A stretch of 64,000 nt of DNA from the NCBI RefSeq assembly GCF_029017505.1, contig NZ_JAQGEI010000002.1, positions 1-64,000 of the forward strand, read 5' to 3'. Source of the DNA: Sedimenticola hydrogenitrophicus (GTDB lineage Bacteria > Pseudomonadota > Gammaproteobacteria > Chromatiales > Chromatiaceae). A program made the translations under genes and the position numbers. Below the pieces are notes generated by a model that was given only the letters and a program-made list of their open reading frames with translations, was not told the origin of the DNA and ran no database searches. Shown one piece after another: positions 1 through 64,000 of this stretch (its first letter is position 1; every line of letters starts with the position of its first letter).

Positions 1-75
1 AGCTTATGGGGTCGTATGGGGGCCTGCCCCTACCCTCGCACCAATTCAACCTGTTTCCCTGGCCGGCTGCGATTC

Positions 76-2730
76 TCACCCACCCGCCAGCATGGCCCGG
101 ATCTCCGGCACGCAGGAGCCACATCCGCTGCCCGCCCTCAGCACTTCCGCAATCGCCTCGACACTGTTCAGCCCCTGGACCCGGATGCCTTCCTGGATAC
201 GCTTCTCGCCGATGCTGTGACAGGCGCAGACGATCCGACCCACGTCCGCGCTCTTGTCCGGGGCACGCCCGGAAAGCAGACTGGCCCGCTCCGCCGCATC
301 CAGGGAGGCCTTGGCGAACAGCGCCTCGATCCAGTCACGCGGCGGCAGCTGCAGGTCCGGGCCGATGAACAGGCAGCTCTCCAGGGTATGGTCGACAAAG
401 CGGGCGGCGCGGTAGCGGTTGGCGGCGCGGTCGGAATACTCCATCCAGCCAACCTCGCGGCCCTCGCTGCAGAGATAGGAGCGGGCCATGCCGGCCCAGT
501 CCTCCGGGATCTGGTCGCCGGCCATCTCATAGCGCCAGAAGCCCGCCCCGCGGGAGCGCGCCCAGTAGTCGGCGCCGCCGGGCTGCAGCTGGCGGCGCGA
601 GAACAGGAAACCGTGCCAGGCAAAGCGGCGCTCGGCGACGCGTGCCCGGCCCTGCTTGAACTCGGGCTGGCCGGAGAGCGGGTCGGTGACCCCCGGCAGC
701 AGCGCATTCACCCGCCCGGTGGCGGCAAACTGGCCGTTCCAGTGCATCGGCATGAACAGGCTGCCCGGTCGCTGCGCGGGCGTCACCCGGGCGCGCACCG
801 TGGCGCTGCCGGTGGGGCTCTCGATGCACACCAGCGCCCCCTCGGTCACGGCGTAGCGCGCCGCGTCCTCGGGATGGAGCTCCACATAGGGTTCGATGGT
901 GTGGCTGGCCAGCCGGGGCGAGAGGCCGGTGCGGGTCATGGTGTGCCAATGATCCCGCACCCGGCCGCTGTTGAGCGTCAGCGGGTAGTCCCGATCCGGC
1001 AGATGGCGCGGCGCGGCGGGGCTGACCGGCACGAAGCGCGCCCGGCCGTCCGTGGTGAAAAATTCCCCGTCGCCGAACAGGCGCGGGGTACCGGTCGGCG
1101 TGGCCGCGGTGAGGGGCCACTGACGCGGGGTCAGTTCCTCGTAGGCGGCGTCACTCAGATCCGCGTAAAGACTGATATCGAAGGCGCGGCGGCCGCCATT
1201 CTCCAGCCCCGAGAGGGCCGCGTGTTCACGGAAGATCTCGCCGGGATGCTGGTAGGGGAACTGCCTGGCGTGGCCCAGGCGGTGTGCCACCTGGCTGATG
1301 ATCCACCAGTCCGGCCGCGCCTCCCCCGGCACTTCGAGAAAGGCGCGCTGGCGCGAGATACGCCGTTCGGAACTGGTGACGGTGCCGCTGCGCTCGCCCC
1401 AGGTGGTGGCCGGCAGACGGATGTGCGCCAACTCCATGGTATCGGTGGCGGCCATGCAGTCGGAGACGATGACCAGCTCGCATTGTTTCAGGGCCCGGCG
1501 TATGCGATCGGAATCCGGCAGGCTCACCGCCGGATTGGTGGCCATCACCCAGAGCACCCGGATCCGGCCCGCCTCGATGGCATCAAACAGATCGACCGCC
1601 TTCAGCCCCTCCTGTCGGGGCATGGCCGGCGCCTCCCAGAAGCGCTTCACCCGCTCCCGGTCGGCCTCGGAGTCGAGCGTCATGTGGGCCGCCAACTGAT
1701 TGGCCAGTCCGCCCACCTCGCGCCCGCCCATGGCGTTGGGCTGTCCGGTGAGGGAGAAGGGGCCCATGCCGGGACGGCCGATGCGGCCGGTCAGCAGGTG
1801 ACAATTGATGATTGCATTGATCTTGTCCACGCCGCTGCTGGACTGGTTGATCCCCTGGGAGTAGACCGTGACCACCCGCTCGGTACGGGCAAACAGGCGA
1901 TAGAAGCGCTCCACCGCCTCCGCTGCCAGCCCGCAGCCACTGGCGACGCGCTCGATATCCGGGGCATCCACCGCCGCCACCGCCAGGGCCGTCTCGCTCT
2001 CCCGGGTCGCCTGCTTGACGAACAGCTCGTTGCGCTCCCCCTGGCGGTCCAGATAGACCAGCAGACCATTGAACAGCAGGGCATCGCTGCCGGGACGAAT
2101 CGCCAGGTGCAGGTCGGAGGTCTCGGCGGTGGGCGTGGCGCGCGGATCGATGGTGACGATCTGCAGATCCGGGTTCTGCTGCTTGCTGGCCATGATGCGC
2201 TGGTAGAGCACCGGGTGGCACCAGGCGGCGTTGGAACCGGCCAGCACGATCAACTGGGCCCGTTCCAGATCCTCGTAGCCGCAGGGTACGGCATCCGCGC
2301 CGAAGGCGCGCTTGTGCGCCACCACGGCGGAGGACATGCATAGACGCGAGTTGGTATCGATATTGGCCGAGCCGATAAAGCCCTTCATCAGCTTGTTGGC
2401 CACGTAGTAGTCTTCCGTCAGTAACTGCCCGGAGACATAGAAGGCGACCGAATCCGGCCCGTGCTCGCGGATCGCCCTCTGCAGGCCGTCGGCGACCTGT
2501 TCCAGGGCACTGTCCCAGTCACACTCCCGGCCGTTCACCACCGGTTTCAGCAAGCGGCCCGCCTCGCCCAGGGTTTCGCCCAGGGCGCTCCCCTTGGAGC
2601 AGAGCCGGCCGAAATTGGAGGGGTGCTCCGGATCACCGGCAATAGTCACTTCGCCCGCCGCGTCGCGACTGGCGATGACGCCGCAGCCGACGCCGCAATA
2701 GGGACAGGTGGTCCTGACTTCCCGGGGCAT
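76..2730 (-). CDS. nasA: Assimilatory nitrate reductase, catalytic subunit
   Basis: Molybdenum bis-MGD oxidoreductase of 884 residues that would reduce nitrate to nitrite in the cytoplasm for nitrogen assimilation. Seen: an N-terminal [4Fe-4S] binding set (Cys9, Cys12, Cys16, Cys44); the RLCMSS segment near residue 131 whose Cys is the expected Mo ligand in the NapA/NasA branch; and a C-terminal BFD-like [2Fe-2S] domain with CxC and CGSC pairs in the last 55 residues, typical of NasA and absent from periplasmic NapA. There is no Tat signal. The ATG at 2730 has a GGGAG ribosome site; an in-frame GTG at 2760 is less likely. Partners (nasB, nirBD, transporter) are not on the right side; any would lie left of the window. 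Its promoter appears to be sigma-54/NtrC controlled (see 2851-2969). Confidence 0.93.
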   Translation of the reverse strand: MPREVRTTCPYCGVGCGVIASRDAAGEVTIAGDPEHPSNFGRLCSKGSALGETLGEAGRLLKPVVNGRECDWDSALEQVADGLQRAIREHGPDSVAFYVSGQLLTEDYYVANKLMKGFIGSANIDTNSRLCMSSAVVAHKRAFGADAVPCGYEDLERAQLIVLAGSNAAWCHPVLYQRIMASKQQNPDLQIVTIDPRATPTAETSDLHLAIRPGSDALLFNGLLVYLDRQGERNELFVKQATRESETALAVAAVDAPDIERVASGCGLAAEAVERFYRLFARTERVVTVYSQGINQSSSGVDKINAIINCHLLTGRIGRPGMGPFSLTGQPNAMGGREVGGLANQLAAHMTLDSEADRERVKRFWEAPAMPRQEGLKAVDLFDAIEAGRIRVLWVMATNPAVSLPDSDRIRRALKQCELVIVSDCMAATDTMELAHIRLPATTWGERSGTVTSSERRISRQRAFLEVPGEARPDWWIISQVAHRLGHARQFPYQHPGEIFREHAALSGLENGGRRAFDISLYADLSDAAYEELTPRQWPLTAATPTGTPRLFGDGEFFTTDGRARFVPVSPAAPRHLPDRDYPLTLNSGRVRDHWHTMTRTGLSPRLASHTIEPYVELHPEDAARYAVTEGALVCIESPTGSATVRARVTPAQRPGSLFMPMHWNGQFAATGRVNALLPGVTDPLSGQPEFKQGRARVAERRFAWHGFLFSRRQLQPGGADYWARSRGAGFWRYEMAGDQIPEDWAGMARSYLCSEGREVGWMEYSDRAANRYRAARFVDHTLESCLFIGPDLQLPPRDWIEALFAKASLDAAERASLLSGRAPDKSADVGRIVCACHSIGEKRIQEGIRVQGLNSVEAIAEVLRAGSGCGSCVPEIRAMLAGG

Positions 2731-2735
2731 CGGCG

Positions 2736-2819
2736 TCAGCTCCCGTGGACAGCGGGGCACGCGCCCCCCTGGAGGACAGGATAAACGGATTCAGCGATGA
2801 ACAGACCAACCAATGACAT
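2736..2819 (-). CDS. Possible 27-residue leader ORF coupled to nasA
   Basis: ATG at 2819 with a perfect AGGAGG eight bases upstream, ending in TGA at 2736-2738, six bases before the nasA start codon. It would be the first ORF on a transcript from the sigma-54 promoter at 2851-2866. The peptide (starting MSLVGLFIAESVYP) resembles nothing I recognise. It may act only to deliver ribosomes to nasA, or be a real small protein. The strong ribosome site is the main evidence. Confidence 0.4.
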   Translation of the reverse strand: MSLVGLFIAESVYPVLQGGACPAVHGS

Positions 2820-2850
2820 GGGACAAACCTCCTGCTGATAAAACGCAGTC

Positions 2851-2866
2851 AGCAAGGAGTGTGCCA
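2851..2866 (-). promoter_or_regulatory. Sigma-54 (-24/-12) promoter of nasA
   Basis: Read on the minus strand this is TGGCACACTCCTTGCT, which fits the sigma-54 consensus TGGCAC-N5-TTGCW with GG and GC exactly one helical turn apart. The expected start point is near 2840, just before the leader ORF and nasA. Sigma-54 promoters need an AAA+ activator; an NtrC-like site lies about 100-120 bases upstream of the start point. Confidence 0.8.
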
Positions 2867-2931
2867 GGGATAAAAATATGCGCCGCCAGCGCCACCCGCG
2901 GACATCACGTCACCTGAACGGGGCGGCGAAG

Positions 2932-2969
2932 CCATCCACCCTGGTGCAGACTTGCACTATCGCGGTGCT
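2932..2969. promoter_or_regulatory. NtrC-type enhancer upstream of nasA
   Basis: Positions 2953-2969 read TGCACTATCGCGGTGCT, a near-perfect match to the dyad NtrC site (GCAC-N7-GTGC). A second half site, TGGTGCA, ends at 2948, about two helical turns away. The sites lie roughly 100 and 120 bases upstream of the predicted sigma-54 start, the usual enhancer distance. This would place nasA under nitrogen-limitation control. Confidence 0.6.
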
Positions 2970-3022
2970 TGTCCCTGGCGGTGGCGGGGTTGTAGGACGG
3001 AGCGCCAGTATCCGGTCGCGAC

Positions 3023-4081
3023 TTATGCAAGAATGGCGTTCAGGGCCTCACACAGGCGGAGGGTCTGTTGATCCGTACCGATGGTGATACGCAGGAACTG
3101 CTCGATCCGCGGCTGGTTGAAGTGACGCACGATGATGGAGCGTTCCCGTAGCCGGGCCGCCAGCTCCCCGGCATCTCGCCCGGGGTGACGCACAAACAGG
3201 AAATTGGCGGCCGAAGGCAGCACCTCGAAACCCAGCTCCGTCAGGCGCCCCGCCAGTTGCTCGCGGGTGGCGATCACCCGTTGGCAGGTGGCATTAAAAT
3301 AGTCCCTGTCCTGAATCGCGGCGACCGCGCCGCTGATGGCGAAACGGTCCAGCGGGTAGGAGTTGAAGCTGTCCTTGACCCGCTCCAGGGCCTCGATCAA
3401 CTCCGCATGTCCGACCGCGAAACCGACCCGCAGGCCGGCCAGGGAGCGCGACTTGGAGAGGGTCTGGATCACCAGCAGGTTGGGGTAGTCATCCACCAGG
3501 GGGATGGCCGACGCGCCGCCGAAATCGATATAGGCCTCATCCACCACCACCACCGAATCGGGGTTGTCGTCGAGGATCGCGCGGATGGCCGTCAGCGGCA
3601 GCAGCCGGCCGGTGGGGGCGTTCGGATTGGGGAAGATGATGCCGCCGTTGGCGATCCGGTAATCGGCCGGGTCGATGGTGAAATCCTCGCGCAGCGGCAC
3701 CAGGGTGAAGTCGATCCCGTAGAGGCCGCAATAGACCGGATAGAAGCTGTAGGAGATATCCGGAAACAGCAACGGCCGCTCGTGCTTCAGCAGTGCCTGG
3801 AAGCAGTGCGCCAGCACCTCGTCGGAACCGTTGCCGACGAACACCTGGGCCGCGGCAACACCGTGAAAATCGGCAATCGCCTGTTTCAGCCGCCCGGCGT
3901 TTGGATCGGGATAGAGCCGCAGGCTCTCCGCCGCCTCCGCCGCCATCGCCTGCAGTGCCCGGGGCGAGGGTGGATAGGGGTTCTCGTTGGTGTTGAGCTT
4001 GACCAGGTCGGTCTGTTTGGGCTGCTCACCCGGGACATAGGGGGTGAGGGTGTGAACAACCGGACTCCAGTAACGATTCAT
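3023..4081 (-). CDS. hisC: Histidinol-phosphate aminotransferase
   Basis: PLP-dependent fold-type I aminotransferase of 352 residues that converts imidazole acetol-phosphate to histidinol phosphate in histidine synthesis. Seen: the N-terminal [13 protein letters not shown] signature of HisC, the VVDEAYIDF segment around residues 179-187 with the PLP-contacting Asp181, and the Schiff-base Lys210 in [10 protein letters not shown]. The length is normal for the family. It stands alone, not in a his operon, divergent from the small gene at 4372 and transcribed toward nasA. A sequence at 4118-4137 upstream of the start (CTGCTCTGTCAAGGTGGTAT) resembles the terminal repeat of the element at 20760-21064. 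Confidence 0.93.
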
Positions 4082-4371
4082 AACAGACCTGATGCCATCG
4101 CGTGTTGATATACCTGCTCTGTCAAGGTGGTATTGACGGAGTATCCAAGCCGCAGATCATACCGCTAACCGGACGGCGTTCCCATAGTCAGCCGCGCCCT
4201 CCATCGTCAACCGCGGGAACCGCCCGCCTCGGCTGATCCGCGCCGCCCTCGGGAACCCGGAAGACCGGATCATCGCCAGTCAAAAACCACACTTAAAATA
4301 ATTATTACAAATATCTTGCAATAGCATGATATTGCGTTACTTTTAACTTATACCAACAAGGAGGCTACGCA

Positions 4372-4566
4372 ATGTTGACGAAACTGGATATAAATATCTG
4401 CCACCGCTGTCCACACGAACTGGTCACCGGCGTGGCCTGCGACTGGCGCCCCATGGACGAGTGCCCCTATATTCAACCCGACGAACCGAAAAAAACGCGC
4501 TTCAGACTGCAGCTGGTGCCGCTGCCACTCTCCAGCGAGACCGACGCCATCCGCAGTATCGACTGA
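4372..4566 (+). CDS. Small Cys-rich protein of unknown function
   Basis: A 64-residue protein with an excellent AAGGAGG site seven bases before the ATG. It has four cysteines (residues 10, 13, 23 and 31) beginning with a CHRCPH motif, which suggests a small metal-binding knuckle; the rest is polar with no membrane segment. The upstream 100 bases are unusually AT-rich for this window and hold a GCAATA/TATTGC dyad at 4318-4335 that could be an operator. I do not recognise the family. The ribosome site and upstream composition make it likely to be real. Confidence 0.65.
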   Translation: MLTKLDINICHRCPHELVTGVACDWRPMDECPYIQPDEPKKTRFRLQLVPLPLSSETDAIRSID

Positions 4567-4681
4567 CAACGGGCGGCCCACTCCACGACCCACCGCCTGC
4601 GTTGCACGGGCAGGCGGGGGCTGCCGGATGCCCCCCGGCGATCAAATCCAACAGGATCCAGGACAGGAGACCCACACCGGG

Positions 4682-4860
4682 CTACACCCAGGAGTGGGTG
4701 GTGATCTCGTTCAGCCACAGCGCCAGCTGACTCACCCGGGCGGCGTCGCCGCTCATCTCCCCCGCGCCCTTGACGGTCTGCTCCACCACCACCTGGATGG
4801 CGAGAATATGCTGGTTGATATCGTCGGTCACCGCCGACTGTTCCCCGTAGCGTTCAGCAG
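4682..4860 (-). pseudogene. Remnant of a methyl-accepting chemotaxis protein (C-terminus)
   Basis: Reading the minus strand from 4860 to the TAG at 4682-4684 gives an open frame of about 58 codons containing EQSAVTDDINQHI, then V-V-V-E-Q-T-V and ending N-E-I-T-T-H-S-W-V. This matches the last segment of an MCP signalling domain (compare [13 protein letters not shown] in the intact chemoreceptor at 34274). There is no start codon and no sensor, HAMP or hairpin-tip region; the homology stops abruptly near 4860. This is the decayed 3' end of a lost chemoreceptor, and it fills most of the gap before the permease gene. Confidence 0.75.
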
Positions 4861-4942
4861 GTCGACGGTTTATCGTTATACTGTTAGCTCTTGTGCCTGC
4901 ACCAGCGGCGCGTACCCACGGACACAGTGATATTTTCTGCCC

Positions 4943-6781
4943 ATGCTGCCACCGCTACCCGACCTGCACGCCATTGCCGTTCTGCTACTGATTGTCATCG
5001 CCCTCTACCTGTTCACCCGGGACAACATCCCCCTGGAGACCTCGTCCCTGCTGATCCTGGTCACCCTGATCGTCGGCTTCGAGGCCTTTCCCTACACCCG
5101 CGACGGCATCACCCTGCAGCCGGGCGATTTTTTCAGCGGGTTCGGCAATCAGGCGCTGGTGGCCATCTGCGCCCTGATGATTGTCGGCAAGGGGTTGGAG
5201 ACCACCGGGGCGCTGCGTCCGCTGGCCCTTCTGCTTTCCAAACTCTGGGCCACCCGGCCCCTGCTCTCGTTTCTGCTCACCCTGCTGTGCGCGGCCATCC
5301 TCAGCGCCTTCCTCAACAACACCCCGATCGTGGTGATGCTGCTGCCCATCCTGATCGGCGTCTCGATCCGCAACAAACACCCCTCCTCGGGGATATTGCT
5401 GCCGATGGGCCTGGCCACCCTGGTGGGGGGCATGGCCACCACCATCGGCACCTCCACCAATCTGCTGGTAGTGGGGATTGCCGCAGATCTGGGCCTGCGC
5501 AAATTCGGCATGTTCGATTTTGCCCTGCCGGTGGTGGTGGCCGGCAGTTTTGGCCTGCTCTATCTCTGGCTGCTGGCGCCGCGCCTGCTGCCCCCGCGTC
5601 AGGCGCTGCTCTCCGATACCTCGCCCCGGGTGTTCGACGCCCTCCTCTACGTCAACCAGGAGAGTTTCGCCAACGGCAAGACCCTGGCCGAGATACTGGA
5701 GAAGACCGACCGACGCATGAAGGTGGACAAGATTCATCGCGGCATAGGGCTCAACGTCACCCGCCTGCCGACCGCGGAACTGCGCGAGGGGGATCGGCTG
5801 CTGGTAAGCGACACACCGGAAGCGTTGAAGGAGTACGAGCAGTTGCTGGGGGCCACCCTGTACAACACCACCGATATCGAGAACCCGATCGATGAGGCGC
5901 ATCCGCTCTCCTCCGAAGGACAGCTGCTGGCCGAGGTGGTGGTCACGGAGGGCTCACCGTTGCATCACCGCACGCTCAAGGAGCTGCGCTTCGCCGAGCA
6001 CAATAACGTGGTGATCCTGGCGATTCACCGGTCCCACGCCCAGGGCCGGCAGGTCATCAAGAGCGAGATGCGGGATGTCCGCCTGGAGAACGGTGATGTG
6101 CTGCTGATGCAGGGCGCGGCGGAACATATCAACGCGCTGAAAAGCAGCGGCAAACTGCTGGTGCTGGACGCCACGGTCTACCTGCCCGAGACCCGTCGCG
6201 CGCCGCTGGCGCTGCTGATCATGGCGGCGGTGGTGGCCCTGGCCGCCACCGGCGTGCTGCCGATCGCCACCAGCGCCCTGTGTGGTGTCGGGGTGATGCT
6301 GCTGACCCGCTGCCTGGACTGGGAGGATGCCGCCAACGCCCTGAGTACCCGGGTGATCCTGATCGTGGTGGTTAGCCTGGCGCTGGGCCTGGCGCTGATG
6401 CGCACCGGCGGCGCCGAGTACCTGGCGGGCCTCTACGTGACGCTCGCCGCCGGACTGCCGGTCAGCGCGGTGCTGGGCGGCCTGATGCTGCTGATCGCGG
6501 TACTCACCAACATAGTATCCAACAACGCGGCGGCGGTGATCGGCACCCCCATCGCCATCAGCATCGCCACCCAGTTGGGGCTGCCGGCGGAACCCGTCGT
6601 GCTGGCGGTGTTGTTCGGCGCCAACATGAGCTATGCCACCCCCATAGGTTACAAGACCAACCTGCTGATCTTCAGCGCCGGCGGCTACAAGTTCAGCGAC
6701 TTTCTCCGCGCCGGCATCCCCCTCACCCTGATCATGTGGCTGGGGCTGCTGAGCATGCTGATGATGATGTATGACCTTTAA
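4943..6781 (+). CDS. SLC13/DASS-type anion permease with TrkA-C domains
   Basis: Inner-membrane transporter of 612 residues. Hydrophobic segments fill about residues 5-210 and 400-612, around a cytoplasmic stretch (about 215-395) containing two RCK_C (TrkA-C) regulatory domains. Two re-entrant signature motifs are visible: LNNTPIVVMLLP in the first half and SNNAAAVIGTPI in the second, each with the paired Asn residues of the DASS family. The substrate could be sulfate or another small anion, or a dicarboxylate; sulfate would suit a sulfur-cycle bacterium, but that is inference. It appears to be transcribed alone, with the yqhA-like gene 175 bases downstream. Confidence 0.88.
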   Translation: MLPPLPDLHAIAVLLLIVIALYLFTRDNIPLETSSLLILVTLIVGFEAFPYTRDGITLQPGDFFSGFGNQALVAICALMIVGKGLETTGALRPLALLLSKLWATRPLLSFLLTLLCAAILSAFLNNTPIVVMLLPILIGVSIRNKHPSSGILLPMGLATLVGGMATTIGTSTNLLVVGIAADLGLRKFGMFDFALPVVVAGSFGLLYLWLLAPRLLPPRQALLSDTSPRVFDALLYVNQESFANGKTLAEILEKTDRRMKVDKIHRGIGLNVTRLPTAELREGDRLLVSDTPEALKEYEQLLGATLYNTTDIENPIDEAHPLSSEGQLLAEVVVTEGSPLHHRTLKELRFAEHNNVVILAIHRSHAQGRQVIKSEMRDVRLENGDVLLMQGAAEHINALKSSGKLLVLDATVYLPETRRAPLALLIMAAVVALAATGVLPIATSALCGVGVMLLTRCLDWEDAANALSTRVILIVVVSLALGLALMRTGGAEYLAGLYVTLAAGLPVSAVLGGLMLLIAVLTNIVSNNAAAVIGTPIAISIATQLGLPAEPVVLAVLFGANMSYATPIGYKTNLLIFSAGGYKFSDFLRAGIPLTLIMWLGLLSMLMMMYDL

Positions 6782-6956
6782 AAAAAACCCGCCGCCCCCA
6801 TGTTGGGGCGAGCCGAGTGACCACAAAGAATCATTTAATCGCGAAATGTTGTCATCCAGTTATTGACCGTTTTTTCGTGTATTTCGCGCGTTTCGCGCGT
6901 TTCGCGGTTACAAATAATCTTTAAATTCCAAATTCATTCAAACTGAAGGATGATCC

Positions 6957-7451
6957 ATGATTGAAAAGAGCCTCGAACGGTCGATGTATGCGATGCGCTG
7001 GGTACTGGCCCCGATCTACCTGGGCCTGAGCCTGGCGCTGGTGGCCCTCGGCGTGAAATTTTTCCAGGAGGTGCTGCACCTGGTGCCGATTATCTTCTCG
7101 GTGACCGAGACCGACCTGGTGCTGGTGGTGCTCTCCCTGATCGACATGGCGCTGGTGGGCGGCCTGATCGTGATGGTGATGTTCTCCGGTTACGAGAATT
7201 TCGTCTCGCAGCTGGATGTTTCGGAGAATACCGAAAAACTCTCCTGGCTGGGCAAGCTCGACACCAGCAGCCTGAAGAACAAGGTGGCCGCCTCGATCGT
7301 GGCGATCTCCTCCATCCACCTGCTGAAGATCTTCATGAACGCGGTCAATATCGCGGACAACAAGCTGCTCTGGTATGTAATCATCCATCTCACCTTCGTC
7401 GCCTCGGCCGTGGCCATGGGCCTGCTGGACACCAAGACCCGGCACCACTGA
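6957..7451 (+). CDS. YqhA/UPF0114 family membrane protein
   Basis: A 164-residue integral membrane protein with three or four hydrophobic segments. The N-terminal R-S-M-Y-A-M-R-W, the central D-M-A-L-V-G-G-L and the S-S-I-H-L-L-K segment are typical of the UPF0114 (YqhA) family, whose function is not established. Start at the ATG at 6957, preceded by GAAGGATG. Its upstream region carries a short tandem run of TTTCGCGCG-like units (about 6878-6906). No operon partner is evident. Confidence 0.85.
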
Positions 7452-7505
7452 TCAGCCCGCCGCCCGCCGGCCCCTCCGCGCAACGGAGGGGACCGGCCAT
7501 TACGA

Positions 7506-8393
7506 CTAGGCGGCAGCCCCGGCCAGACCCAGGGACAGACCCAGCGGCACGAACAGCAGGCTGAGCAGATGCCCCACCACCACGATCGCCGCCACCTGCT
7601 CCGGGTCGCGCCGATACGTTTCCCCCAGCAGATGATGCACCACCGCCGGCGGCAATACGGCAAACAGTAACAACAGGGCCTGATGGTTCGCCGTCACCGG
7701 TATCCAGGGGATGAGCAGTCCGGCGACCACCAGCCCGGAGAGCGGACAGATCAGGGCACCGGCCAGCCCGACCCGCAGATCGGCGCGCCGCCCCCCGGTC
7801 ATGCGTACCCCCAGGGTGAACAGCATCAGCGGCAGGGCCACATCCCCCAGCAGTCGCGCCGGCAACATCACCAGCTCCGGCACGGGCAGCGCCAGCACGC
7901 CGCACCCCATGCCGAGAAAGGTCGCCAGCACCACCGGTGACCAGAGGATCCGCCGCCACGGCACATCGCGCCCGATCAGATAGGCCCCGAGGGTAAAGAA
8001 CAGCAGGTTGGTGGTGACGAACAGCAGCATGGCATTGGCGAACTCCGACTCACCGAATGCCAGCAACGCCAGGGGCAGACCCAGGGTACCGCTGTTGCTG
8101 AACATCATCGGCGGACAGAAGGTCTTGGCATCCACCACCAGCCAACGCGCCAGCGGCAGGGCGACAAGGCCCGAACCGATCACGATGATCGCGGTCGCCA
8201 GGATCAGCCAGCCATCCAGCCGGGCGTCAAACTGCCGGCTGGCCAGCGCGGAAAAGATCAGCGCCGGCAGAAAGATGTCGGTATTGACCCGGTTGATGGC
8301 GGTGACCTCCGTGCCGACCCTGCGGGCATAGAAATACCCCACCAACGCCACCACAATCACCGGCACCACGGTCAGCAAAACCTGGCCGATCAT
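7506..8393 (-). CDS. AEC family transporter (auxin efflux carrier fold)
   Basis: A predicted ten-helix inner-membrane permease of 295 residues from the AEC family, which exports or imports small carboxylates or related metabolites. Seen: the N-D-I-F-L-P-A-L-I-F segment in helix 2, and the N-S-G-T-L-G-L-P and D-V-A-L-P-L-M-L motifs at the family's broken-helix positions. The ATG at 8393 (GGAGGTGG upstream) is chosen because it overlaps the stop of the upstream gene in an ATGA, so the two are translationally coupled. A second, distinct AEC gene lies at 44611-45537. The substrate cannot be read from sequence. Confidence 0.85.
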   Translation of the reverse strand: MIGQVLLTVVPVIVVALVGYFYARRVGTEVTAINRVNTDIFLPALIFSALASRQFDARLDGWLILATAIIVIGSGLVALPLARWLVVDAKTFCPPMMFSNSGTLGLPLALLAFGESEFANAMLLFVTTNLLFFTLGAYLIGRDVPWRRILWSPVVLATFLGMGCGVLALPVPELVMLPARLLGDVALPLMLFTLGVRMTGGRRADLRVGLAGALICPLSGLVVAGLLIPWIPVTANHQALLLLFAVLPPAVVHHLLGETYRRDPEQVAAIVVVGHLLSLLFVPLGLSLGLAGAAA

Positions 8394-9232
8394 GACCACC
8401 TCCCCACCGTGGCCGGCCGCGTCCGGTCGTGGCCGGCAACGCTTTGGATCAGCGCCACCGCCGCCTGGACGGTCATGCCGCGCCGCCAGCCCGCCAGGCA
8501 TGCCGTCCGGTTCAGGAAGGAGAGCCTGCCGCTCTCCCAGAGCGAGGCGGCATCCCCGATCCGGGCACTGCGATAGTCCACCGCCGCGGCCGCGATAGCG
8601 TACCGGTCGAGCACCGGCAGGCGACTGATCCCCTCGGGCTCACCCTGGCAACCGGCGTCATGAAAGAGTGCCGCGCGGGCCGCCGCACCCAGGGCCGTCC
8701 AGGGTTCCGGCGCATGCATCGCGGCATGGGAACCGACCACCAGTACGGCGCCCGCATCCTCGGGACGGACCAGGCAGACCGAATCACAGCCGATGACGGC
8801 CGGCCGCTGATCCGGTGAACCCAGGCGCAGTCGCCGCTCACTGCAATGGGGCAGCACCTCATGTGCCGGAGCGGCGCCACACAGCTTTTCCGCCGCCAGC
8901 CGGCAGGGATCGCCCGGCCGCACTCCGGCCGCCTCCGCCTGGCGGTTCACATAGGAGATGACCCCCCGGGCCAGGCTCTGCTCGCCCTGCCCCATGGCCA
9001 CCGATGCACGGGCCACCGTGGCGGCCGCCATACCGATACCCTCCAGCAGGGGGAGTGAGGCGATGCCGGCATTATCCTTGCCCACCCCGGCATCGTTCAG
9101 GATCACCGCATGCACGCCGGCCTGTGCCGCCAGCACGCCGGCGATGCGGCCGCCGTGGGAGCCGGCCACCACCACCTGACCCCGGTGTCTTGTATCCAGT
9201 ACGGTCACACTGTTGGTCGTCAGAATCTTCAT
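8390..9232 (-). CDS. Internally duplicated protein of unknown family
   Basis: A 280-residue soluble protein made of two similar halves, about residues 19-115 and 160-275. Each half carries a V-V-x-G-S-H core, an N/H-D-A-G-x-G or H-D-A-G-C segment, G-I-x-x-L-P-x-L, an A-A-A-x-V stretch and a short F/Y-x-N-R motif. I do not recognise the family. The conserved SH and HDAG residues suggest a ligand-binding or enzymatic pseudo-dimer. The ATG at 9232 is favoured over one six bases earlier because GAGG then sits eight bases upstream. The stop overlaps the start of the AEC transporter (ATGA), so the pair probably handles one metabolite. Confidence 0.75.
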   Translation of the reverse strand: MKILTTNSVTVLDTRHRGQVVVAGSHGGRIAGVLAAQAGVHAVILNDAGVGKDNAGIASLPLLEGIGMAAATVARASVAMGQGEQSLARGVISYVNRQAEAAGVRPGDPCRLAAEKLCGAAPAHEVLPHCSERRLRLGSPDQRPAVIGCDSVCLVRPEDAGAVLVVGSHAAMHAPEPWTALGAAARAALFHDAGCQGEPEGISRLPVLDRYAIAAAAVDYRSARIGDAASLWESGRLSFLNRTACLAGWRRGMTVQAAVALIQSVAGHDRTRPATVGRWS

Positions 9233-9774
9233 ATACATTTCCTCACTGAGAAAATGCCGCTGCGACTCAACAGCACCGAATGAGACCGACTTCCGACCCG
9301 CACCCGGCGCCGCCCTGTGACCGACCACACGTTGGGAGTCCTGTGTTGACGCCGTCTCTGCGCTGACGAAATGAACAGACCCACGTCAGCGATCAATGCC
9401 CTCCTTCTGATCGCAGACAGCGGGAAAACCCACAACATCCGTGATAGCGGGAAAAACAGATCTGTTTCGCGAAGAAGTGTGCCCCCTGGGGATCCCGCCC
9501 GTTGTGCCTGGGGTCACGAATCATGACTTTAGTTCATTTTGGCGTTGGGCGGCACCAGCGCCGCCGGGCGGGATGGCAGCGGCGCCATGATCTTGATTTG
9601 TTCGGGGGCAGCAGTTACCTTCTCAAGCTTCGGAGTTCAAAAGGTATTCAAGGCGGGCCGCCCGGTGTCTGGAACTGAACCCCGAAACTTGAGTTACCTT
9701 GAGCTTCCCGGACGCATGGCAGCGCGCTGACGGGAGCACGGTTTTCGGAACCCAACAAAGTTAATGGAGAAAAA
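9233..9774. other. Intergenic region without a recognised gene
   Basis: A 540-base gap. The only open frames are short and have poor ribosome sites. Two AGCGGGAAAA direct repeats (about 9418-9453) are the only local pattern I see. It presumably holds the divergent promoters of the 9232 and 9775 genes. Confidence 0.5.
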
Positions 9775-9972
9775 ATGACCCAGCCGGAAACGCCAATGGA
9801 TGCGCTATCGCCCCCCGTCATCAAGGTGACCCGACGTGATCTGCCCGTCAGCTGTCCGCCCAGGGACCAGCCGACCGCCGGTCTGCATCCACGGGTCTAC
9901 ATCCCGTTGGAACGGGTCGGTGACGAAATCAACTGCCCTTACTGCGGCACCCGCTATCGGCTGGTGGAGTAG
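9775..9972 (+). CDS. zf-CHCC zinc-finger protein (NDUFS6-like)
   Basis: A 65-residue protein whose C-terminal half has the zf-CHCC pattern: H-P-R-V-Y-I-P-L, then C-P-Y-C-G-T-R-Y. The single Cys at residue 27 plus His37 and the CxxC complete a possible zinc site. The domain is shared with the complex I accessory subunit NDUFS6, and bacterial stand-alone versions are common small genes of uncertain role. The ATG follows TGGAG. It stands 167 bases before cbbQ, separated by an AT-rich stretch, and is probably transcribed separately. Confidence 0.85.
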   Translation: MTQPETPMDALSPPVIKVTRRDLPVSCPPRDQPTAGLHPRVYIPLERVGDEINCPYCGTRYRLVE

Positions 9973-10038
9973 GCCGAGCCAGCGGGAGTAGGAAATAGCC
10001 CATGGATCATCATTAATCCTAATGCCAAGCAAGCGACT

Positions 10039-10056
10039 CATAAATATTGTTTTATG
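10039..10056. promoter_or_regulatory. AT-rich palindrome upstream of cbbQ
   Basis: CATAAATATTGTTTTATG is a dyad (CATAAA/TTTATG) in an AT-rich pocket 84 bases before the cbbQ start. Its size and position would suit an operator, for example for a LysR-type CbbR regulator, but the match is to general form only. Confidence 0.3.
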
Positions 10057-10139
10057 GAGCTGATCAGCAAAAACTATTTCTACTGCGCCTGAATACCTAC
10101 TACCCTGCCAGGTAATCTTGGAAGCCTGACGGGGCCCGC

Positions 10140-10946
10140 ATGACAACGCACAGCGAACAGTACCGGATAGAACAGGAGCCGTTTTACCAGCCACAGGGCG
10201 ATGAGATCGCCCTCTATCAGGCCGCCTACCAGGCTCGCTTGCCGGTGATGATCAAGGGACCGACCGGCTGCGGCAAGTCGCGCTTCGTCGAACACATGGC
10301 GTGGCGGCTGCAGCGGCCGCTGATCACCGTGGCCTGCAACGAGGACATGACCGCCTCCGACCTGGTGGGGCGCTATCTGCTGGATGCCGACGGTACCCGC
10401 TGGCTGGACGGCCCGCTCACCGTGGCGGCGCGCATCGGCGCCATCTGCTACCTGGACGAGGTGGTGGAAGCGCGCCAGGACACCACCGTGGTGATCCACC
10501 CCCTGACCGACCATCGCCGCACCCTGCCGCTGGACAAGAAGGGCGAGGTGGTCGCCGCCCACCCCGATTTTCAGCTGGTAATCTCCTACAACCCCGGCTA
10601 CCAGAGCCTGATGAAGGACCTGAAGCAGTCCACCAAGCAGCGCTTTGCCGCGCTCGACTTCGACTACGCACCGGAAACCCTGGAGGTTGAAATCATCTGC
10701 CGGGAGACCGGCATCGACAGCGACACCGCCGGCAAGCTGGTCAGGGTCGGCCACACCGCGCGCCACCTCAAGGGCCACGGGCTGGACGAGGGTATCTCCA
10801 CCCGCCTGCTGGTGTACGGCGCCGAGCTGATCAATCAGGGGATTGCGCCGGGCGCCGCCTGCCGCATGGCGCTGGTACGCCCGATTACCGACGATGCCGA
10901 TATCCGGGCCACCCTGGATCACGCCATCGATGCCCTGTTTGCCTGA
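10140..10946 (+). CDS. cbbQ: CbbQ-type AAA+ ATPase (Rubisco activase component)
   Basis: A 268-residue MoxR-type AAA+ ATPase of the CbbQ/NorQ/GpvN family. Seen: Walker A GPTGCGKS (residues 40-47), the T-V-A-C-N-E-D-M-T-A-S-D-L-V-G-R-Y segment characteristic of CbbQ rather than NorQ, Walker B I-C-Y-L-D-E (about 101-106), and the I-S-Y-N-P-G-Y-Q sensor 1 region. CbbQ hexamers pair with CbbO to remodel sugar-phosphate-inhibited Rubisco. The next gene, 41 bases on, is the CbbO partner. No Rubisco genes occur in the window, so a NorQ-like role cannot be excluded from context, though the sequence points to CbbQ. Confidence 0.87.
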   Translation: MTTHSEQYRIEQEPFYQPQGDEIALYQAAYQARLPVMIKGPTGCGKSRFVEHMAWRLQRPLITVACNEDMTASDLVGRYLLDADGTRWLDGPLTVAARIGAICYLDEVVEARQDTTVVIHPLTDHRRTLPLDKKGEVVAAHPDFQLVISYNPGYQSLMKDLKQSTKQRFAALDFDYAPETLEVEIICRETGIDSDTAGKLVRVGHTARHLKGHGLDEGISTRLLVYGAELINQGIAPGAACRMALVRPITDDADIRATLDHAIDALFA

Positions 10947-10987
10947 CGGCCGGCCGGGCATGTGCACCATCCAGCGGGAGGCGCGCC

Positions 10988-13243
10988 GTGAGCATTGAGG
11001 CATCCGCCCTGCAGGCCTATCGCGAACAGCTGACCTGCAACTTCCAGCAGTTGGACCTGGTGTTCCCCGACTGCATGGAGGAGGCCGCGGCCAGCCTGAG
11101 CGAGGCCGGCATCAAGAGCTACCTGGAGGGGGCCTCCCTGGTGTGCATGATCGGCCGTGGCTTCGAGCCGGTGCTGGTCTACCTGGAGGAGATGCCGCAG
11201 GTGGCGGCGCGGCTGGGCGAGCCGGTGCTGGGGCTGGTCTCCCAGAGCGTCTGGAAACTCTCCCGCACCCCCAACGGGGCCAGCATCCTGCCGTTTCTGC
11301 AGAGCCTGCCGGAGGCGGCGCGCCGGCTCGGTAGCGAGGCGCAACTGGTGCGCTATATCGATATCCTGCTGGAGATGCTGGAGCGTACCAGCGGCTCCAT
11401 CCACGGCCGGCAGGCCACCATCCCCAGCCCCGCTGCCAAGGAGTACCTGGAGCGGATGCCTTACCTGCTGAACCAGCTGTCGCTGGAGGGGATGCGCCGC
11501 TGGACCGAGTACGGCATCCGCAACTATTCGAACCATCCCGAGCGGCAGAAGGACTTCTTCAGCCTGCAGTCGGCCGACAGCCGTGCCATGCTGCAGCGCG
11601 AGCGCCACGGCACCCTGTTCGCCGACCATGAGCGTCAGCTCGATCTCTACCTGCGCGCCCTGTGGCGGGACCAGGACCATCTGGTTCCCTACTCCACCGC
11701 CTTCGACGAGCTGCGCAAGCCGATCCCCTATTATGACTCCCTCGGCATCCGCCTGCCGGACGTGTTCGACGACACCGCGGACGGTGTCCGCGGTATCGAC
11801 CGCTACCGCGCGGTGCTGGCCCACATCGCCGCCCACCGGCGCTGGAGCCACTTCATCTTCGCCGACAACTTCAGTCCGTTCCAGCGCATCGCCATCGAGC
11901 TGCTGGAGGACTCGCGGGTGGAGTACCTGGCGATACAGCAGTACCCCGGCCTGCGCCGCCTGTGGCTGGCGCTGCACCCGGTCCCGGTGGAGGGCGAGTG
12001 CGATCCCGGGAAGGAGTCCTGCATCCGCCACCGCCTGGCCATGCTCTCCTACGCCATCCTCAATCCACGGCACGGCTATCGCAATGCGGACATCCTGCAG
12101 GCGGTAGAGCAGTTCCATGAACTGATGCAGGCCGGCGATACCACGACCCAGGCCATCGTGCCGCTGGCGATCTCGTATATCGCCCGCACCCGGATACAGA
12201 ACGACCAGGCACCCAACGTCTACTTCAAGAACACCGTGGTGGAATACCGCGACGATAACCGCCACTTGTGGAAGTTCATCGAGGAGGGGGACGAGGAGGA
12301 GCAGTTCGAGGTGCAGCGCAAGAAGATCGAGCAGGAGCCGCTGCACGCCCTGCCGCCGCGCCACTATCCCGAGTGGGACTATCAGACCCAGACCTACCGG
12401 CCCGACTGGGTCAGCCTGTATGAGTCGCTGCACCCGCCGGGTGATCCCAAGTTGATCGATGCGCTGCTGACCAAACACAGCGCCCTGGCCAAACAGCTGG
12501 AGCGGATGCTCGACCTGCTGAAGCCGCAGCGCTACGTGCGTGTGCGCTACCAGGAAGAGGGCAGCGAACTGGACCTGGATGTGGCGATCCGTTCCCTGGT
12601 CGATTTCAAGGGTGGGGCCACCCCGGACACCCGCATCAACATGAGCCACCGCCACGACGGTCGTGACATCGCGGTGATGCTGCTGCTGGATCTCTCCCAG
12701 TCGCTGCACCAGGTGCCGGCCGGGTGCGAACAGAGCATCCTGGAACTGAGCCGTGAGGCGGTGGCGCTGCTGGCCTGGGCCATCGACCGGCTGGGTGACA
12801 GCTTCGCCATCGCCGGGTTCTCCTCCAACACCCGGCACGAGGTGCGCTACCAGCATATCAAGGGCTACAGCGAGGGCTGGAACGACGAGGTGAAGGCGCG
12901 GCTGGCGGCCATGGAGGCCGGCTACTCGACCCGTATGGGAGCGGCCATGCGCCACGCCGGCCACTACCTGGGGAAGCGTACCGCGGAGAAAAAACTGCTG
13001 CTGATCCTCACCGACGGGGAACCGTCCGATATCGACGTTGCGGATGAACGGCTGCTGATCGAGGATGCCCGCAAGGCAGTGCAGGAGCTGGACCGGGAGA
13101 ACATCTACACCTACTGCATCAATCTCGATCCCCAGGCCGACGATTATGTGAGCGACATCTTCGGCAAGCAGTACAGCGTCATCGACCGGGTGGAGAAGTT
13201 GCCGTCCAAGCTGCCGGAGCTGTTCCTCTCCCTGACCCGCTGA
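10988..13243 (+). CDS. cbbO: CbbO-type VWA-domain Rubisco activase adaptor
   Basis: A 751-residue protein with a long alpha-helical N-terminal region and a C-terminal von Willebrand A domain from about residue 559. The VWA MIDAS motif is present as D-L-S-Q-S, with the later L-T-D-G-E-P-S-D metal-site segment. The length fits CbbO (750-800) better than NorD (about 630). CbbO binds Rubisco through the VWA domain and recruits the CbbQ ring. The start is GTG with GGGAGG seven bases upstream. Together with cbbQ it implies a Calvin cycle carried elsewhere on the genome. Confidence 0.85.
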   Translation: MSIEASALQAYREQLTCNFQQLDLVFPDCMEEAAASLSEAGIKSYLEGASLVCMIGRGFEPVLVYLEEMPQVAARLGEPVLGLVSQSVWKLSRTPNGASILPFLQSLPEAARRLGSEAQLVRYIDILLEMLERTSGSIHGRQATIPSPAAKEYLERMPYLLNQLSLEGMRRWTEYGIRNYSNHPERQKDFFSLQSADSRAMLQRERHGTLFADHERQLDLYLRALWRDQDHLVPYSTAFDELRKPIPYYDSLGIRLPDVFDDTADGVRGIDRYRAVLAHIAAHRRWSHFIFADNFSPFQRIAIELLEDSRVEYLAIQQYPGLRRLWLALHPVPVEGECDPGKESCIRHRLAMLSYAILNPRHGYRNADILQAVEQFHELMQAGDTTTQAIVPLAISYIARTRIQNDQAPNVYFKNTVVEYRDDNRHLWKFIEEGDEEEQFEVQRKKIEQEPLHALPPRHYPEWDYQTQTYRPDWVSLYESLHPPGDPKLIDALLTKHSALAKQLERMLDLLKPQRYVRVRYQEEGSELDLDVAIRSLVDFKGGATPDTRINMSHRHDGRDIAVMLLLDLSQSLHQVPAGCEQSILELSREAVALLAWAIDRLGDSFAIAGFSSNTRHEVRYQHIKGYSEGWNDEVKARLAAMEAGYSTRMGAAMRHAGHYLGKRTAEKKLLLILTDGEPSDIDVADERLLIEDARKAVQELDRENIYTYCINLDPQADDYVSDIFGKQYSVIDRVEKLPSKLPELFLSLTR

Positions 13244-13268
13244 GCCACCGTACCGGGATGTGTTGCGT

Positions 13269-13341
13269 AGGTGTCGGAGTCAAACCGTGCACTCCCGGGA
13301 GGACCGATTCCACGACCGGGGTCGGTTTGACTCCGACACCT
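13269..13341. repeat. REP-like hairpin with GTCGGAGTCA arms
   Basis: Perfect 18-base inverted repeats (13269-13286 and 13324-13341) enclose 37 bases. The arms contain the GTCGGAGTCA core also found in the hairpin at 44352-44428, so both probably belong to one REP-like family. It lies between the convergent ends of cbbO and the EF-hand gene. Confidence 0.7.
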
Positions 13342-13448
13342 GGATGTGGGCAGGCGCTGAAAAAGGGGCCGGATTCGAGGAGACAAGCCATCGCGTGAGG
13401 CCGACAAGGCAGGCCAATCACCGCATGAGTAGTTACCTCTTGGAACAA

Positions 13449-13493
13449 TAAAAAAACCGGACCTCGACGGGAGCTACCCGAGCGGGGTCCGGC
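13449..13493 (-). terminator. Rho-independent terminator of the EF-hand gene
   Basis: On the minus strand, the stem CCGGACC (486-492 complement) pairs with GGTCCGG across a GC-rich loop and is followed by a run of seven T. It lies 60 bases beyond the stop of the EF-hand gene. Confidence 0.75.
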
Positions 13494-13553
13494 TTACGGC
13501 GTAACCGTCACCACAGGAGGGAGTACTGCCCTGTGCTGCGCATCCGGAATGGA

Positions 13554-13799
13554 TCAGTTAGCCGGGGCCTTGGTCTCAACCGCCACGAAGCTGGCGAATT
13601 CCGCCGCATCGAGCTGGCCGTCACTATTCAGATCCAGCGTAGCCCACTGCTCGATCAGACCCGGGATGGCCTTCGCCTCTTCCTTGCTCAGGGTACCGTT
13701 GTTATCGGTATCCAGGGCAACATCGGTCTGGCTCTCTGCAGCAATCACGGCAGCGGCAGCCAGGGCGGCAAACAGGACAGTCATAATCTTCTTAGTCAT
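13554..13799 (-). CDS. Small exported EF-hand calcium-binding protein
   Basis: An 81-residue protein starting at the ATG at 13799 (CGGAG upstream). Residues 1-20 form a signal peptide (basic start, then an Ala/Val-rich core ending near A-A-E). The mature part has two EF-hand loops, D-T-D-N-N-G-T-L-S-K-E-E and D-L-N-S-D-G-Q-L-D-A-A-E, each with the expected acidic residues at loop positions 1, 3, 5 and 12. It probably binds calcium in the periplasm; its partner is unknown. The gene is monocistronic, with a strong terminator. Confidence 0.85.
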   Translation of the reverse strand: MTKKIMTVLFAALAAAAVIAAESQTDVALDTDNNGTLSKEEAKAIPGLIEQWATLDLNSDGQLDAAEFASFVAVETKAPAN

Positions 13800-14154
13800 A
13801 GAAACTCCGTTCGAATAATGATTGTAAGGTTCCGCTGACTGCTTGTTGCATTCAGCTGGGCAGCCCTTTGCAAACCCGGTGCCATATTTAATATTTCGAT
13901 ACAAAACAACATGTTATTGAGAACCATTGGGTACAACAGAAAGCCTGACTCAGGGGGCTGTCGTGAATCGGAGACAGGGCTGGAGGAGTCGGGAGTTAAG
14001 TGCTTGATTAGCCTCGATGGTCGCTGTTGCCGATTGGCAACAGGGGGATTTCGGCGTACGGCCGAATGTCGGTCGCCATGCCTTGTTGCCGTATCCACAT
14101 AGGCATAAAAAACGCGTATCACCTACTGGCTCTAAACGGTGGAATCCACCACCT

Positions 14155-14202
14155 GTAGGAGGCCCGCCCCGGGCCGATATCGCGGCGAGGCGCCGCTCCT
14201 AC
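14155..14202. repeat. REP-like palindrome (GTAGGAG...CTCCTAC type)
   Basis: GTAGGAG at 14155-14161 pairs with CTCCTAC ending at 14202, with GC-rich inner arms. It resembles the common gammaproteobacterial intergenic REP form. A shorter relative lies at 43456-43477. It sits in the otherwise empty 13800-14315 gap. Confidence 0.6.
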
Positions 14203-14238
14203 GGCGGGGGAAATGACAGGCAGGGGGGCGTGACAGTT

Positions 14239-14272
14239 GTAGGGTGGATGCGCTGTCGCTTATCCACCCTAC
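14239..14272. repeat. GTAGGGTGGAT hairpin repeat, copy 1
   Basis: An 11-base perfect inverted repeat, GTAGGGTGGAT / ATCCACCCTAC, around GCGCTGTCGCTT. The same unit occurs at 48023-48056, in longer form at 44482-44557, and as a variant at 51663-51693. It lies just after the stop codon of glrR (convergent side). Confidence 0.8.
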
Positions 14273-14315
14273 GAAACCGAAGCAGTTTCACCCGGCAATA
14301 TTAAATTGGAAGACG

Positions 14316-15710
14316 CTAATCGGCCGCCGAATCCGGCTTGAACTGCGCCGGCTCCAGGTGATGGCGCTTGAGCAGCTTGTAGAACTCGGTGCGGTTGCGC
14401 TTGGCCAGCCGCGCCGCCTGGCTGACATTGCCATTGACCCGCTGCAGCAGTTCCACCAGGTAATCCCGCTCAAACTGCTCGCGCGCCTCCTGGAAGCCCG
14501 GCATCAGCGACGTCTTCTCCCGGAGCGCCTTCTCCACCTGCATCACCGTTATGATCGGGGTGGTGGAGAGCGCGGTCAGCTGTTCCACCACATTCTGTAG
14601 CTGGCGCACATTGCCCGGCCAGTCATACTGTACCAGGGCATCCAGGGCCTCGGCCGAAAACCCCTTGACCCGGCTGGCGTAACGGGGACTGAGGCGGGTC
14701 AGAAAGTGGTTGGCCAGCAACGGGATATCCTCGCGCCGTTCACTCAGGGAGGGCAGACGCAGGGTCACCACATTGAGCCGGTAATAGAGGTCCTGGCGAA
14801 ACTTACCCGCCTCCACCAGCGCCTCCAGGTCATGGTGGCTGGCCGAGATGATGCGCACGTCCACCGGGATATCCTGATTCGCGCCCACCGGCCGGATACG
14901 CTGTTCCTGCAGGGCGCGCAGCAATTTCACCTGGAACATCGGCGGCATGTCGCCGATCTCATCCAGAAACAGGGTACCGCTATCGGCACTGCGAAACAGG
15001 CCATCGCGGGACGAGACGGCGCCACTGAAGGCGCCCCGCACATGCCCGAACAGTTCCGATTCCAGCAGCTCCCCGGGGATGGCGCTGCAGTTGACCGCCA
15101 CGAAGGGCGCCGCCTGGCGTGGGCTGACACGATGCACGGCACGGGCGATCAGCTCCTTGCCGGTGCCGCTCTCACCATGAATAAACAGACTGGCATCCCC
15201 CTGGGCAACCCGCTGCACCTCCAGCAACAGCTGCTCCATGGCCTGGCTGCGGGTGATGATTTCGGCCCGCCAATCCTCTTCTTCCGCCCCTTCGGCATCA
15301 CCCTGCGGGCAGCCGCCCAGGCGCAGCGCCTGCTCCACCTGGGCAATCAGCTCCTTGCTGTCGAAAGGCTTGGTGATAAAGCCGAACACCCCCTGACGGG
15401 TGGCGGCCACCGCCTCGGCGATGGTGCCGTGGGCGGTGAGTATGATCACCGGTAACAGGGGATACTGCTGCTGCAGATAACGGAACAGGGCGAGACCGTC
15501 CATCTCCCCCATGCGCAGATCCGTCACCACCAGGTGGGGCTTGAACCGGGACACCAGTGCGACCGCCTGCTCGCCACTGTCCGCGGACTCAACCGACAGC
15601 CCGATCGCCGTCAGGCGCAGGGAGAGCAGTCGCAACAGACTCGGGTCATCGTCGACCAACAGTACCCGCTGGTTCTGCGACCAGACGTTTCGTGCATTAC
15701 TTTTTTTCAT
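14316..15710 (-). CDS. glrR: Sigma-54-dependent response regulator GlrR (QseF)
   Basis: A 464-residue NtrC-family activator: receiver domain (residues 15-125, phospho-acceptor Asp in V-V-T-D-L-R-M), AAA+ domain (about 150-380) with Walker A GESGTGKE and the sigma-54 contact loop as GAFSGA, a common variant of GAFTGA, and a Fis-type HTH near 425-455. The ATG at 15710 is chosen; a TTG just upstream is weaker. It overlaps the end of the lipoprotein gene by 14 bases. With GlrK and QseG it forms the envelope-stress operon that in enterobacteria activates glmY and rpoE promoters; no GlmY RNA gene is recognised here. Confidence 0.92.
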   Translation of the reverse strand: MKKSNARNVWSQNQRVLLVDDDPSLLRLLSLRLTAIGLSVESADSGEQAVALVSRFKPHLVVTDLRMGEMDGLALFRYLQQQYPLLPVIILTAHGTIAEAVAATRQGVFGFITKPFDSKELIAQVEQALRLGGCPQGDAEGAEEEDWRAEIITRSQAMEQLLLEVQRVAQGDASLFIHGESGTGKELIARAVHRVSPRQAAPFVAVNCSAIPGELLESELFGHVRGAFSGAVSSRDGLFRSADSGTLFLDEIGDMPPMFQVKLLRALQEQRIRPVGANQDIPVDVRIISASHHDLEALVEAGKFRQDLYYRLNVVTLRLPSLSERREDIPLLANHFLTRLSPRYASRVKGFSAEALDALVQYDWPGNVRQLQNVVEQLTALSTTPIITVMQVEKALREKTSLMPGFQEAREQFERDYLVELLQRVNGNVSQAARLAKRNRTEFYKLLKRHHLEPAQFKPDSAAD

Positions 15711-16248
15711 CAAGCCGCTTATTGATACTGGTCTCGATACGTTTCAGGTCGCGTAGCTGGTTCTCCAGCAGGCGCCGGGACTCGGTCAGCTGCACGATCC
15801 TGCCCTTAAGCTTGCGCTGTTCCGCTATCGCCTCCTGCAGCTGTTGCCGCTGCTGTTGCTGGCGCCGTAACAGGCTGATCTGATAATAGGCCAGCCAGCC
15901 CTCTTCGTGGGAGATGTTGCGCTGGCCCAGCACCCGGTTGATCAGGGCGATCGCCTCTTCAGGTTCTCCGCACCCCTCGACCTGGGTGATGGCGGTGGCC
16001 AGGTACCAGCCGGGCCAGATGTCTCCATCCGGCTCCAGTGCCTGCCGCAACTCCTCACAGAGCGCCAGTTGGTCCCGGGGCGCATGGGCCTGGAAACGGG
16101 AGGAGAAATCGAACAGACCCTGCAGCCCCTCGCCCGCCGGGGCCACCACCACCGCACGCGGCTCCAGCGAAAGGTCATCACCGCGACTCGGTGGCTGCTG
16201 GCAACCGGACAGCAGCACCAGTAGACAGACCCATACGCTACGCTTCAT
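15697..16248 (-). CDS. qseG: QseG/YfhG-type outer-membrane lipoprotein
   Basis: A 183-residue lipoprotein with the lipobox L-L-S-G-C (Cys16) after a short basic signal. The C-terminal third (about 125-183) is a Gln/Arg-rich coiled coil. Sequence similarity to E. coli QseG is probably weak, but its place between glrK and glrR and its overall form identify it. In E. coli QseG helps the kinase sense envelope state. The start ATG overlaps the glrK stop (ATGA), and its own end overlaps glrR, so all three genes are translationally linked. Confidence 0.75.
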   Translation of the reverse strand: MKRSVWVCLLVLLSGCQQPPSRGDDLSLEPRAVVVAPAGEGLQGLFDFSSRFQAHAPRDQLALCEELRQALEPDGDIWPGWYLATAITQVEGCGEPEEAIALINRVLGQRNISHEEGWLAYYQISLLRRQQQQRQQLQEAIAEQRKLKGRIVQLTESRRLLENQLRDLKRIETSINKRLDEKK

Positions 16249-17774
16249 TGGGTCACCTCCGGAAGCTGCTCCTGGTCCAGCGGCAACTCCAGCCTGATGC
16301 GGGCTCCGGTGTATTCACCCGCCACCGGTAACAGGGAGATCCTGCCGTGATGCCGCTGGATGGTATCATTCACCAGCGCCAGGCCGAGGCCGGAACCCTT
16401 GACGCCGGATCGGCTGCTGCCTTTTCCCTGATAAAACTCCTGAAAAACATGGGGCTGATCTTCCGCTGATATCCCTTCTCCCTGATCTTCTATCAGCAGG
16501 CAGGCGAATCCCTGCTGCACCGACAGGGAGAGGCGGATCCGCCCGCCATCCGGGGAAAACTTGATTGCATTGCTCAATAGATTACCCAACATCATCCTGA
16601 TCGCCTCCCGGTCGCCCTGTATGGAGAGGGAGACCAATTCATCCATTATCACCAAGCGCTTGCTTCTGACCAGCAGACGGTAATCCGCCAGTACCTTCCT
16701 GAGCAGCAGCGCCAGATCGAACTCACTCAATTCCGCCAGGGTGCGTCGGGTAGCCAGGCGCTGATACTCCAACAGGTTTTCCACCAGGCCATTCAGCTGC
16801 AGCGCGCTGATGGTCATCAGTTGGACGATTTCCCGCTGCTCCTGGTTCAGCTCGCCCACCACCTGATCCGCCAGCAGGTCGGCACCCTCGCGCAGGGTGG
16901 CCAGCGGGGTCTTCAGTTCATGGGAAATATTGCGGATAAACCGCTGCTTTTCTCCTTCGAGCGCCATCAACCGCTGGCGCATCCAGTCCAGGTGACGCCC
17001 CAGGTCTACCAGATCACGCGGCCCCTGGATTACGATGGGGCGGTCGAACCGCCCGGCACCCAGTTCGCTGATCACCCGTTCGATACGCTGGATCGGACGG
17101 GTCAGCAGATAGACGAACAGCAGGCCCAGAATCAGCGCCAGCGGCACTGCCAACGCCGCCCACAACAGCATGGCACGGCGCACCCGGTCCGCCTCCCGGG
17201 CCAGCGCCTCCGCCTCGACTCCGACCTGCCTGCCACCGATCTGCAACAGCGCGCGAGCCTGCAGCGTCAGGGTCACATAACCCTGCAGATCCTCCTCGGT
17301 CAGGCCGACGTCACCGCGATCGAGTCGGCTCTGAATGTGCTTATACAACTGCTCTTCGGCAGCCGCCACCCCCTCCAGCGGGATGCGCAGAGCATCCGCC
17401 AGGCGATAGAACCGCAACCCCTGGGCTACCGAAATAAAGGCATGGTGATGCTGCCGATAGACCGACAGCAGCTCCGGGTCCTTGAGTACCTGGTATTGAC
17501 GGATGCTGCGCTCCATGGAGACCAGACGCTCCAGCAGCGTGCGGCCGCCCTCATTGGCCCTGACCGTCTGGAACAGCACCTGCTGGCTCTGCTCCGTATA
17601 CTTACTCATCGACAACAGTCCCGAAATCAGCGCCATCACCAGCGGCAGGGTCACCAACAGGAAACCGATCAGCGACCAGTGATAGAGCGACCCGTGATAG
17701 AGCGACCCGGTGGAAGTACGCCGCTCCGCCGTTGAGACAGGGGCGGAGGCCATCGACTCAACGTCCGTCATCAC
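16245..17774 (-). CDS. glrK: Sensor histidine kinase GlrK (QseE)
   Basis: A 509-residue membrane kinase. TM1 (about 34-56) and TM2 (about 200-222) flank a helical periplasmic domain; HAMP follows at about 222-275, then HisKA with the phospho-acceptor His in N-I-S-H-E-L-K-T-P-L, and HATPase_c with N box N-L-L-S-N-A-I-K-F, and G boxes D-Q-G-E-G and G-S-G-L-G-L-A. First gene of the glrK-qseG-glrR operon; the 250 bases upstream are divergent from the BON-like gene. The N-terminal 30 residues carry a small repeat (S-L-Y-H-G-S-L-Y-H), so a later start is possible. Confidence 0.88.
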   Translation of the reverse strand: MMTDVESMASAPVSTAERRTSTGSLYHGSLYHWSLIGFLLVTLPLVMALISGLLSMSKYTEQSQQVLFQTVRANEGGRTLLERLVSMERSIRQYQVLKDPELLSVYRQHHHAFISVAQGLRFYRLADALRIPLEGVAAAEEQLYKHIQSRLDRGDVGLTEEDLQGYVTLTLQARALLQIGGRQVGVEAEALAREADRVRRAMLLWAALAVPLALILGLLFVYLLTRPIQRIERVISELGAGRFDRPIVIQGPRDLVDLGRHLDWMRQRLMALEGEKQRFIRNISHELKTPLATLREGADLLADQVVGELNQEQREIVQLMTISALQLNGLVENLLEYQRLATRRTLAELSEFDLALLLRKVLADYRLLVRSKRLVIMDELVSLSIQGDREAIRMMLGNLLSNAIKFSPDGGRIRLSLSVQQGFACLLIEDQGEGISAEDQPHVFQEFYQGKGSSRSGVKGSGLGLALVNDTIQRHHGRISLLPVAGEYTGARIRLELPLDQEQLPEVTQ

Positions 17775-18024
17775 ATTGGCTCATTTCCACAACTGAGTGG
17801 TCGCTTGTCTGAATGGTGCAGCGCATTCAAAGGAACTCCCTGTCATCCCTGCCGTCTTTGGGCCCGCGCAAGGTAAAATCGCAGTAGCATAGGGAATAAT
17901 CAACTGTCTGAGTATAGAGCAGTTCGCAGAACCGACTATTGCCGGGACCAGTGAATCAGCGTAGATATGAAATTGCGAGTCTGTTCACTATCCGTAGTAC
18001 CGGCATATGGGGTAAAACAGTGGC

Positions 18025-18375
18025 ATGAATAGAAGTATAACCCTTTTACTGGGAGCGGTCGGGTTTGCGGTGATACTTGCGCTGGCCGTCTATCACGGTA
18101 GCGGGAAGATTGAACGGGACCTGACGCAACGCGGGGAAGCCGTTTTATCGGAGAAGCAGCTGTCGTGGGTCAGCCTGGAGGCCGAGGGGCGCAACCTGTG
18201 GCTGCGCGGTGAGGCGCCTTCGGAGCAGGAGGCCGACCAGGCATTGCAGTTGATGCAAGCGCTGGACGGCGTCAACCGGGTAATTGATGAGTTCGCCATC
18301 CTGTCCACCACGGACGCCCCCGCGGACAAACCGGCCAGCGGCGACCCCTGGTCCTCCACCATCAAAGAACGTTGA
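18025..18375 (+). CDS. Membrane-anchored BON-like domain protein
   Basis: A 116-residue protein with one N-terminal membrane segment (about 5-25) followed by a periplasmic domain of about 70 residues. The alternation W-V-S-L-E-A-E-G-R-N-L-W-L-R-G-E-A-P-S and V-N-R-V-I-D-E-F resembles a BON repeat as found in the N-terminal part of OmpA-like proteins. The function is unknown. It is 64 bases upstream of the helix-hairpin-helix gene and could be cotranscribed. Confidence 0.65.
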   Translation: MNRSITLLLGAVGFAVILALAVYHGSGKIERDLTQRGEAVLSEKQLSWVSLEAEGRNLWLRGEAPSEQEADQALQLMQALDGVNRVIDEFAILSTTDAPADKPASGDPWSSTIKER

Positions 18376-18439
18376 TGCCGGGATGGGGTAGAATCGGGAC
18401 AGGCGGCAACACCACCCGGCAAGACCAAGGAACAGAGAG

Positions 18440-18970
18440 ATGGGTTACCTTTTTTTTCAGATTCTCATATGGATACTGCTGGCGTTCGGCCTGGGCGGTA
18501 TCGTCGGCTGGCTGTTGCGCGGTTTCACCCACGCCTTTCAGGACGATGAAAAAGGTGATGACGACACCATCGGGCGGGGCGACGACCATATCATGGTGGC
18601 ACTGCTCCGCTCGGAACTGAATGACTATAAGAGACGGCTGCGTGCCCTGGAATCGGCCACCGAAACAGCCCGGCCCGGCGATGAAAAACCGAAACGGGAG
18701 ATCTCCGATGAGTGGCGGCCGCCCCCCCTGTCGGCGCCGAAGGGGCAGGCGGACGACCTCAAGAAGGTACGCGGCATAGGCCCGAAGATCGAGCTGACCC
18801 TGAACGATCTGGGCATCTTCCATTATGACCAGATCGCCGGCCTGAGCCGGGAAAATATCCTCTGGCTGAACAACCACCTGCACTTCCCCGGCCGCATCGA
18901 ACGGGAGCAGTGGGTGGAACAGACCCGGGAACTGGCGAAACGGCGCGCCGGTCGAGCGGAGAAGGCCTGA
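18440..18970 (+). CDS. Membrane protein with C-terminal helix-hairpin-helix domain
   Basis: A 176-residue protein: a TM helix with a GxxxG-like face (about 5-27), a charged linker (30-105), and a C-terminal domain with D-D-L-K-K-V-R-G-I-G-P-K-I-E, the helix-hairpin-helix motif, then L-G-I-F-H-Y-D-Q-I-A. This fold is seen in the C-terminal tail of some NuoE-like proteins and many small envelope proteins; no enzyme activity is implied. The start ATG follows AAGGAACAGAGAG. The tail is Lys/Arg-rich. Confidence 0.75.
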   Translation: MGYLFFQILIWILLAFGLGGIVGWLLRGFTHAFQDDEKGDDDTIGRGDDHIMVALLRSELNDYKRRLRALESATETARPGDEKPKREISDEWRPPPLSAPKGQADDLKKVRGIGPKIELTLNDLGIFHYDQIAGLSRENILWLNNHLHFPGRIEREQWVEQTRELAKRRAGRAEKA

Positions 18971-18987
18971 CCCTCGACCCCGCAGCC

Positions 18988-19590
18988 CTATCGCCGCCGC
19001 CAGCAGAGGATACGGTTGTTGGCCGGCATCGGGAAATCGTCCTGCAGTGCCATGCCGGCCGCGACGGCCAGACGCTGCAGCGCCTCGAAGTCCCGCACCC
19101 CCATCCCGGGATCCCGCCCCTTCAGCCAGCCGTCGAAGCGGGCGTTGCTGTCGCTGGTGAAGCGTCCCTGGTAGTTGAACGGTCCATAGAGCACAAACAG
19201 GCCTCCGGCCTGGAGCAGCCGGCCGACCCCGGCAAACATCGCCTCCACCTCGGGCCAGTGCATGATATGCGCGGTATTGGCGGAAAACACCGCGTCCACA
19301 TCCAGCGCCGGCCACTCCGAGCGCGCCACATCCAGCGGCAGCGGGGCGCGCACATTGGGCAGCGCCGCCTCCTCCAGCCAGAGGCGGATGCCATCGTGAT
19401 ATTCGGCACAGTCACTGGTGTACCAGGTGAGGTGCGGCAGGGCGGCGGCGAAGTAGACGGCATGCTGACCGGTGCCGCTGCCGATCTCCAGGACCCGCTG
19501 GCGATCGTCGAACAGCGGCCGGATCACTGACAGGATCGGCTCGCGGTTCTGGTCGCAGGATTCGGCATAGGGCTTGGTGGTCATGGTCAT
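18988..19590 (-). CDS. DUF938 SAM-dependent methyltransferase
   Basis: A 200-residue class I methyltransferase of the DUF938 family. Seen: the K-P-Y-A-E-S-C-D-Q-N-R-E-P-I start typical of the family, the SAM motif I V-L-E-I-G-S-G-T-G-Q-H (about 32-42), and the N-T-A-H-I-M-H-W-P segment. The substrate is not known. Its ATG at 19590 overlaps the stop of the upstream acyltransferase gene (ATGA), so the two are made together. It converges on the HHH gene, leaving 17 bases between the stops. Confidence 0.88.
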   Translation of the reverse strand: MTMTTKPYAESCDQNREPILSVIRPLFDDRQRVLEIGSGTGQHAVYFAAALPHLTWYTSDCAEYHDGIRLWLEEAALPNVRAPLPLDVARSEWPALDVDAVFSANTAHIMHWPEVEAMFAGVGRLLQAGGLFVLYGPFNYQGRFTSDSNARFDGWLKGRDPGMGVRDFEALQRLAVAAGMALQDDFPMPANNRILCWRRR

Positions 19591-20741
19591 CCCGGCACCG
19601 CCTCGCGGTAGGGTATCGATGGCTGCAACTGCTCCAGATAATTGGCGATCGCCGCCTGTTCATGTTCGGTATAGCTGGCGATCGGTCCGCGAAACCCGTC
19701 GTCCCGGATCCAGTGACTGGAGCGGGTCAGGGTGGGGACGAACCCCCGCGAGAGCTTGTGTTCCCCCTGGGCGCCCGGCTCGAAACAGGCCAGCCCCTGC
19801 TCAATGCAGTGCTCGATACCCTGATAATAGCAGGCCTCGAAATGGAGTCCGTCCAGCCGGCGGTCGCTGCCCCAGTGGCGGCCATACAAGGTGGTATCGC
19901 TCTGGTACATGAGCGAACCGGCGATGCACTCCCCCGCCCGGTCGGCCAAAACCAGCAGCACCCGCTCCGGCAACCGGTCGGCGACCTCACGGAAGAAGCC
20001 GTAGTTGAAAGTGGCCGTGCCCCACTTCTCGCTGAAGGTCTTGTTGTAGAAATGGGTGAACTGCCGCCAGTCCCGGTCACTGGCGGTGCGGCCGTTCAAG
20101 CGCCGCAGCTTGACCCCGGCGTCCACCACCCGCTTGCGCTCCTGACGGATGTTCTTGCGCTTCTTCGCCACCAGGGTGGCGAGAAACTGGTCGAAATCCC
20201 GATAGCGGCAGTTGTGCCAGTGGAACTGCACATCGTGCCGGGTGAGCAGCCCCTTGCCGGCCAGAAACTCGAACCCCTCCGCGCTCGGAAACAGGCAGTG
20301 AAAACTACTCGCACCCATGCGGTCGGCCAGCTGCAGTGCCGTCTCCAGCAACACCGGGTAGAGTTGTGCCTCCTCTCCGGGTAGCGCCAGCAGGCGCTGT
20401 CCCGAGGCGGGGGTGTAGGGAACCGCCGAGACCAGCTTGGGGAAGTAGGCCAGTCCGGCCCGGTGATAGGCGTCTGCCCAGGCATTGTCGAACACGAACT
20501 CGCCGTAGGAGTTGTATTTTTCATACAGCGGCATGGCGGCCACCAGGACGCCGTCACGATAGACGGCGATGTGCCGGGGCAGCCAGCCGAAGCGTTCGCC
20601 GACACAGCCGTGCCGCTCCATGGCGTCGAGGAACTCATGCCGGATCAGCGGATTGTTGTCCCGCACCAGCCCGTTCCACTCGCCGGCGGGGATTTCACTC
20701 ATGCTGCTGTGAATCGCTATCTGCAACCTGACCACTTCCAA
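19587..20741 (-). CDS. GNAT/FemAB-like acyltransferase (DUF482, 'peptidogalycan' family)
   Basis: A 384-residue protein of the PF04339 family. Typical segments are L-I-R-H-E-F-L-D-A-M-E near the start, D-N-A-W-A-D-A-Y, a K-K-R-K-N-I-R-Q-E-R basic helix, F-Y-N-K-T-F and the conserved H-F-E-A-C-Y-Y-Q-G-I-E core, plus F-E-P-G-A-Q-G-E-H-K. The family is predicted to transfer acyl or aminoacyl groups, but the substrate is unknown. The start is uncertain: no ATG is near, and candidates are TTG 20741, GTG 20735 or TTG 20726. The inverted-repeat element at 20760 ends only 19 bases upstream and may supply part of the promoter. Confidence 0.85.
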   Translation of the reverse strand: MEVVRLQIAIHSSMSEIPAGEWNGLVRDNNPLIRHEFLDAMERHGCVGERFGWLPRHIAVYRDGVLVAAMPLYEKYNSYGEFVFDNAWADAYHRAGLAYFPKLVSAVPYTPASGQRLLALPGEEAQLYPVLLETALQLADRMGASSFHCLFPSAEGFEFLAGKGLLTRHDVQFHWHNCRYRDFDQFLATLVAKKRKNIRQERKRVVDAGVKLRRLNGRTASDRDWRQFTHFYNKTFSEKWGTATFNYGFFREVADRLPERVLLVLADRAGECIAGSLMYQSDTTLYGRHWGSDRRLDGLHFEACYYQGIEHCIEQGLACFEPGAQGEHKLSRGFVPTLTRSSHWIRDDGFRGPIASYTEHEQAAIANYLEQLQPSIPYREAVPG

Positions 20742-20759
20742 CTTTGCTGCCTGATATCA

Positions 20760-21064
20760 GTACTCTGTCAGGGTGATATTGACTAGTTCAGCGCCCCTGT
20801 GGTGTTTCCATCCTCAGGTCCGTAAACGGTGCATCCCTGCACCACTCCTTGCCGCAAGGCGCGTCGTGCAGGCAATGGCCCGGTCCTTGTCAAACGGCGC
20901 AACGCGGCGGCGGGACACCACAGGGGCGCCCTTCGGGTTGGCCTGTCCGCGCCCCTGGCCGTGTTGCGGCTCTTGCAAAGGACCGGGCCATTCGCTGCGA
21001 GCCGCGCCTTGCCAGGAACGCGGACAGGCCAACTGAATACGTCAATATCACCCTGACAGAGTAC
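20760..21064. mobile_element. Nested inverted-repeat element (non-autonomous, MITE-like)
   Basis: A 305-base unit bounded by perfect 24-base inverted repeats (20760-20783 and 21041-21064). Inside are further inverted pairs: 20791-20805 with 20915-20929, 20874-20889 with 20978-20992, and 20940-20951 with 21019-21030. It has no credible ORF. Positions 20806-20849 carry the module shared with the elements at 43206 and 58090, and 20981-21016 resembles part of the element at 61571. I see no clear target duplication. It fills the gap between the DUF482 and GST genes. Confidence 0.75.
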
Positions 21065-21149
21065 CAGCAATATAGCAGGGCGGCGGTGGCATAAATACCG
21101 GTGAAAACTGATGGATATACGGGATATCCCAGGCGCCCGGCTTCGCCGT

Positions 21150-21824
21150 TCAGAACGGCACGCTCGGCCAGTCCGCCTCATCCTCCTCGATCACCTCCTC
21201 CTCTTCGGCGGCGTCCTTCACCCAGCGCCGCATTGCCGGGTCGTCGTACAGCGCACGGGCATACAGCGTGGCGACCGGGTCCAGCGGGATCTCGTAGCTC
21301 AACAGCCGCATCACCACCGGCGCATACATGCAGTCGGCGATACCGAAGCGGCCGAACAGCCAGGGGCCGGCGCTGCCGTAACGCTCGCGGCAGAAGTTCC
21401 ACAGCCCCATCACCCGGTCGATATCCCGCTGCGCCTCCGGACCCGGCTGGAACCCGGGAAAGCGCCGCCGACAGTTCATCGGCAACTCGTCACGCAGGGC
21501 GAAGAAGCTGGAGTGCATCTCGGCACACACCGAACGGGCCACCGCCCGGGCCGACGGCTCATGCGGCCAGCCCCGGGCCTCGGGGAAGCGCTCCGCCAGG
21601 TACTCCAGGATGGCCAGCGAGTCCCACACCTCCAGATCGTCATCGATCAGCACCGGCACCTTGTTGTCGGAGAAGTGCATCGCCAGGTCCCGCTCCATGC
21701 TATCGCTGAACAGCCTGACCTTCCTGGTCTGGAAGGGGATGCCGTGATGGGCGAGGAAAAACCAGGGCCGCAGGGACCAGGAGGAGTAGTTCTGATTGCC
21801 GATCACCAGTGTCAGTTCTGCCAT
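21150..21824 (-). CDS. Glutathione S-transferase family protein
   Basis: A 224-residue cytosolic GST. The N-terminal thioredoxin-like domain (about 3-82) starts L-V-I-G-N-Q-N-Y-S-S-W-S-L-R-P-W, with Ser residues at the usual glutathione-activating position and K-V-P-V-L and D-S-L-A-I-L-E-Y before the linker. The C-terminal domain is helical. The acidic tail E-E-E-E-V-I-E-E-D-E-A-D is unusual. The start ATG follows AACGAGGCAGCTC. Its physiological substrate is unknown. Confidence 0.88.
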   Translation of the reverse strand: MAELTLVIGNQNYSSWSLRPWFFLAHHGIPFQTRKVRLFSDSMERDLAMHFSDNKVPVLIDDDLEVWDSLAILEYLAERFPEARGWPHEPSARAVARSVCAEMHSSFFALRDELPMNCRRRFPGFQPGPEAQRDIDRVMGLWNFCRERYGSAGPWLFGRFGIADCMYAPVVMRLLSYEIPLDPVATLYARALYDDPAMRRWVKDAAEEEEVIEEDEADWPSVPF

Positions 21825-21963
21825 GAGCTGCCTCGTTCAGTCGATAGGGTAGTGCAGACAGCATAGTCGAGTCGCCGGGCGATGTCCCGGGGACAGCTGT
21901 TTCCCGGGTGGAATACACTATACAATTACCCATTTACCGTTATTTTTGACAAGAGTAGAGATC

Positions 21964-23022
21964 ATGCGCCACGAAACCGACGACCTTCGCATCGAAGCCA
22001 TCAAAGAGCTGGTAGCCCCGGCTGAACTGCTGGCCGAATTCCCCGTTACCGATGTGATCGCCGACACGGTGTTTAACGCGCGCCGGCAGATCCACCGAAT
22101 CCTCCACGACGAGGATGACCGGCTGCTGGCCATCGTCGGCCCCTGCTCGGTGCATGATCCGGTGGCGGCCCGTGACTACGCGGCGCGGCTGAACAAGCTG
22201 CGCGAGGAGCTGGCGGATGACCTGCTGATCGTGATGCGGGTCTATTTCGAGAAGCCCCGCACCACCGTCGGCTGGAAGGGGCTGATCAACGATCCGGACC
22301 TGGACGGCACCTTCCATATCAACAAGGGGCTGCGCCTGGCCCGCCAGCTGCTGCTGGATGTCAACAGCATGGGGCTGCCCGCCGGGACCGAGTTCCTCGA
22401 CCTGATCAGCCCCCAGTACATCGCCGACCTAGTGAGCTGGGGCGCCATCGGCGCCCGCACCACCGAGAGCCAGGGACACCGGGAGCTGGCCTCCGGCCTC
22501 TCCTGTCCGGTCGGTTTCAAGAACGGCACCAACGGCACCCTGCGCATCGCCCTCGACGCGATCCGCGCCGCCTCCCAGCCACACTGTTTCCTGTCGGTGA
22601 CCAAGGAGCGCCACTCCGCCATCTTCACCACCCGGGGCAACGAGGATTGCCACGTGATACTGCGCGGCGGTGCCCGTCCCAATTACGACACCGAAAGCAT
22701 CAACATCGCCGCCGAGGAGATGGAACAGTCCGGCTTCAAGCCGCGCGTGATGATCGATTTCAGCCACGCCAACTCGCGCAAGCGGCACCAGAAACAGATC
22801 GATGTGGGACGCGACGTGGCCGGCCAGATCGCCCGCGGCGACCGGCGCATCAACGGCGTCATGATCGAGAGCTTCCTGGAGGCCGGACGCCAGGACTGGC
22901 GCCCCGACGAGGAACTGGTCTACGGCCAGAGCATCACCGACGCCTGCATCAGCTGGGAGGACACCGAGCCGCTGCTGCGCACCCTGGCCGAGGCGGTACG
23001 CCAGCGCCGCGCGCACGGCTGA
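21964..23022 (+). CDS. aroG: 3-deoxy-7-phosphoheptulonate synthase (class I)
   Basis: A 352-residue DAHP synthase that condenses phosphoenolpyruvate and erythrose 4-phosphate, the first step of the shikimate pathway. Seen: the I-V-G-P-C-S-V-H-D phosphate and metal segment (metal Cys), K-P-R-T-T-V-G-W-K-G, G-A-I-G-A-R-T-T-E-S-Q, and the F-K-N-G-T-N-G and H-A-N-S-R-K-R-H segments. ATG at 21964 is chosen because residues from R-H-E-T-D-D align with the family start. Which amino acid inhibits it cannot be told reliably, so the aroF/G/H letter is a convenience. Confidence 0.93.
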   Translation: MRHETDDLRIEAIKELVAPAELLAEFPVTDVIADTVFNARRQIHRILHDEDDRLLAIVGPCSVHDPVAARDYAARLNKLREELADDLLIVMRVYFEKPRTTVGWKGLINDPDLDGTFHINKGLRLARQLLLDVNSMGLPAGTEFLDLISPQYIADLVSWGAIGARTTESQGHRELASGLSCPVGFKNGTNGTLRIALDAIRAASQPHCFLSVTKERHSAIFTTRGNEDCHVILRGGARPNYDTESINIAAEEMEQSGFKPRVMIDFSHANSRKRHQKQIDVGRDVAGQIARGDRRINGVMIESFLEAGRQDWRPDEELVYGQSITDACISWEDTEPLLRTLAEAVRQRRAHG

Positions 23023-23090
23023 GGGCATCCCAGGTCGGAACCCGGGTCGCGGCGCCGGTCTGACGGCCGGGCACCGCGGACCGCCGCCGG

Positions 23091-23534
23091 CTATTTCTCG
23101 TCGAAACCGGCGGCGTGGTACCAGCGCCGGGCCTCTTGCGGGTCCTGCGCCACCCCTTCGCCCGTTTCATACATCATCGCCAGGGTGGTCTGGGAGCCGA
23201 CCAGCCCCTGCTCGGCCGCGCGCTTGAACCACTCCACCGCCTTGGCGCCGTTCTTCTCCACGCACTCGCCCTCCATGTACATGAATCCCAGGCCATGCTG
23301 GGCCAGCGCCAGGCCACTCTCGGCCGCCGCCTTCATGTACTTGAAGGCCATCAGCTGATTGACCACCATACCCAGCCCGTTCTGGGCCATGATGGCCATC
23401 CGATACTGGGCCTCGGGATTGCCGTCTTCGGCCAGGCCGGACAGCAATTTGGTGGCACTGGCGAAATGCTTCGACTCAAAGGCGGCGATGCCGCTGCCCA
23501 GTTCCATATCCAGTTGTTGATCATTACTGCTCAT
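23091..23534 (-). CDS. Sel1-repeat protein
   Basis: A 147-residue helical repeat protein. At least three Sel1-like repeats are visible: A-Q-Y-R-M-A-I-M-A-Q-N-G-L-G, A-Q-H-G-L-G-F-M-Y-M-E-G and S-Q-T-T-L-A-M-M-Y-E-T-G-E-G-V-A-Q-D, each followed by the A-x-x-W-x-x-A-A pattern. There is no signal peptide. Such proteins are adaptors; the partner is unknown. The start ATG has a strong GGAGG site. It faces aroG, and the two stops are 68 bases apart. Confidence 0.85.
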   Translation of the reverse strand: MSSNDQQLDMELGSGIAAFESKHFASATKLLSGLAEDGNPEAQYRMAIMAQNGLGMVVNQLMAFKYMKAAAESGLALAQHGLGFMYMEGECVEKNGAKAVEWFKRAAEQGLVGSQTTLAMMYETGEGVAQDPQEARRWYHAAGFDEK

Positions 23535-23618
23535 GTGTTACCTCCGGTTGATTCCGACTTCCGCCGCGCGCAACGGCTGGGTCGATAGTTGTTCTATAGC
23601 TTCAAATAGGGCTGCTGG

Positions 23619-24452
23619 TTAACCACTCCCTTCCAGCGGAAACCCCGCCTGCCGCAGCCACTCCCGCCAGAGGCGAAACAGGTGCGCATCCACCGCCCCC
23701 AGGGCCGGTTGTACCGCCAGCCCCAGACGCTCCGGTTGGCTATCCCCCTGGTTGAAGAGGCCACCCGCCTCGGCAAAGATCAGCCGACCGGCGGCGTAAT
23801 CCCACAGCTTCTGGCCGCCATGCAGGTTGAGATGGGCACGCCCTGCCGCGAGCCAGCACCACTCCAGCGCGATGGCGCCGAAACAGCGCTGCGAACGGTA
23901 AGGCGGCTGCTTCGACAGCTGGATCGCCAGCCCCGGCGTGAGCCGCTTGAAATCGACAATGGCGATGCACTCCTTCAGGGTGCCCGGGCCCCGATGCAAG
24001 CGTAACGGTTCATCATTGAGCCAGGCGCCCCGCCCCAGCTCGGCGCGGTAGCACTCGTGGCGCAGCGGATCGTAGACGATCCCCAGCACCGCCCGTCCCT
24101 GCACAACCAGGGCCAGGGAGAGGGCGAAATAGGGCAGCCCGGCAGAGTAGTTGGTGGTGCCGTCCAGCGGATCCACGCACCAGTAGCAGTCCCGCGCCAC
24201 CAACGCCTGCTGCTGCTCCGGCGTCATCTCCTCCCCCATCAGCGGGATCTCCGGCCAGCTGACAGCCAGCTGTTCGATCAGTCGATTCTGTACCGCCAGA
24301 TCGGCATCGGTCACCAGGGTGCCATCGCTCTTGCGGGAGACGTCCGGATTACGATAGCGCGAGAGCACCTCGGTCTCGGCGATATCGATCAGGAGATGCT
24401 GCAGCTGCTGGCTGTCGGGCCATGCGGAGGCATTTACGGATGGTGTGGTCAT
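23619..24452 (-). CDS. Inositol monophosphatase family phosphatase
   Basis: A 277-residue Mg-dependent sugar-phosphatase fold. Catalytic motifs are present: G-E-E (about residue 73), D-P-L-D-G-T-T-N-Y and the C-terminal L-W-D-Y-A-A-G with the third metal Asp. It could act on inositol phosphate, 3'-phosphoadenosine 5'-phosphate or histidinol phosphate; hisC is orphan in this window, so a histidinol-phosphatase role is possible but untested. SuhB-like residues for RNA polymerase binding cannot be judged here. The start ATG follows GGGATGA. Confidence 0.88.
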   Translation of the reverse strand: MTTPSVNASAWPDSQQLQHLLIDIAETEVLSRYRNPDVSRKSDGTLVTDADLAVQNRLIEQLAVSWPEIPLMGEEMTPEQQQALVARDCYWCVDPLDGTTNYSAGLPYFALSLALVVQGRAVLGIVYDPLRHECYRAELGRGAWLNDEPLRLHRGPGTLKECIAIVDFKRLTPGLAIQLSKQPPYRSQRCFGAIALEWCWLAAGRAHLNLHGGQKLWDYAAGRLIFAEAGGLFNQGDSQPERLGLAVQPALGAVDAHLFRLWREWLRQAGFPLEGSG

Positions 24453-24595
24453 TTTTCTATCATCCCGTAATAGCGGCTACCGGGCAATCCGCTGCGCCCG
24501 CGCAATTCAGAGGGTTTTCCCTCTTGCGCCCGGCACCGCCCCCTCCTAAGCTTTCCCCATGCCCCCGATAACGCAAACCATGGAGTCACAAGCCA

Positions 24596-26599
24596 TTGAG
24601 TCACAAGGAAGTGGCGCGGTCACCTAACACCAGTCTCATCCGCCGCCTGGCATGGCTGTTCGCCCTGCTGCCGACCCTGTGCCTGTCGGCCGCGGAGCTG
24701 TCAGCCCCGGAACTGGAGCGGCAGCGTGGTGGATTCCTTGCCGCGGAACGCCTGCTCGCAGCGGGGGATCTGCAGCAGTACACCGCCATCCGCTCCACCC
24801 TGCGGAGCTACCCGCTGTTCCCCTACCTGGAGTACCAGGCACTGCAACGGCAACTCGCCAGCCTCGACAGTCCCCGGGTGGAGGCGTTCATCACCCGGTA
24901 TGCCGACACCCCGCTGGCGCCGCGCATGCGCAGCCTCTGGCTCAAGGAGCTGGCCGGGCGCAAGCAGTGGTGGACCTACCTGGCGTTCTATCGGCCCGGG
25001 CTGGGGACGATCAACCAGTGCCACTACCTGACCGCCCTGCTGGAGACCGGCAAGCGGAAACAGGCACTGGATCAGGCGGAGGCGATCTGGCTCTCGCCCC
25101 GTTCCCGCCCGGAGGCCTGTGACCGGATTCTGCAGACCTGGATCGATGCCGGCAAGCTCACCCCGGCGCTGGCCTGGCAGCGGGTCGAACTCGCCATGCT
25201 GGCCTCCGAAGGGCGATTCAGCCGCTATCTGCAGCGCTACCTCAACCCGCAACAGCAGGCCTGGCTGCGGACCTGGCGGAAGCTGCAGCGGGATCCGCGG
25301 CAGCTCGCCACTGCCGTCCCCCAACTGGCGGAAAGCCCCGCCCGCAACCTTATCCTGCTGGACGGATTCAAGCGCCTGGTGGGCCGGGACATCGACAGTG
25401 CCATCCGGATCTGGCCGCGCCTGCAGGAGCAGATCCCCTTCAGCGCAGCGGCTCGCCACAGCGGCCAACGCGCGCTGTTGCTGGGGATGATACGCGACGA
25501 CCATCCCGATACCCTGACCGGACTGCGGGCCTTCACCCCGTCGGCCGAAGACAACCAGCTGCGTGAAACGCGCCTCCGCTACGCCCTGAAACGGCGCGCC
25601 TGGCCGCAAATGCTGAGCTGGATTGGCGAACTGCCCGACGAACTCAGGCACTCCGACCGCTGGCGCTACTGGCAGGCGCGGGCGTTGGCGGAAACCGCCA
25701 ATACCGCCGAGGCCGACGCCCGCTTTGCCGCGCTGGCCAAGGAGCGCAGCTATCACGGTTTTCTCGCCGCGGATCGCCTGGGCCAACCCTACCGCTACGA
25801 CCCGACCCCGCTGGAGTTGCAGCAGTCGGCCATCGTTCGGCTGGCACGGCAGCCGGCACTGTTGCGCGCCCGCGAGCTGTTTCAGCTGGGCCGCTTCCTC
25901 GATGCCCGGCGCGAATGGTATGCCAGTGTGCGCGGCATGAAACCTCTCGACCTGCAGCGGGTCGCCAAACTGGCCCAGTCCTGGGGCTGGCACGACCAGG
26001 CGATCTTCACCCTGGCCCGCACCGGTTACTGGGACGACCTGGAGCTGCGCTTTCCCCTGGAGCATCAGACCCTGGTGACGGAAAAATCCGTGGCAACCGA
26101 TCTGGACAAGTCCTGGATCTTTGCCGTGATCCGACAGGAGAGCGCCTTCTCCAGTGATGCCCAGTCACCCGCCGGAGCCCGCGGACTGATGCAGCTGATG
26201 CCGGCGACCGCCCGCTTTATCGCCCGCAAGGAGAAGCTGAAAAAACCCGGACTGGGACAGTTGCTGCAGCCGGAAGTGAACATCACCCTGGGCACCGCCT
26301 ATCTCAGCCATGTCTATCGGCGCCTGGGGGAACATCAGGTGCTGGCCACGGCCGCCTACAACGCCGGCCCGCGCAATGTGCTGCGCTGGCTGCCGGACAC
26401 CACCCTGCCCGCCGACATCTGGGTGGAGCTGATCCCCTTCAATGAGACCCGGCGCTACACCGAGCGGGTGCTGAGTTATGCGGCAATCTACGACCAGCGC
26501 CTGCAGCAGCCGCTGCAGAGGCTCTCGGCGCGGATGTCACCGGTGCGGCCGAAGGCCCAGCTGGTAGCCAACAATCCGCCGGGCGGCGGGGGATCCTAG
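24596..26599 (+). CDS. slt: Soluble lytic murein transglycosylase (Slt70 type)
   Basis: A 667-residue periplasmic enzyme that cleaves peptidoglycan glycan strands, leaving 1,6-anhydro-MurNAc ends. It has a signal peptide (about 15-33), a long superhelical U/L domain (35-490) and a C-terminal SLT domain with the catalytic Glu in V-I-R-Q-E-S-A-F, followed by S-P-A-G-A-R-G-L-M-Q-L-M-P and the A-Y-N-A-G-P motif. The start appears to be TTG at 24596 with GGAG nine bases upstream. The preceding bases hold a tandem GAGTCACAAG repeat that makes the start ambiguous; an ATG at 24581 is out of frame. Confidence 0.92.
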   Translation: MSHKEVARSPNTSLIRRLAWLFALLPTLCLSAAELSAPELERQRGGFLAAERLLAAGDLQQYTAIRSTLRSYPLFPYLEYQALQRQLASLDSPRVEAFITRYADTPLAPRMRSLWLKELAGRKQWWTYLAFYRPGLGTINQCHYLTALLETGKRKQALDQAEAIWLSPRSRPEACDRILQTWIDAGKLTPALAWQRVELAMLASEGRFSRYLQRYLNPQQQAWLRTWRKLQRDPRQLATAVPQLAESPARNLILLDGFKRLVGRDIDSAIRIWPRLQEQIPFSAAARHSGQRALLLGMIRDDHPDTLTGLRAFTPSAEDNQLRETRLRYALKRRAWPQMLSWIGELPDELRHSDRWRYWQARALAETANTAEADARFAALAKERSYHGFLAADRLGQPYRYDPTPLELQQSAIVRLARQPALLRARELFQLGRFLDARREWYASVRGMKPLDLQRVAKLAQSWGWHDQAIFTLARTGYWDDLELRFPLEHQTLVTEKSVATDLDKSWIFAVIRQESAFSSDAQSPAGARGLMQLMPATARFIARKEKLKKPGLGQLLQPEVNITLGTAYLSHVYRRLGEHQVLATAAYNAGPRNVLRWLPDTTLPADIWVELIPFNETRRYTERVLSYAAIYDQRLQQPLQRLSARMSPVRPKAQLVANNPPGGGGS

Positions 26600-26640
26600 G
26601 TGCCAGTCGGAGCGGTTTTCCCACACTGAGCGGCGCTCGC

Positions 26641-29085
26641 TCAGTGGAACAGGCCGGGCCTTGGCGGATCCTCTTCAGCGGTGGCGGGGGTGTCAGGGAG
26701 CGGACGGCGCCGCCGACTGGTGTGCTCGATGGCGTAAGCGATCAGCTCCGCATCGCTGATCACCTCATAGTAAATACCGCCATCCACCGCCTCCAGCCCC
26801 GCCTGCTCGCCGTCCCAGACGGTGACCACCGCCTCGCGGATCACCAGGGCGTGCATATTCCCTTCCAGATCCGGGTAGCGGGCCACCAGCAGATGGTCGT
26901 TTAGCGCCCGCCGGCCCGCCTCCAGCTCGATGCGGTGGAACGACAGCTCCGACTTCAGCTTGTAGTAGGCCGGCTCGTCCAGCTCGATGCCGTTCACGTT
27001 GTAGCGGATCAGCTTGTCGGAACTCTCCTTGTTGACCGTCTCGCTGGCCGCCGGCGCCATCACCCTCACCCCGCACCCCAGGCGCCCGCCGTATGCGGAG
27101 CGTCGCACCGCCGCCGAGCAGGAGGAGAGCTGGTCCGCCCGGTTGATGGCCGGCGAGATCATGATTTCGTGCCCCTCGTCGTACAGGAAGGCGGGGGCCT
27201 CCTCGCTGAAGGCGATACCCAGGCCCAGCTCCAGCTCCGGCAGGTCGTTCTGGCGATTCTTGACATTCTGTTTATCCACCACCTGGAGGATCTTGTGCGC
27301 CAGGCCGCAGGCGTGGGAGACGCAGAGCCACTGATAGGGGGTATCTTCGTATTCAAAAATACTCAGGATCACCGCATCCCCCTCGATAAACACCTTTTTC
27401 GCCCCGAAGCTATCCAGCAGCTTGTTGATCGGCTCAAAGAAATTGAGGCTGAAGTGGGAGGCGGGATTGAGGTTGCGGTTGCGCAGTTCGCTGGTGATGG
27501 CGGTTGAGCCACGCACGTCCGCCTTGAGGATGACGTGATTGCGGATACGGTGCTGTTCCGGCTTCAGCTCCTTGCGCAGCGGGAACTCCAGCAGACTGCC
27601 GTTGCGCCGCGACAGCTCGATGTCCTCCGGACGCACCAGCAGATGGATGCGGCGCATGGCGACGTGCGCCTGGTAGGCCTGTTTCAGGTCACGCCGAAAC
27701 AGCGCAAAGTGGCGCAGAAAACTGAACACCCGGCGGCGGCGGCGCGGTCCCGGCATGCTCTTGATGATCAGCAGCATCCGCTCCAGCACCTTCACCACCT
27801 GAGCCGGCACCGCCTTGTTCTGCAGGTTGTTCAGCTTGCGCTGCAACTCCCGCTTGGTCATGCGCCCGGCCAGGTACTGGCAGATCAGGCGTACCGGCAC
27901 CTGTCGGTTCAGCTCCTGATACACGGCGGGTGCCGCGTGGCAGGCCAGCAGATCACGCTCGATGCGGCTGCCGCGAAACGCCTTCAATATCCGTTTCATT
28001 AGCCGATGGTGGAACCCGGGCCACTTGTCGTTGGGCCAGGTTGTTTGCGGCAGGGGGACATCATGGTCGGTGCGGATGACACCGCTGTGTCTGGCCGAAT
28101 AGACGATGCGGTCGATATTCTCCGGAATATCCAGCCAGGAGCAGTTGCCGCTCTCGTATTCCGCCGACTGCAGCGATCGTTTCAGCAGCATCAGGGTTTC
28201 GCTATAACCCACCAGCCCGTCCTGCTCCCCCTGGCTGCGCCGGGCGCTGGTCTGGATATCGCTGCAGGTGGTATCGAACGAGTCCAGCGGCTCCGTACCC
28301 CAGCACCAGGAGGGCAGGAAATCGGCAAACAAGCCGGTGACCAGACGGTTGACCCGGTCGAAGGCATCCGGGTCATCCCGGTCCGTGCAGACCAGGGGGT
28401 AGTGGCCCATCAGCTGTTCGTCGGCCCACAACGAGGGGAGTTGCAGCATCGGGTTGAACAGCAGCGGCTTGGGTATCGGCCAGGAGAGGCCCAGCACCGA
28501 TTTGCGCAGCTTGCCGAGGCGCATGTTCTCCATCTTCAGCAGCTCACGAAACAGCCGGCGGGTGATCCGGTAGCGAATCGCCGGCTCGTTCCTGGCCAGC
28601 ACCACCAACCGGTCATGCAGCTGCACCGAACGGCCGCTGGACTGATGGCTGTCCAGCCCCTTGGCGCGCTGCACCTGGCTGCGCAGGCGGTCATACTCCT
28701 GCCCCACCAGGCCGAGCAGGAACTTCACCACGCTGAACTGCAGCAGCTGTACCATCTCCAGGCGGTTGTGTTTCCTGGCCCGGTCGACCGTCAGTTCCAT
28801 CAGGCCGGCGTAGCCCTCGCGCAGGGCCTGGAGATCCTTGTTATCCGGCGGTGGCGGCGGTTCACCCCAGTAGTTTTCGGTCACGTCGTGCATCATGGAG
28901 CGACGCACCAACAGCCGGCAGCGGTCCATGAACTCCTGACTCAGGGCGACATCGATCCGGCTGTTGTCGATGCCGGTCGGCAGGCGGTCAAACAGCAGCT
29001 TGAACGGCTTCTTCAACTGCAGCGGGGTGGTAAACTCTTCCGCATCCGGACGCCAGTGCAACAGGCTGTCGAACAGACTGATCAC
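26641..29085 (-). CDS. Large protein with a class III cyclase-like domain
   Basis: An 814-residue soluble protein. The first 500 residues are helical and basic with no recognised domain; a P-P-P-P-P run lies near residue 77. About 515-690 resembles a class III adenylate/guanylate cyclase fold: L-K-A-D-V-R-G-S-T-A-I (first metal Asp), A-K-K-V-F-I-E-G-D-A-V-I (Lys and second metal Asp), and I-N-R-A-D-Q-L-S in place of the usual V-N-x-A-x-R-L. The key acidic residues remain, so it could be active. The start is GTG at 29085 with GAGGAGG upstream. It lies 32 bases behind rsd and is probably cotranscribed. Confidence 0.75.
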   Translation of the reverse strand: MISLFDSLLHWRPDAEEFTTPLQLKKPFKLLFDRLPTGIDNSRIDVALSQEFMDRCRLLVRRSMMHDVTENYWGEPPPPPDNKDLQALREGYAGLMELTVDRARKHNRLEMVQLLQFSVVKFLLGLVGQEYDRLRSQVQRAKGLDSHQSSGRSVQLHDRLVVLARNEPAIRYRITRRLFRELLKMENMRLGKLRKSVLGLSWPIPKPLLFNPMLQLPSLWADEQLMGHYPLVCTDRDDPDAFDRVNRLVTGLFADFLPSWCWGTEPLDSFDTTCSDIQTSARRSQGEQDGLVGYSETLMLLKRSLQSAEYESGNCSWLDIPENIDRIVYSARHSGVIRTDHDVPLPQTTWPNDKWPGFHHRLMKRILKAFRGSRIERDLLACHAAPAVYQELNRQVPVRLICQYLAGRMTKRELQRKLNNLQNKAVPAQVVKVLERMLLIIKSMPGPRRRRRVFSFLRHFALFRRDLKQAYQAHVAMRRIHLLVRPEDIELSRRNGSLLEFPLRKELKPEQHRIRNHVILKADVRGSTAITSELRNRNLNPASHFSLNFFEPINKLLDSFGAKKVFIEGDAVILSIFEYEDTPYQWLCVSHACGLAHKILQVVDKQNVKNRQNDLPELELGLGIAFSEEAPAFLYDEGHEIMISPAINRADQLSSCSAAVRRSAYGGRLGCGVRVMAPAASETVNKESSDKLIRYNVNGIELDEPAYYKLKSELSFHRIELEAGRRALNDHLLVARYPDLEGNMHALVIREAVVTVWDGEQAGLEAVDGGIYYEVISDAELIAYAIEHTSRRRRPLPDTPATAEEDPPRPGLFH

Positions 29086-29117
29086 GCCGCCTCCTCAGCC
29101 CCGCCGCGGCAGCCAGG

Positions 29118-29567
29118 TCATCGCAGCAGGGCCTTGACCAGTCTGTCTTCGAGTTCGATCCGGCTGGCCAGGTCCTCACCCAGAATGGAGAGGTCCTTGG
29201 TCAGGTTGTCCAGGGGCTGCCGGTGATCGCTCAGGTCGTACTTGTCATTGAACGCCACCACCAGCTCCGTCACCTCGGCGATTTTCGCATAGGCCGTGTC
29301 CGCCACCTTGACCACCTCGCCGCGCCGCTCCTCACCGGAGGTGATGCGATCGAACACCTCGAAGTGACCGAACGCAACATAATCGATCAACAGCTGGCAG
29401 AAGTCCCGTAACAACTGCTTTTCCGGCTTGTCCGGACTGAAGGAGTCGATACCCGCCAGCTTGCAATAGAGCACCAGCATCTGCTGGCGTTCATCCAGCC
29501 ACTTCTCCACCATATCCTTGGTTCGGATGCGCCGCTCGTGTCCGCCATCATATTGTGTTGCCACCAT
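29118..29567 (-). CDS. rsd: Regulator of sigma D (Rsd/AlgQ family)
   Basis: A 149-residue helical protein. The segment V-E-K-W-L-D-E-R-Q-Q-M-L-V-L-Y-C-K-L-A-G-I and the F-C-Q-L-L-I-D-Y-V-A-F-G-H-F-E-V-F-D-R-I segment match the sigma-70-binding surface of Rsd/AlgQ; the C-terminal D-L-S-I-L-G-E-D-L-A-S-R-I-E-L-E-D also fits. Rsd sequesters sigma-70 in stationary phase and so favours alternative sigma factors. It heads a two-gene unit with the cyclase-like protein, an arrangement I have not met elsewhere. The ATG at 29567 is used; one at residue 19 is possible. Confidence 0.88.
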   Translation of the reverse strand: MVATQYDGGHERRIRTKDMVEKWLDERQQMLVLYCKLAGIDSFSPDKPEKQLLRDFCQLLIDYVAFGHFEVFDRITSGEERRGEVVKVADTAYAKIAEVTELVVAFNDKYDLSDHRQPLDNLTKDLSILGEDLASRIELEDRLVKALLR

Positions 29568-29708
29568 TTTCCGGCCTTTGTGGTCTGTTTATGTCAAAAG
29601 TCTGCTTAAGATAAACACCATTTCACGCAACAGGCAAGCCTGGATAATCCGGGGAGGATTTTCTGATAGACTGGGCGGTGCCCAGGGGATGTTGAGAGGG
29701 GGACCGAA

Positions 29709-30221
29709 GTGCGCAAAAACCGGCTATTCCGGCTGCTGATTTTGCTGGCGCTGCTGCCGCAGACAACGACCGCGCTCGACTATCCCAACCGCTATAACAG
29801 CATGGCCGAGACCCTGTTCGACATGATGGACGCCTTCTCCTCGGCCTATCAGCGACGGCTGCACGAGCGGGCGCGGGACTCTGCCGGCTATCCGGGCGGC
29901 ATCCCCGGCTACGCGCCCTATCCGGGCGTCCCCTATCCATACCGCGCGCCGGCCCGGCCACCCCAGGGGGTGATGCTCAACGGCAGCTGGCAGGGCGAAA
30001 GCGGTGAGATACTGGTGATCCAGGACGGTCTGTTCAGGATCTATCTGCAACGGGACAATTTTCGCGATGGCCGCCTGACCCAGGTGGAACCCCGGCGGAT
30101 CCTCCTGCAGGACCTGGAGAGCGGCCAGGTGCGGCCCTATGAATTCGCCGAATCGGATGGACGCCTGCTACTGCGTGATCCGGCTGGCAACCTGTTGCGC
30201 TATATCCGGATCGGCTGGTAG
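29709..30221 (+). CDS. Exported protein of unknown function, Pro/Tyr-rich centre
   Basis: A 170-residue protein starting at GTG 29709 behind a GAGAGGGGGAC stretch. Residues 1-22 are a signal peptide (R-K-N-R then a Leu-rich core). Residues 58-85 are rich in Gly, Pro and Tyr (Y-P-G-G-I-P-G-Y-A-P-Y-P-G-V-P-Y), followed by a compact C-terminal domain of beta character (L-N-G-S-W-Q-G-E-S-G-E-I-L-V-I-Q). No family is recognised. It is likely periplasmic or outer-membrane associated, and it converges on the aminopeptidase gene. Confidence 0.75.
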   Translation: MRKNRLFRLLILLALLPQTTTALDYPNRYNSMAETLFDMMDAFSSAYQRRLHERARDSAGYPGGIPGYAPYPGVPYPYRAPARPPQGVMLNGSWQGESGEILVIQDGLFRIYLQRDNFRDGRLTQVEPRRILLQDLESGQVRPYEFAESDGRLLLRDPAGNLLRYIRIGW

Positions 30222-30227
30222 TTCCAT

Positions 30228-31319
30228 TCACTCCGCGGCGGGCTGGAGTAACTGCCGCATCCGCTGTTCACGTTCGTTGGCGGGCAGCTGCCCCAACTCG
30301 CGGCTGGCCGCATAGAAGGCGGGCAGACCCCCACCCGACTGCACCAGCAGCCGCCGGAACGCCGGCACCCAGGCCTCGTAGGTGGCGATGGAGACCAGGT
30401 GGGCATTGTTCAGGTCACGATCGAACCAGCCGTCGAAACCGGCGTATCCGCCCCACCGCCGTTTCAGCCGCGCATAGCGCTCCCGCAGCTGCCGGAACAG
30501 CGCCGCCTTGCGCTGTCCCATGCGCGCCTCATCCAGCGGTTGGCGGTAGAGCGTCTCCAGCTCCTCGCGCACCGCGAGCAGCAGATCGACAAACTGCTGT
30601 TCCCGTTGCCGTGTCACCTGCCATTGCGCGAAGCTCAGGCCATTCCGGTTGGCAACCCAGCGTTCGATGCCCACCTCCGCCACCAGGCTGGCGAACGCCT
30701 CGTTGAAGGCGCTGTCATGCTTCACGTAGAGCTGCTGGTGGGCCAGTTCATGGAAGATCAGACCGGCAATTCGCGCCTCCGGCCAGTCGATGACGGTACT
30801 GGGCAGGGGATCGTCAAACCAGCCCAGGGTCGAGTAGGCCGGTACCGGCTCCACCGCCACATCCAGCCCCTGGGCCTGTAATTCGCCGGCGTACGCCCAG
30901 GCACGCTCTTGGGAGAAATAGCCACGATAGCTGGCACAGCCGACGAACGGATAGCACCACTGCCTGGGCTGCAGGGAAAACCGCCCGGCCGCCACCACAC
31001 TCCACACCACCGCCTCCCGATCCAGCGCCGCATAGCTGCGGTAGCTGCCGTTGTCCGGTAGCGCCAACGCCGCGCTGGCGAAGTGGCGTATCTCGCCGAC
31101 CTGGCGTAACTTCCGCTGCAGCGGTTCGGGGGTTTGCGGGTCGCGCAGCAGCTCGGGAATGGGTTGCCGCTGTCCCATCAGTTGCAGATGTCCACCGATG
31201 GAATGGCTATAATAGCTCAGTGTACTGCAGCCCTGCAGGAACCCCAGGATTGAAGCCAGGATTAAAGCCCGGATTAAAGGGAGCATCAGGCGATAGCGCC
31301 GGCGGGACCGGGCGATCAT
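30228..31319 (-). CDS. Lipoprotein aminopeptidase (PF10023 family)
   Basis: A zinc metallopeptidase-like lipoprotein of 363 residues. After a basic start and hydrophobic core comes the lipobox L-Q-G-C-S. The catalytic-type motif I-F-H-E-L-A-H-Q (HExxH) is followed by a downstream F-N-E-A-F-A-S glutamate segment, as in the predicted aminopeptidase family PF10023. The N-terminal Y-Y-S-H-S-I-G-G-H-L-Q-L-M segment also fits. Either ATG 31319 or ATG 31286 could be the start; neither has a good ribosome site. It is divergent from cca, with 30 bases between starts, so their promoters overlap. Confidence 0.85.
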   Translation of the reverse strand: MIARSRRRYRLMLPLIRALILASILGFLQGCSTLSYYSHSIGGHLQLMGQRQPIPELLRDPQTPEPLQRKLRQVGEIRHFASAALALPDNGSYRSYAALDREAVVWSVVAAGRFSLQPRQWCYPFVGCASYRGYFSQERAWAYAGELQAQGLDVAVEPVPAYSTLGWFDDPLPSTVIDWPEARIAGLIFHELAHQQLYVKHDSAFNEAFASLVAEVGIERWVANRNGLSFAQWQVTRQREQQFVDLLLAVREELETLYRQPLDEARMGQRKAALFRQLRERYARLKRRWGGYAGFDGWFDRDLNNAHLVSIATYEAWVPAFRRLLVQSGGGLPAFYAASRELGQLPANEREQRMRQLLQPAAE

Positions 31320-31349
31320 AGTGCGGAGCAAGGTTTCAGCATAGTCATC

Positions 31350-32582
31350 ATGAGCGATTCTAGCATGCACATTTACCTGGTCGGCGGCGCCGTGCGCGAT
31401 CAACTGCTCGGCCTGCCGATCGGCGACCGTGACTGGCTGGTCACCGGGGTCACCGCGGAGCAGCTGCTGGCCCAGGGTTATCGCAGGGTGGGACGGGATT
31501 TCCCGGTGTTTCTCCACCCGAAGAGTGCCGAGGAGCACGCCCTGCCGCGCGGCGAACCCGGCGACGGCAGCGAACAGGCGCTGGTGTGTAATGACCTGAT
31601 CCAGCGGGACCTCACCATCAACGCCATTGCCCTGGCGGCGGACGGCAGCTATGTCGACCCGCTGGACGGCCGTCGGGACCTGCGGGAGCGGCGGCTGCGC
31701 CACACCCCTACGTTCAGGAACGATCCGATCCGGGTACTGCGGCTGGCGCGTTTCGCCGCCCGCCTCGGCCCGCTCGGGTTCCGGGTGGCGCAGCCGACCC
31801 GGCAGCTGGTCCGGCAGATGATCCAGGCCGGCGAACTGGACCATCTGGTGGCCGAGCGGGTCTGGTCCGAGATCATGCGGGCGCTGCAGGGCACCGACCC
31901 GGTGACCTTTTTCGAAACCCTGCGCGAACTGGGGGCGCTGCGGGTCATCCTGCCGGAACTGGACCGGCTGTTCGGCGTCCCGCAGCCGGAACGGCACCAT
32001 CCGGAGATCGATACCGGGGTGCACAGCTTGATGGTGCTGTTCCAGGCGTGCAACCTCAGCCGGGAACCGGAAGTCCGGCTGGCCGCGCTGCTGCATGACC
32101 TCGGCAAGGGCACCACACCGCGCACCGACTGGCCCAGTCATCACGGACATGAGCAGCGGGGCGCGCGGCTGGCGGAGCGGGTGTGTGAACGCCTGCGCGC
32201 CCCCAACCGCTATCGTGAGCTGTGTCGCCTGGTGGCCGAATACCACAGCCACTGCCACCGGGCATTCGAGCTGAAACCGGCCACCCTGCTGCGCACCCTG
32301 CAGCAGCTGAACGCCTTGCGCCGCACCACCCGGCTGGATCAGTTTCTGCTGGCCTGCGAAGCCGACTCCCGGGGACGCCAGGGATTCGAACGGCAACCCT
32401 ATCCCCAGGCCGACTTTGTCCGGGCGGCGCGGCAGGCCGCCGCCGCGGTGGACACCCGCCGGCTGGCGAAGGGCGCCAGCGAGCAAAAAATGATCCCGGA
32501 TATCATCTTCCAGGCCCGGAGCCGGGCCATCGCGGCAGTGAAAAAACGCTGGGAGGAGCAGGAGACTTTAACTATTACGTGA
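31350..32582 (+). CDS. cca: tRNA nucleotidyltransferase with HD domain (altered loop)
   Basis: A 410-residue class II enzyme that builds or repairs the tRNA CCA end. Seen: L-V-G-G-A-V-R-D, catalytic G-D-R-D-W, R-D-L-T-I-N-A, R-N-D-P-I-R-V-L-R-L-A-R-F-A-A-R, V-A-E-R-V-W-S-E, and the HD phosphohydrolase motif L-L-H-D-L-G-K-G. Odd point: after F-L-H-P-K-S-A-E-E-H-A-L the usual A-R-T-E-R-K and Gly-rich loop are gone. About 19 residues replace roughly 29 in the E. coli protein, so the flexible loop that supports A addition is shortened and unlike the family. No alternative frame restores it. Confidence 0.92.
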   Translation: MSDSSMHIYLVGGAVRDQLLGLPIGDRDWLVTGVTAEQLLAQGYRRVGRDFPVFLHPKSAEEHALPRGEPGDGSEQALVCNDLIQRDLTINAIALAADGSYVDPLDGRRDLRERRLRHTPTFRNDPIRVLRLARFAARLGPLGFRVAQPTRQLVRQMIQAGELDHLVAERVWSEIMRALQGTDPVTFFETLRELGALRVILPELDRLFGVPQPERHHPEIDTGVHSLMVLFQACNLSREPEVRLAALLHDLGKGTTPRTDWPSHHGHEQRGARLAERVCERLRAPNRYRELCRLVAEYHSHCHRAFELKPATLLRTLQQLNALRRTTRLDQFLLACEADSRGRQGFERQPYPQADFVRAARQAAAAVDTRRLAKGASEQKMIPDIIFQARSRAIAAVKKRWEEQETLTIT

Positions 32583-32704
32583 AACAGTGCTCAATATTCA
32601 GGGGCGCCGGACGACACACTTAGCGACATCCACTTTTCTTCCACTTTTCTTATGGGCGTCGGGACAGACCGGCCCCGCCAGTTTTGATCCACACGGGACC
32701 GGAA

Positions 32705-34231
32705 ATGAACCATGGCCTGAGCCTGCAGATCAACGTCCCCGGTTATCGTATCGAACGCGTCCTCGGCAAGGGCGGCATGGCGACGGTCTACCTGGCCACC
32801 CAGATGTCGCTGGGCAGGCCGGTGGCACTCAAGGTACTGCACGACCCCGAGACGCCCCAGTTCTTCGAACGTTTTTTCAATGAGGGGCGTTGCATCGCCC
32901 GCCTCAACCACAGCAACCTGGTCGCCATCTTCGACATCGGACAAGGGGAGGGTTTCTACTATATCGCCATGGAGTACCTGCCGGGCGGTGACCTGAAGTC
33001 GCGCATCGTCCAGGGCATCAAACCGGTCCAGGCGCTGAAGCTCCTCGGCCGTCTGGCAGGCTGTCTCGCCTATGTGCATGACGAAGGGGTGGTGCACCGG
33101 GATATCAAGCCGTCGAACATTCTGTTTCGCAACGACGGCACCCCGGTGTTGACCGATTTCGGTATCGCCAAGCTGATCCAGACGGATAACGACCTGACCG
33201 TCACCGGCACGGTGATGGGCAGCCCCCACTATCTCAGCCCGGAACTGGCCCAGGGCATCCGCCGGGTGGATGGGCGTTCCGATCTCTACAGCCTGGGCAT
33301 CATTCTGTATGAGATGCTCACCGGTAGAAAACCCTATACCGCGGACAGTTTCGCCGCCACCCTGATGGCTCATATCCAGCGGCCCCTGCCGCAACTGCCG
33401 GATGCGTTTGCCGCGCTGCAGCCGCTGCTGGACAAGCTGCTGGCGAAACAACCGGAAGAGCGCTTTCAGAGCGGCGCCGAACTGTTGCTGACCCTGCAGG
33501 CGCTGCGCAGCCGGGTAAGGCTGGGGAGCCTGCCGGCGGAGGACGCGGTTGCCACACCCGGGCCATCCCCGGAAACCCGTGCGCTGACGGCCGCCACGCC
33601 CACGCCGCGGCCGCATTACCGCCGCTCGCTCTATGCCGGCCTGGGTCTGCTACTGCTGCTGGGTGGGTTCGGCCTCCGGCAGTTGACGATTGGCGGTGGA
33701 ACCGCCCCACCGGCCGGCGCGGAGGGTGATCGTGCGCTAGCGGCTGAAGAGCTGGCCGTCGTCGCACCCGCCGGGGCGATGTCCCAACCCGCCGCCATGG
33801 AGGAGCGCACGGCGCCGGCGGCAACGGAAACGCCACCGGCAACCGCCGGTCCGCCGCCGCAAACCGGGGCCACCGAACCAACGCTCGCCGCGCTGCTGGA
33901 GAAGGCGCAGGAACAGCTGGCAACGGATCACCTCAGTTACCCGGCGGACGACAGCGCCCGTTACTATTACAGCGAAGCACTCAAGCAGGATCCGGAGCAT
34001 CCGGTGGCAAACCGTGGTCTGGACAGGATCGCCGATCGCTACGCCGAGCTGGCGCAGCGCGAGATCGACCGGGGCCGCACCCTGCGGGCCCGCCGCCATC
34101 TCTCCCAGGGGCTGGCGATCCGCCCCCGGCATGAACGCCTCATCCGCCTGACCAACCGGCTCAACCGGCCGGCCGCCGCGCCTTCGACCGAGGACGTATT
34201 CGACCGTCTGAACCCGGATTCGAACCGCTGA
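32705..34231 (+). CDS. Hanks-type serine/threonine protein kinase
   Basis: A 508-residue membrane-anchored kinase. The kinase domain (about 12-275) has the glycine loop G-K-G-G-M-A, ATP Lys43 in V-A-L-K-V-L, catalytic Asp133 in V-V-H-R-D-I-K-P-S-N, D-F-G at 151-153 and S-P-E-L in place of A-P-E. A single TM helix lies near 305-325. The external part is Ala/Pro/Thr-rich and then helical, perhaps TPR-like (A-L-K-Q-D-P-E-H-P-V-A-N). The ATG at 32705 has CGGGACCGG upstream. No phosphatase or FHA gene is next to it. Confidence 0.9.
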   Translation: MNHGLSLQINVPGYRIERVLGKGGMATVYLATQMSLGRPVALKVLHDPETPQFFERFFNEGRCIARLNHSNLVAIFDIGQGEGFYYIAMEYLPGGDLKSRIVQGIKPVQALKLLGRLAGCLAYVHDEGVVHRDIKPSNILFRNDGTPVLTDFGIAKLIQTDNDLTVTGTVMGSPHYLSPELAQGIRRVDGRSDLYSLGIILYEMLTGRKPYTADSFAATLMAHIQRPLPQLPDAFAALQPLLDKLLAKQPEERFQSGAELLLTLQALRSRVRLGSLPAEDAVATPGPSPETRALTAATPTPRPHYRRSLYAGLGLLLLLGGFGLRQLTIGGGTAPPAGAEGDRALAAEELAVVAPAGAMSQPAAMEERTAPAATETPPATAGPPPQTGATEPTLAALLEKAQEQLATDHLSYPADDSARYYYSEALKQDPEHPVANRGLDRIADRYAELAQREIDRGRTLRARRHLSQGLAIRPRHERLIRLTNRLNRPAAAPSTEDVFDRLNPDSNR

Positions 34232-34273
34232 TTCGTGTGTACCCGAGGGGTCAGTGTTAAATCCGACAGACTC

Positions 34274-36622
34274 CTAAATCTTGAACTGCCCGACGATCCG
34301 CTGCAACTGACCGGCGAGATTGTTCAGCCCCTCGCTGGCCGATGCCGTCTGCTGTGCGCCGTTGGCCGTGTGCTCGCCGATCTCGTTGATCCCCACGACG
34401 TTGCGGTTGATCTCCTCGGCCACCACGCTCTGCTCCTCGGCGGCGCTGGCGATCTGGTTATTCATATCGCTGATCTGGTTGATCGCATGGGTGATGGACT
34501 CCAGCACCTCGCCGGTCCTGACGGCGATATCGGTGCCCTTCCTGGCCTGGGCATTGGTCTCGTCCATCGCCTGCACCGCCTCCTTGGAGGCCGCCTGCAG
34601 GCGCTCGATCATGCCCTGGATCTCCCTGGTGGACTGCTGGGTACGCGAGGCCAGGGTGCGTACCTCATCCGCCACCACGGCAAAACCGCGCCCCTGCTCG
34701 CCGGCCCGCGCCGCCTCGATGGCCGCGTTCAGGGCCAGCAGGTTGGTCTGTTCGGCAATGTTGCGGATCACATCCAGCACCCCGCCGATCTCGATGCTAT
34801 CCTGCTCCAGCCGGCCGATTACCCCGGCCGCCTGCTCCACGCTGGCGGAGAGGTCATGGATGGTGGCGATGCTCTCATCCACCGTGCCCTTACCCTGGGT
34901 CGCTTCATTCCTGGCCTGCATGGCCGAATTGGCGGCGGACTCGGCATTCTTCGCCACCTCCTGCACCGTGGCGGCCATCTGGTTGGTGGCGGTCGCCGCC
35001 TGCTCGGTCTGCCCCTGCTGGTTACTGATCCCAAGCCGCGTCTCTTCCGATACCCGGGAGAGCTGTTCCGCCGACACCGACAGATTCTGGGTCACCCCGT
35101 TCAGTTCCCCGACCACGCCCTGCATCTTGTCCAGGAAGCGGTTGAACCAGCCGGCCAATTCGCCCAGTTCATCCTTGCTCCGGGCATCCAGTCGGCGGGT
35201 CAGGTCACCCTCACCCTCGGCGATATCCCTGACCGCATCCACCGTCTGCTGGATCGGTCGCACGATCAGGCCGGTGAAGAGCCAGCCGATCAGCGCCCCC
35301 ACGACAAACACCACGATGGAAAGCCCGACCGCCACGCCGGCGATGGTGCTCTTCAACTCCTCCACCGAGCGGAACGCCTCCTCGGTATTCATCTTGGCGA
35401 TCACCGCCCACCGGTAGCCGGGGATATTCAGCGGCGAATAGGCCGCCAGCACATCGATCCCCCGAGAATCGGTATACAGTTTCACCCCCGACTCGCCCGC
35501 CAGGGCGGCCTCGGCCGCCGCTGATTTCAACTGCTGGACCCCGATACCCGAATGTTTGGCCCGGACCCTGGCCAGCTGCTGCGCCGACAGGCCGGTCTTG
35601 CCCAGGTGCGCCAGGTAGCCGGCCTCATCCTCGATCTGGAAACGACTGTCGCTACGCAATGAGTAGTCCGGTCCGACAATAAAACTCTCCCCGGATTCAC
35701 CCTGACCGACCTTGGCCCATTTGTGCTCATGGGTCATGATGGAAGAGATGCGCTCAGTGGAAAACCGGAACACCAGCACACCGATGCGCTTGCCCCGGGT
35801 GAACACGGGAGAGGCGACAAAGGCCGCCTGATTGTCATAGGCGGGGGCATAGGCCGCAAAATCGGTCATGGCGATGAAGCCGGGGTCATCCGACTCGTTG
35901 GCCTCTTTGAACACCTTGCCCAGACCGGTCCCGGCGAAGGGGCCGTCGATCAGCGAGGTGGCGAACTCCGCCTGCTTGGCCACCGAGTAGATCACCTCGC
36001 CGCTCTTGCCATCCACCAGGAAGATATCCGCATAGCCGAACCGCTCCTGGTAATCCTTCAGCGATTCATGAAATCTTTTATGCATCACCTCGTACAGCGA
36101 GCCGTCCTCCGGGGTGATCAGTTTGCTCTTCTCGTCCAGCGGATTGGGGTTGGCGGCGATGTAGGCGTGTTGCAGGGTGATGCCGGCGCCACTCAATTTA
36201 TCCAGCCAGCGGCCCGCCTCAATAGTGGCGCCACCGTTCTGTTTTCGGTACTCGTCCAGGAACGCTCCGTTGTAGTGGGCCTGCAGCTCCCGGCGCATCT
36301 TTTCCAGCTTGGCCGCTCCCGCCTCGCCCGACGCCTCGACGCTGTCCTGGTAGAGACGATAGGCGTTGGGTAGGGAGTTCAGTGCATCGACAATCATCCG
36401 GTTATCGGACAGGGTGACGATCTGCGCCCGCACTATCGCAAAATAACTTTCAATCGCCTCCTGGGAACTGTTCTTGAGTGCCATCACGTGATGGTGGGCC
36501 TTGGTCTCCAGGGCCTTGCGGCCATTGTCAACGGCAATCCATCCCAGCACCGCACTCACCACCACCACGGGTATGAGCATCAGCAGACTGGCACCTACTG
36601 TCAGTTTTGTCTTGATCTTCAT
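34274..36622 (-). CDS. Methyl-accepting chemotaxis protein with Cache sensor
   Basis: A 782-residue transmembrane chemoreceptor. TM1 at about 8-30, a large periplasmic sensor (30-430) with Cache-like Y-A-D-I-F-L-V-D and [11 protein letters not shown] segments, TM2 near 433-458, HAMP (458-512) and the signalling domain with the conserved tip [26 protein letters not shown]. It ends in V-G-Q-F-K-I with no CheR-binding pentapeptide. No che genes are nearby. The decayed receptor end at 4682-4860 is of the same class. Confidence 0.93.
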
Positions 36623-36851
36623 GATTAAAATGTTCCCAACCGGAAATCCGGAGTATTCGTCAGGTAGTTATCGGTGTGGGAGCCAGCGGATAGCGCAACC
36701 AACGACCGTCCCACGGCATGCCGTCATATCTTCAGCGGTCATGTAACGGGTAGCGACGATTACAGTTGAAACTTAAATTGAAATATCGCCTGGCGAGGCA
36801 GATAAGCACATCACAATATGCTTCTAAATTTTCACAGCCGAAAGCGTGTGA

Positions 36852-38036
36852 TCAGACAAACTGCCCGGCGGCGTACCCGGACGACCAGGCCCACTGGAAA
36901 TTGAAGCCGCCGAGGTGCCCGGTGACATCCATCACCTCGCCAATGAAGAAAAGGCCCGGCTGACGCCGGCTCTCCATAGTCTTCGACGAGAGCTCATCGG
37001 TATCCACGCCCCCCAGGGTCACCTCGGCGGTCCGGTAGCCTTCGGTGCCCGCCGGCTTCAGGGTCCAGCCGTTCAACTGCCCGGCGATCCGGCGGAGCAG
37101 CTGATCCGGCATGTCCGAAACCGGCCGTTCCGACCACTCCGCCCAGTACAGCGCCATCAGCTGGTTAATTAGTTTCCTGGGCAACTGTTGTGCCAGGAGA
37201 TTCTTCAGCAGCCCCCTGGGATGGGTGGCTTTCAGCGTCAACAGCAGCGCTTCCGCCGCGGTATCCGGCAGCAGATCCACCACCACCGGCTCGCCCGCAC
37301 GCCAGTAGTTGGAGAGCTGCAGCACCACCGGACCGCTCAATCCCCGATGGGTGAACAGCAGCTGTTCGGTGAAGCTGTGATTGTCGGTATGCATGCGCAC
37401 CGGCAGCGAGATACCGGCCAGCCGCGTGCACACCTCCTTCATCCGGTCGCTGAAGGTAAAAGGCACCAGGCCGGCGCGCTGCGGCAATACCCGCAGGCCG
37501 AACTGGCGGGCGATCGTGTAACCGAAACCGCTCGATCCCATGCTCGGGATCGACAGACCGCCGGTCGCCACCACCAGGGAGTCGGCACTGAATTCCCCCA
37601 GGCTGGTTTGCAGCCGGTAGCGTTGTGCATAACCTATTTCCCGGATCTCACACCCGGTCAGCAGGGTCACCCCGGGCTGATCGCACTCCGCCAGCAGCAT
37701 GTCGAGGATCTCCCGGGCGGAGCCGTCACAGAACAGCTGCCCATGCTCCCGCTCGTGATAGGCGATGCCGTAACGCTCGACCAGGGCGATAAAATCCCAC
37801 TGGGTATAGCGTTTCAGTGCCGATTTGCAGAAGTGGGGATTGGCGGAGACAAAGTTGCCCGGCTGCACATGGCGATTGGTAAAATTGCAGCGCCCGCCGC
37901 CGGACATGAGGATTTTCTTGCCCACCTTGCGGCTGTTGTCCAGCAGCAACACCCGACGGCCGCGCCGTGCCGCCGTGGCCGCGCACATGAGACCGGCGGC
38001 ACCGGCGCCGATTATGATCACATCATACTGATTCAC
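36852..38036 (-). CDS. HI0933/BaiN-like NAD(P)/FAD-dependent oxidoreductase
   Basis: A 394-residue flavoprotein of the YhiN/BaiN family. Seen: the N-terminal dinucleotide motif I-I-I-G-A-G-A-A-G-L-M, the family signature K-V-G-K-K-I-L-M-S-G-G-G-R-C-N-F-T-N, L-V-V-A-T-G-G-L-S-I-P, and the C-terminal G-E-V-M-D-V-T-G-H-L-G-G-F-N-F-Q-W-A. The substrate is unknown. I place the start at GTG 38036 just before N-Q-Y-D-V; the frame stays open further upstream, but that sequence is not family-like. It is divergent from the helicase gene, with a 190-base shared spacer. Confidence 0.88.
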   Translation of the reverse strand: MNQYDVIIIGAGAAGLMCAATAARRGRRVLLLDNSRKVGKKILMSGGGRCNFTNRHVQPGNFVSANPHFCKSALKRYTQWDFIALVERYGIAYHEREHGQLFCDGSAREILDMLLAECDQPGVTLLTGCEIREIGYAQRYRLQTSLGEFSADSLVVATGGLSIPSMGSSGFGYTIARQFGLRVLPQRAGLVPFTFSDRMKEVCTRLAGISLPVRMHTDNHSFTEQLLFTHRGLSGPVVLQLSNYWRAGEPVVVDLLPDTAAEALLLTLKATHPRGLLKNLLAQQLPRKLINQLMALYWAEWSERPVSDMPDQLLRRIAGQLNGWTLKPAGTEGYRTAEVTLGGVDTDELSSKTMESRRQPGLFFIGEVMDVTGHLGGFNFQWAWSSGYAAGQFV

Positions 38037-38226
38037 TGCTTGGTCCCGGATGGCGATAGGGCTCAGGCGCTGGCGCCCACGCGACGCGCTGTCGGTTACT
38101 ACTCGGTTGGCGCCCATTATCCCACAGAAAGGCCCGCCTCGGCGCGGTTGGATTTATCCCAACACTCCGCCACAATGGATTACAATAGCCGGCAATTCCG
38201 TTTCCATTGCGCTCAAGGTGATTCCG

Positions 38227-39591
38227 TTGTTATCCAGCTTCCCGCTCCACCCCAGCCTGCTCCAGATGCTAGACGCCCTGGGACTGAGTGAGGCCACGCC
38301 CATCCAGCGGCAGGCAATTCCGCTGGTGCTGGAACGACGCGACCTGATCGCCAGCGCGGAGACCGGCAGCGGCAAGACCTTCGCCTTCCTGCTGCCGACC
38401 CTGGATCACCTGCTCAACAATTCGGCGCCCGAGAGCGGCACCCGGGTGCTGATCCTGGTGCCGACCCGGGAACTGGCCCACCAGATACTCAAGCAGGGCG
38501 AGAAGCTGATCGGCGGCACCCGCCTGCAGATCGGCCTGATCACCGGTGGTGAATCCTTCAAGTACCAGCGCGCCCTGTTCCGGAAAAATCCGGAAATCAT
38601 CGTGGCCACTCCGGGCCGGCTGCTGGAACACCTGGAACAGGGGACACCCGACTTCAAAGAGCTGGAAGTGCTGATCCTGGACGAGGCCGACCGGATGCTG
38701 GACATGGGCTTCAGCGAGGATGTCCTGAAAATCACCGGGCAGTGCAGCAGTGCCCGCCAGACCCTGCTGTTCTCCGCCACCCTGAGCCACCGGGGACTGA
38801 AAGAGATGATCGACACGCTGCTGCGTGACCCGGCGGTCGTCACCCTCAGCACGGTGCGTGACCGCCACGGCAACATCACCCAGCAGATCATCCCGGCCGA
38901 TGACAAGATCCATAAAAAAGCCCAGCTCACCTGGCTGCTGCAACATGAGGAGTACGACAAGGCCCTGGTGTTTACCAACACCAGGCTGCAGGCCGACGCC
39001 CTGGGTCCCGAGCTGCGTAAGCAGGGTCTGCGGGTCGGCGTGCTGCATGGCGACATGACCCAGGATGAACGTAACCAGGTCATGGCCTTTCTGCGTCAGG
39101 GCACCATCAAGATCCTGGTGGCCACCGATGTGGCCGCGCGCGGGCTGGATATCAAGGGTGTGGATCTGGTGATCAACTTCGACATGGCGCGCAGCGGCAA
39201 GGATTACGTGCACCGCATCGGCCGTACCGGACGCGCCGGCAAACAGGGTCTGGCCATCTCCCTGATCACCCATCAGGAGTGGAACCTGATGAGCGGCATC
39301 GAGCGTTATCTGAAACATGAATTCGAGCGCCGCACCATCAAGGAGATCGCGGGCAAGTACCGCGGCCCCAGGAAGCTGAAAAGCTCCGGCAAGGCCGCCG
39401 GCGGCAAAAACAAAAAAGCGACTGCCCAGGATGACAAGATCGAAGCGAAAAAACCCAAGCAGCGGCTGCGCGACAGAAAGAATATCGGCAAGCGACGTAA
39501 GCCGAGCGATGCTGCATCGACCAATGCTCCGCGCGAGGCGGGCCATAAACCGCTCACCCGAAAGAGCGAAAAACCGGCCACACCCGGCTAA
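38227..39591 (+). CDS. DEAD-box ATP-dependent RNA helicase
   Basis: A 454-residue SF2 RNA helicase. Seen: a Q motif (P-T/I-Q-R-Q-A-I-P), Walker A A-E-T-G-S-G-K-T, P-T-R-E-L-A, D-E-A-D, S-A-T, and the second domain with H-R-I-G-R-T-G-R-A-G. The last 90 residues are very Lys/Arg-rich and disordered, as in RhlE/SrmB-type enzymes that act on rRNA. The start is uncertain: TTG 38227 has AAGGTG six bases upstream; GTG 38218 is possible. The DUF3820 gene follows 17 bases after the stop, so they are likely cotranscribed. Confidence 0.92.
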   Translation: MLSSFPLHPSLLQMLDALGLSEATPIQRQAIPLVLERRDLIASAETGSGKTFAFLLPTLDHLLNNSAPESGTRVLILVPTRELAHQILKQGEKLIGGTRLQIGLITGGESFKYQRALFRKNPEIIVATPGRLLEHLEQGTPDFKELEVLILDEADRMLDMGFSEDVLKITGQCSSARQTLLFSATLSHRGLKEMIDTLLRDPAVVTLSTVRDRHGNITQQIIPADDKIHKKAQLTWLLQHEEYDKALVFTNTRLQADALGPELRKQGLRVGVLHGDMTQDERNQVMAFLRQGTIKILVATDVAARGLDIKGVDLVINFDMARSGKDYVHRIGRTGRAGKQGLAISLITHQEWNLMSGIERYLKHEFERRTIKEIAGKYRGPRKLKSSGKAAGGKNKKATAQDDKIEAKKPKQRLRDRKNIGKRRKPSDAASTNAPREAGHKPLTRKSEKPATPG

Positions 39592-39608
39592 GGGCTCGGT
39601 GATACAAC

Positions 39609-39836
39609 ATGTTCGATAAGAAGGATCTGATCAGACTCGCCAAGATGGAGATGCCGTTCGGCAAGTATCAGGGACGGGTGCTGATCGACCTGCCGGAGGC
39701 GTACCTTATCTGGTTCGCCAATCAGGGCTTTCCGGAAGGCCGGCTGGGAGAGTTGATGGCACTGGCCCTGGAGATCAAGATCAACGGGCTGGAGGGCCTG
39801 ATCGAGCCACTGAAGCGGACGCCGACCATCCACTGA
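39609..39836 (+). CDS. DUF3820 family small protein
   Basis: A 75-residue protein with the DUF3820 pattern M-P-F-G-K-Y-Q-G-R-V-L-I-D-L-P-E-A-Y-L-I-W-F-A and G-E-L-M. The family contains a Pseudomonas protein described as a putative quorum-sensing-regulated virulence factor; the biochemical function is unknown. It follows the helicase gene closely on the same strand. Confidence 0.85.
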   Translation: MFDKKDLIRLAKMEMPFGKYQGRVLIDLPEAYLIWFANQGFPEGRLGELMALALEIKINGLEGLIEPLKRTPTIH

Positions 39837-39853
39837 TGCAGGCATCACGAGCA

Positions 39854-40420
39854 TCAGCCCAAGCGAAGGTGCTTGTCCCGCAACAGGTCGTTGGTCAGGT
39901 CGAGATCGAACCGTTCGGGGGAGAACTCACCGCCGATCCAGCGGGTCATGTAGTCGTGTTCGGGGTGCGAGGGATCGGCAGTCGCCTCAAGAAACTCATC
40001 ATAGCCGGGAGGCCCCCCCACATCCTCGGGCGGGCAGGCGCGTTCACCGTAGCAGCAGATCGGCAGGGTTTGCGACAAATCGTAGGGCAGGATCTCCTCC
40101 AGCACCACCCGATGCTCCCAGGCATCGCCGAAGTCGTAGATATAGAGCAGTCCGTCCCCCGGTTTCTTCAGCAGCTGGCGCAGACGGGTCTGCTGCTCAT
40201 TGCGGGTATCATCCGGAAACTGGTCGTCGGGAATACCGTACTTTTCACCCTCGCGGATAAACATGTGCATATGGATATCGGTCCAGCCCATGGCAATCTG
40301 CAGGGTATCGTGCAGATCCGCCAGGGTATCGCTGTCGGCCACCCGCAGCTGGCGCCACACCTCCGGGATCACCCCCAGCAGGCTGATATTCAATTGGTAG
40401 ACCTTACGTAGATAATCCAT
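39854..40420 (-). CDS. Plasmid pRiA4b ORF-3-like protein
   Basis: A 188-residue protein of the pRiA4b ORF-3 family. Typical features are Y-Q-L-N-I-S-L-L-G-V-I-P-E-V-W-R near the start, M-G-W-T-D-I-H-M-H-M-F, Y-I-Y-D-F-G-D-A-W-E-H, and C-P-P-E-D-V-G-G-P-P-G-Y. The family is common on mobile elements and chromosomes, and its function is not established. It is convergent with the DUF3820 gene. Confidence 0.88.
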   Translation of the reverse strand: MDYLRKVYQLNISLLGVIPEVWRQLRVADSDTLADLHDTLQIAMGWTDIHMHMFIREGEKYGIPDDQFPDDTRNEQQTRLRQLLKKPGDGLLYIYDFGDAWEHRVVLEEILPYDLSQTLPICCYGERACPPEDVGGPPGYDEFLEATADPSHPEHDYMTRWIGGEFSPERFDLDLTNDLLRDKHLRLG

Positions 40421-40720
40421 TGTATCGCGCTACCCGTACGCCCCCGTAGGCCGACATAGTATCAATCCGCCGCGAGAGTAAAACCCTTACCCGTCAAAAT
40501 CATGATCTCGCTCAATCGTCCGCAGCGCCGTCAGCACCACTACGCACTTGATTATAGGACGATTTCCGCCCGCAATCCGGCAATGCCTCAACGCCGGTCC
40601 AGCGCACCGCGGCAGTATGGGAACGGTTCCGCCGCACGGTGGAGTCTGCTAGGCTGTGCCAGGTGCTGCCGTGCGACCCGGCAGATGGGTCTTGTAGATG
40701 GACAAAATAAGAACAGAACC

Positions 40721-41455
40721 ATGGAAAATACCGACAAATTAGCGGTGCTTATCGACGCGGACAATGCGCAACCGAGCATTGTCGACGGCCTGCTGTCCGA
40801 GATCGCCAACTATGGCACGGCCAGCGTCAAGCGCATCTACGGCGATTGGACCTCGCCCAGTCTGAAGGGGTGGAAAGAGGTGCTACTGGAGCACTCGATC
40901 CAGCCGATGCAGCAGTTCGCCTACACCAAGGGCAAGAACGCCACCGACAGCGCCATGATTATCGACGCCATGGACCTGCTCTACACCAACAACTTCAACG
41001 GCTTCTGTATCGTCTCCAGCGACAGCGATTTTACCAAGCTGGCCTCCAGGATCCGGGAGTCGGGCCTGCTGGTGTACGGCTTCGGCGAGAAAAAGACCCC
41101 CTCGCCCTTTGTCTCGGCCTGTGACAAGTTCATCTACACCGAGGTGCTGCGTGCCAAGAGTGACGAAGGTGCCGCCATTGCCAAGAAGAGCAGCGGCGAA
41201 TTAAAACAAGACACAAAACTTATCAGACTGCTGCGCAACGCTGTCACTATCGCTTCCGATGACAGCGGCTGGGCACATCTGGGGCCTGTCGGCAGCAACA
41301 TCGCCAAGCAGTCTCCTGATTTCGACCCCCGCAACTACGGTTATGCAAAGTTAGGCGAACTGATTGCAGCAACAGCACTTTTTGATATGGAAGCACGACA
41401 GGTCGGTACTACGAATTCAAAAATCCTTGTTGTCCGTGACAAACGCAGCAAATAA
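40721..41455 (+). CDS. NYN-domain protein with C-terminal OST-HTH/LOTUS domain
   Basis: A 244-residue protein. The N-terminal NYN (LabA/DUF88-like) nuclease fold has A-V-L-I-D-A-D-N-A at residues 8-16, K-N-A-T-D-S-A-M-I-I-D-A-M-D and I-V-S-S-D-S-D-F, giving the acidic PIN-like site. The C-terminal part (about 165-240) matches the OST-HTH/LOTUS fold, thought to bind RNA. It is probably an RNA-processing enzyme. The ATG at 40721 is chosen by fit to the family; an in-frame ATG at 40684 exists. A short mobile element begins 11 bases after the stop codon. Confidence 0.85.
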   Translation: MENTDKLAVLIDADNAQPSIVDGLLSEIANYGTASVKRIYGDWTSPSLKGWKEVLLEHSIQPMQQFAYTKGKNATDSAMIIDAMDLLYTNNFNGFCIVSSDSDFTKLASRIRESGLLVYGFGEKKTPSPFVSACDKFIYTEVLRAKSDEGAAIAKKSSGELKQDTKLIRLLRNAVTIASDDSGWAHLGPVGSNIAKQSPDFDPRNYGYAKLGELIAATALFDMEARQVGTTNSKILVVRDKRSK

Positions 41456-41466
41456 GCATTTGAGCC

Positions 41467-41609
41467 GAATGGCACTTACTTAAGGCGAATTGCAGGATTT
41501 TCGTCATTCCGGCGCAGGCCGGAATCCAGGAATACCGCCACCATTAAGCAGTCTGGATCCCGGCCTGCGCCAGGATGACGGTGGTTCTTGGCTTAAGTAA
41601 GTGCCATTC
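41467..41609. mobile_element. MITE-like element, copy A
   Basis: A 143-base element with terminal inverted repeats GAATGGCACTTACTTAAG / CTTAAGTAAGTGCCATTC, 18 of 18 bases matching. It is flanked by GCATTTGAGCC (41456-41466) and GCATCTGAGCC (41610-41620), an 11-base target duplication with one change. The interior is a large imperfect hairpin (CGGCGCAGGCCGGAATCC-type arms) without an ORF. In opposite orientation it matches the element at 57991. Confidence 0.85.
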
Positions 41610-41704
41610 GCATCTGAGCCGGAATCAATTCACCCGGCCCGACCGCGATTCTCGCTCTCTTTGTCCTAAATGCCATCCGCTTCCTGACCCCCATAATCTT
41701 TATC

Positions 41705-41805
41705 TCTCGCCAAGGCGCAAAGCAAAGCGTGATCAATCGAAGCGAAGCGCTATCTGCGGAAATATTGCCATTTTTCTTCTTGGCTCTCTTTGCGTCTCTG
41801 CGAGA
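41705..41805. repeat. Imperfect palindrome (TCTCGC..CGCAAAG type)
   Basis: Positions 41705-41722 and 41788-41805 form an 18-base inverted repeat with four mismatches, containing CGCAAAG/CTTTGCG. The form resembles a widespread intergenic repeat with GCAGAGACGCAAAG arms. No gene is seen in the surrounding gap (41610-41858). Confidence 0.5.
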
Positions 41806-41858
41806 AAATTTAGCCCTGCGAGTCAATTGGCGGAGCATAAGCCGACAAACCCCTCCCG

Positions 41859-43022
41859 CTATTCCACGCCCCAATACCGGGTGCCGATCGGCTCACCCAG
41901 ATCCGCCTCCACCAGACGCCGCCGCACCTCCAGCAGCCGTTCGATCAGCCGCGGCTCCTTCGCCTCATAGGCATCGGCATCGGGGGTCCGCTTCACCACC
42001 ACCCCCAACAGTTCGGTAATCGCATTGCCGATGGAGTTCTGGCTGATGGTGATGATCAGCCGTCCGCTGTCGTCACGGTAGAGCAGCTGCTTGAACGCCG
42101 GCTGCCAACGGATGGCGTTGGCGTACTTGGCATCGTGGATGCACTGATCCCGCACCTTCTTGGCGGTCTTGAGGAAATCGTTATTGTAGATCAGGGTGTT
42201 CTCGATCTGCTCGGGGAAATAGGCGTCCCGGGGGATCGGCGCATTGCGAGTGGAGACCTGGGTGAAGAAGGTGCGATAGAAGTCGATGAAGCCCATCAGG
42301 ATGGCGTCGTACTCACGCCAGAAGCGGATGTTCTTCAGCACCTCCACGCCGCCCTGCACCTCCCAGCTCGGCAGGCCCTGGGGATAACCGGTGAGTTCGA
42401 GCCGGCAGGTGCCGTCGGTGACCGGACGCAGGATCTGCAGATCCAGCTGGGAGAAGAATTGGTGATAGACATCGTGCATGTAGGCCTGAAACAGGCTGTG
42501 CTGGCCGCCATCGGTGAGATTTGGATTATCCGCATCGGCCAACCGGGCTTCACGCAGCTGCCGCTTGTCGAAAACGATGAAATGGTTGTGCAGCATGCGG
42601 ATGCTCGGCACGCCGGCGGAGGTGAGCGGCCAAGTGGCATCCAGGCTCGCCTCGCCCGCCAGGATCAGCGCCTCGTCGGGATCGGGAAACTGCTCCAGCA
42701 TGTACTCGATCAGCACCTGGTTCATGCGATTCCAGACATGCTTCACCTGGTCCGGCACCTGGGTGCGGCGCACCGGCCGACCCAGTGGATCGAGGATACA
42801 GTTGGAGGTGTTGTAGATGATCGAGGCGTCGAAATCGTTGCTGTGGCCCAGCGCCTTGCGATAGAGCAGCAGGTTCTCCGGATTCACCAGCAGGCCGTTG
42901 TTGTGCACCAGGTCATTGAGGTTCTCGGTGCTGTTGAAGAACTCGTTCGGCATCATCCCCTCCGGCACCTCCAGGGGTATCGGACGGAACGGGGTTTCGA
43001 TCTCGCGCGGACCTGACTGCAT
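41859..43022 (-). CDS. Conserved-looking protein of unknown family, 387 residues
   Basis: A soluble protein starting at ATG 43022 with GAGGTGAAGG upstream. No signal peptide or membrane segment. It has several His-bearing segments (S-I-R-M-L-H-N-H-F-I-V-F around residue 145 and Q-A-Y-M-H-D-V-Y-H-Q-F-F around 185) and an N-rich start (N-D-L-V-H-N-N-G-L-L-V-N). The HNH-F-I-V-F segment loosely recalls HIT/GalT-type nucleotidyltransferases, but I would not assign it. Codon use is like that of its neighbours. It stands alone between two stretches of repeats. Confidence 0.7.
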   Translation of the reverse strand: MQSGPREIETPFRPIPLEVPEGMMPNEFFNSTENLNDLVHNNGLLVNPENLLLYRKALGHSNDFDASIIYNTSNCILDPLGRPVRRTQVPDQVKHVWNRMNQVLIEYMLEQFPDPDEALILAGEASLDATWPLTSAGVPSIRMLHNHFIVFDKRQLREARLADADNPNLTDGGQHSLFQAYMHDVYHQFFSQLDLQILRPVTDGTCRLELTGYPQGLPSWEVQGGVEVLKNIRFWREYDAILMGFIDFYRTFFTQVSTRNAPIPRDAYFPEQIENTLIYNNDFLKTAKKVRDQCIHDAKYANAIRWQPAFKQLLYRDDSGRLIITISQNSIGNAITELLGVVVKRTPDADAYEAKEPRLIERLLEVRRRLVEADLGEPIGTRYWGVE

Positions 43023-43169
43023 GGCCTTCACCTCGGTAGCAATATTCTGTTTATATGGTTATAAGTTATTGAAATAACTAACTTTTCAACATATTCACAG
43101 GCATCATAGAGCAACAGGCAAGATAAGCAAGTCATGCTATTCGCCAATGGTTTATTTCCAGTTATATAC

Positions 43170-43413
43170 GAATGGCACTAAGTTAAGGCAGGAATCCATT
43201 TTTTCGTCATTCCATCCTTTGGTCCGTAACCGGTGCATCCATGCACCACTTCTCCGGCGCAGGCCGGACAAAAGCGCGAAGCGCGTTGAACGACTGAAAG
43301 TCGGCCCGAAGGGTGAGCGAAGCGAATCATCCATGAATTCACTGCGGATGCGGGTTCTGGATCCCGGCATTCGCCGGGATGACGGAAGCTCTGGGCTTAA
43401 CTTAGTGCCATTC
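43170..43413. mobile_element. MITE-like element, copy B
   Basis: A 244-base element with perfect 18-base ends GAATGGCACTAAGTTAAG / CTTAACTTAGTGCCATTC, flanked on both sides by the exact 10-base duplication AGTTATATAC (43160-43169 and 43414-43423). The ends differ from copy A only in the TTACTT/AAGTTA region, so it is a subfamily. Its interior holds the module at 43206-43255 shared with the elements at 20806 and 58090, and a second hairpin (GATCCCGGCATTCGCCGGGATGA-like). It has no coding potential. Confidence 0.88.
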
Positions 43414-43455
43414 AGTTATATACCAGTTAGGTGTTGCATGAGGGGCAGTGCTTTT

Positions 43456-43477
43456 GTAGGAGTGGCTTTGCCACGAA
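43456..43477. repeat. Short REP-like hairpin (GTAGGAGTGGC)
   Basis: GTAGGAGTGGCTTTGCCACG contains the inner stem GTGGC/GCCAC. It resembles the common gammaproteobacterial GTAGGAG repeat, as does 14155-14202. It lies between MITE copy B and the DUF2461 gene; nothing else is seen in the gap. Confidence 0.5.
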
Positions 43478-43630
43478 AACCTTCGCGCCAGAGGCCCTAC
43501 TACGGGGTGATTCACCAAGCCTGATAACACCAACAACTAACTCAGACATAGCCTTTTTTCCGCCGCGTGCAAGAGGATACAGGCAGGAACCTGCCGCCCG
43601 GAGCCGGGCGGTCGCCTGGGTGACGGCGGA

Positions 43631-44320
43631 TCAGTAGTTGACGTTGATCGCGGTACAGAGATAGCGCATGAAGGGGTCGGTGCGGTGAAAATCCTTCAGC
43701 ACCGACTGGGGGAACCGGGGCGAGTGGATCGCCGCCGGTTCGATCGGCTTGATGGCGATGAAGTCCTTTCTTTTCAGATCCTCGATCAGCGGGTGATCGG
43801 CAGCGAAGCCGCGTGGCGGCCGCTTCAGGCTGTCGCCCTCCAGGTTGAACTCGCGGGCGAAGGCGGGCGCCTGCAGCGCCTTCCTCCAGGCCGCCGGGTT
43901 GTCGTCCATGAAACCGCGGATCTGGCCCAGGGTCTTTGACTCCGGGTGCCAAATGCCGGCGCCGACAAAACAACCCTCCGGTTCGATGTGCAGATAGAAG
44001 CCGGGGGCGTGGATATCCTTGCCCAGCGCATGGCGGAACTGGATGCCGATGTTGGTCTTGTAGGGGGTCTTGTCGCTGGCGAAGCGGGTATCGCGGTAGA
44101 CCCGCATCAGCGAGCCGCCCACCTTCTTCGGTATGGCGCGGAAATGGGGCGAGATCTCCGCCAGTCCGCCGGCCATGGATTCGATGAGGGCCAGCGCCGG
44201 CTCCCGGACCAGCGCCTCGTAACGGGGCTTGTTGTCGTTGAACCAGGTCTTGTTGTTGTTCGCCTTGAGTTCACCGAGAAACATCAGGGTGGCTTCGGGA
44301 AAACCGTTGAACCGGGCCAT
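43631..44320 (-). CDS. DUF2461 family protein
   Basis: A 229-residue protein of the DUF2461 (TIGR02453) family. Recognised by L-M-F-L-G-E-L-K-A-N-N-N-K-T-W-F-N-D-N-K near the start, R-V-Y-R-D-T-R-F-A-S-D-K-T-P-Y-K-T-N-I-G and F-Y-L-H-I-E-P-E-G-C-F-V-G-A-G. No biochemical function is established. The start ATG has a strong AAGGAGG site. No operon partners. Confidence 0.88.
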   Translation of the reverse strand: MARFNGFPEATLMFLGELKANNNKTWFNDNKPRYEALVREPALALIESMAGGLAEISPHFRAIPKKVGGSLMRVYRDTRFASDKTPYKTNIGIQFRHALGKDIHAPGFYLHIEPEGCFVGAGIWHPESKTLGQIRGFMDDNPAAWRKALQAPAFAREFNLEGDSLKRPPRGFAADHPLIEDLKRKDFIAIKPIEPAAIHSPRFPQSVLKDFHRTDPFMRYLCTAINVNY

Positions 44321-44351
44321 GATCGCCTCCTTGTACCGATATTTATGATTC

Positions 44352-44428
44352 GTCCGGGGTCGGAGTCAGGCCATTCCACCACAAGGCGGCGCGCTACTGT
44401 CCCGAATGGCCTGACTCCGACCCCGGAC
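44352..44428. repeat. Long REP-like hairpin with GGGGTCGGAGTCAGG arms
   Basis: Perfect 24-base inverted repeats (44352-44375 and 44405-44428) enclose 29 bases. The arms share the GTCGGAGTCA core with the hairpin at 13269-13341. It is immediately followed by a 26-base unit that recurs as a direct repeat (44430-44455 and 44577-44602). Confidence 0.8.
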
Positions 44429-44429
44429 A

Positions 44430-44602
44430 AGTTCCCAGGTAAAACCCAACTCTAGTACTACTTCAATTTGATAAATTGCTTTCGTAGGGTGGATAAGCCG
44501 GTAGGCGCATCCACCGCGGAAATGGTGGATGCGCTGTCGCTTATCCACCCTACGAAACTGACTCCGACCCCTGACTAGTTCCCAGGTAAAACCCAACTCT
44601 AG
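44430..44602. repeat. Direct repeats bracketing a GTAGGGTGGAT hairpin
   Basis: Two identical 26-base direct repeats (44430-44455 and 44577-44602, beginning AGTTCCCAGGTAAAACCC), each preceded by GACTCCGACCCC, enclose a long form of the GTAGGGTGGAT hairpin (44482-44557). This looks like one repeat unit inserted into, or recombined with, another. No gene is present between 44321 and 44610. Confidence 0.75.
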
Positions 44603-44610
44603 CGGCTGAA

Positions 44611-45537
44611 TCAGAAGCCCGCCAGCCAGATCATCACCGGCAGGGTCAATGCAGCGGCCACCACCTGCACCGTGATCAGGTTGGCCATCAAGGGCGCATC
44701 ACCGCCCATCTGCCGCGCCAGGATGTAGGAGGTGGAGGCGGTGGGCACGGCGGCGGCGATCACCGCCACGGTGCGCGGCACCCCCTCGATGCCGAACAGC
44801 CAGGCGCCGGTGAACATCAACAGCGGCATCCCCAACAGGCGGATGGCGGCGCCGAACGAGACCAGCAGCCGGTGATCCAGCACCAGGGAGAAGTGCAGCC
44901 CGGCACCCACCGTCAGCAGGCCCAGCCCCAGCGCCCCGCCGCCGAGGATATCGAACAGGGAGAAGATCTGCGGCGGCAGTCCGAGGCCGCTGAGGTTGAG
45001 CGTGGCGCCGATCCCGCAGGCGATGATGAAGGGATTTTTCAGCAGCTTGCGCAACACATCCCTCAGGCCGCTGTCGCCATCGGTAAAGCGCGCCAGCACC
45101 GAGACATTGATGACGTTGAGCGGCGGGATGATCACCGCCATGATGATCGCCATGTAGGCCACCCCTTCATCACCGAAGAGCAGGCCGACGATGGAGAGGG
45201 CGATGAAGCCGTGCCAGCGGGTCGCCCCCTGGAACAGGCTGGTGAACGAAGCGCCGCCGATCCCCAGCCAGCGCCGCATCAGCGGCTGGAACAGCAGCAA
45301 TAGCAGGCTCATGCCGAAGATGGCGAACAGCACCATGGCCGAGAACAGCAGCAGCTCGGTGGAGGCGATCTTGGCGGTGGCCAGGGTCTTGATCAGCAGT
45401 GCCGGAAAGAGCACGAAATAGCAGAGGTTTTCGAAGCCGAGCCAGCTCTCGTCGGTGAACAGCGGGGTCCGTCGCAGCAGCATCCCGAGCAGGATAATGG
45501 CAATGACCGGGATCAGTGCGTTGAAGACGGCGATCAT
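44611..45537 (-). CDS. AEC family transporter, second paralogue
   Basis: A 308-residue ten-helix permease. Seen: V-L-F-P-A-L-L-I-K-T-L in helix 2, the T-R-W-H-G-F and G-L-L-F-G-D-E-G segments, and A-V-P-T-A-S-T-S-Y-I-L-A in the second half, the broken-helix positions of the AEC family. It differs clearly from the 7506-8393 transporter. The substrate is unknown. It is separated from the upstream gene by a terminator, so it has its own promoter. Confidence 0.87.
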   Translation of the reverse strand: MIAVFNALIPVIAIILLGMLLRRTPLFTDESWLGFENLCYFVLFPALLIKTLATAKIASTELLLFSAMVLFAIFGMSLLLLLFQPLMRRWLGIGGASFTSLFQGATRWHGFIALSIVGLLFGDEGVAYMAIIMAVIIPPLNVINVSVLARFTDGDSGLRDVLRKLLKNPFIIACGIGATLNLSGLGLPPQIFSLFDILGGGALGLGLLTVGAGLHFSLVLDHRLLVSFGAAIRLLGMPLLMFTGAWLFGIEGVPRTVAVIAAAVPTASTSYILARQMGGDAPLMANLITVQVVAAALTLPVMIWLAGF

Positions 45538-45560
45538 GGGGCTGGCGGTTCCTGTGCAGC

Positions 45561-45587
45561 AAAAAACCCAGCCGGACTGGCTGGGAA
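45561..45587 (-). terminator. Rho-independent terminator
   Basis: On the minus strand, CCCAGCC and GGCTGGG form a 7-base stem with a 5-base loop followed by T6. It lies about 80 bases beyond the stop of the 83-residue gene at 45667-45918 and just before the AEC transporter start, so it isolates the two. Confidence 0.75.
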
Positions 45588-45666
45588 AACCGGTATTTTA
45601 AGTTGTTCACGCTGCGGCGTGCAAAGCGCTTCTTGCATCCGCTGTCAGGGCGATGGGTCGCCGGTG

Positions 45667-45918
45667 TTACAGGGGCGAACCCCGTCCCTTGCTCGGGCAG
45701 GTGCCACCGGCACAGGGCGAGGGTCCCGGCAGTTCGGCATGACCGATACGGCCATACTCCCCCGCCTCCTCCGCCCATACCACGCGATGGGCGGGGACTT
45801 CTTCCGAGGGAAAGGGGATCAGCTGGCCGGTGACGCCGTCATTCTCCAGCACCTGATAGGTTTCGCCAAACAGCTCCAGAATATCGCCGGGTTGAAAGTC
45901 GCATTGGTAGGCAGACAT
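45667..45918 (-). CDS. Small protein of unknown function (83 residues)
   Basis: ATG at 45918; the first 60 residues (starting S-A-Y-Q-C-D-F-Q-P-G-D-I-L-E-L-F-G) look like a compact beta-rich domain with a Q-V-L-E-N-D-G-V-T-G-Q-L-I-P-F turn. The last 20 are Pro/Gly/Ser-rich with two Cys. The ribosome site is weak (GTGAGTCAAG). A terminator follows. I do not recognise the family; a real gene is likely but not certain. Confidence 0.6.
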   Translation of the reverse strand: MSAYQCDFQPGDILELFGETYQVLENDGVTGQLIPFPSEEVPAHRVVWAEEAGEYGRIGHAELPGPSPCAGGTCPSKGRGSPL

Positions 45919-46011
45919 AACTTGACTCACAGATGAAGGTTTTAGAATACGCCACCATCTACCCACAAAATCGTATCGTTTGCAACCATTCGGCGGAAAT
46001 CAGAAGTGCAT

Positions 46012-46722
46012 TCAGATGGGCATGAAGACCGCCGAGGCGACCGACTGGATAATGGTCTTGATGCGCCGGTTACCGCTCTGGGCGACGATCCGGGCCATCC
46101 CGTCCTGTAGCGCAATCAGCTTGCCCAACAGACGCTCATAGCTGAGATTGATCACCGGCCCCGCGGTCTCGTTACTGACCAGGAACAGCCGCCCCGCGCT
46201 GTCCCGGGTATGCCCCAGCTTCCAGGCGGCGATCTCGATATTGCGCGCGGCATTGTAGAGTTTCTGCGGATCCAATTCGTCGGTCAGATAGAAGGTCTGC
46301 TTGCCGTTGTGCGCCGCCAGGATCATCCCCCGCAGCCCCTCGACGAAGGCGAGCACCCGGTCGCCCCGGTACTGCTCATCGAAGGTCAGCATGATGGCAT
46401 CGCTGCCGTGCTGCTGCCGCAACTCCGCAAACCGTCCGCTCCGAGCCGCGCCGAACACCCGCTCCACGGCCTGCTCCAGGCTGGCGGCACCACCCTTGCG
46501 CCACTCGCGGGGATTGCGCCGATAGAGCTTCTCCATCAGCTCCCGCAGATGCTCCATGGAGAACCGGATCTGGATCTCCGCCACCATATCCACATCGCTC
46601 CTGGCGATGTCATCCATGCGGAACTGGCGAGTCTTGATCGGCGAGTCTCGATCCGGCGTGCTGTTGCAGCCGACCAGCGCCAGCAACACTGCCGCCAGCA
46701 CCAGCCGGCTAGAGCCGGTCAC
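46012..46722 (-). CDS. Putative lipoprotein of unknown function
   Basis: A 236-residue protein with a GTG start inside the end of the upstream gene (14-base overlap), a short signal and the lipobox A-L-V-G-C-N. The mature part is helical with E-I-Q-I-R-F-S-M-E-H-L-R-E-L-M-E-K-L-Y-R-R-N-P-R-E-W split by charged turns, and ends in a hydrophobic A-S-A-V-F-M-P-I. No domain is recognised. Coupling to the MidA-like methyltransferase is probably incidental operon packing. Confidence 0.8.
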   Translation of the reverse strand: MTGSSRLVLAAVLLALVGCNSTPDRDSPIKTRQFRMDDIARSDVDMVAEIQIRFSMEHLRELMEKLYRRNPREWRKGGAASLEQAVERVFGAARSGRFAELRQQHGSDAIMLTFDEQYRGDRVLAFVEGLRGMILAAHNGKQTFYLTDELDPQKLYNAARNIEIAAWKLGHTRDSAGRLFLVSNETAGPVINLSYERLLGKLIALQDGMARIVAQSGNRRIKTIIQSVASAVFMPI

Positions 46723-47917
46723 GCAGATCCCTCATGGCGAAACCGCTCAGCGGCGACTCCCAGCCCTTGGTCAGCCCCAGCACCTTGAAGCGCTCGCCCA
46801 TCTCGGTCGGCAGGGTCAGGCGCCGCACCCCTTGTACCAGCGCCAGATGGGCCGCCGCCTCGTCCGGATCGGATTCGGCTACCAAACGGTCCAGTCCGCT
46901 GCCCATCAGGAAGAACGCCTGGGTGGTGTACCCCGCCACCCGGAACCCCGCCGCCAACGCCGCCTCGGCAATGGCGGTGAAATCCACATGGGCGGTAATA
47001 TCCTGCAACCCCGGGTAGACCAGCGGGTCGGGGTGGGCGCGGTGCCGGTAGTGGCACATCAGGGTGCCGCGGCTGCGGGCCGGGTGGTAGTACTCGGCGC
47101 GGCTGTGGCCGTAATCGATCAGCAGCACCGCACCACGCTCCAGGCAGTGCGCCAGGGAAACGAGCCAGGGCCCGGCCCGCAGGTTGACCTCCGACTCATA
47201 ATCATCGTTTGCCCCCAGTTGACCCAACGCGGCGGCCAGGTGTTGGGCAAAAGCGGGCGATTCCGGCGCCGCCCAGATCAGTTCGAAACGCTCCCCGTTG
47301 CAGCCGACAAACTGCTCCAACAGGGTGCCGGCGGAGAGCCGGAAGCGGTGTACCGGCATGGCGTCCAGCAGTTCGTTGGCGATCACCAGGCCGCAAAAGG
47401 CGCTCTCTGGAAACGCCGTCAGCCACTCGACCCGCTCGAGCAGATGGGGGGCATGTTGACTCAGGGTCTGGCGCTGGCGCTGCTGCAGCTCCGGACTCAG
47501 GTCCAGGATCAGATACCGTGCCGGCAGGCAGTCGAGCCGCTCCAGCTCCAGCAACAAATCGGCGGCGAGGATGCCGGAACCGGCCCCCACCTCCAGGATC
47601 GTGCCGCCGGGAAGTCCGTCGAGCACTTCCCGGCACTGGCGCGCCAGGCAGCGGGCAAACAGTGGCGAGATCTCCGGGGCGGTGACAAAATCCCCCGCCG
47701 CGCCGAACTTGCGCGCCCCGGCCGCGTAGTAGCCGAGCCCCGGGGCATAGAGGGCCAGCTCCATATAGCGGTCAAAGGGTATCCGGCCCCCGGCGGCGGC
47801 GATCTCGTCACGGATCAGCGACACCAGTTGCAGGCTGTGCTGGCGGGCGTCCGCATCCGGTGCCGGCAGCTGCGCCACGACGGCCTCGGCCGCCCGGGGG
47901 TTGGTGCGCTCAATCAT
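46709..47917 (-). CDS. MidA/NDUFAF7-type SAM-dependent methyltransferase
   Basis: A 402-residue protein of the DUF185 family. Seen: I-P-F-D-R-Y-M-E-L-A-L-Y-A-P-G-L-G-Y-Y, G-D-F-V-T-A-P-E-I-S-P-L-F-A, SAM motif I I-L-E-V-G-A-G-S-G, A-N-E-L-L-D-A-M-P-V and I-D-Y-G-H. The eukaryotic homologue methylates an arginine in a complex I subunit; the bacterial substrate is unknown. It heads a two-gene unit with the lipoprotein and is divergent from the pteridine reductase gene. Confidence 0.9.
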   Translation of the reverse strand: MIERTNPRAAEAVVAQLPAPDADARQHSLQLVSLIRDEIAAAGGRIPFDRYMELALYAPGLGYYAAGARKFGAAGDFVTAPEISPLFARCLARQCREVLDGLPGGTILEVGAGSGILAADLLLELERLDCLPARYLILDLSPELQQRQRQTLSQHAPHLLERVEWLTAFPESAFCGLVIANELLDAMPVHRFRLSAGTLLEQFVGCNGERFELIWAAPESPAFAQHLAAALGQLGANDDYESEVNLRAGPWLVSLAHCLERGAVLLIDYGHSRAEYYHPARSRGTLMCHYRHRAHPDPLVYPGLQDITAHVDFTAIAEAALAAGFRVAGYTTQAFFLMGSGLDRLVAESDPDEAAAHLALVQGVRRLTLPTEMGERFKVLGLTKGWESPLSGFAMRDLRDRL

Positions 47918-48022
47918 GAATTTCGCAAACTCGTCTGTTCGGTATAAAGTGGCGGGTATTGAACCGTTATCATGGCCAGCGCCGCAATACTGGTGCTAGT
48001 TCAATTTGATAATGTACTTTTG

Positions 48023-48056
48023 TAGGGTGGATGCGCTGTCGCTTATCCACCCTACG
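48023..48056. repeat. GTAGGGTGGAT hairpin repeat, copy 3
   Basis: The same 34-base hairpin as at 14239-14272, base for base. The sequence to its left (TTCAATTTGATAA) also matches that before the 44482 copy. It lies in the shared upstream region of midA-like and pteridine reductase genes. Confidence 0.8.
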
Positions 48057-48113
48057 AAACTGGCCTAGTCTAGCAGGACAGAGGGTAGAGCAAAAATCGA
48101 GGGAGAACCAGCC

Positions 48114-48857
48114 GTGGCAGTAGAAAACCCACCCGTCGCCCTGATCACCGGGGCCGCCCACCGCATCGGCGCCGCGATCACCCGTCGCCTGCACAAGGAG
48201 GGGCTGGATATCGCCCTGCACTACCACCGTTCGCAAGCCGCCGCCGAGGCGCTGCAAGACGAACTGGAGGGCCGGCGGGCCGATTCGGTGCGGCTGATCC
48301 AGGCCGATCTCAACGCCTTGGAACAGCTCACGGAGATGATTCAGCAGATCCGCCAGTGGCGCGGCCGGCTTGATCTGCTGGTCAACAACGCCTCCAGCTT
48401 CTACCCGACACCGCTGGAGCAGCTGAGCGTTGAGCAATGGGACGACCTGATGGGCACCAATCTCAAGGCGCCGTTTTTTCTCGCCGCCGCCGCCGCCCCC
48501 CTGCTCAGGGCAACCCGGGGGGCGATCATCAACCTGGTGGATATCCATGCCGAACGGCCGTTGAAGCATCACCCGGTCTACAGCATGGCCAAGGCGGGCA
48601 ACGCCATGATGGTGAAATCACTGGCGCGGGAACTGGGGCCGGAGATCCGGGTCAACGGTGTGGCTCCGGGGGCCATTCTCTGGCCGGAACAGGAGCCGAG
48701 CGAGCAGGTGAAAAACGAGATCCTATCGCGCACTTCGCTGGGACGCTCCGGTACCCCGGAGGAGATTGCCGGCACCGTGCGCTTCCTGGCGCTGGACGCC
48801 CCCTACATCACCGGCCAGATCATCGCCGTGGACGGGGGCCGCAGCGTGCAGCAGTGA
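48114..48857 (+). CDS. Pteridine reductase (SDR family)
   Basis: A 247-residue short-chain dehydrogenase. Seen: the NADP-binding T-G-A-A-H-R-I-G start, with Arg after the Gly/His as in pteridine reductases rather than the general TGxxxGxG, L-V-N-N-A-S-S-F-Y-P-T-P, and the Y-S-M-A-K-A-G catalytic Tyr/Lys. It would reduce dihydropteridines such as dihydrofolate or dihydromonapterin. The start is GTG with AGGGAG upstream. The facing folK-folB genes support a folate role. Confidence 0.87.
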   Translation: MAVENPPVALITGAAHRIGAAITRRLHKEGLDIALHYHRSQAAAEALQDELEGRRADSVRLIQADLNALEQLTEMIQQIRQWRGRLDLLVNNASSFYPTPLEQLSVEQWDDLMGTNLKAPFFLAAAAAPLLRATRGAIINLVDIHAERPLKHHPVYSMAKAGNAMMVKSLARELGPEIRVNGVAPGAILWPEQEPSEQVKNEILSRTSLGRSGTPEEIAGTVRFLALDAPYITGQIIAVDGGRSVQQ

Positions 48858-48863
48858 CCGGCT

Positions 48864-49370
48864 TCAGGGCGCCGGCGGCAGGCCGGTCTCGAACGGCACC
48901 GGCCAGAGGCGCTGGGATGCCTGGTCAAAGCGCTGCCAGAGCTCATTGTAGGTGCGGCCCAGTTCCGGATGGCGGTCGTCGCCGGCCAGCTCGGTCAGCG
49001 GCAACAGGACAAAGGCATAGCGGGTGATCTCGTCCCGCGGCAGGTGCAGCCCGTTCAGATCCACAACCCGGTCGCCGTAGGTCAGCAGATCGATATCCAG
49101 GGTGCGCGCAGCGAAACCGCCCCCCTCCCGGGTGCGGCCGTGGGCCGACTCGATGGCGCGAAACCGGCCGATCAGCTCCGTCACCGGCCGCTCGGTATCG
49201 ATCCCCACCACCAGGTTGTAGAAGGCATCGCCGGAAAAACCGACCGCCTCGCTCTCGTAGACCCGGGAGACCAGCAAGCGACCGAATTCGGCCTGCAGGT
49301 CATGTAGCGCCGCGCGGATGTTGTTTTCGCGGTCGATATTGCTGCCGAGACTGAGCCAGATCCTGGGCAT
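48864..49370 (-). CDS. folK: 6-hydroxymethyl-7,8-dihydropterin pyrophosphokinase
   Basis: A 168-residue enzyme that pyrophosphorylates hydroxymethyl-dihydropterin in folate synthesis. Seen: the start L-S-L-G-S-N-I, the Y-E-S-E-A-V-G-F segment, G-R-T-R-E-G-G-G-F-A-A-R-T-L-D-I-D-L-L with the metal-binding D-x-D pair, and H-L-P-R-D-E-I-T-R-Y-A-F-V-L-L-P-L. It follows folB with a single base between stop and start, so the two are cotranscribed and coupled. It is convergent with the pteridine reductase gene. Confidence 0.94.
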   Translation of the reverse strand: MPRIWLSLGSNIDRENNIRAALHDLQAEFGRLLVSRVYESEAVGFSGDAFYNLVVGIDTERPVTELIGRFRAIESAHGRTREGGGFAARTLDIDLLTYGDRVVDLNGLHLPRDEITRYAFVLLPLTELAGDDRHPELGRTYNELWQRFDQASQRLWPVPFETGLPPAP

Positions 49371-49371
49371 G

Positions 49372-49728
49372 TCAGAAACGCTCGCCGCGTTCGATGATCA
49401 CGCCCACATCGGTGGCGGCGCTCACGGCGCCGATCTTGTTCACGGTAAGGCGCACCCAGCGCACCGCGAACTCCTCGCGGATGATCTCGGTGCAACGCTC
49501 CGCCAGGGTCTCCACCAGCTGGAACTGGCTCTGCTCGACAAAGTCGATCAGCCGTTTCGAGACTGCCTTGTAATCCACCGCGTCGGCGATATCCTCGCTG
49601 GCGGCGGCACGCTGCACATCGGTGCTCATGTCGATATCCAGCACCACGGTCTGCTTGATCTCCCGCTCCCAGTCGTAGATGCCGATCACCGTTTCGATCC
49701 GGAGATCACGTAAAAAAACTATATCCAT
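49372..49728 (-). CDS. folB: Dihydroneopterin aldolase
   Basis: A 118-residue enzyme of folate synthesis (aldolase, often also epimerase) that feeds FolK. Seen: D-I-V-F-L-R-D-L-R-I-E-T-V-I-G-I-Y-D-W-E-R, D-Y-K-A-V-S-K-R-L-I-D-F-V, L-V-E-T-L-A-E-R with the active-site Glu, and a C-terminal V-N-K-I-G-A-V Lys. The ATG at 49728 is chosen by family length; the frame stays open upstream to 49941 without family resemblance. Divergent from plsY with a 187-base spacer. Confidence 0.94.
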   Translation of the reverse strand: MDIVFLRDLRIETVIGIYDWEREIKQTVVLDIDMSTDVQRAAASEDIADAVDYKAVSKRLIDFVEQSQFQLVETLAERCTEIIREEFAVRWVRLTVNKIGAVSAATDVGVIIERGERF

Positions 49729-49915
49729 GGGTATCCCGTCTGCCTGCATTTGAATCGGCTCATGGTAAATCAGCCGGCGCGGATAACAAATACCCCGACG
49801 TAACCTTGACCGTAACGACTCACCCCGCGAGTAGTTGCCCTTGACCTTGGCACCCCGCAGCCGGGAGAATCCCGCACAGCCCAAGGGGCACGGCCCCGTC
49901 GAGGACACCATAATC

Positions 49916-50524
49916 ATGCTGAACGCTTCACTGATAATCACCGCCTATCTGCTGGGATCGCTCTCCAGCGCCATCATCGTCTGCCGCCTGATGGGGCTGC
50001 CCGATCCGCGCACCCAGGGTTCGAACAATCCCGGCGCCACCAACGTGCTGCGCCTGGGCGGCAAGAAGGCGGCGGCCATCACCCTGTTCGGCGACACCCT
50101 GAAGGGCTTTATTCCGGTTCTGGCCGCCAAGCTGATCGGCGTCTCGCCACTGGTACTGGCGGCGGTCGCCCTGGCGGCCTTTCTGGGACACCTCTATCCG
50201 CTGTTCTTCCGCTTTCAGGGCGGCAAGGGGGTGGCCACCGCCCTGGGCACCCAGTTCGGCATCCACTGGCAGATCGGCGGGCTGGTGGCGCTGATCTGGC
50301 TGCTGATGGCGAAAGGGCTCAACATCTCCTCGCTGGCCGCGCTGGTGTCGATGGCACTGGCGCCGCTGGTGGTCTGGTACATCTGGCCGGCGCCGGAGCT
50401 GATCCTGATGCAGGTGGTGATGAGCCTGATCCTGTTCTGGCGCCACCGCAGCAATATCCGCAACCTGCTGAGCGGTGCGGAGGGAAAGATCAGCGACGAA
50501 CAGGGACCCGACGCCGGACCCTGA
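49916..50524 (+). CDS. plsY: Acyl-phosphate glycerol-3-phosphate acyltransferase
   Basis: A 202-residue inner-membrane enzyme that makes lysophosphatidate from acyl-phosphate. Seen: the S-Y/L-L-L-G-S-L-S-S-A-I start, the G-S-N-N-P-G-A-T-N-V-L-R motif, G-H-L-Y-P-L-F-F-R-F-Q-G-G-K-G-V-A-T, and a third conserved R-H-R-S-N-I-R-N-L segment at the end. The ATG at 49916 has GAGGA upstream. The plsY-tsaD-rpsU neighbourhood is a classical gammaproteobacterial arrangement. Confidence 0.93.
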   Translation: MLNASLIITAYLLGSLSSAIIVCRLMGLPDPRTQGSNNPGATNVLRLGGKKAAAITLFGDTLKGFIPVLAAKLIGVSPLVLAAVALAAFLGHLYPLFFRFQGGKGVATALGTQFGIHWQIGGLVALIWLLMAKGLNISSLAALVSMALAPLVVWYIWPAPELILMQVVMSLILFWRHRSNIRNLLSGAEGKISDEQGPDAGP

Positions 50525-50534
50525 GCGGGGCCGG

Positions 50535-51575
50535 TCAGCCGGCGAGGGGGGGCAGAGAGTCCATCGGCCAGCGGGCGCGGGCACCGAAGCCCAACGGCTC
50601 GCTGGCACCGGCGCGCAGGCGCTGCCAGCCGGCGTAGGCGATCATGGCACCGTTGTCGGTACAGAATTCGGTGCGGGGATAGAACACCCGCGCCCCCTCC
50701 TTGTGCATCGCCGCCTGCATCTTCTCGCGCAGGTGCCGGTTGGCGCTCACGCCGCCGGCCAGCACCAGGGTGCCGGCACCGCACTCGCGCACCGCCCGAC
50801 GACACTTGATCACCAGGGTGTCCACCACCGCCTCCTCGAAGGCGCGGGCGATATCCGCCTTGGTGCGCCAGACAGCCTCTTCACTCTCCTGGGTGCCGAT
50901 CTCCCGCTGCAGGGTATTGAGGGCGAAGGTCTTGAGACCGCTGAAACTGAAATCGAGCCCGGGCCGGTCGGTCATGGGACGGGGAAAGTGGAAACGCCGG
51001 GGATCCCCCTTACGGGCCAAAGCCGCCAGCTCCGGCCCGCCCGGATAGGGCAGTCCCATCATCTTGGCGGTCTTGTCGAACGCCTCGCCCGCGGCGTCAT
51101 CCAGCGACTCGCCCAGCAGCCGGTAGCGGCCGATCGCCTTCACCTCCACCAGTTGGGTATGCCCGCCGGAGACCAGCAGGGCGACGAACGGAAACGCCGG
51201 GCGTTCCACCTCCAGCATCGGGGCCAGCAGATGCCCCTCCATATGATGCACACCCACCGCCGGCACCTGCCAGGCCCAGGCCAGGGTGCGGCCGATCGCG
51301 GCCCCCACCAGCAAGGCCCCGACCAGGCCAGGACCGGCGGTATAGGCCACGCCGTCGATATCCGTCTTGGCCAGGCCGGTCTCCGCCAGCAGACTGGCAA
51401 GCAGCGGCAGGGTCTTGCGCACATGGTCCCGCGAGGCCAGCTCCGGCACCACGCCGCCATAGACCGCGTGCAGATCGACCTGGCTGTGCAGCTTATGCCC
51501 CAGCAGGCCCTCGCCGCTGTCGTAAATAGCCAACCCCGTCTCGTCACAGGAGGTCTCTATACCCAGTACCCGCAT
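50535..51575 (-). CDS. tsaD: tRNA N6-threonylcarbamoyladenosine transferase TsaD
   Basis: A 346-residue enzyme that transfers the threonylcarbamoyl group to A37 of ANN-decoding tRNAs. Seen: [14 protein letters not shown], the iron-binding [21 protein letters not shown], and [14 protein letters not shown]. The ATG at 51575 has GAGAGG upstream and fits the family start. Divergent from rpsU, as in E. coli. It would modify the CAU tRNA downstream of rpoD if that is isoleucine or methionine specific. Confidence 0.95.
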
Positions 51576-51662
51576 TTGCCTCTCGAACCGTTGCTGTCCC
51601 GGAGACAGCACCCGTCTCCGAAGAATATGAAAAAAATCACGCTTAACGCAGACTCTATATGA

Positions 51663-51693
51663 GTGGGCGAATAAGCGACAGCGCATCCGCCAC
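51663..51693. repeat. Variant GTAGGGTGGAT-family hairpin
   Basis: GTGGGCGAATAAGCGACAGCGCATCCGCCAC (31 bases in all) is, on the minus strand, a diverged copy of the GGTGGATGCGCTGTCGCTTATCCACC hairpin seen at 14239, 44482 and 48023. It lies in the tsaD-rpsU spacer, upstream of the rpsU promoter. Confidence 0.5.
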
Positions 51694-51789
51694 CGAACCA
51701 GGCTACCCTGCCCGCCAGGTCCCGGACGAGCCCACCCCTCCGGGAAGGGTCTGCAATTCCACCACATCCCGGAGAGAATCCAAAATTTT

Positions 51790-51818
51790 TTGCAAAACGC
51801 CACGACAGTGCGTAGAAT
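51790..51818 (+). promoter_or_regulatory. Sigma-70 promoter of the rpsU operon
   Basis: TTGCAA at 51790-51795 and TAGAAT at 51813-51818 are spaced by exactly 17 bases, a good sigma-70 fit. It lies about 50 bases before the rpsU start. Confidence 0.65.
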
Positions 51819-51869
51819 TCGCGCTCTTAAGTTTCCAGCATCCCGTTGGTACGATTTTTGAGGTGGGAA

Positions 51870-52085
51870 ATGCCCAACGTACGAGTCAAAGAAAACGAGC
51901 CGTTTGAAGTCGCAATGCGCCGCTTTAAGCGCGGTTGCGAGAAAGCCGGCGTCCTGGCCGAGGTACGTCGCCGCGAGCATTACGAGAAGCCGACGACCGA
52001 GCGCAAACGCAAGGCCGCCGCCGCGGTAAAGCGTCACCTGAAGAAAATCTCGCGTGAAAACCGCAAGTGGGACCGTCAGTTCTGA
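51870..52085 (+). CDS. rpsU: Small ribosomal subunit protein bS21
   Basis: A 71-residue, strongly basic protein of the 30S subunit near the anti-Shine-Dalgarno end of 16S rRNA. Seen: [26 protein letters not shown] and [10 protein letters not shown]. The ATG at 51870 follows GAGGTGGGAA. First gene of the rpsU-yqeY-dnaG-rpoD unit. Confidence 0.97.
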
Positions 52086-52111
52086 TCTGACCCTGCCCCG
52101 GTTCTATTCCC

Positions 52112-52555
52112 ATGCTAAAACAGCGCATCCAGGATGACATGAAATCCGCCATGAAGGGGGGTGACAAACCCCGTCTCGGCGTGATTCGCCTGTTGATGGC
52201 CGCCATCAAGCAGCGGGAAGTGGACGAGCGCATCGAACTGGACGACGCCCAGATACTGGCCGTGCTGGACAAGATGGTGAAGCAGCGACGCGACTCCATT
52301 AACCAGTATGAACAGGCCGGACGGCCGGAGCTGGCCGAACAGGAGGCGTTCGAGATCACCGTCCTCCAGGGGTATCTGCCGGAAGCCCTGAGCGAGGCGG
52401 AGATCGCCGCCATGATCCGCGAAGCGATCCAGGCCACCGGTGCGGAATCGGTGCGCGACATGGGCAAGGTGATGGGGCAACTCAAGCCGAAGATGCAGGG
52501 CCGTGCCGACATGGGCGCCGTCAGCGCCCTGATCAAGCAGCTACTCGGCAGCTGA
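52112..52555 (+). CDS. GatB/YqeY domain-containing protein
   Basis: A 147-residue YqeY-family protein, equivalent to the tail domain of the GatB amidotransferase subunit that contacts tRNA. Seen: L-K-Q-R-I-Q-D-D-M-K-S-A-M-K, L-G-V-I-R-L-L-M-A-A-I-K-Q-R-E-V-D, and M-G-K-V-M-G-Q-L-K. It has no catalytic domain. It sits between rpsU and dnaG, a common position in gammaproteobacteria, and is probably part of that operon. Confidence 0.93.
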   Translation: MLKQRIQDDMKSAMKGGDKPRLGVIRLLMAAIKQREVDERIELDDAQILAVLDKMVKQRRDSINQYEQAGRPELAEQEAFEITVLQGYLPEALSEAEIAAMIREAIQATGAESVRDMGKVMGQLKPKMQGRADMGAVSALIKQLLGS

Positions 52556-52664
52556 CCCGACCGCCGACCCAATCCTAACGGCACCCCGCGCAAGGCTCTG
52601 GCATATTGCATGACCGGGGCTTTTTTGTACCCGCGCGGCAGACTGGATCGGGTACTATTGCAGC

Positions 52665-54440
52665 ATGGCCGGAAAGATCCCCGCACACTTCATCGACGAA
52701 CTGCTGAACCGGGTCGACATTGTCGATCTGATCAACAGCCGCGTGCCGCTGAAGAAGGCGGGCAAGGATTACCAGGCCTGCTGCCCCTTCCACAACGAAA
52801 AGACCCCCTCTTTCACCGTCAGCCGGGAGAAACAGTTCTACCACTGCTTCGGCTGCGGCGCCCACGGCACCGCCATCGGCTTTCTCATGGAGTACGACAA
52901 CCTGGGATTTGTCGACTCGATAGAGGAGCTGGCCGGCAAGGCCGGACTCGAGGTCCCGCGCGAGGGGCGCGACGACAGCGGGCCCGACTACCGGCCGCTC
53001 TACGACACCCTGGATCAGGCCGCCCGCTTCTACCAGTGGCAGTTGCGCAAACACCCGGACGCCGGCAAGGCGGTCGGCTACCTCAAGCAGCGGGGCCTGA
53101 CCGGCCAGATCAGTGCGGATTTCGCTATCGGCTACGCGCCCCCGGGCTGGGACAACCTGATCCGGCAGATGGGCCGGAGCGACCAGGAGCTGGAACTGCT
53201 GCGCGGCACCGGCATGATCTCCGAACCGGAGGTGGACAAGTGCTACGACCGCTTCCGCGACCGCATCATGTTCCCCATCCGCAACCACCGCGGTCAGACC
53301 ATCGCCTTTGGCGGGCGGATTCTCGGCGACGGCAAGCCCAAATACCTCAACTCGCCCGAGACCCCGGTGTTCCACAAGGGCCGGGAGCTGTACGGCCTCT
53401 ACGAGGCGCGCAAAGCGCTGCGCAAGATCGAGCGCCTGCTGGTGGTCGAGGGTTACATGGACGTGGTGGCCCTGGCCCAGTTCGGCATCCGCTATGCCGT
53501 GGCGACCCTGGGCACCGCCACCACGACGGAACACCTGGAGCGGCTGTTCCGCAGCTGCGCCGAAATCGTGTTCTGTTTTGATGGCGACCGGGCCGGGCGC
53601 GACGCCGGCTGGAAGGCGCTGGAGACCAGCCTGCCGCAGATGCGCGACGGCCGCGAGGCGCGCTTCCTGTTCCTGCCCGACGGGGAGGACCCCGACACGC
53701 TGATCCGCAAGGAGGGGCGGGAGCGCTTCGAGCAGCGCATCATTGACTCCACCCCGCTCTCCAGCTTCCTGTTCGACAAGCTGGAATCTGAGGTCGACAT
53801 GGCCTCCCTCGGCGGGCGGGCACGCCTGGCGGAGCAGGCCAAGCCACTGCTCGGCAAACTGCCGTCCGGCCTGTTCCGGGAGATGATGCACCAGCGGCTG
53901 GCGCAGCGGGTCGGCCTGGAACCGGGGCAGCTGGGCAACCGCGCGGCGGTGGAATCCCCCAGGCCCCGCCCGCCCGTGCGGAACAGCTCGGGCGCACGGC
54001 AAATGCTGTCGCCCGCCCGTCGCGCCATTACCCTGCTGCTGTTGCGGCCGGAACTGGCGCGGATTACGGATTTGCCCTACGAATGGCGGGCGTTTCGCGC
54101 ACCAGGTATCAGTTTATTAAGCCAACTCCTTGAAATCGCGCAGAATCAACCTAACCTTAGGACAGCACAGATCATTGAGCGCTGGCGCGACAAGCCGGAG
54201 TACCCACACCTGGAAAAGATCTGGAGCACAGCCACCGAGCTGCCTACCCCCGAAGACGGCATGGAAATGGAGTTCCGTGGAGCCCTGCAACGGCTCGTGG
54301 AACAACAGCGCGAACAGGAAACCACTCAACTGCTGGAGAGAGTCAGCACGGGAGATGCTTCCGAACAGGAGAAGCAGCGCCTGGGCCAGCTACTTTCTGA
54401 AAAACAGAAAATCGCTGACTTGCATAAACGTTCGGATTGA
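52665..54440 (+). CDS. dnaG: DNA primase
   Basis: A 591-residue bacterial primase that makes RNA primers for replication. The N-terminal CHC2 zinc-finger (C-P-F-H-N-E-K-T-P-S-F-T-V ending F-G-C-G), the RNA polymerase core with F-G-G-R-I-L-G, and the Toprim motif V-E-G-Y-M-D-V with later D-G-D are visible. A C-terminal helicase-binding region follows from about 430. The ribosome site before the ATG at 52665 is weak, as often seen for dnaG, whose output is kept low. Between rpsU/yqeY and rpoD. Confidence 0.96.
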   Translation: MAGKIPAHFIDELLNRVDIVDLINSRVPLKKAGKDYQACCPFHNEKTPSFTVSREKQFYHCFGCGAHGTAIGFLMEYDNLGFVDSIEELAGKAGLEVPREGRDDSGPDYRPLYDTLDQAARFYQWQLRKHPDAGKAVGYLKQRGLTGQISADFAIGYAPPGWDNLIRQMGRSDQELELLRGTGMISEPEVDKCYDRFRDRIMFPIRNHRGQTIAFGGRILGDGKPKYLNSPETPVFHKGRELYGLYEARKALRKIERLLVVEGYMDVVALAQFGIRYAVATLGTATTTEHLERLFRSCAEIVFCFDGDRAGRDAGWKALETSLPQMRDGREARFLFLPDGEDPDTLIRKEGRERFEQRIIDSTPLSSFLFDKLESEVDMASLGGRARLAEQAKPLLGKLPSGLFREMMHQRLAQRVGLEPGQLGNRAAVESPRPRPPVRNSSGARQMLSPARRAITLLLLRPELARITDLPYEWRAFRAPGISLLSQLLEIAQNQPNLRTAQIIERWRDKPEYPHLEKIWSTATELPTPEDGMEMEFRGALQRLVEQQREQETTQLLERVSTGDASEQEKQRLGQLLSEKQKIADLHKRSD

Positions 54441-54523
54441 GGTGACCGGCGGAAGCTACGCCGCGGCGCCTTGAGACGGGACATTTTTAACGTGCGCGTG
54501 TAGAAAATCCGCGAAATAAAGGC

Positions 54524-54560
54524 TATACTTCGCCGCTTGACATTCGCGCACGCCCCTTAG
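54524..54560 (+). promoter_or_regulatory. Candidate promoters directly upstream of rpoD
   Basis: Two possible elements lie in the dnaG-rpoD gap: a TATACT -10 box at 54524-54529 with a poor -35, and TTGACA at 54537-54542 with TAGAAT 15 bases on. Either would let rpoD be transcribed apart from dnaG, as in E. coli. The exact start cannot be chosen by eye. Confidence 0.4.
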
Positions 54561-54575
54561 AATTTAAGGTAGGAA

Positions 54576-56441
<1,866 letters not shown>

Positions 56442-56455
56442 CACAACGAGTCAAA

Positions 56456-56532
56456 GGGCCTATAGCTCAGTTGGTTAGAGCAGTGGACTCATAATCCATT
56501 GGTCCCAGGTTCGAGTCCTGGTGGGCCCACCA
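56456..56532 (+). tRNA. tRNA with CAU anticodon (Ile2 or elongator Met)
   Basis: A full cloverleaf: acceptor GGGCCTA/TGGGCCC, D arm GCTC-AGTTGGTTA-GAGC, anticodon stem GTGGA/TCCAT with loop CTCATAA (anticodon CAT), T arm CCAGG-TTCGAGT-CCTGG, discriminator A and encoded CCA (56530-56532). A CAU tRNA directly behind rpoD is also seen in Pseudomonas. The GGGCC acceptor start suggests tRNA-Ile2 (lysidine-modified) rather than Met, but this is unproven. An integrase remnant downstream makes its 3' end a likely att site. Confidence 0.95.
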
Positions 56533-56550
56533 ATTTAAGATAGTAAAATC

Positions 56551-56582
56551 AAAAGGTTACACACATCGTGTAGCCTTTTTTG
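56551..56582 (+). terminator. Rho-independent terminator after the tRNA
   Basis: GGTTACAC and GTGTAGCC form an 8-base stem (one G-T pair) around ACATC, followed by a T run at 56576-56581 and preceded by A4. It ends the tRNA transcript and possibly the rpoD transcript. Confidence 0.8.
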
Positions 56583-56760
56583 TTGGGCGATAAAAAATCC
56601 ACGCGTGCACTATAAACAACTACTTAGCACAGACATATACAGAGTAATACGATAGAGTGCACACATAGTTCACACGGATCAGGGGCTTACAACCGCCCCG
56701 CCAACATCGACCATTCAGAATCCCGTGTGCAATCTGTGTGCACTCTGAAGGGGAGATCCA

Positions 56761-57015
56761 ATGGCATCGTTCACCAAGCTCAAGTCCGGCAAATGGCGCG
56801 CTCAGGTCCGCAAGGATGGCGTCTACACCAGCAAGACCTTCACCACAAAGACGGCCGCCAAGACCTGGGCGCAACGCACCGAGGTAGCCATCGAGACAGG
56901 TGATTACCAGACGGCGCAGGTCCAGCTGCCTACCCTCGGCAAGCTCCTGGACCGCTACGAGACCGAATTCACCGCCCGGAAGAAGAGCAACAAGGCAGAG
57001 CGTTCACGTCTGCGC
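56761..57015 (+). pseudogene. Tyrosine-recombinase (integrase) fragment, N-terminal part only
   Basis: ATG at 56761 with AAGGGGAGATCC upstream starts a frame reading M-A-S-F-T-K-L-K-S-G-K-W-R-A-Q-V-R-K-D-G and T-W-A-Q-R-T-E-V-A-I-E-T-G-D-Y, the arm-binding and start of the core-binding domain of phage/ICE integrases. Resemblance ends near R-S-R-L-R-T (57015), after about 85 codons; the frame then runs on by chance to 57348. The catalytic domain (R...HxxR...Y) is missing. It lies 228 bases after the tRNA, the standard place for an integrase using that tRNA as att site. Confidence 0.8.
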
Positions 57016-57298
57016 ACCGGGGAGTACCCACCAGACTCGCCGTACCGCCCGGTGGGTTGTTGCCTGCCAGAGGGTCAAACCCGTCGGCACTCTCCATTTG
57101 ATTTTTTCGGGGCTTTGCGCCTTCAGGGTCGGCTCAACCCGTTACCTTTGCACCTCGCCTGCTTTCGTACCTACGCATCAACCGTACCGTTACCGCTACG
57201 GCTGCAAGGCTCGATACCGGGCACGTGGCTAGCGCTTACCCGGGCGGGAGTCTCACCCGCTAGAATGTGCGGCATTGCCAAGCCGCTGCTGACCCCAA
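57016..57298. other. Structured non-coding segment between two truncated genes
   Basis: This 283-base segment separates the cut integrase (left) from the cut PIN gene (right). It starts with hairpin ACCCACC/GGTGGGT (57026-57057) and ends in a nested stem (CTAGCG...CGCTAG and GCGGG/CCCGC, about 57229-57263). No convincing coding frame was found. It may be the remnant of another mobile element or a structured RNA gene. I could not identify it. Confidence 0.5.
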
Positions 57299-57412
57299 TT
57301 AGTCCTCAGTCCACTTGGCGCTATAAAGCCCGCTTGTGGCCAGGGTAATAAGAAAATCGCGCAGGGGTGCCGGATACAGGACATTGGCATCGAGCAGGAC
57401 AACGAATGCCAT
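57299..57412 (-). pseudogene. PIN-domain toxin fragment (first 37 residues)
   Basis: The minus-strand ATG at 57412 opens a 37-codon frame starting M-A-F-V-V-L-L-D-A-N-V-L-Y-P-A-P-L-R-D-F-L, a clear PIN-domain N-terminus with the first catalytic Asp, and reaching K-W-T-E-D before a TAA at 57299. The rest of the domain is absent and the sequence beyond is the unrelated segment 57016-57298. The start overlaps the antitoxin stop in TGATG, showing the original toxin-antitoxin operon. Confidence 0.8.
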
Positions 57413-57864
57413 CAGTACCCCATATCCAGCTCTTGCGCCTGCCTGGCCAACTCATCCAGCGCGGCAGCACTCTCGGTATCCTGCTGGCATTTGTATTCCA
57501 TCAGCGCCTCAAAGCGGATACGGCGGTGCTTGTTGACCTTGTGATGCGGGATCTTGCCCTCGTCAAGCAGCTTGATCAGGTAGGGCCGGGAGACATTCAG
57601 GATGTTCGCGGCCTCTTGGGTGGTCAGTTCGGCATGGGTAGGGACAATGGTTACGGCATTGCCCTGTGCCATTTGAGAGAGCACATCCCGCAGCAGGGCA
57701 AGGGCCTGCCGGGGCAGAATGAGGTCGTGCCCATCCAATCTGACCTGTGCCCGATCCGCTTGGGGCATCTTTGCCAGCAGGGAACTCAACTCTTGTGCGC
57801 TGGCGCGAGCCAGGCTGGCGTCCTCGGTGTTCGGCAGTGATGTCATGTTTCGTGAGGTATTCAT
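57412..57864 (-). CDS. Excisionase-type HTH antitoxin, partner of a lost PIN toxin
   Basis: A 150-residue protein. The centre holds L-T-T-Q-E-A-A-N-I-L-N-V-S-R-P-Y-L-I-K-L-L-D-E-G-K-I-P-H-H-K-V, the excisionase-family winged HTH, followed by H-R-R-I-R-F-E-A-L-M-E-Y-K. The N-terminal half is helical (A-Q-E-L-S-S-L-L-A-K-M-P). This form is typical of antitoxins placed before PIN toxins. The ATG at 57864 has AAGGA upstream. It is intact although the toxin is cut to 37 residues, so it may survive as a free repressor. Confidence 0.85.
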   Translation of the reverse strand: MNTSRNMTSLPNTEDASLARASAQELSSLLAKMPQADRAQVRLDGHDLILPRQALALLRDVLSQMAQGNAVTIVPTHAELTTQEAANILNVSRPYLIKLLDEGKIPHHKVNKHRRIRFEALMEYKCQQDTESAAALDELARQAQELDMGY

Positions 57865-57990
57865 CGTCGCGTTCCTTCTGTCTCCTTTAGAATAGCCTAA
57901 TCGAAATAAACGCAATTCGCAATAAATGAAACAAGTGGTCCAACCAGCCGGTTGATCACAATTCGGGGTAAGAGAAAAAGGGGACGGATT

Positions 57991-58185
57991 GAATGGCACT
58001 TACTTAAGCAAAGAACCACCGTCATCCCGGCGCAGGCCGGGATCCAGACTGCTTAATGGTGGCGGTATTCCTGGATTCCGGCCTGCGCCGGAGAAGTGGT
58101 GCAGGGATGCACCGATTACGGACCTAAGGATGGAATGACGATCCACTTACTTTCACGGGAATAGACTGCCTAAGTAAGTGCATTC
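57991..58185. mobile_element. MITE-like element, copy C
   Basis: A 195-base element with ends GAATGGCACTTACTTAAG and CCTAAGTAAGTGCATTC (one base lost, one changed), flanked by exact 10-base duplications GGGACGGATT (57981-57990 and 58186-58195). The left 90 bases match copy A (41467) in reverse orientation; 58090-58140 holds the module shared with 43206 and 20806. It lies between the excisionase-type antitoxin and vapBC, so the island received it after assembly. Confidence 0.88.
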
Positions 58186-58371
58186 GGGACGGATTTATTT
58201 TTACACGTTCAATATTTTCGAATTTGTTAAAAACCACACTCACCGAACCGGAGCTAAGGCCTGAGCGACGCGCTACTGGATCCGGATATAGAGCGCTCCG
58301 TGGTTCTTTGTTGATCGTGCGCCAGCAGCTTATAAGCGGCCTCGAAGCCTAGCTCGCAGGCAAGCAAAGGC

Positions 58372-58411
58372 ACGACAATAATCATCGTTTGATGTATTAT
58401 TAAGTGCATCA
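58372..58411 (+). promoter_or_regulatory. Candidate vapBC promoter and operator
   Basis: ACGACA (58372-58377), 17-base spacer, TATTAT (58395-58400) give a weak sigma-70 promoter. The -10 box lies inside a dyad TGATG...CATCA (58390-58411), a plausible VapB operator for autorepression. It is 22 bases before the vapB start. Confidence 0.4.
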
Positions 58412-58432
58412 CTAACCTTTGTGAGGTGTGCC

Positions 58433-58630
58433 ATGCGTACAACACTAAACATAGACGACCAGTTGCTGGCAGAGGCCCAGCGCATCTGTGGAGTGACCGA
58501 AAAAGCGGCGCTGGTCCGCGAGGGGTTGCGCGCGCTGATTGAGCGCGAAAGTGCTCGCCGGCTGGCGCGGCTAGGTGGCAGTGAGCCGCAACTGGAGCCC
58601 ACCCCCCGCCGACATTCGGGTAGCCGATGA
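58433..58630 (+). CDS. vapB: VapB-type antitoxin
   Basis: A 65-residue protein: ribbon-helix-helix-like N-terminus M-R-T-T-L-N-I-D-D-Q-L-L-A-E-A-Q-R and A-A-L-V-R-E-G-L-R-A-L-I-E-R-E-S-A-R-R-L, then a Pro/Arg tail that would wrap the toxin. ATG at 58433 with GAGGTG upstream; an in-frame ATG 12 bases earlier is less well placed. Its TGA overlaps the vapC ATG (ATGA). Confidence 0.9.
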   Translation: MRTTLNIDDQLLAEAQRICGVTEKAALVREGLRALIERESARRLARLGGSEPQLEPTPRRHSGSR

Positions 58631-58995
58631 TTCTGGTCGATACCTCAGTTTGGGTCGATCACCTTCGCTCCGGGGACGACGGACTGGCAACCCTGCTCAA
58701 TAGTGGCCAGGTGTTGATGCATCCCTTCGTCCTGGGTGAATTGGCCTGCGGCAATCTGCGCCAACGGACAGAGCTATTGTCGTTACTAAAGAACCTGCCT
58801 CAGGCCGCTGTGGCTCGAGAAGAGGAAGTGCTGTTTTATATCGAGCGGCACGAATTGATGGGTCGTGGAATTGGCTATGTGGATGCTCACCTGATGGCAG
58901 CAGTGGCACTGGATGGCGGAGCGCGTCTGTGGACCCGAGACAAACGATTGCATATGTTGGCCGATAAGCAGGGAGTGGCATATGCGTCTGCTTGA
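58627..58995 (+). CDS. vapC: VapC-type PIN-domain toxin ribonuclease
   Basis: A 122-residue PIN ribonuclease. The four acidic positions are present: Asp5 in I-L-V-D-T-S-V-W-V, Glu at L-G-E-L-A-C-G, Asp at I-G-Y-V-D-A-H-L, and Asp at W-T-R-D-K-R-L. It should cleave tRNA or rRNA when free of VapB. The overlap with vapB ensures coupled synthesis. The operon looks intact and probably stabilises the island. Confidence 0.92.
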   Translation: MILVDTSVWVDHLRSGDDGLATLLNSGQVLMHPFVLGELACGNLRQRTELLSLLKNLPQAAVAREEEVLFYIERHELMGRGIGYVDAHLMAAVALDGGARLWTRDKRLHMLADKQGVAYASA

Positions 58996-59343
58996 ACCCG
59001 TTTAATGAAAACAGGGAGCGTGAATGACCACACTGAACGAGGAACAAATGCCGCAACTACTCACCCGAGGTGTCCATTAAGGCCCTCCAGTACACCACGG
59101 AGGCACTGAGGACACAGAGGTAAGCTGAACAACGTAGCGTGGCGGATTATTGGAGCCGCCATTGCACTCACCTCCCCTCGATCCCGGAGGAGAGTGGTAA
59201 AGGGATGTACCGATAACGGAGCCGAGGATGCAATGCACCACTTATGGATCTGAGGATCGAATCCGCGGGAGGGTCTTGTTGTATCTCTAGCCCAACATCC
59301 CTCCCCTTTGCCTGCTGCATCAGCTCTGCGACAATAACGCGCC
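58996..59343. other. Intergenic region with decayed repeats
   Basis: No real gene seen. An 18-codon frame (ATG 59023, GGGAGCG upstream) may be the stub of a lost gene. 59187-59235 is a diverged copy of the module at 43206 and 58090, and 59083-59105 has ACCACGGAGGCACTGAGGAC, a common intergenic repeat form. Confidence 0.45.
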
Positions 59344-61485
59344 ATGGCACACCTTCCCCCCTTGACCGATGAGCAGCTGGCCGTGGTGCACCACGGCGAT
59401 GGCCATGCGCGGGTAAGTGCGGTGGCCGGTTCCGGCAAGACTGCAACGCTGGTGGCCCGGGTGCTCCATCTGCTGGATCAAGGGGCGGACCCGCGACGCA
59501 TCCTGGCGCTGATGTTCAATGCCTCGGCCCGCCGGGACTTCGCCGAACGTCTGCAGCGAGCCGCCGCCGGCCGCTACCCGACCCTGCCCGACGCGCGCAC
59601 CTTCCACGCCCTGGGGCTGCGCATCACCCAGTCCTGCGAGCGGCGCGGCCTGCTGCCCAGCCATCGACTCGTCACCCAGGACTGGCAGGCCTTCGACGCC
59701 GCCCGGGCCGCTCTGGAGCAGACACTTGGGGCCACCCGCAATCGCGACCGGGAGGAGCTGCTGTCCAAGGAGCGGGTGGAGTCCTTCGCCAACTTCATCG
59801 GCCTGGTCAAGGCGGATGTGGTGGGGCCTGAAGAGCTATTCGACCGTATGTGCCTAGACCAGGATCTGGCGTATTTCGTTGCCGCCTACGAACGCTTCGA
59901 GGCGATTCGGCAGAAAGAGGGGGTGCGCTATTACAGCGACCTGATCCACGAACCGGTGATGGCTCTGCACCGGGACCCCGGGATCACCGCCTGGCTCGGC
60001 GGCCACATGGAACATGTCATCCTGGACGAGTATCAGGATATCAACGAGGCACAACAGCAACTGGTGAAGGCGGTGGCCGGGTGCCGCGCCCAGGTGATGG
60101 CGGTGGGTGATGTGGACCAGTGCGTCTACGAGTGGCGCGGGGCGCGGCCGGAGTTCATGGTGGAGCGATTCTTCAGGGACTTTCCCGGGGCCGTCCGCTA
60201 CGGCTTGACCCGGACTTTTCGTTTCGGCCACCGCCTCTCCCTGCTGGCGGACCACGCCATTGCGCACAACCGGGGGCGCGACGACCACCTCTGCCTCTCC
60301 GCCGCCGGCACCCCGGACACCCGCATCGAACGTCGCGCGGAGACGGCGCAGCCCCATCCGTTGCCGGCCATCCTGGACGATTGGCTCAACGGCGGGCGTT
60401 CCCTGAGCGAGGCCGCGGTGCTGGTACGCCTCTACAGCATGAGCGTCCCCCTGGAGCTGGCGCTGTTGCGCCAAGGCATCCCCTACCGGCTGGAGGGCCA
60501 CGACAGCCTGTTCAAGTGCCCTGAGATTCGCTCCCTGCTGGGCCACCTGCGGCTCGCCGCCGGCACCCTGTTCGACAGCGATGACTCCCTGGCGACGGTG
60601 GAAACCATGCTGAGGGTGCCTCAACTGGGGTTCAGGAAGGCGGAGCTGGCGCGCATCGCCCAGGCCCTGGTAAAACAGCCGAAACATCCGGATCAGCTGC
60701 TGCGTGGCCTGGTCAACGATGAGATGAGCGGCTACCAGCGCAACCGGGTGTTGGCCCGTGCCGCCCTGTGGCGGCAGCTGCAGCGGCGCGGCCCAGGCGC
60801 CCCGGCCTGGGAGCTGCTGCGGCAGATTATCGAGGAGGCGGAGCTGTACGAGTTCTTCCGCTGGTCCAGCCCCACCCCGATGCAGGCGCAGGAGCGGCAG
60901 CAGACCTGCGAATCATTCCTCGACTTCGCCCGGGAGAGCGGCCGGCGTGTGAGCGACTTCCTCGAGCTGATCGCAGAGTTGCAGGCCCGGCACCGGGACG
61001 GGCAGGGCGAGCGGCTGCTCATCACTTCCATCCACCGGGCCAAGGGGCTGGAGTGGCCCCTGGTGATCCTGCCCGGCCTGACCGAGGGCCGCTTTCCCTA
61101 CTACATCTCACCGGACCAGGCCGGCCCGGTGGAAGACGAACGGCGGCTGTTCTACGTGGGCTGCACCCGGGCCAAGGAACGGCTCTGCCTGCTGCACCCG
61201 CCAGACCCGGGGCTGGAGCGATACGAGCAGACACAGGAGAGCCAAGTGCCCCCGCCCTACCGCTGCATCGCCAGCCGGTTCCTGTACGAGGCCCGCACAA
61301 CCCTGTCGGACCGGGTAGGCGCCGTTCTGGCCGGGCAAGCGGAGCCAGCGATCGCGGCCCAGGCCCCGGCATTGGTCAATCGCTACCTGCAGGCCGTGGA
61401 TGCCGGGTTCCGGGTCGGAGACAAACCCAAATCCCCTGACGGAAGGAAGCACAAGGAACCCGGGAGAATACCGCACCGCCGTTGA
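59344..61485 (+). CDS. UvrD/Rep-like superfamily 1 DNA helicase
   Basis: A 713-residue 3'-5' DNA helicase. Seen: motif I V-A-G-S-G-K-T (about 26-33), motif II V-I-L-D-E-Y-Q-D-I-N-E, motif III V-G-D-V-D-Q-C-V-Y-E-W-R-G-A, motif IV R-T-F-R-F-G-H, motif V I-H-R-A-K-G-L-E-W, and motif VI F-Y-V-G-C-T-R-A-K-E-R-L. It is not the chromosomal UvrD by form and has a short, poorly conserved tail. There is no clear ribosome site before the ATG. On the island, one short inverted-repeat element away from a SNF2 helicase; a DNA repair, transfer or defence role is possible. Confidence 0.88.
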   Translation: MAHLPPLTDEQLAVVHHGDGHARVSAVAGSGKTATLVARVLHLLDQGADPRRILALMFNASARRDFAERLQRAAAGRYPTLPDARTFHALGLRITQSCERRGLLPSHRLVTQDWQAFDAARAALEQTLGATRNRDREELLSKERVESFANFIGLVKADVVGPEELFDRMCLDQDLAYFVAAYERFEAIRQKEGVRYYSDLIHEPVMALHRDPGITAWLGGHMEHVILDEYQDINEAQQQLVKAVAGCRAQVMAVGDVDQCVYEWRGARPEFMVERFFRDFPGAVRYGLTRTFRFGHRLSLLADHAIAHNRGRDDHLCLSAAGTPDTRIERRAETAQPHPLPAILDDWLNGGRSLSEAAVLVRLYSMSVPLELALLRQGIPYRLEGHDSLFKCPEIRSLLGHLRLAAGTLFDSDDSLATVETMLRVPQLGFRKAELARIAQALVKQPKHPDQLLRGLVNDEMSGYQRNRVLARAALWRQLQRRGPGAPAWELLRQIIEEAELYEFFRWSSPTPMQAQERQQTCESFLDFARESGRRVSDFLELIAELQARHRDGQGERLLITSIHRAKGLEWPLVILPGLTEGRFPYYISPDQAGPVEDERRLFYVGCTRAKERLCLLHPPDPGLERYEQTQESQVPPPYRCIASRFLYEARTTLSDRVGAVLAGQAEPAIAAQAPALVNRYLQAVDAGFRVGDKPKSPDGRKHKEPGRIPHRR

Positions 61486-61570
61486 TCAGGCACCCATCAA
61501 CTTCATCCCCCGCTGATGGCAGGCGCCAAGATAACCACGTTCGCGGGTGCGTTACTTGGTGCTTATCTTA

Positions 61571-61729
61571 GGGCTCGCGCAAAAATAAGTTTCGGTATTC
61601 GGTCGCAACTGGACCCCGCTGGCGGCGTTACGCTTTTTGCCAAGGGAACGGCCATTGCCTGCAAAGCGTGCCTTGCCAGCGTGGCCCAGTTACCCCCTCG
61701 GTACTGCGAAATTATTCTTGCGCGAGCCC
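61571..61729. mobile_element. Small inverted-repeat element (GGGCTCGCGCAA ends)
   Basis: A 159-base unit with ends GGGCTCGCGCAAAAATAAG (left) and, on the other strand, GGGCTCGCGCAAGAATAAT (right); the match runs on imperfectly for nearly 30 bases. TTA flanks both sides and could be a 3-base duplication. The interior (61651-61684, GGCCATTGCCTGCAAAGCG onward) resembles parts of the 20760-21064 element. No ORF. It lies between the two helicase genes. Confidence 0.7.
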
Positions 61730-61885
61730 TTAGGTGAACCATGCGGATCAGAATGGTATCGCACCTGATGCCGGCTACCAGCAAGCCGGTACAGCGCGAA
61801 GTGCGCGGAGAACTGATATCATTCCCCCCACGTTTCTTCCCATATAATCCCAAATACGACCCCAAAATACCACCAGAGCGCCGCC

Positions 61886-64000
61886 ATGTCAGAGACCGCA
61901 CCAGACCCCTTCCTCTTTGATGCCGAACAACTCCATGCCCTGACCGGCGCGCCACTGGTGGAACGGGGGCTGCGCTGGTTCAAGGAGAACCGCGTGACCG
62001 ATCTGGCCACGGACGGCAACGCCCTGTGGGGGCAGGTGGAGGACCCGGAGTGCGAAGAACCCCTCTCCGTCGACCTGAGCTACAACGACAGCGGCAACCT
62101 GCAGGTGGAGTGTCTGTGCGAGCCGGCCGAGGACGCACCCTGCGCCCACGCGGTAGCCCTGTTGTGCGCCCATGCCGCCAACACCGATGGCACCGATCTG
62201 GCGTTCCTCAGCGCCCGCGAAGGCGCTCTGGCCGAGCGACGCAAGGCGGGCCGTTCCGAGGTGCGGGTGAGACACCTGGGGGGCGAGCCCTGGTTCGGCA
62301 CCTGGCGCGCCCGTTCGGTGGACGCGGACCCACGCTTCGGCCGCAGCTACCAGGTGCATATCCGCTCGCTGCACGAGCCGACCAACTACTGCACCTGCCC
62401 CGACTTCGCGGTCAACCAACTCGGCACCTGTAAACACATCGAAGCGGCCCTGCACCGCATCAGCAAGCGCAGGGACTACCGACGGCTGGCCGACCAGACA
62501 GCACCACACCCCTATATCTACCTGGACTGGAATACCCCCGAGGCACCGCGCATCCGCCTGTTCCGCGGCGCGGTCAAGGGTAAGAAGCTGCAGGTACTGC
62601 TGGCCGCCTGGTTCGACGCCGAGGGCCTGTTCAGCGGCCGTCTGCCGGAGGACTTCTTCCGCCTGAGCGAAGCACTGGCGGGGCGCGCCGACATTGATCT
62701 CGGCGACGACGCCCAGGCGCATGCCCAACGCCTGGCCGAGCAGGCGGCCCGTCGGGTGCGGGCGGCGGAAATCCGCGAGCGCATCGCCGAGACCGGCGGC
62801 CGTCTGCCGGGGATCAGGGCCACCCTCTACCCCTACCAGATGGAGGGGGTGGCCTTCCTGGCCGCCAACGGTCGCGCCCTGCTGGCGGATGACATGGGCC
62901 TGGGCAAGACCCTACAAGCCATCGCCGCCGCCAGCTGGCTGCACCGCCACGAGGGGGTGGAACGCACCCTGGTGATCTGCCCCGCCTCCCTCAAGCACCA
63001 GTGGGCGCGGGAGATCGAGCGCTTCACCAGCCTGCCGGTGCAAATCGTGCAGGGCCCGGCGGCCCAGCGCCGGGCCCAGTACCGCAAGCTGGAGTGCTTC
63101 ACCGTGCTGAACTACGAGCTGGCGCTGCGCGACCTGTCGGAAATCAACGAGATCCTCTGCCCGGACCTGCTGATCCTCGACGAGGCCCAACGGATCAAGA
63201 ATTGGCGCACCAAGATCGCCACCGCGGTGAAGCGCATCCCGTCCCGCTACGCCTTCGTGCTGACAGGCACCCCGCTGGAGAACCGGCTGGAGGACCTCTA
63301 CAGCCTGATGCAGGTGGTGGATCAGCGCCTGCTCGGCCCGCTGTGGCGCTACCTGGCCGACTTCCACGTCACCGACGAGCGCGGCAAGGTGCTGGGCTAC
63401 CGCAACCTCAGCGAGCTGCGCCGCCGCCTGGCCCCGGCCATGCTGCGCCGCGATCGGCGCCTGGTCGCCGATCAACTGCCGGCGCGCATCGAACAGCGCC
63501 TGGACGTGGAGATGACGCCCACACAGTGGGCGCTGCACGACGACGCGGCAGCCAACGCCGGACGCCTGGCCATGATCGCCCAACGCCGTCCCCTGACCCC
63601 CAGCGAGCAGAACCGCATGATGGCCGCCATGCAGGCCGCGCGCATGGCCTGCAACGCCGCCGGCCTGGTGGACAAGGTGACCGAGGGTTCGCCCAAGATC
63701 GACGAACTGGCCCAGCTGCTGGACGAGCTCTGCCTGCAAGGCGGTCTCAAGGCGGTGGTGTTCTCCCAGTGGGAGCGCATGACCGCCATGGTGGAGGAGC
63801 GGCTGCGCGGGCTCGGCCTGGGCTGCGTGCGCCTGCACGGCGGCGTGCCGACCGCCAAGCGGGGCGATCTGACGGACCGTTTCCGCGATGACGACGCGGT
63901 GCAGGTGTTCATCTCCACCGATGCCGGCGGCTCCGGCCTGAACCTGCAGAGCGCCTCGGTGCTGGTCAACCTGGATGTGCCCTGGAACCCGGCGATACTG
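61886..64000 (+). CDS. SWIM/SNF2-family helicase-like ATPase (cut by window end)
   Basis: An open frame of 705 codons that reaches the window end without a stop. The N-terminal 220 residues contain two SWIM-like zinc motifs: C-L-C...C-A-H (about 75-92) and Y-C-T-C-P-D-F...C-K-H (about 170-190). Then comes a SNF2 ATPase: D-D-M-G-L-G-K-T, L-I-L-D-E-A-Q, V-L-T-G-T-P-L-E-N, and in the second domain V-V-F-S-Q-W and L-H-G-G-V-P. Such proteins remodel protein-DNA complexes. ATG at 61886 is chosen; the ribosome site is weak (CCAGAGCGCCGCC). Partial. Confidence 0.88.
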   Translation, partial: MSETAPDPFLFDAEQLHALTGAPLVERGLRWFKENRVTDLATDGNALWGQVEDPECEEPLSVDLSYNDSGNLQVECLCEPAEDAPCAHAVALLCAHAANTDGTDLAFLSAREGALAERRKAGRSEVRVRHLGGEPWFGTWRARSVDADPRFGRSYQVHIRSLHEPTNYCTCPDFAVNQLGTCKHIEAALHRISKRRDYRRLADQTAPHPYIYLDWNTPEAPRIRLFRGAVKGKKLQVLLAAWFDAEGLFSGRLPEDFFRLSEALAGRADIDLGDDAQAHAQRLAEQAARRVRAAEIRERIAETGGRLPGIRATLYPYQMEGVAFLAANGRALLADDMGLGKTLQAIAAASWLHRHEGVERTLVICPASLKHQWAREIERFTSLPVQIVQGPAAQRRAQYRKLECFTVLNYELALRDLSEINEILCPDLLILDEAQRIKNWRTKIATAVKRIPSRYAFVLTGTPLENRLEDLYSLMQVVDQRLLGPLWRYLADFHVTDERGKVLGYRNLSELRRRLAPAMLRRDRRLVADQLPARIEQRLDVEMTPTQWALHDDAAANAGRLAMIAQRRPLTPSEQNRMMAAMQAARMACNAAGLVDKVTEGSPKIDELAQLLDELCLQGGLKAVVFSQWERMTAMVEERLRGLGLGCVRLHGGVPTAKRGDLTDRFRDDDAVQVFISTDAGGSGLNLQSASVLVNLDVPWNPAIL

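Follow-up and report, generated by a model that had tools for sequence, protein, structure and literature searches.

A gene-less element with IS4-type ends around a pair of CGTC-tagged REP palindromes in Sedimenticola hydrogenitrophicus

The 244 bp element called copy B, which occupies positions 43170–43413 of the 64,000-nucleotide stretch of contig NZ_JAQGEI010000002.1 analysed here (the window), is very probably a MITE moved in trans by a transposase of the IS4 family, subgroup IS4. It was delimited by perfect 18 bp inverted ends, GAATGGCACTAAGTTAAG, and the exact 10 bp duplication AGTTATATAC was present on either side (Table 1). The preliminary description of this DNA had reported this exact flanking, and its coordinates were verified; the range of 43160–43423 given there for copy B takes in both duplication copies. 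The core of the ends was ACTAAGTTAAG in copy B and ACTTACTTAAG in the two other copies of the window, A and C, at the places where they had been described, and the coordinated difference between the ends of B and those of A and C, on both sides, was thus confirmed. The window contained six matches to the end cores at up to one mismatch, with 0.23 expected. Copy B has no coding capacity and is shorter than the limit of about 300 bp for a MITE. The sole open reading frame of at least 80 amino acids found over it in a mechanical search (43147–43524) crosses both ends into the surrounding repeat R2. No promoter or terminator was found in a scan of positions 43000–43700. The single-strand fold over the region was strong (z of −6.6), as is expected from the inverted ends and the palindromes, and it is not counted as evidence of RNA function.

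Table 1. Positions in the window of the parts of copy B, of the repeat R2 that surrounds it and of copies A and C.
Feature	Positions	Strand	Remarks
Left target duplication copy AGTTATATAC, 10 bp	43160–43169	+	doubles as the outermost 10 bases of an R2 end
Left terminal inverted repeat GAATGGCACTAAGTTAAG, type b	43170–43187	+	18/18 with both IS ends in L165, L284, L300
Palindrome 1 start, CGTC-tagged, CGTCATTCC	43205–43213	+	rest at 43256–43268 and 43329–43333, X and Y inserted
Module X, 42 bp, in palindrome 1 stem	43214–43255	+	core: 124 genome-wide matches at ≤3 mismatches
Module Y, 60 bp, between CCGGA and ATCCA of palindrome 1	43269–43328	+	core: 32 genome-wide matches at ≤3 mismatches
Palindrome 2, CGTC-tagged: CGTC, 8 bp stem, 4 nt loop GAAT, CCA tail	43358–43384	−	
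Right terminal inverted repeat, type b	43396–43413	−	
Right target duplication copy, 10 bp	43414–43423	+	
Host repeat R2, second inverted-repeat element, MITE-like, ends of GGCTATATACCAGTTAG type	43160–43553	+	about 140 bp after removal of B and one copy of the duplication
Copy A, 143 bp, ends of type a	41467–41609	+	11 bp duplication 41456–41466 / 41610–41620, 1 mismatch
Copy C, 195 bp, ends of type a, the right one imperfect	57991–58185	−	10 bp duplication GGGACGGATT, 57981–57990 / 58186–58195

The pattern of the ends had 153 matches in the whole genome at up to two mismatches, and the reversed pattern had none. The window and 73 fetched stretches (the listed end matches and the places found by BLAST) yielded 60 end pairs, of which a spurious one of 349 bp was removed; the resulting 59 pairs are a lower bound for the genome. 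In the 57 pairs with full flanks, a duplication of 10 or 11 bp was exact in 23 cases, within one mismatch in 36 and within two mismatches in 45, whereas 500 shuffles of the flanks gave means of 0.39, 0.86 and 2.18, respectively (maxima of three exact and four at up to one mismatch). The longest exact duplication measured 11 bp in 15 pairs, 10 bp in eight and 9 bp in one. The duplicated target leaned to a core TCNGA, the C at position 5 and the G at position 7 each being present in 14 of the 15 exact 11-mers. Copy A was flanked by GCATTTGAGCC and GCATCTGAGCC. The right end of copy C, ACTTACTTAGG, has lost one G of GGCAC, and GGGACGGATT is found on both of its sides once the lost end base is allowed for. 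The duplication script ignores this loss and scores copy C as non-matching, which places it among the 12 of 57 pairs with no duplication within two mismatches at either length. Domains of a group II intron (RF02005, 123 bits) were observed directly before copy C, at 57006–57253 on the minus strand. Other copies with flanking duplications, whose absence would have counted against the preliminary description, thus exist (the 36 pairs above), and the genome-wide survey of copy number and duplication length that it had called for gives at least 59 pairs, mostly with 10–11 bp, and points to the IS4 family for the helper.

Copy B is inserted 10 bases inside one end of R2, so that its duplication is the R2 terminus, and the remaining part of R2 lies downstream. 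The intact R2 copy L402 showed an exact 8 bp duplication; other R2 copies had one to three mismatches under the same boundaries, or were interrupted. R2 ends were occupied in the same manner by five of the 60 IS4-ended pairs, of both a and b types. In the sister genome G117 the orthologous site was devoid of R2 and B together, with flanks that were 95.8% and 96.2% identical. R2 and the loci L402, L403 and L407 all present an inverted-repeat element beside T-runs. The interior of R2 looks like a pair of GTAG-tagged REPs, so R2 may offer another example of REPs framed by a transposon.

The end types were assigned from the inner nine bases. Eight of the 59 pairs were b/b, the type of copy B, two were c/c (TTAGTTAAG), one was a/c, and the rest were a or tied with a. 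No clear b end was paired with an a or c end in any of the 59; a single end tied between a and b. Exact duplications were more common in the b copies (7 of 8, compared to 16 of 49 for the others; Fisher p = 0.005), and these leaned to 10 bp over 11 bp (5 of 7, compared to 3 of 16; p = 0.026), both p values being uncorrected for multiple tests. The difference between a and b ends most likely marks subfamilies with separate helper lineages. It had been proposed that the ends are kept matched because the transposase reads both. The eight b/b pairs, and the lack of clear mixed pairs with b, agree with this proposal. The b copies share their own subterminal and linker sequences, so the matching may partly be co-inheritance. 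Nor is it strict or universal, since the left and right ends of three related autonomous IS4-family ISs (L246, L247 and L248) are clearly unlike. These three ISs could be used to ask if different parts of the transposase read each end.

One useful mosaic, a single case at C9:86394, combined a ends with a b linker, which implies that the interiors can be exchanged without the ends. This mosaic interior, together with the 12 of 57 pairs that lack a duplication, would favour recombination between homologous repeats, or gene conversion, in place of transposition as the way in which the copies spread. Such a spread is scarcely believable, because differing flanks, each with its own duplication, and the empty orthologous site are the marks of transposition products. 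Gene conversion may well reshuffle the interiors in addition to the transposition that we favour.

According to Table 1 of PMC2266710, the hallmarks of subgroup IS4 are ends of the form -AATR--------WTW, duplications of 10–13 bp and a size of 1400–1650 bp. The sequence GAATGGCACTAAGTTAAG fits this pattern at each position. With the subgroup as it is presented there, copy B has in common the end pattern and a duplication of about one helix turn, and its autonomous partners the YREK motif, the DDE residues and the IS size; copy B differs by having no transposase gene. The same ends, at up to one mismatch, were present in 72 of the 194 same-family genomes searched, the host genome being counted. 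Full-length ISs with b ends were found in G144 (L165 and L166), in a gammaproteobacterial MAG (L284) and in the Olavius algarvensis Gamma 3 symbiont (L300), and those of L165, L284 and L300 have both ends identical to the ends of copy B (Table 1). Full-length ISs with a ends were found in G144, G020, G024 and G138. When read by eye, the duplications of these ISs were of 11 bp, exact in L167, L168, L169 and L171 and with one differing base in L166; none was seen in L170 and L165, the latter being the b-type IS nearest in kinship. In two IS4-ended elements (L300, 1322–2875, and L064, near C1:129871), the same 10–11 bp word flanked the element in inverted and not direct orientation, a pattern that the inversion of a segment by recombination between two copies could leave.

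The transposase of L165 and three a-type transposases scored 213–222 bits against the NCBIfam model NF033592 (transpos_IS4_1), for a cut-off of 115, and Pfam DDE_Tnp_1 matched the scanned transposases above its cut-off. The YREK motif (Y364, R367, E371, K378) and the presumed catalytic D, D and E, with D177 and D253, were invariant across five aligned transposases. The spacing in L165, counted from the positions, was D-75-D-117-E, which fits D(60–110)D(100–150)E, as the YREK positions fit Y(2)R(3)E(6)K, the choice of the catalytic D residues being our reading of the alignment. A sequence search for solved structures of the transposase gave no match at an E value of 0.01. In a tree of 22 transposases, six of the seven associated with AAGTTAAG ends (type b) were grouped in one clade (support 100/99; two of these six with one end read), separate from the transposases with TTACTTAAG ends. 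The seventh, L417, has AAGTTAAG-type ends too; its long branch attached outside this clade, and the tree tool cautioned that long branches can be joined wrongly. When the long-branch sequences L417 and L263 were omitted, five of five b rows stood apart from the 15 others (100/100).

Copy B shares only 18–23 bp per end with the b-type ISs. BLAST comparison with eight IS loci matched the ends, over 17–23 bp, and otherwise only short pieces at chance level, with the exception of L243, where a neighbouring MITE was matched. The interior of copy B holds no recognisable IS remnant. An alignment search at 1e-30 returned no helper transposase in the host draft assembly, whereas 38 of the 194 family genomes had a match at this threshold, partial ones included. 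The lone DDE_Tnp_1 match of the host genome was rejected as the helper; it is an IS1380-type protein and its 3.7 kb locus has no matching ends. Five loci with one clear end (L069, L088, L094, L132 and L133) were inspected by eye for a long IS and showed no transposase-like frame. The draft is made of 116 contigs, several with a start or stop no more than about 140 bases away from an end of this kind, so that a multicopy IS could be absent from it. The sister genome G117 possesses an intact transposase frame of 493 amino acids (IS L243) with c ends (GCTACTTAGTTAAG), not b. A helper in the same genome, which is a usual though not strictly defining attribute of MITEs, is therefore not seen in the draft assembly. 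We infer that copy B was mobilised in trans, by a cut-and-paste chemistry like that known for IS4-family elements, and that its helper has either disappeared from the genome or escaped the assembly. The insertion had been called recent: the empty site in G117 and the more frequent exact duplications of the b copies are in favour of this, in a relative sense only, and the lack of a helper in the assembly is against it.

MITEs that share just their inverted repeats with an IS are described in PMC3852290, which lists for Haloquadratum walsbyi an IS4-related MITE of 237 bp, with 34 copies and 5 bp duplications. The copy B family resembles the prokaryotic MITEs treated there in being short and gene-less, with IS ends and tens of copies. 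It differs from the H. walsbyi element by its 10–11 bp duplications, by its REP-pair core and by the 42 and 60 bp modules that set its length.

Two CGTC-tagged REP palindromes in inverted arrangement form the core of copy B, and two modules, X and Y, are inserted in this pair. Palindrome 2 reads CGTC-ATCCCGGC-GAAT-GCCGGGAT-CCA and corresponds to the definition of the CGTC-1 REPs in PMC3733652 (a CGTC tag, an 8 bp stem beginning with AT, a 4 nt loop and a CCA tail), with which the arrangement as inverted pairs is also shared. The difference from the CGTC-1 REPs, as that source presents them, is that most of the pairs examined here lie inside transposon-type ends with target duplications. The length of the elements amounted to a base of about 135 bp (terminal GAAT excluded on both sides), plus 42 bp per X and 60 bp per Y. 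After subtraction of X and Y, the residual length of the 59 copies was 133–136 bp in 44, 84–85 bp, corresponding to one palindrome, in five, and neither in ten. In the copies that were read, X was inside a palindrome stem and Y at the foot of a palindrome, GGA^ATCC. A slightly different pattern counted 37 X and 24 Y inside the 59 elements; with 124 matches genome-wide against these 37, X is mainly an independent repeat. X was nested in X at L111 (C28:64046) and L062 (C1:64322), and L111 also contained a tandem repeat of a 14 bp X unit. At positions 20760–21064 of the window, an inverted-repeat structure (arms 20760–20800 and 21024–21064) surrounds one copy of module X together with an inner inverted pair, and the sequence around X in L200 is similar to it. 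A 41 bp repeat with GTAGGGTGGATGCGCTGTCGCTTATCCACCCTAC is present in the window at 14237–14277, 44518–44558 and 48020–48060, and a related motif was seen near other loci.

The REP-like interior of copy B, and the eight Y1_Tnp matches of the host genome (six over the Pfam cut-off), could suggest that RAYT tyrosine transposases mobilise the unit through its REP palindromes and that the IS4-like ends are incidental. This is very unlikely, as the 10–11 bp duplications sit exactly outside the IS4-type ends, full IS4 ISs have the identical end type, and, of the eight loci with a Y1_Tnp match, only L255 and L250 (the latter a neighbouring IS4-ended copy) contained X, Y or CGTC sequence. A link of X, Y or the palindromes to RAYT was accordingly rejected, no convincing association being seen at these eight loci. 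Mobilisation by an IS4-type transposase remains our preferred reading.

We then counted what surrounds the CGTC palindromes in this genome. The palindrome pattern had 114 matches at up to three mismatches, of which 100 were used, giving 72 loci, 71 of them with sequence. Among these 71 loci (100 of the 114 matches), IS4-type ends were present on both sides in 51 and on one side in five. A second frame, F2 (TAGTGTCCATCCAGAAAC), was found on both sides in five loci and on one side in one, and a third, F3 (CCTGATTAG...GTCAGC), on both sides in six; three loci were unframed. Altogether, 62 of the 71 loci lie between two ends of one of these three unlike frames. At 600 positions drawn at random from the window, the same loose tests detected no two-sided frame; one-sided ones numbered nine (IS4), seven (F2) and zero (F3). 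The census describes the host genome and is no independent test, because the frame patterns were written after some of the loci had been viewed. The F2 copies showed exact 4 bp duplications in five of five readable cases, one being unreadable, and the F3 copies exact 8 bp duplications in five of six. On the basis of these duplications, F2 and F3 are probably ends of DDE ISs. L090 (C13:3407) is an IS4-ended element holding parts of the F2 frame, and at L452 an F2-like piece stands beside an IS4-framed pair; at these two loci MITE families are nested in or adjoin one another.

Beyond the family, a scan of a contig collection for the exact b end gave at least 118 loci, including at least 53 short two-ended elements. 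The duplications of these 53 were exact in 28 and within one mismatch in 37, as compared to 0.09 and 0.36 in shuffles. Their interiors fell into at least 32 groups (BLAST E value of 1e-5, at least 30 bp). The record titles among the listed elements with duplications named Gammaproteobacteria, Nostoc, Anabaena, Verrucomicrobiales, Chthoniobacter, Pontiellaceae, Ghiorsea and Terriglobia; many of these records are MAGs, and single ones may be misbinned. Outside the host genome, CGTC pairs are mostly not what IS4-type ends carry, as the pattern used detected a CGTC repeat in only 6 of the 53 short elements.

In its treatment of CGTC-tagged REPs, PMC3733652 reports them from five phyla, with no transposase assignable, and leaves their spread open. 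It describes CGTC-1 dimers of Halothiobacillus neapolitanus within longer palindromes, which are interpreted as targets. Applied to the present elements, this would mean that REPs were inserted into pre-existing palindromic targets and that the IS4-like ends are target and not transposon. We find this highly improbable: the outer palindromes are identical to the ends of autonomous ISs, the target duplications are outside them, and the same ends frame at least 32 interior groups in other genomes. Our reading of the outer palindromes as transposon ends rests on the position of the duplications, beyond them, and on their presence in full ISs. Among the papers retrieved from the open-licence literature, no title or start of an abstract described the copy B element or CGTC pairs inside IS4-type ends.

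We propose the following sequence of events. A full-length IS of the b lineage would supply the transposase, which would putatively bind the 18 bp ends of copy B and, as may be expected for the IS4 family, cut the element out. Its joining to a target cut with a stagger of about one helix turn would produce the 10–11 bp duplications. The REP pair inside copy B itself received X (42 bp) and Y (60 bp), and copy B in turn inserted into the end of R2, a third repeat. The b helper would have been lost from the host genome, or it may be missing in its assembly.

Two features go beyond an ordinary MITE: end type is linked to transposase clade, and CGTC REP pairs are packaged in several transposon frames. 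In a wider model, to which we give an even chance, CGTC REP pairs would need no transposase of their own and would travel as the cores of MITEs, inside ends from several unrelated DDE ISs (IS4-type with 10–11 bp duplications, and two frames with 4 and 8 bp); more broadly, IS4-type ends of 17–18 bp would be an interchangeable frame that collects short local sequence in several bacterial phyla. The two end types, tied to two transposase clades, form a data set for studying how IS4 transposases recognise their own ends as opposed to those of relatives. The 32 or more interior groups found elsewhere suggest that an IS4-type end of about 18 bp may suffice to mobilise unrelated short DNA. The travelling of CGTC REPs inside borrowed ends would be a testable answer to the question of their missing dedicated transposase, and a mobilisation test would be simple.
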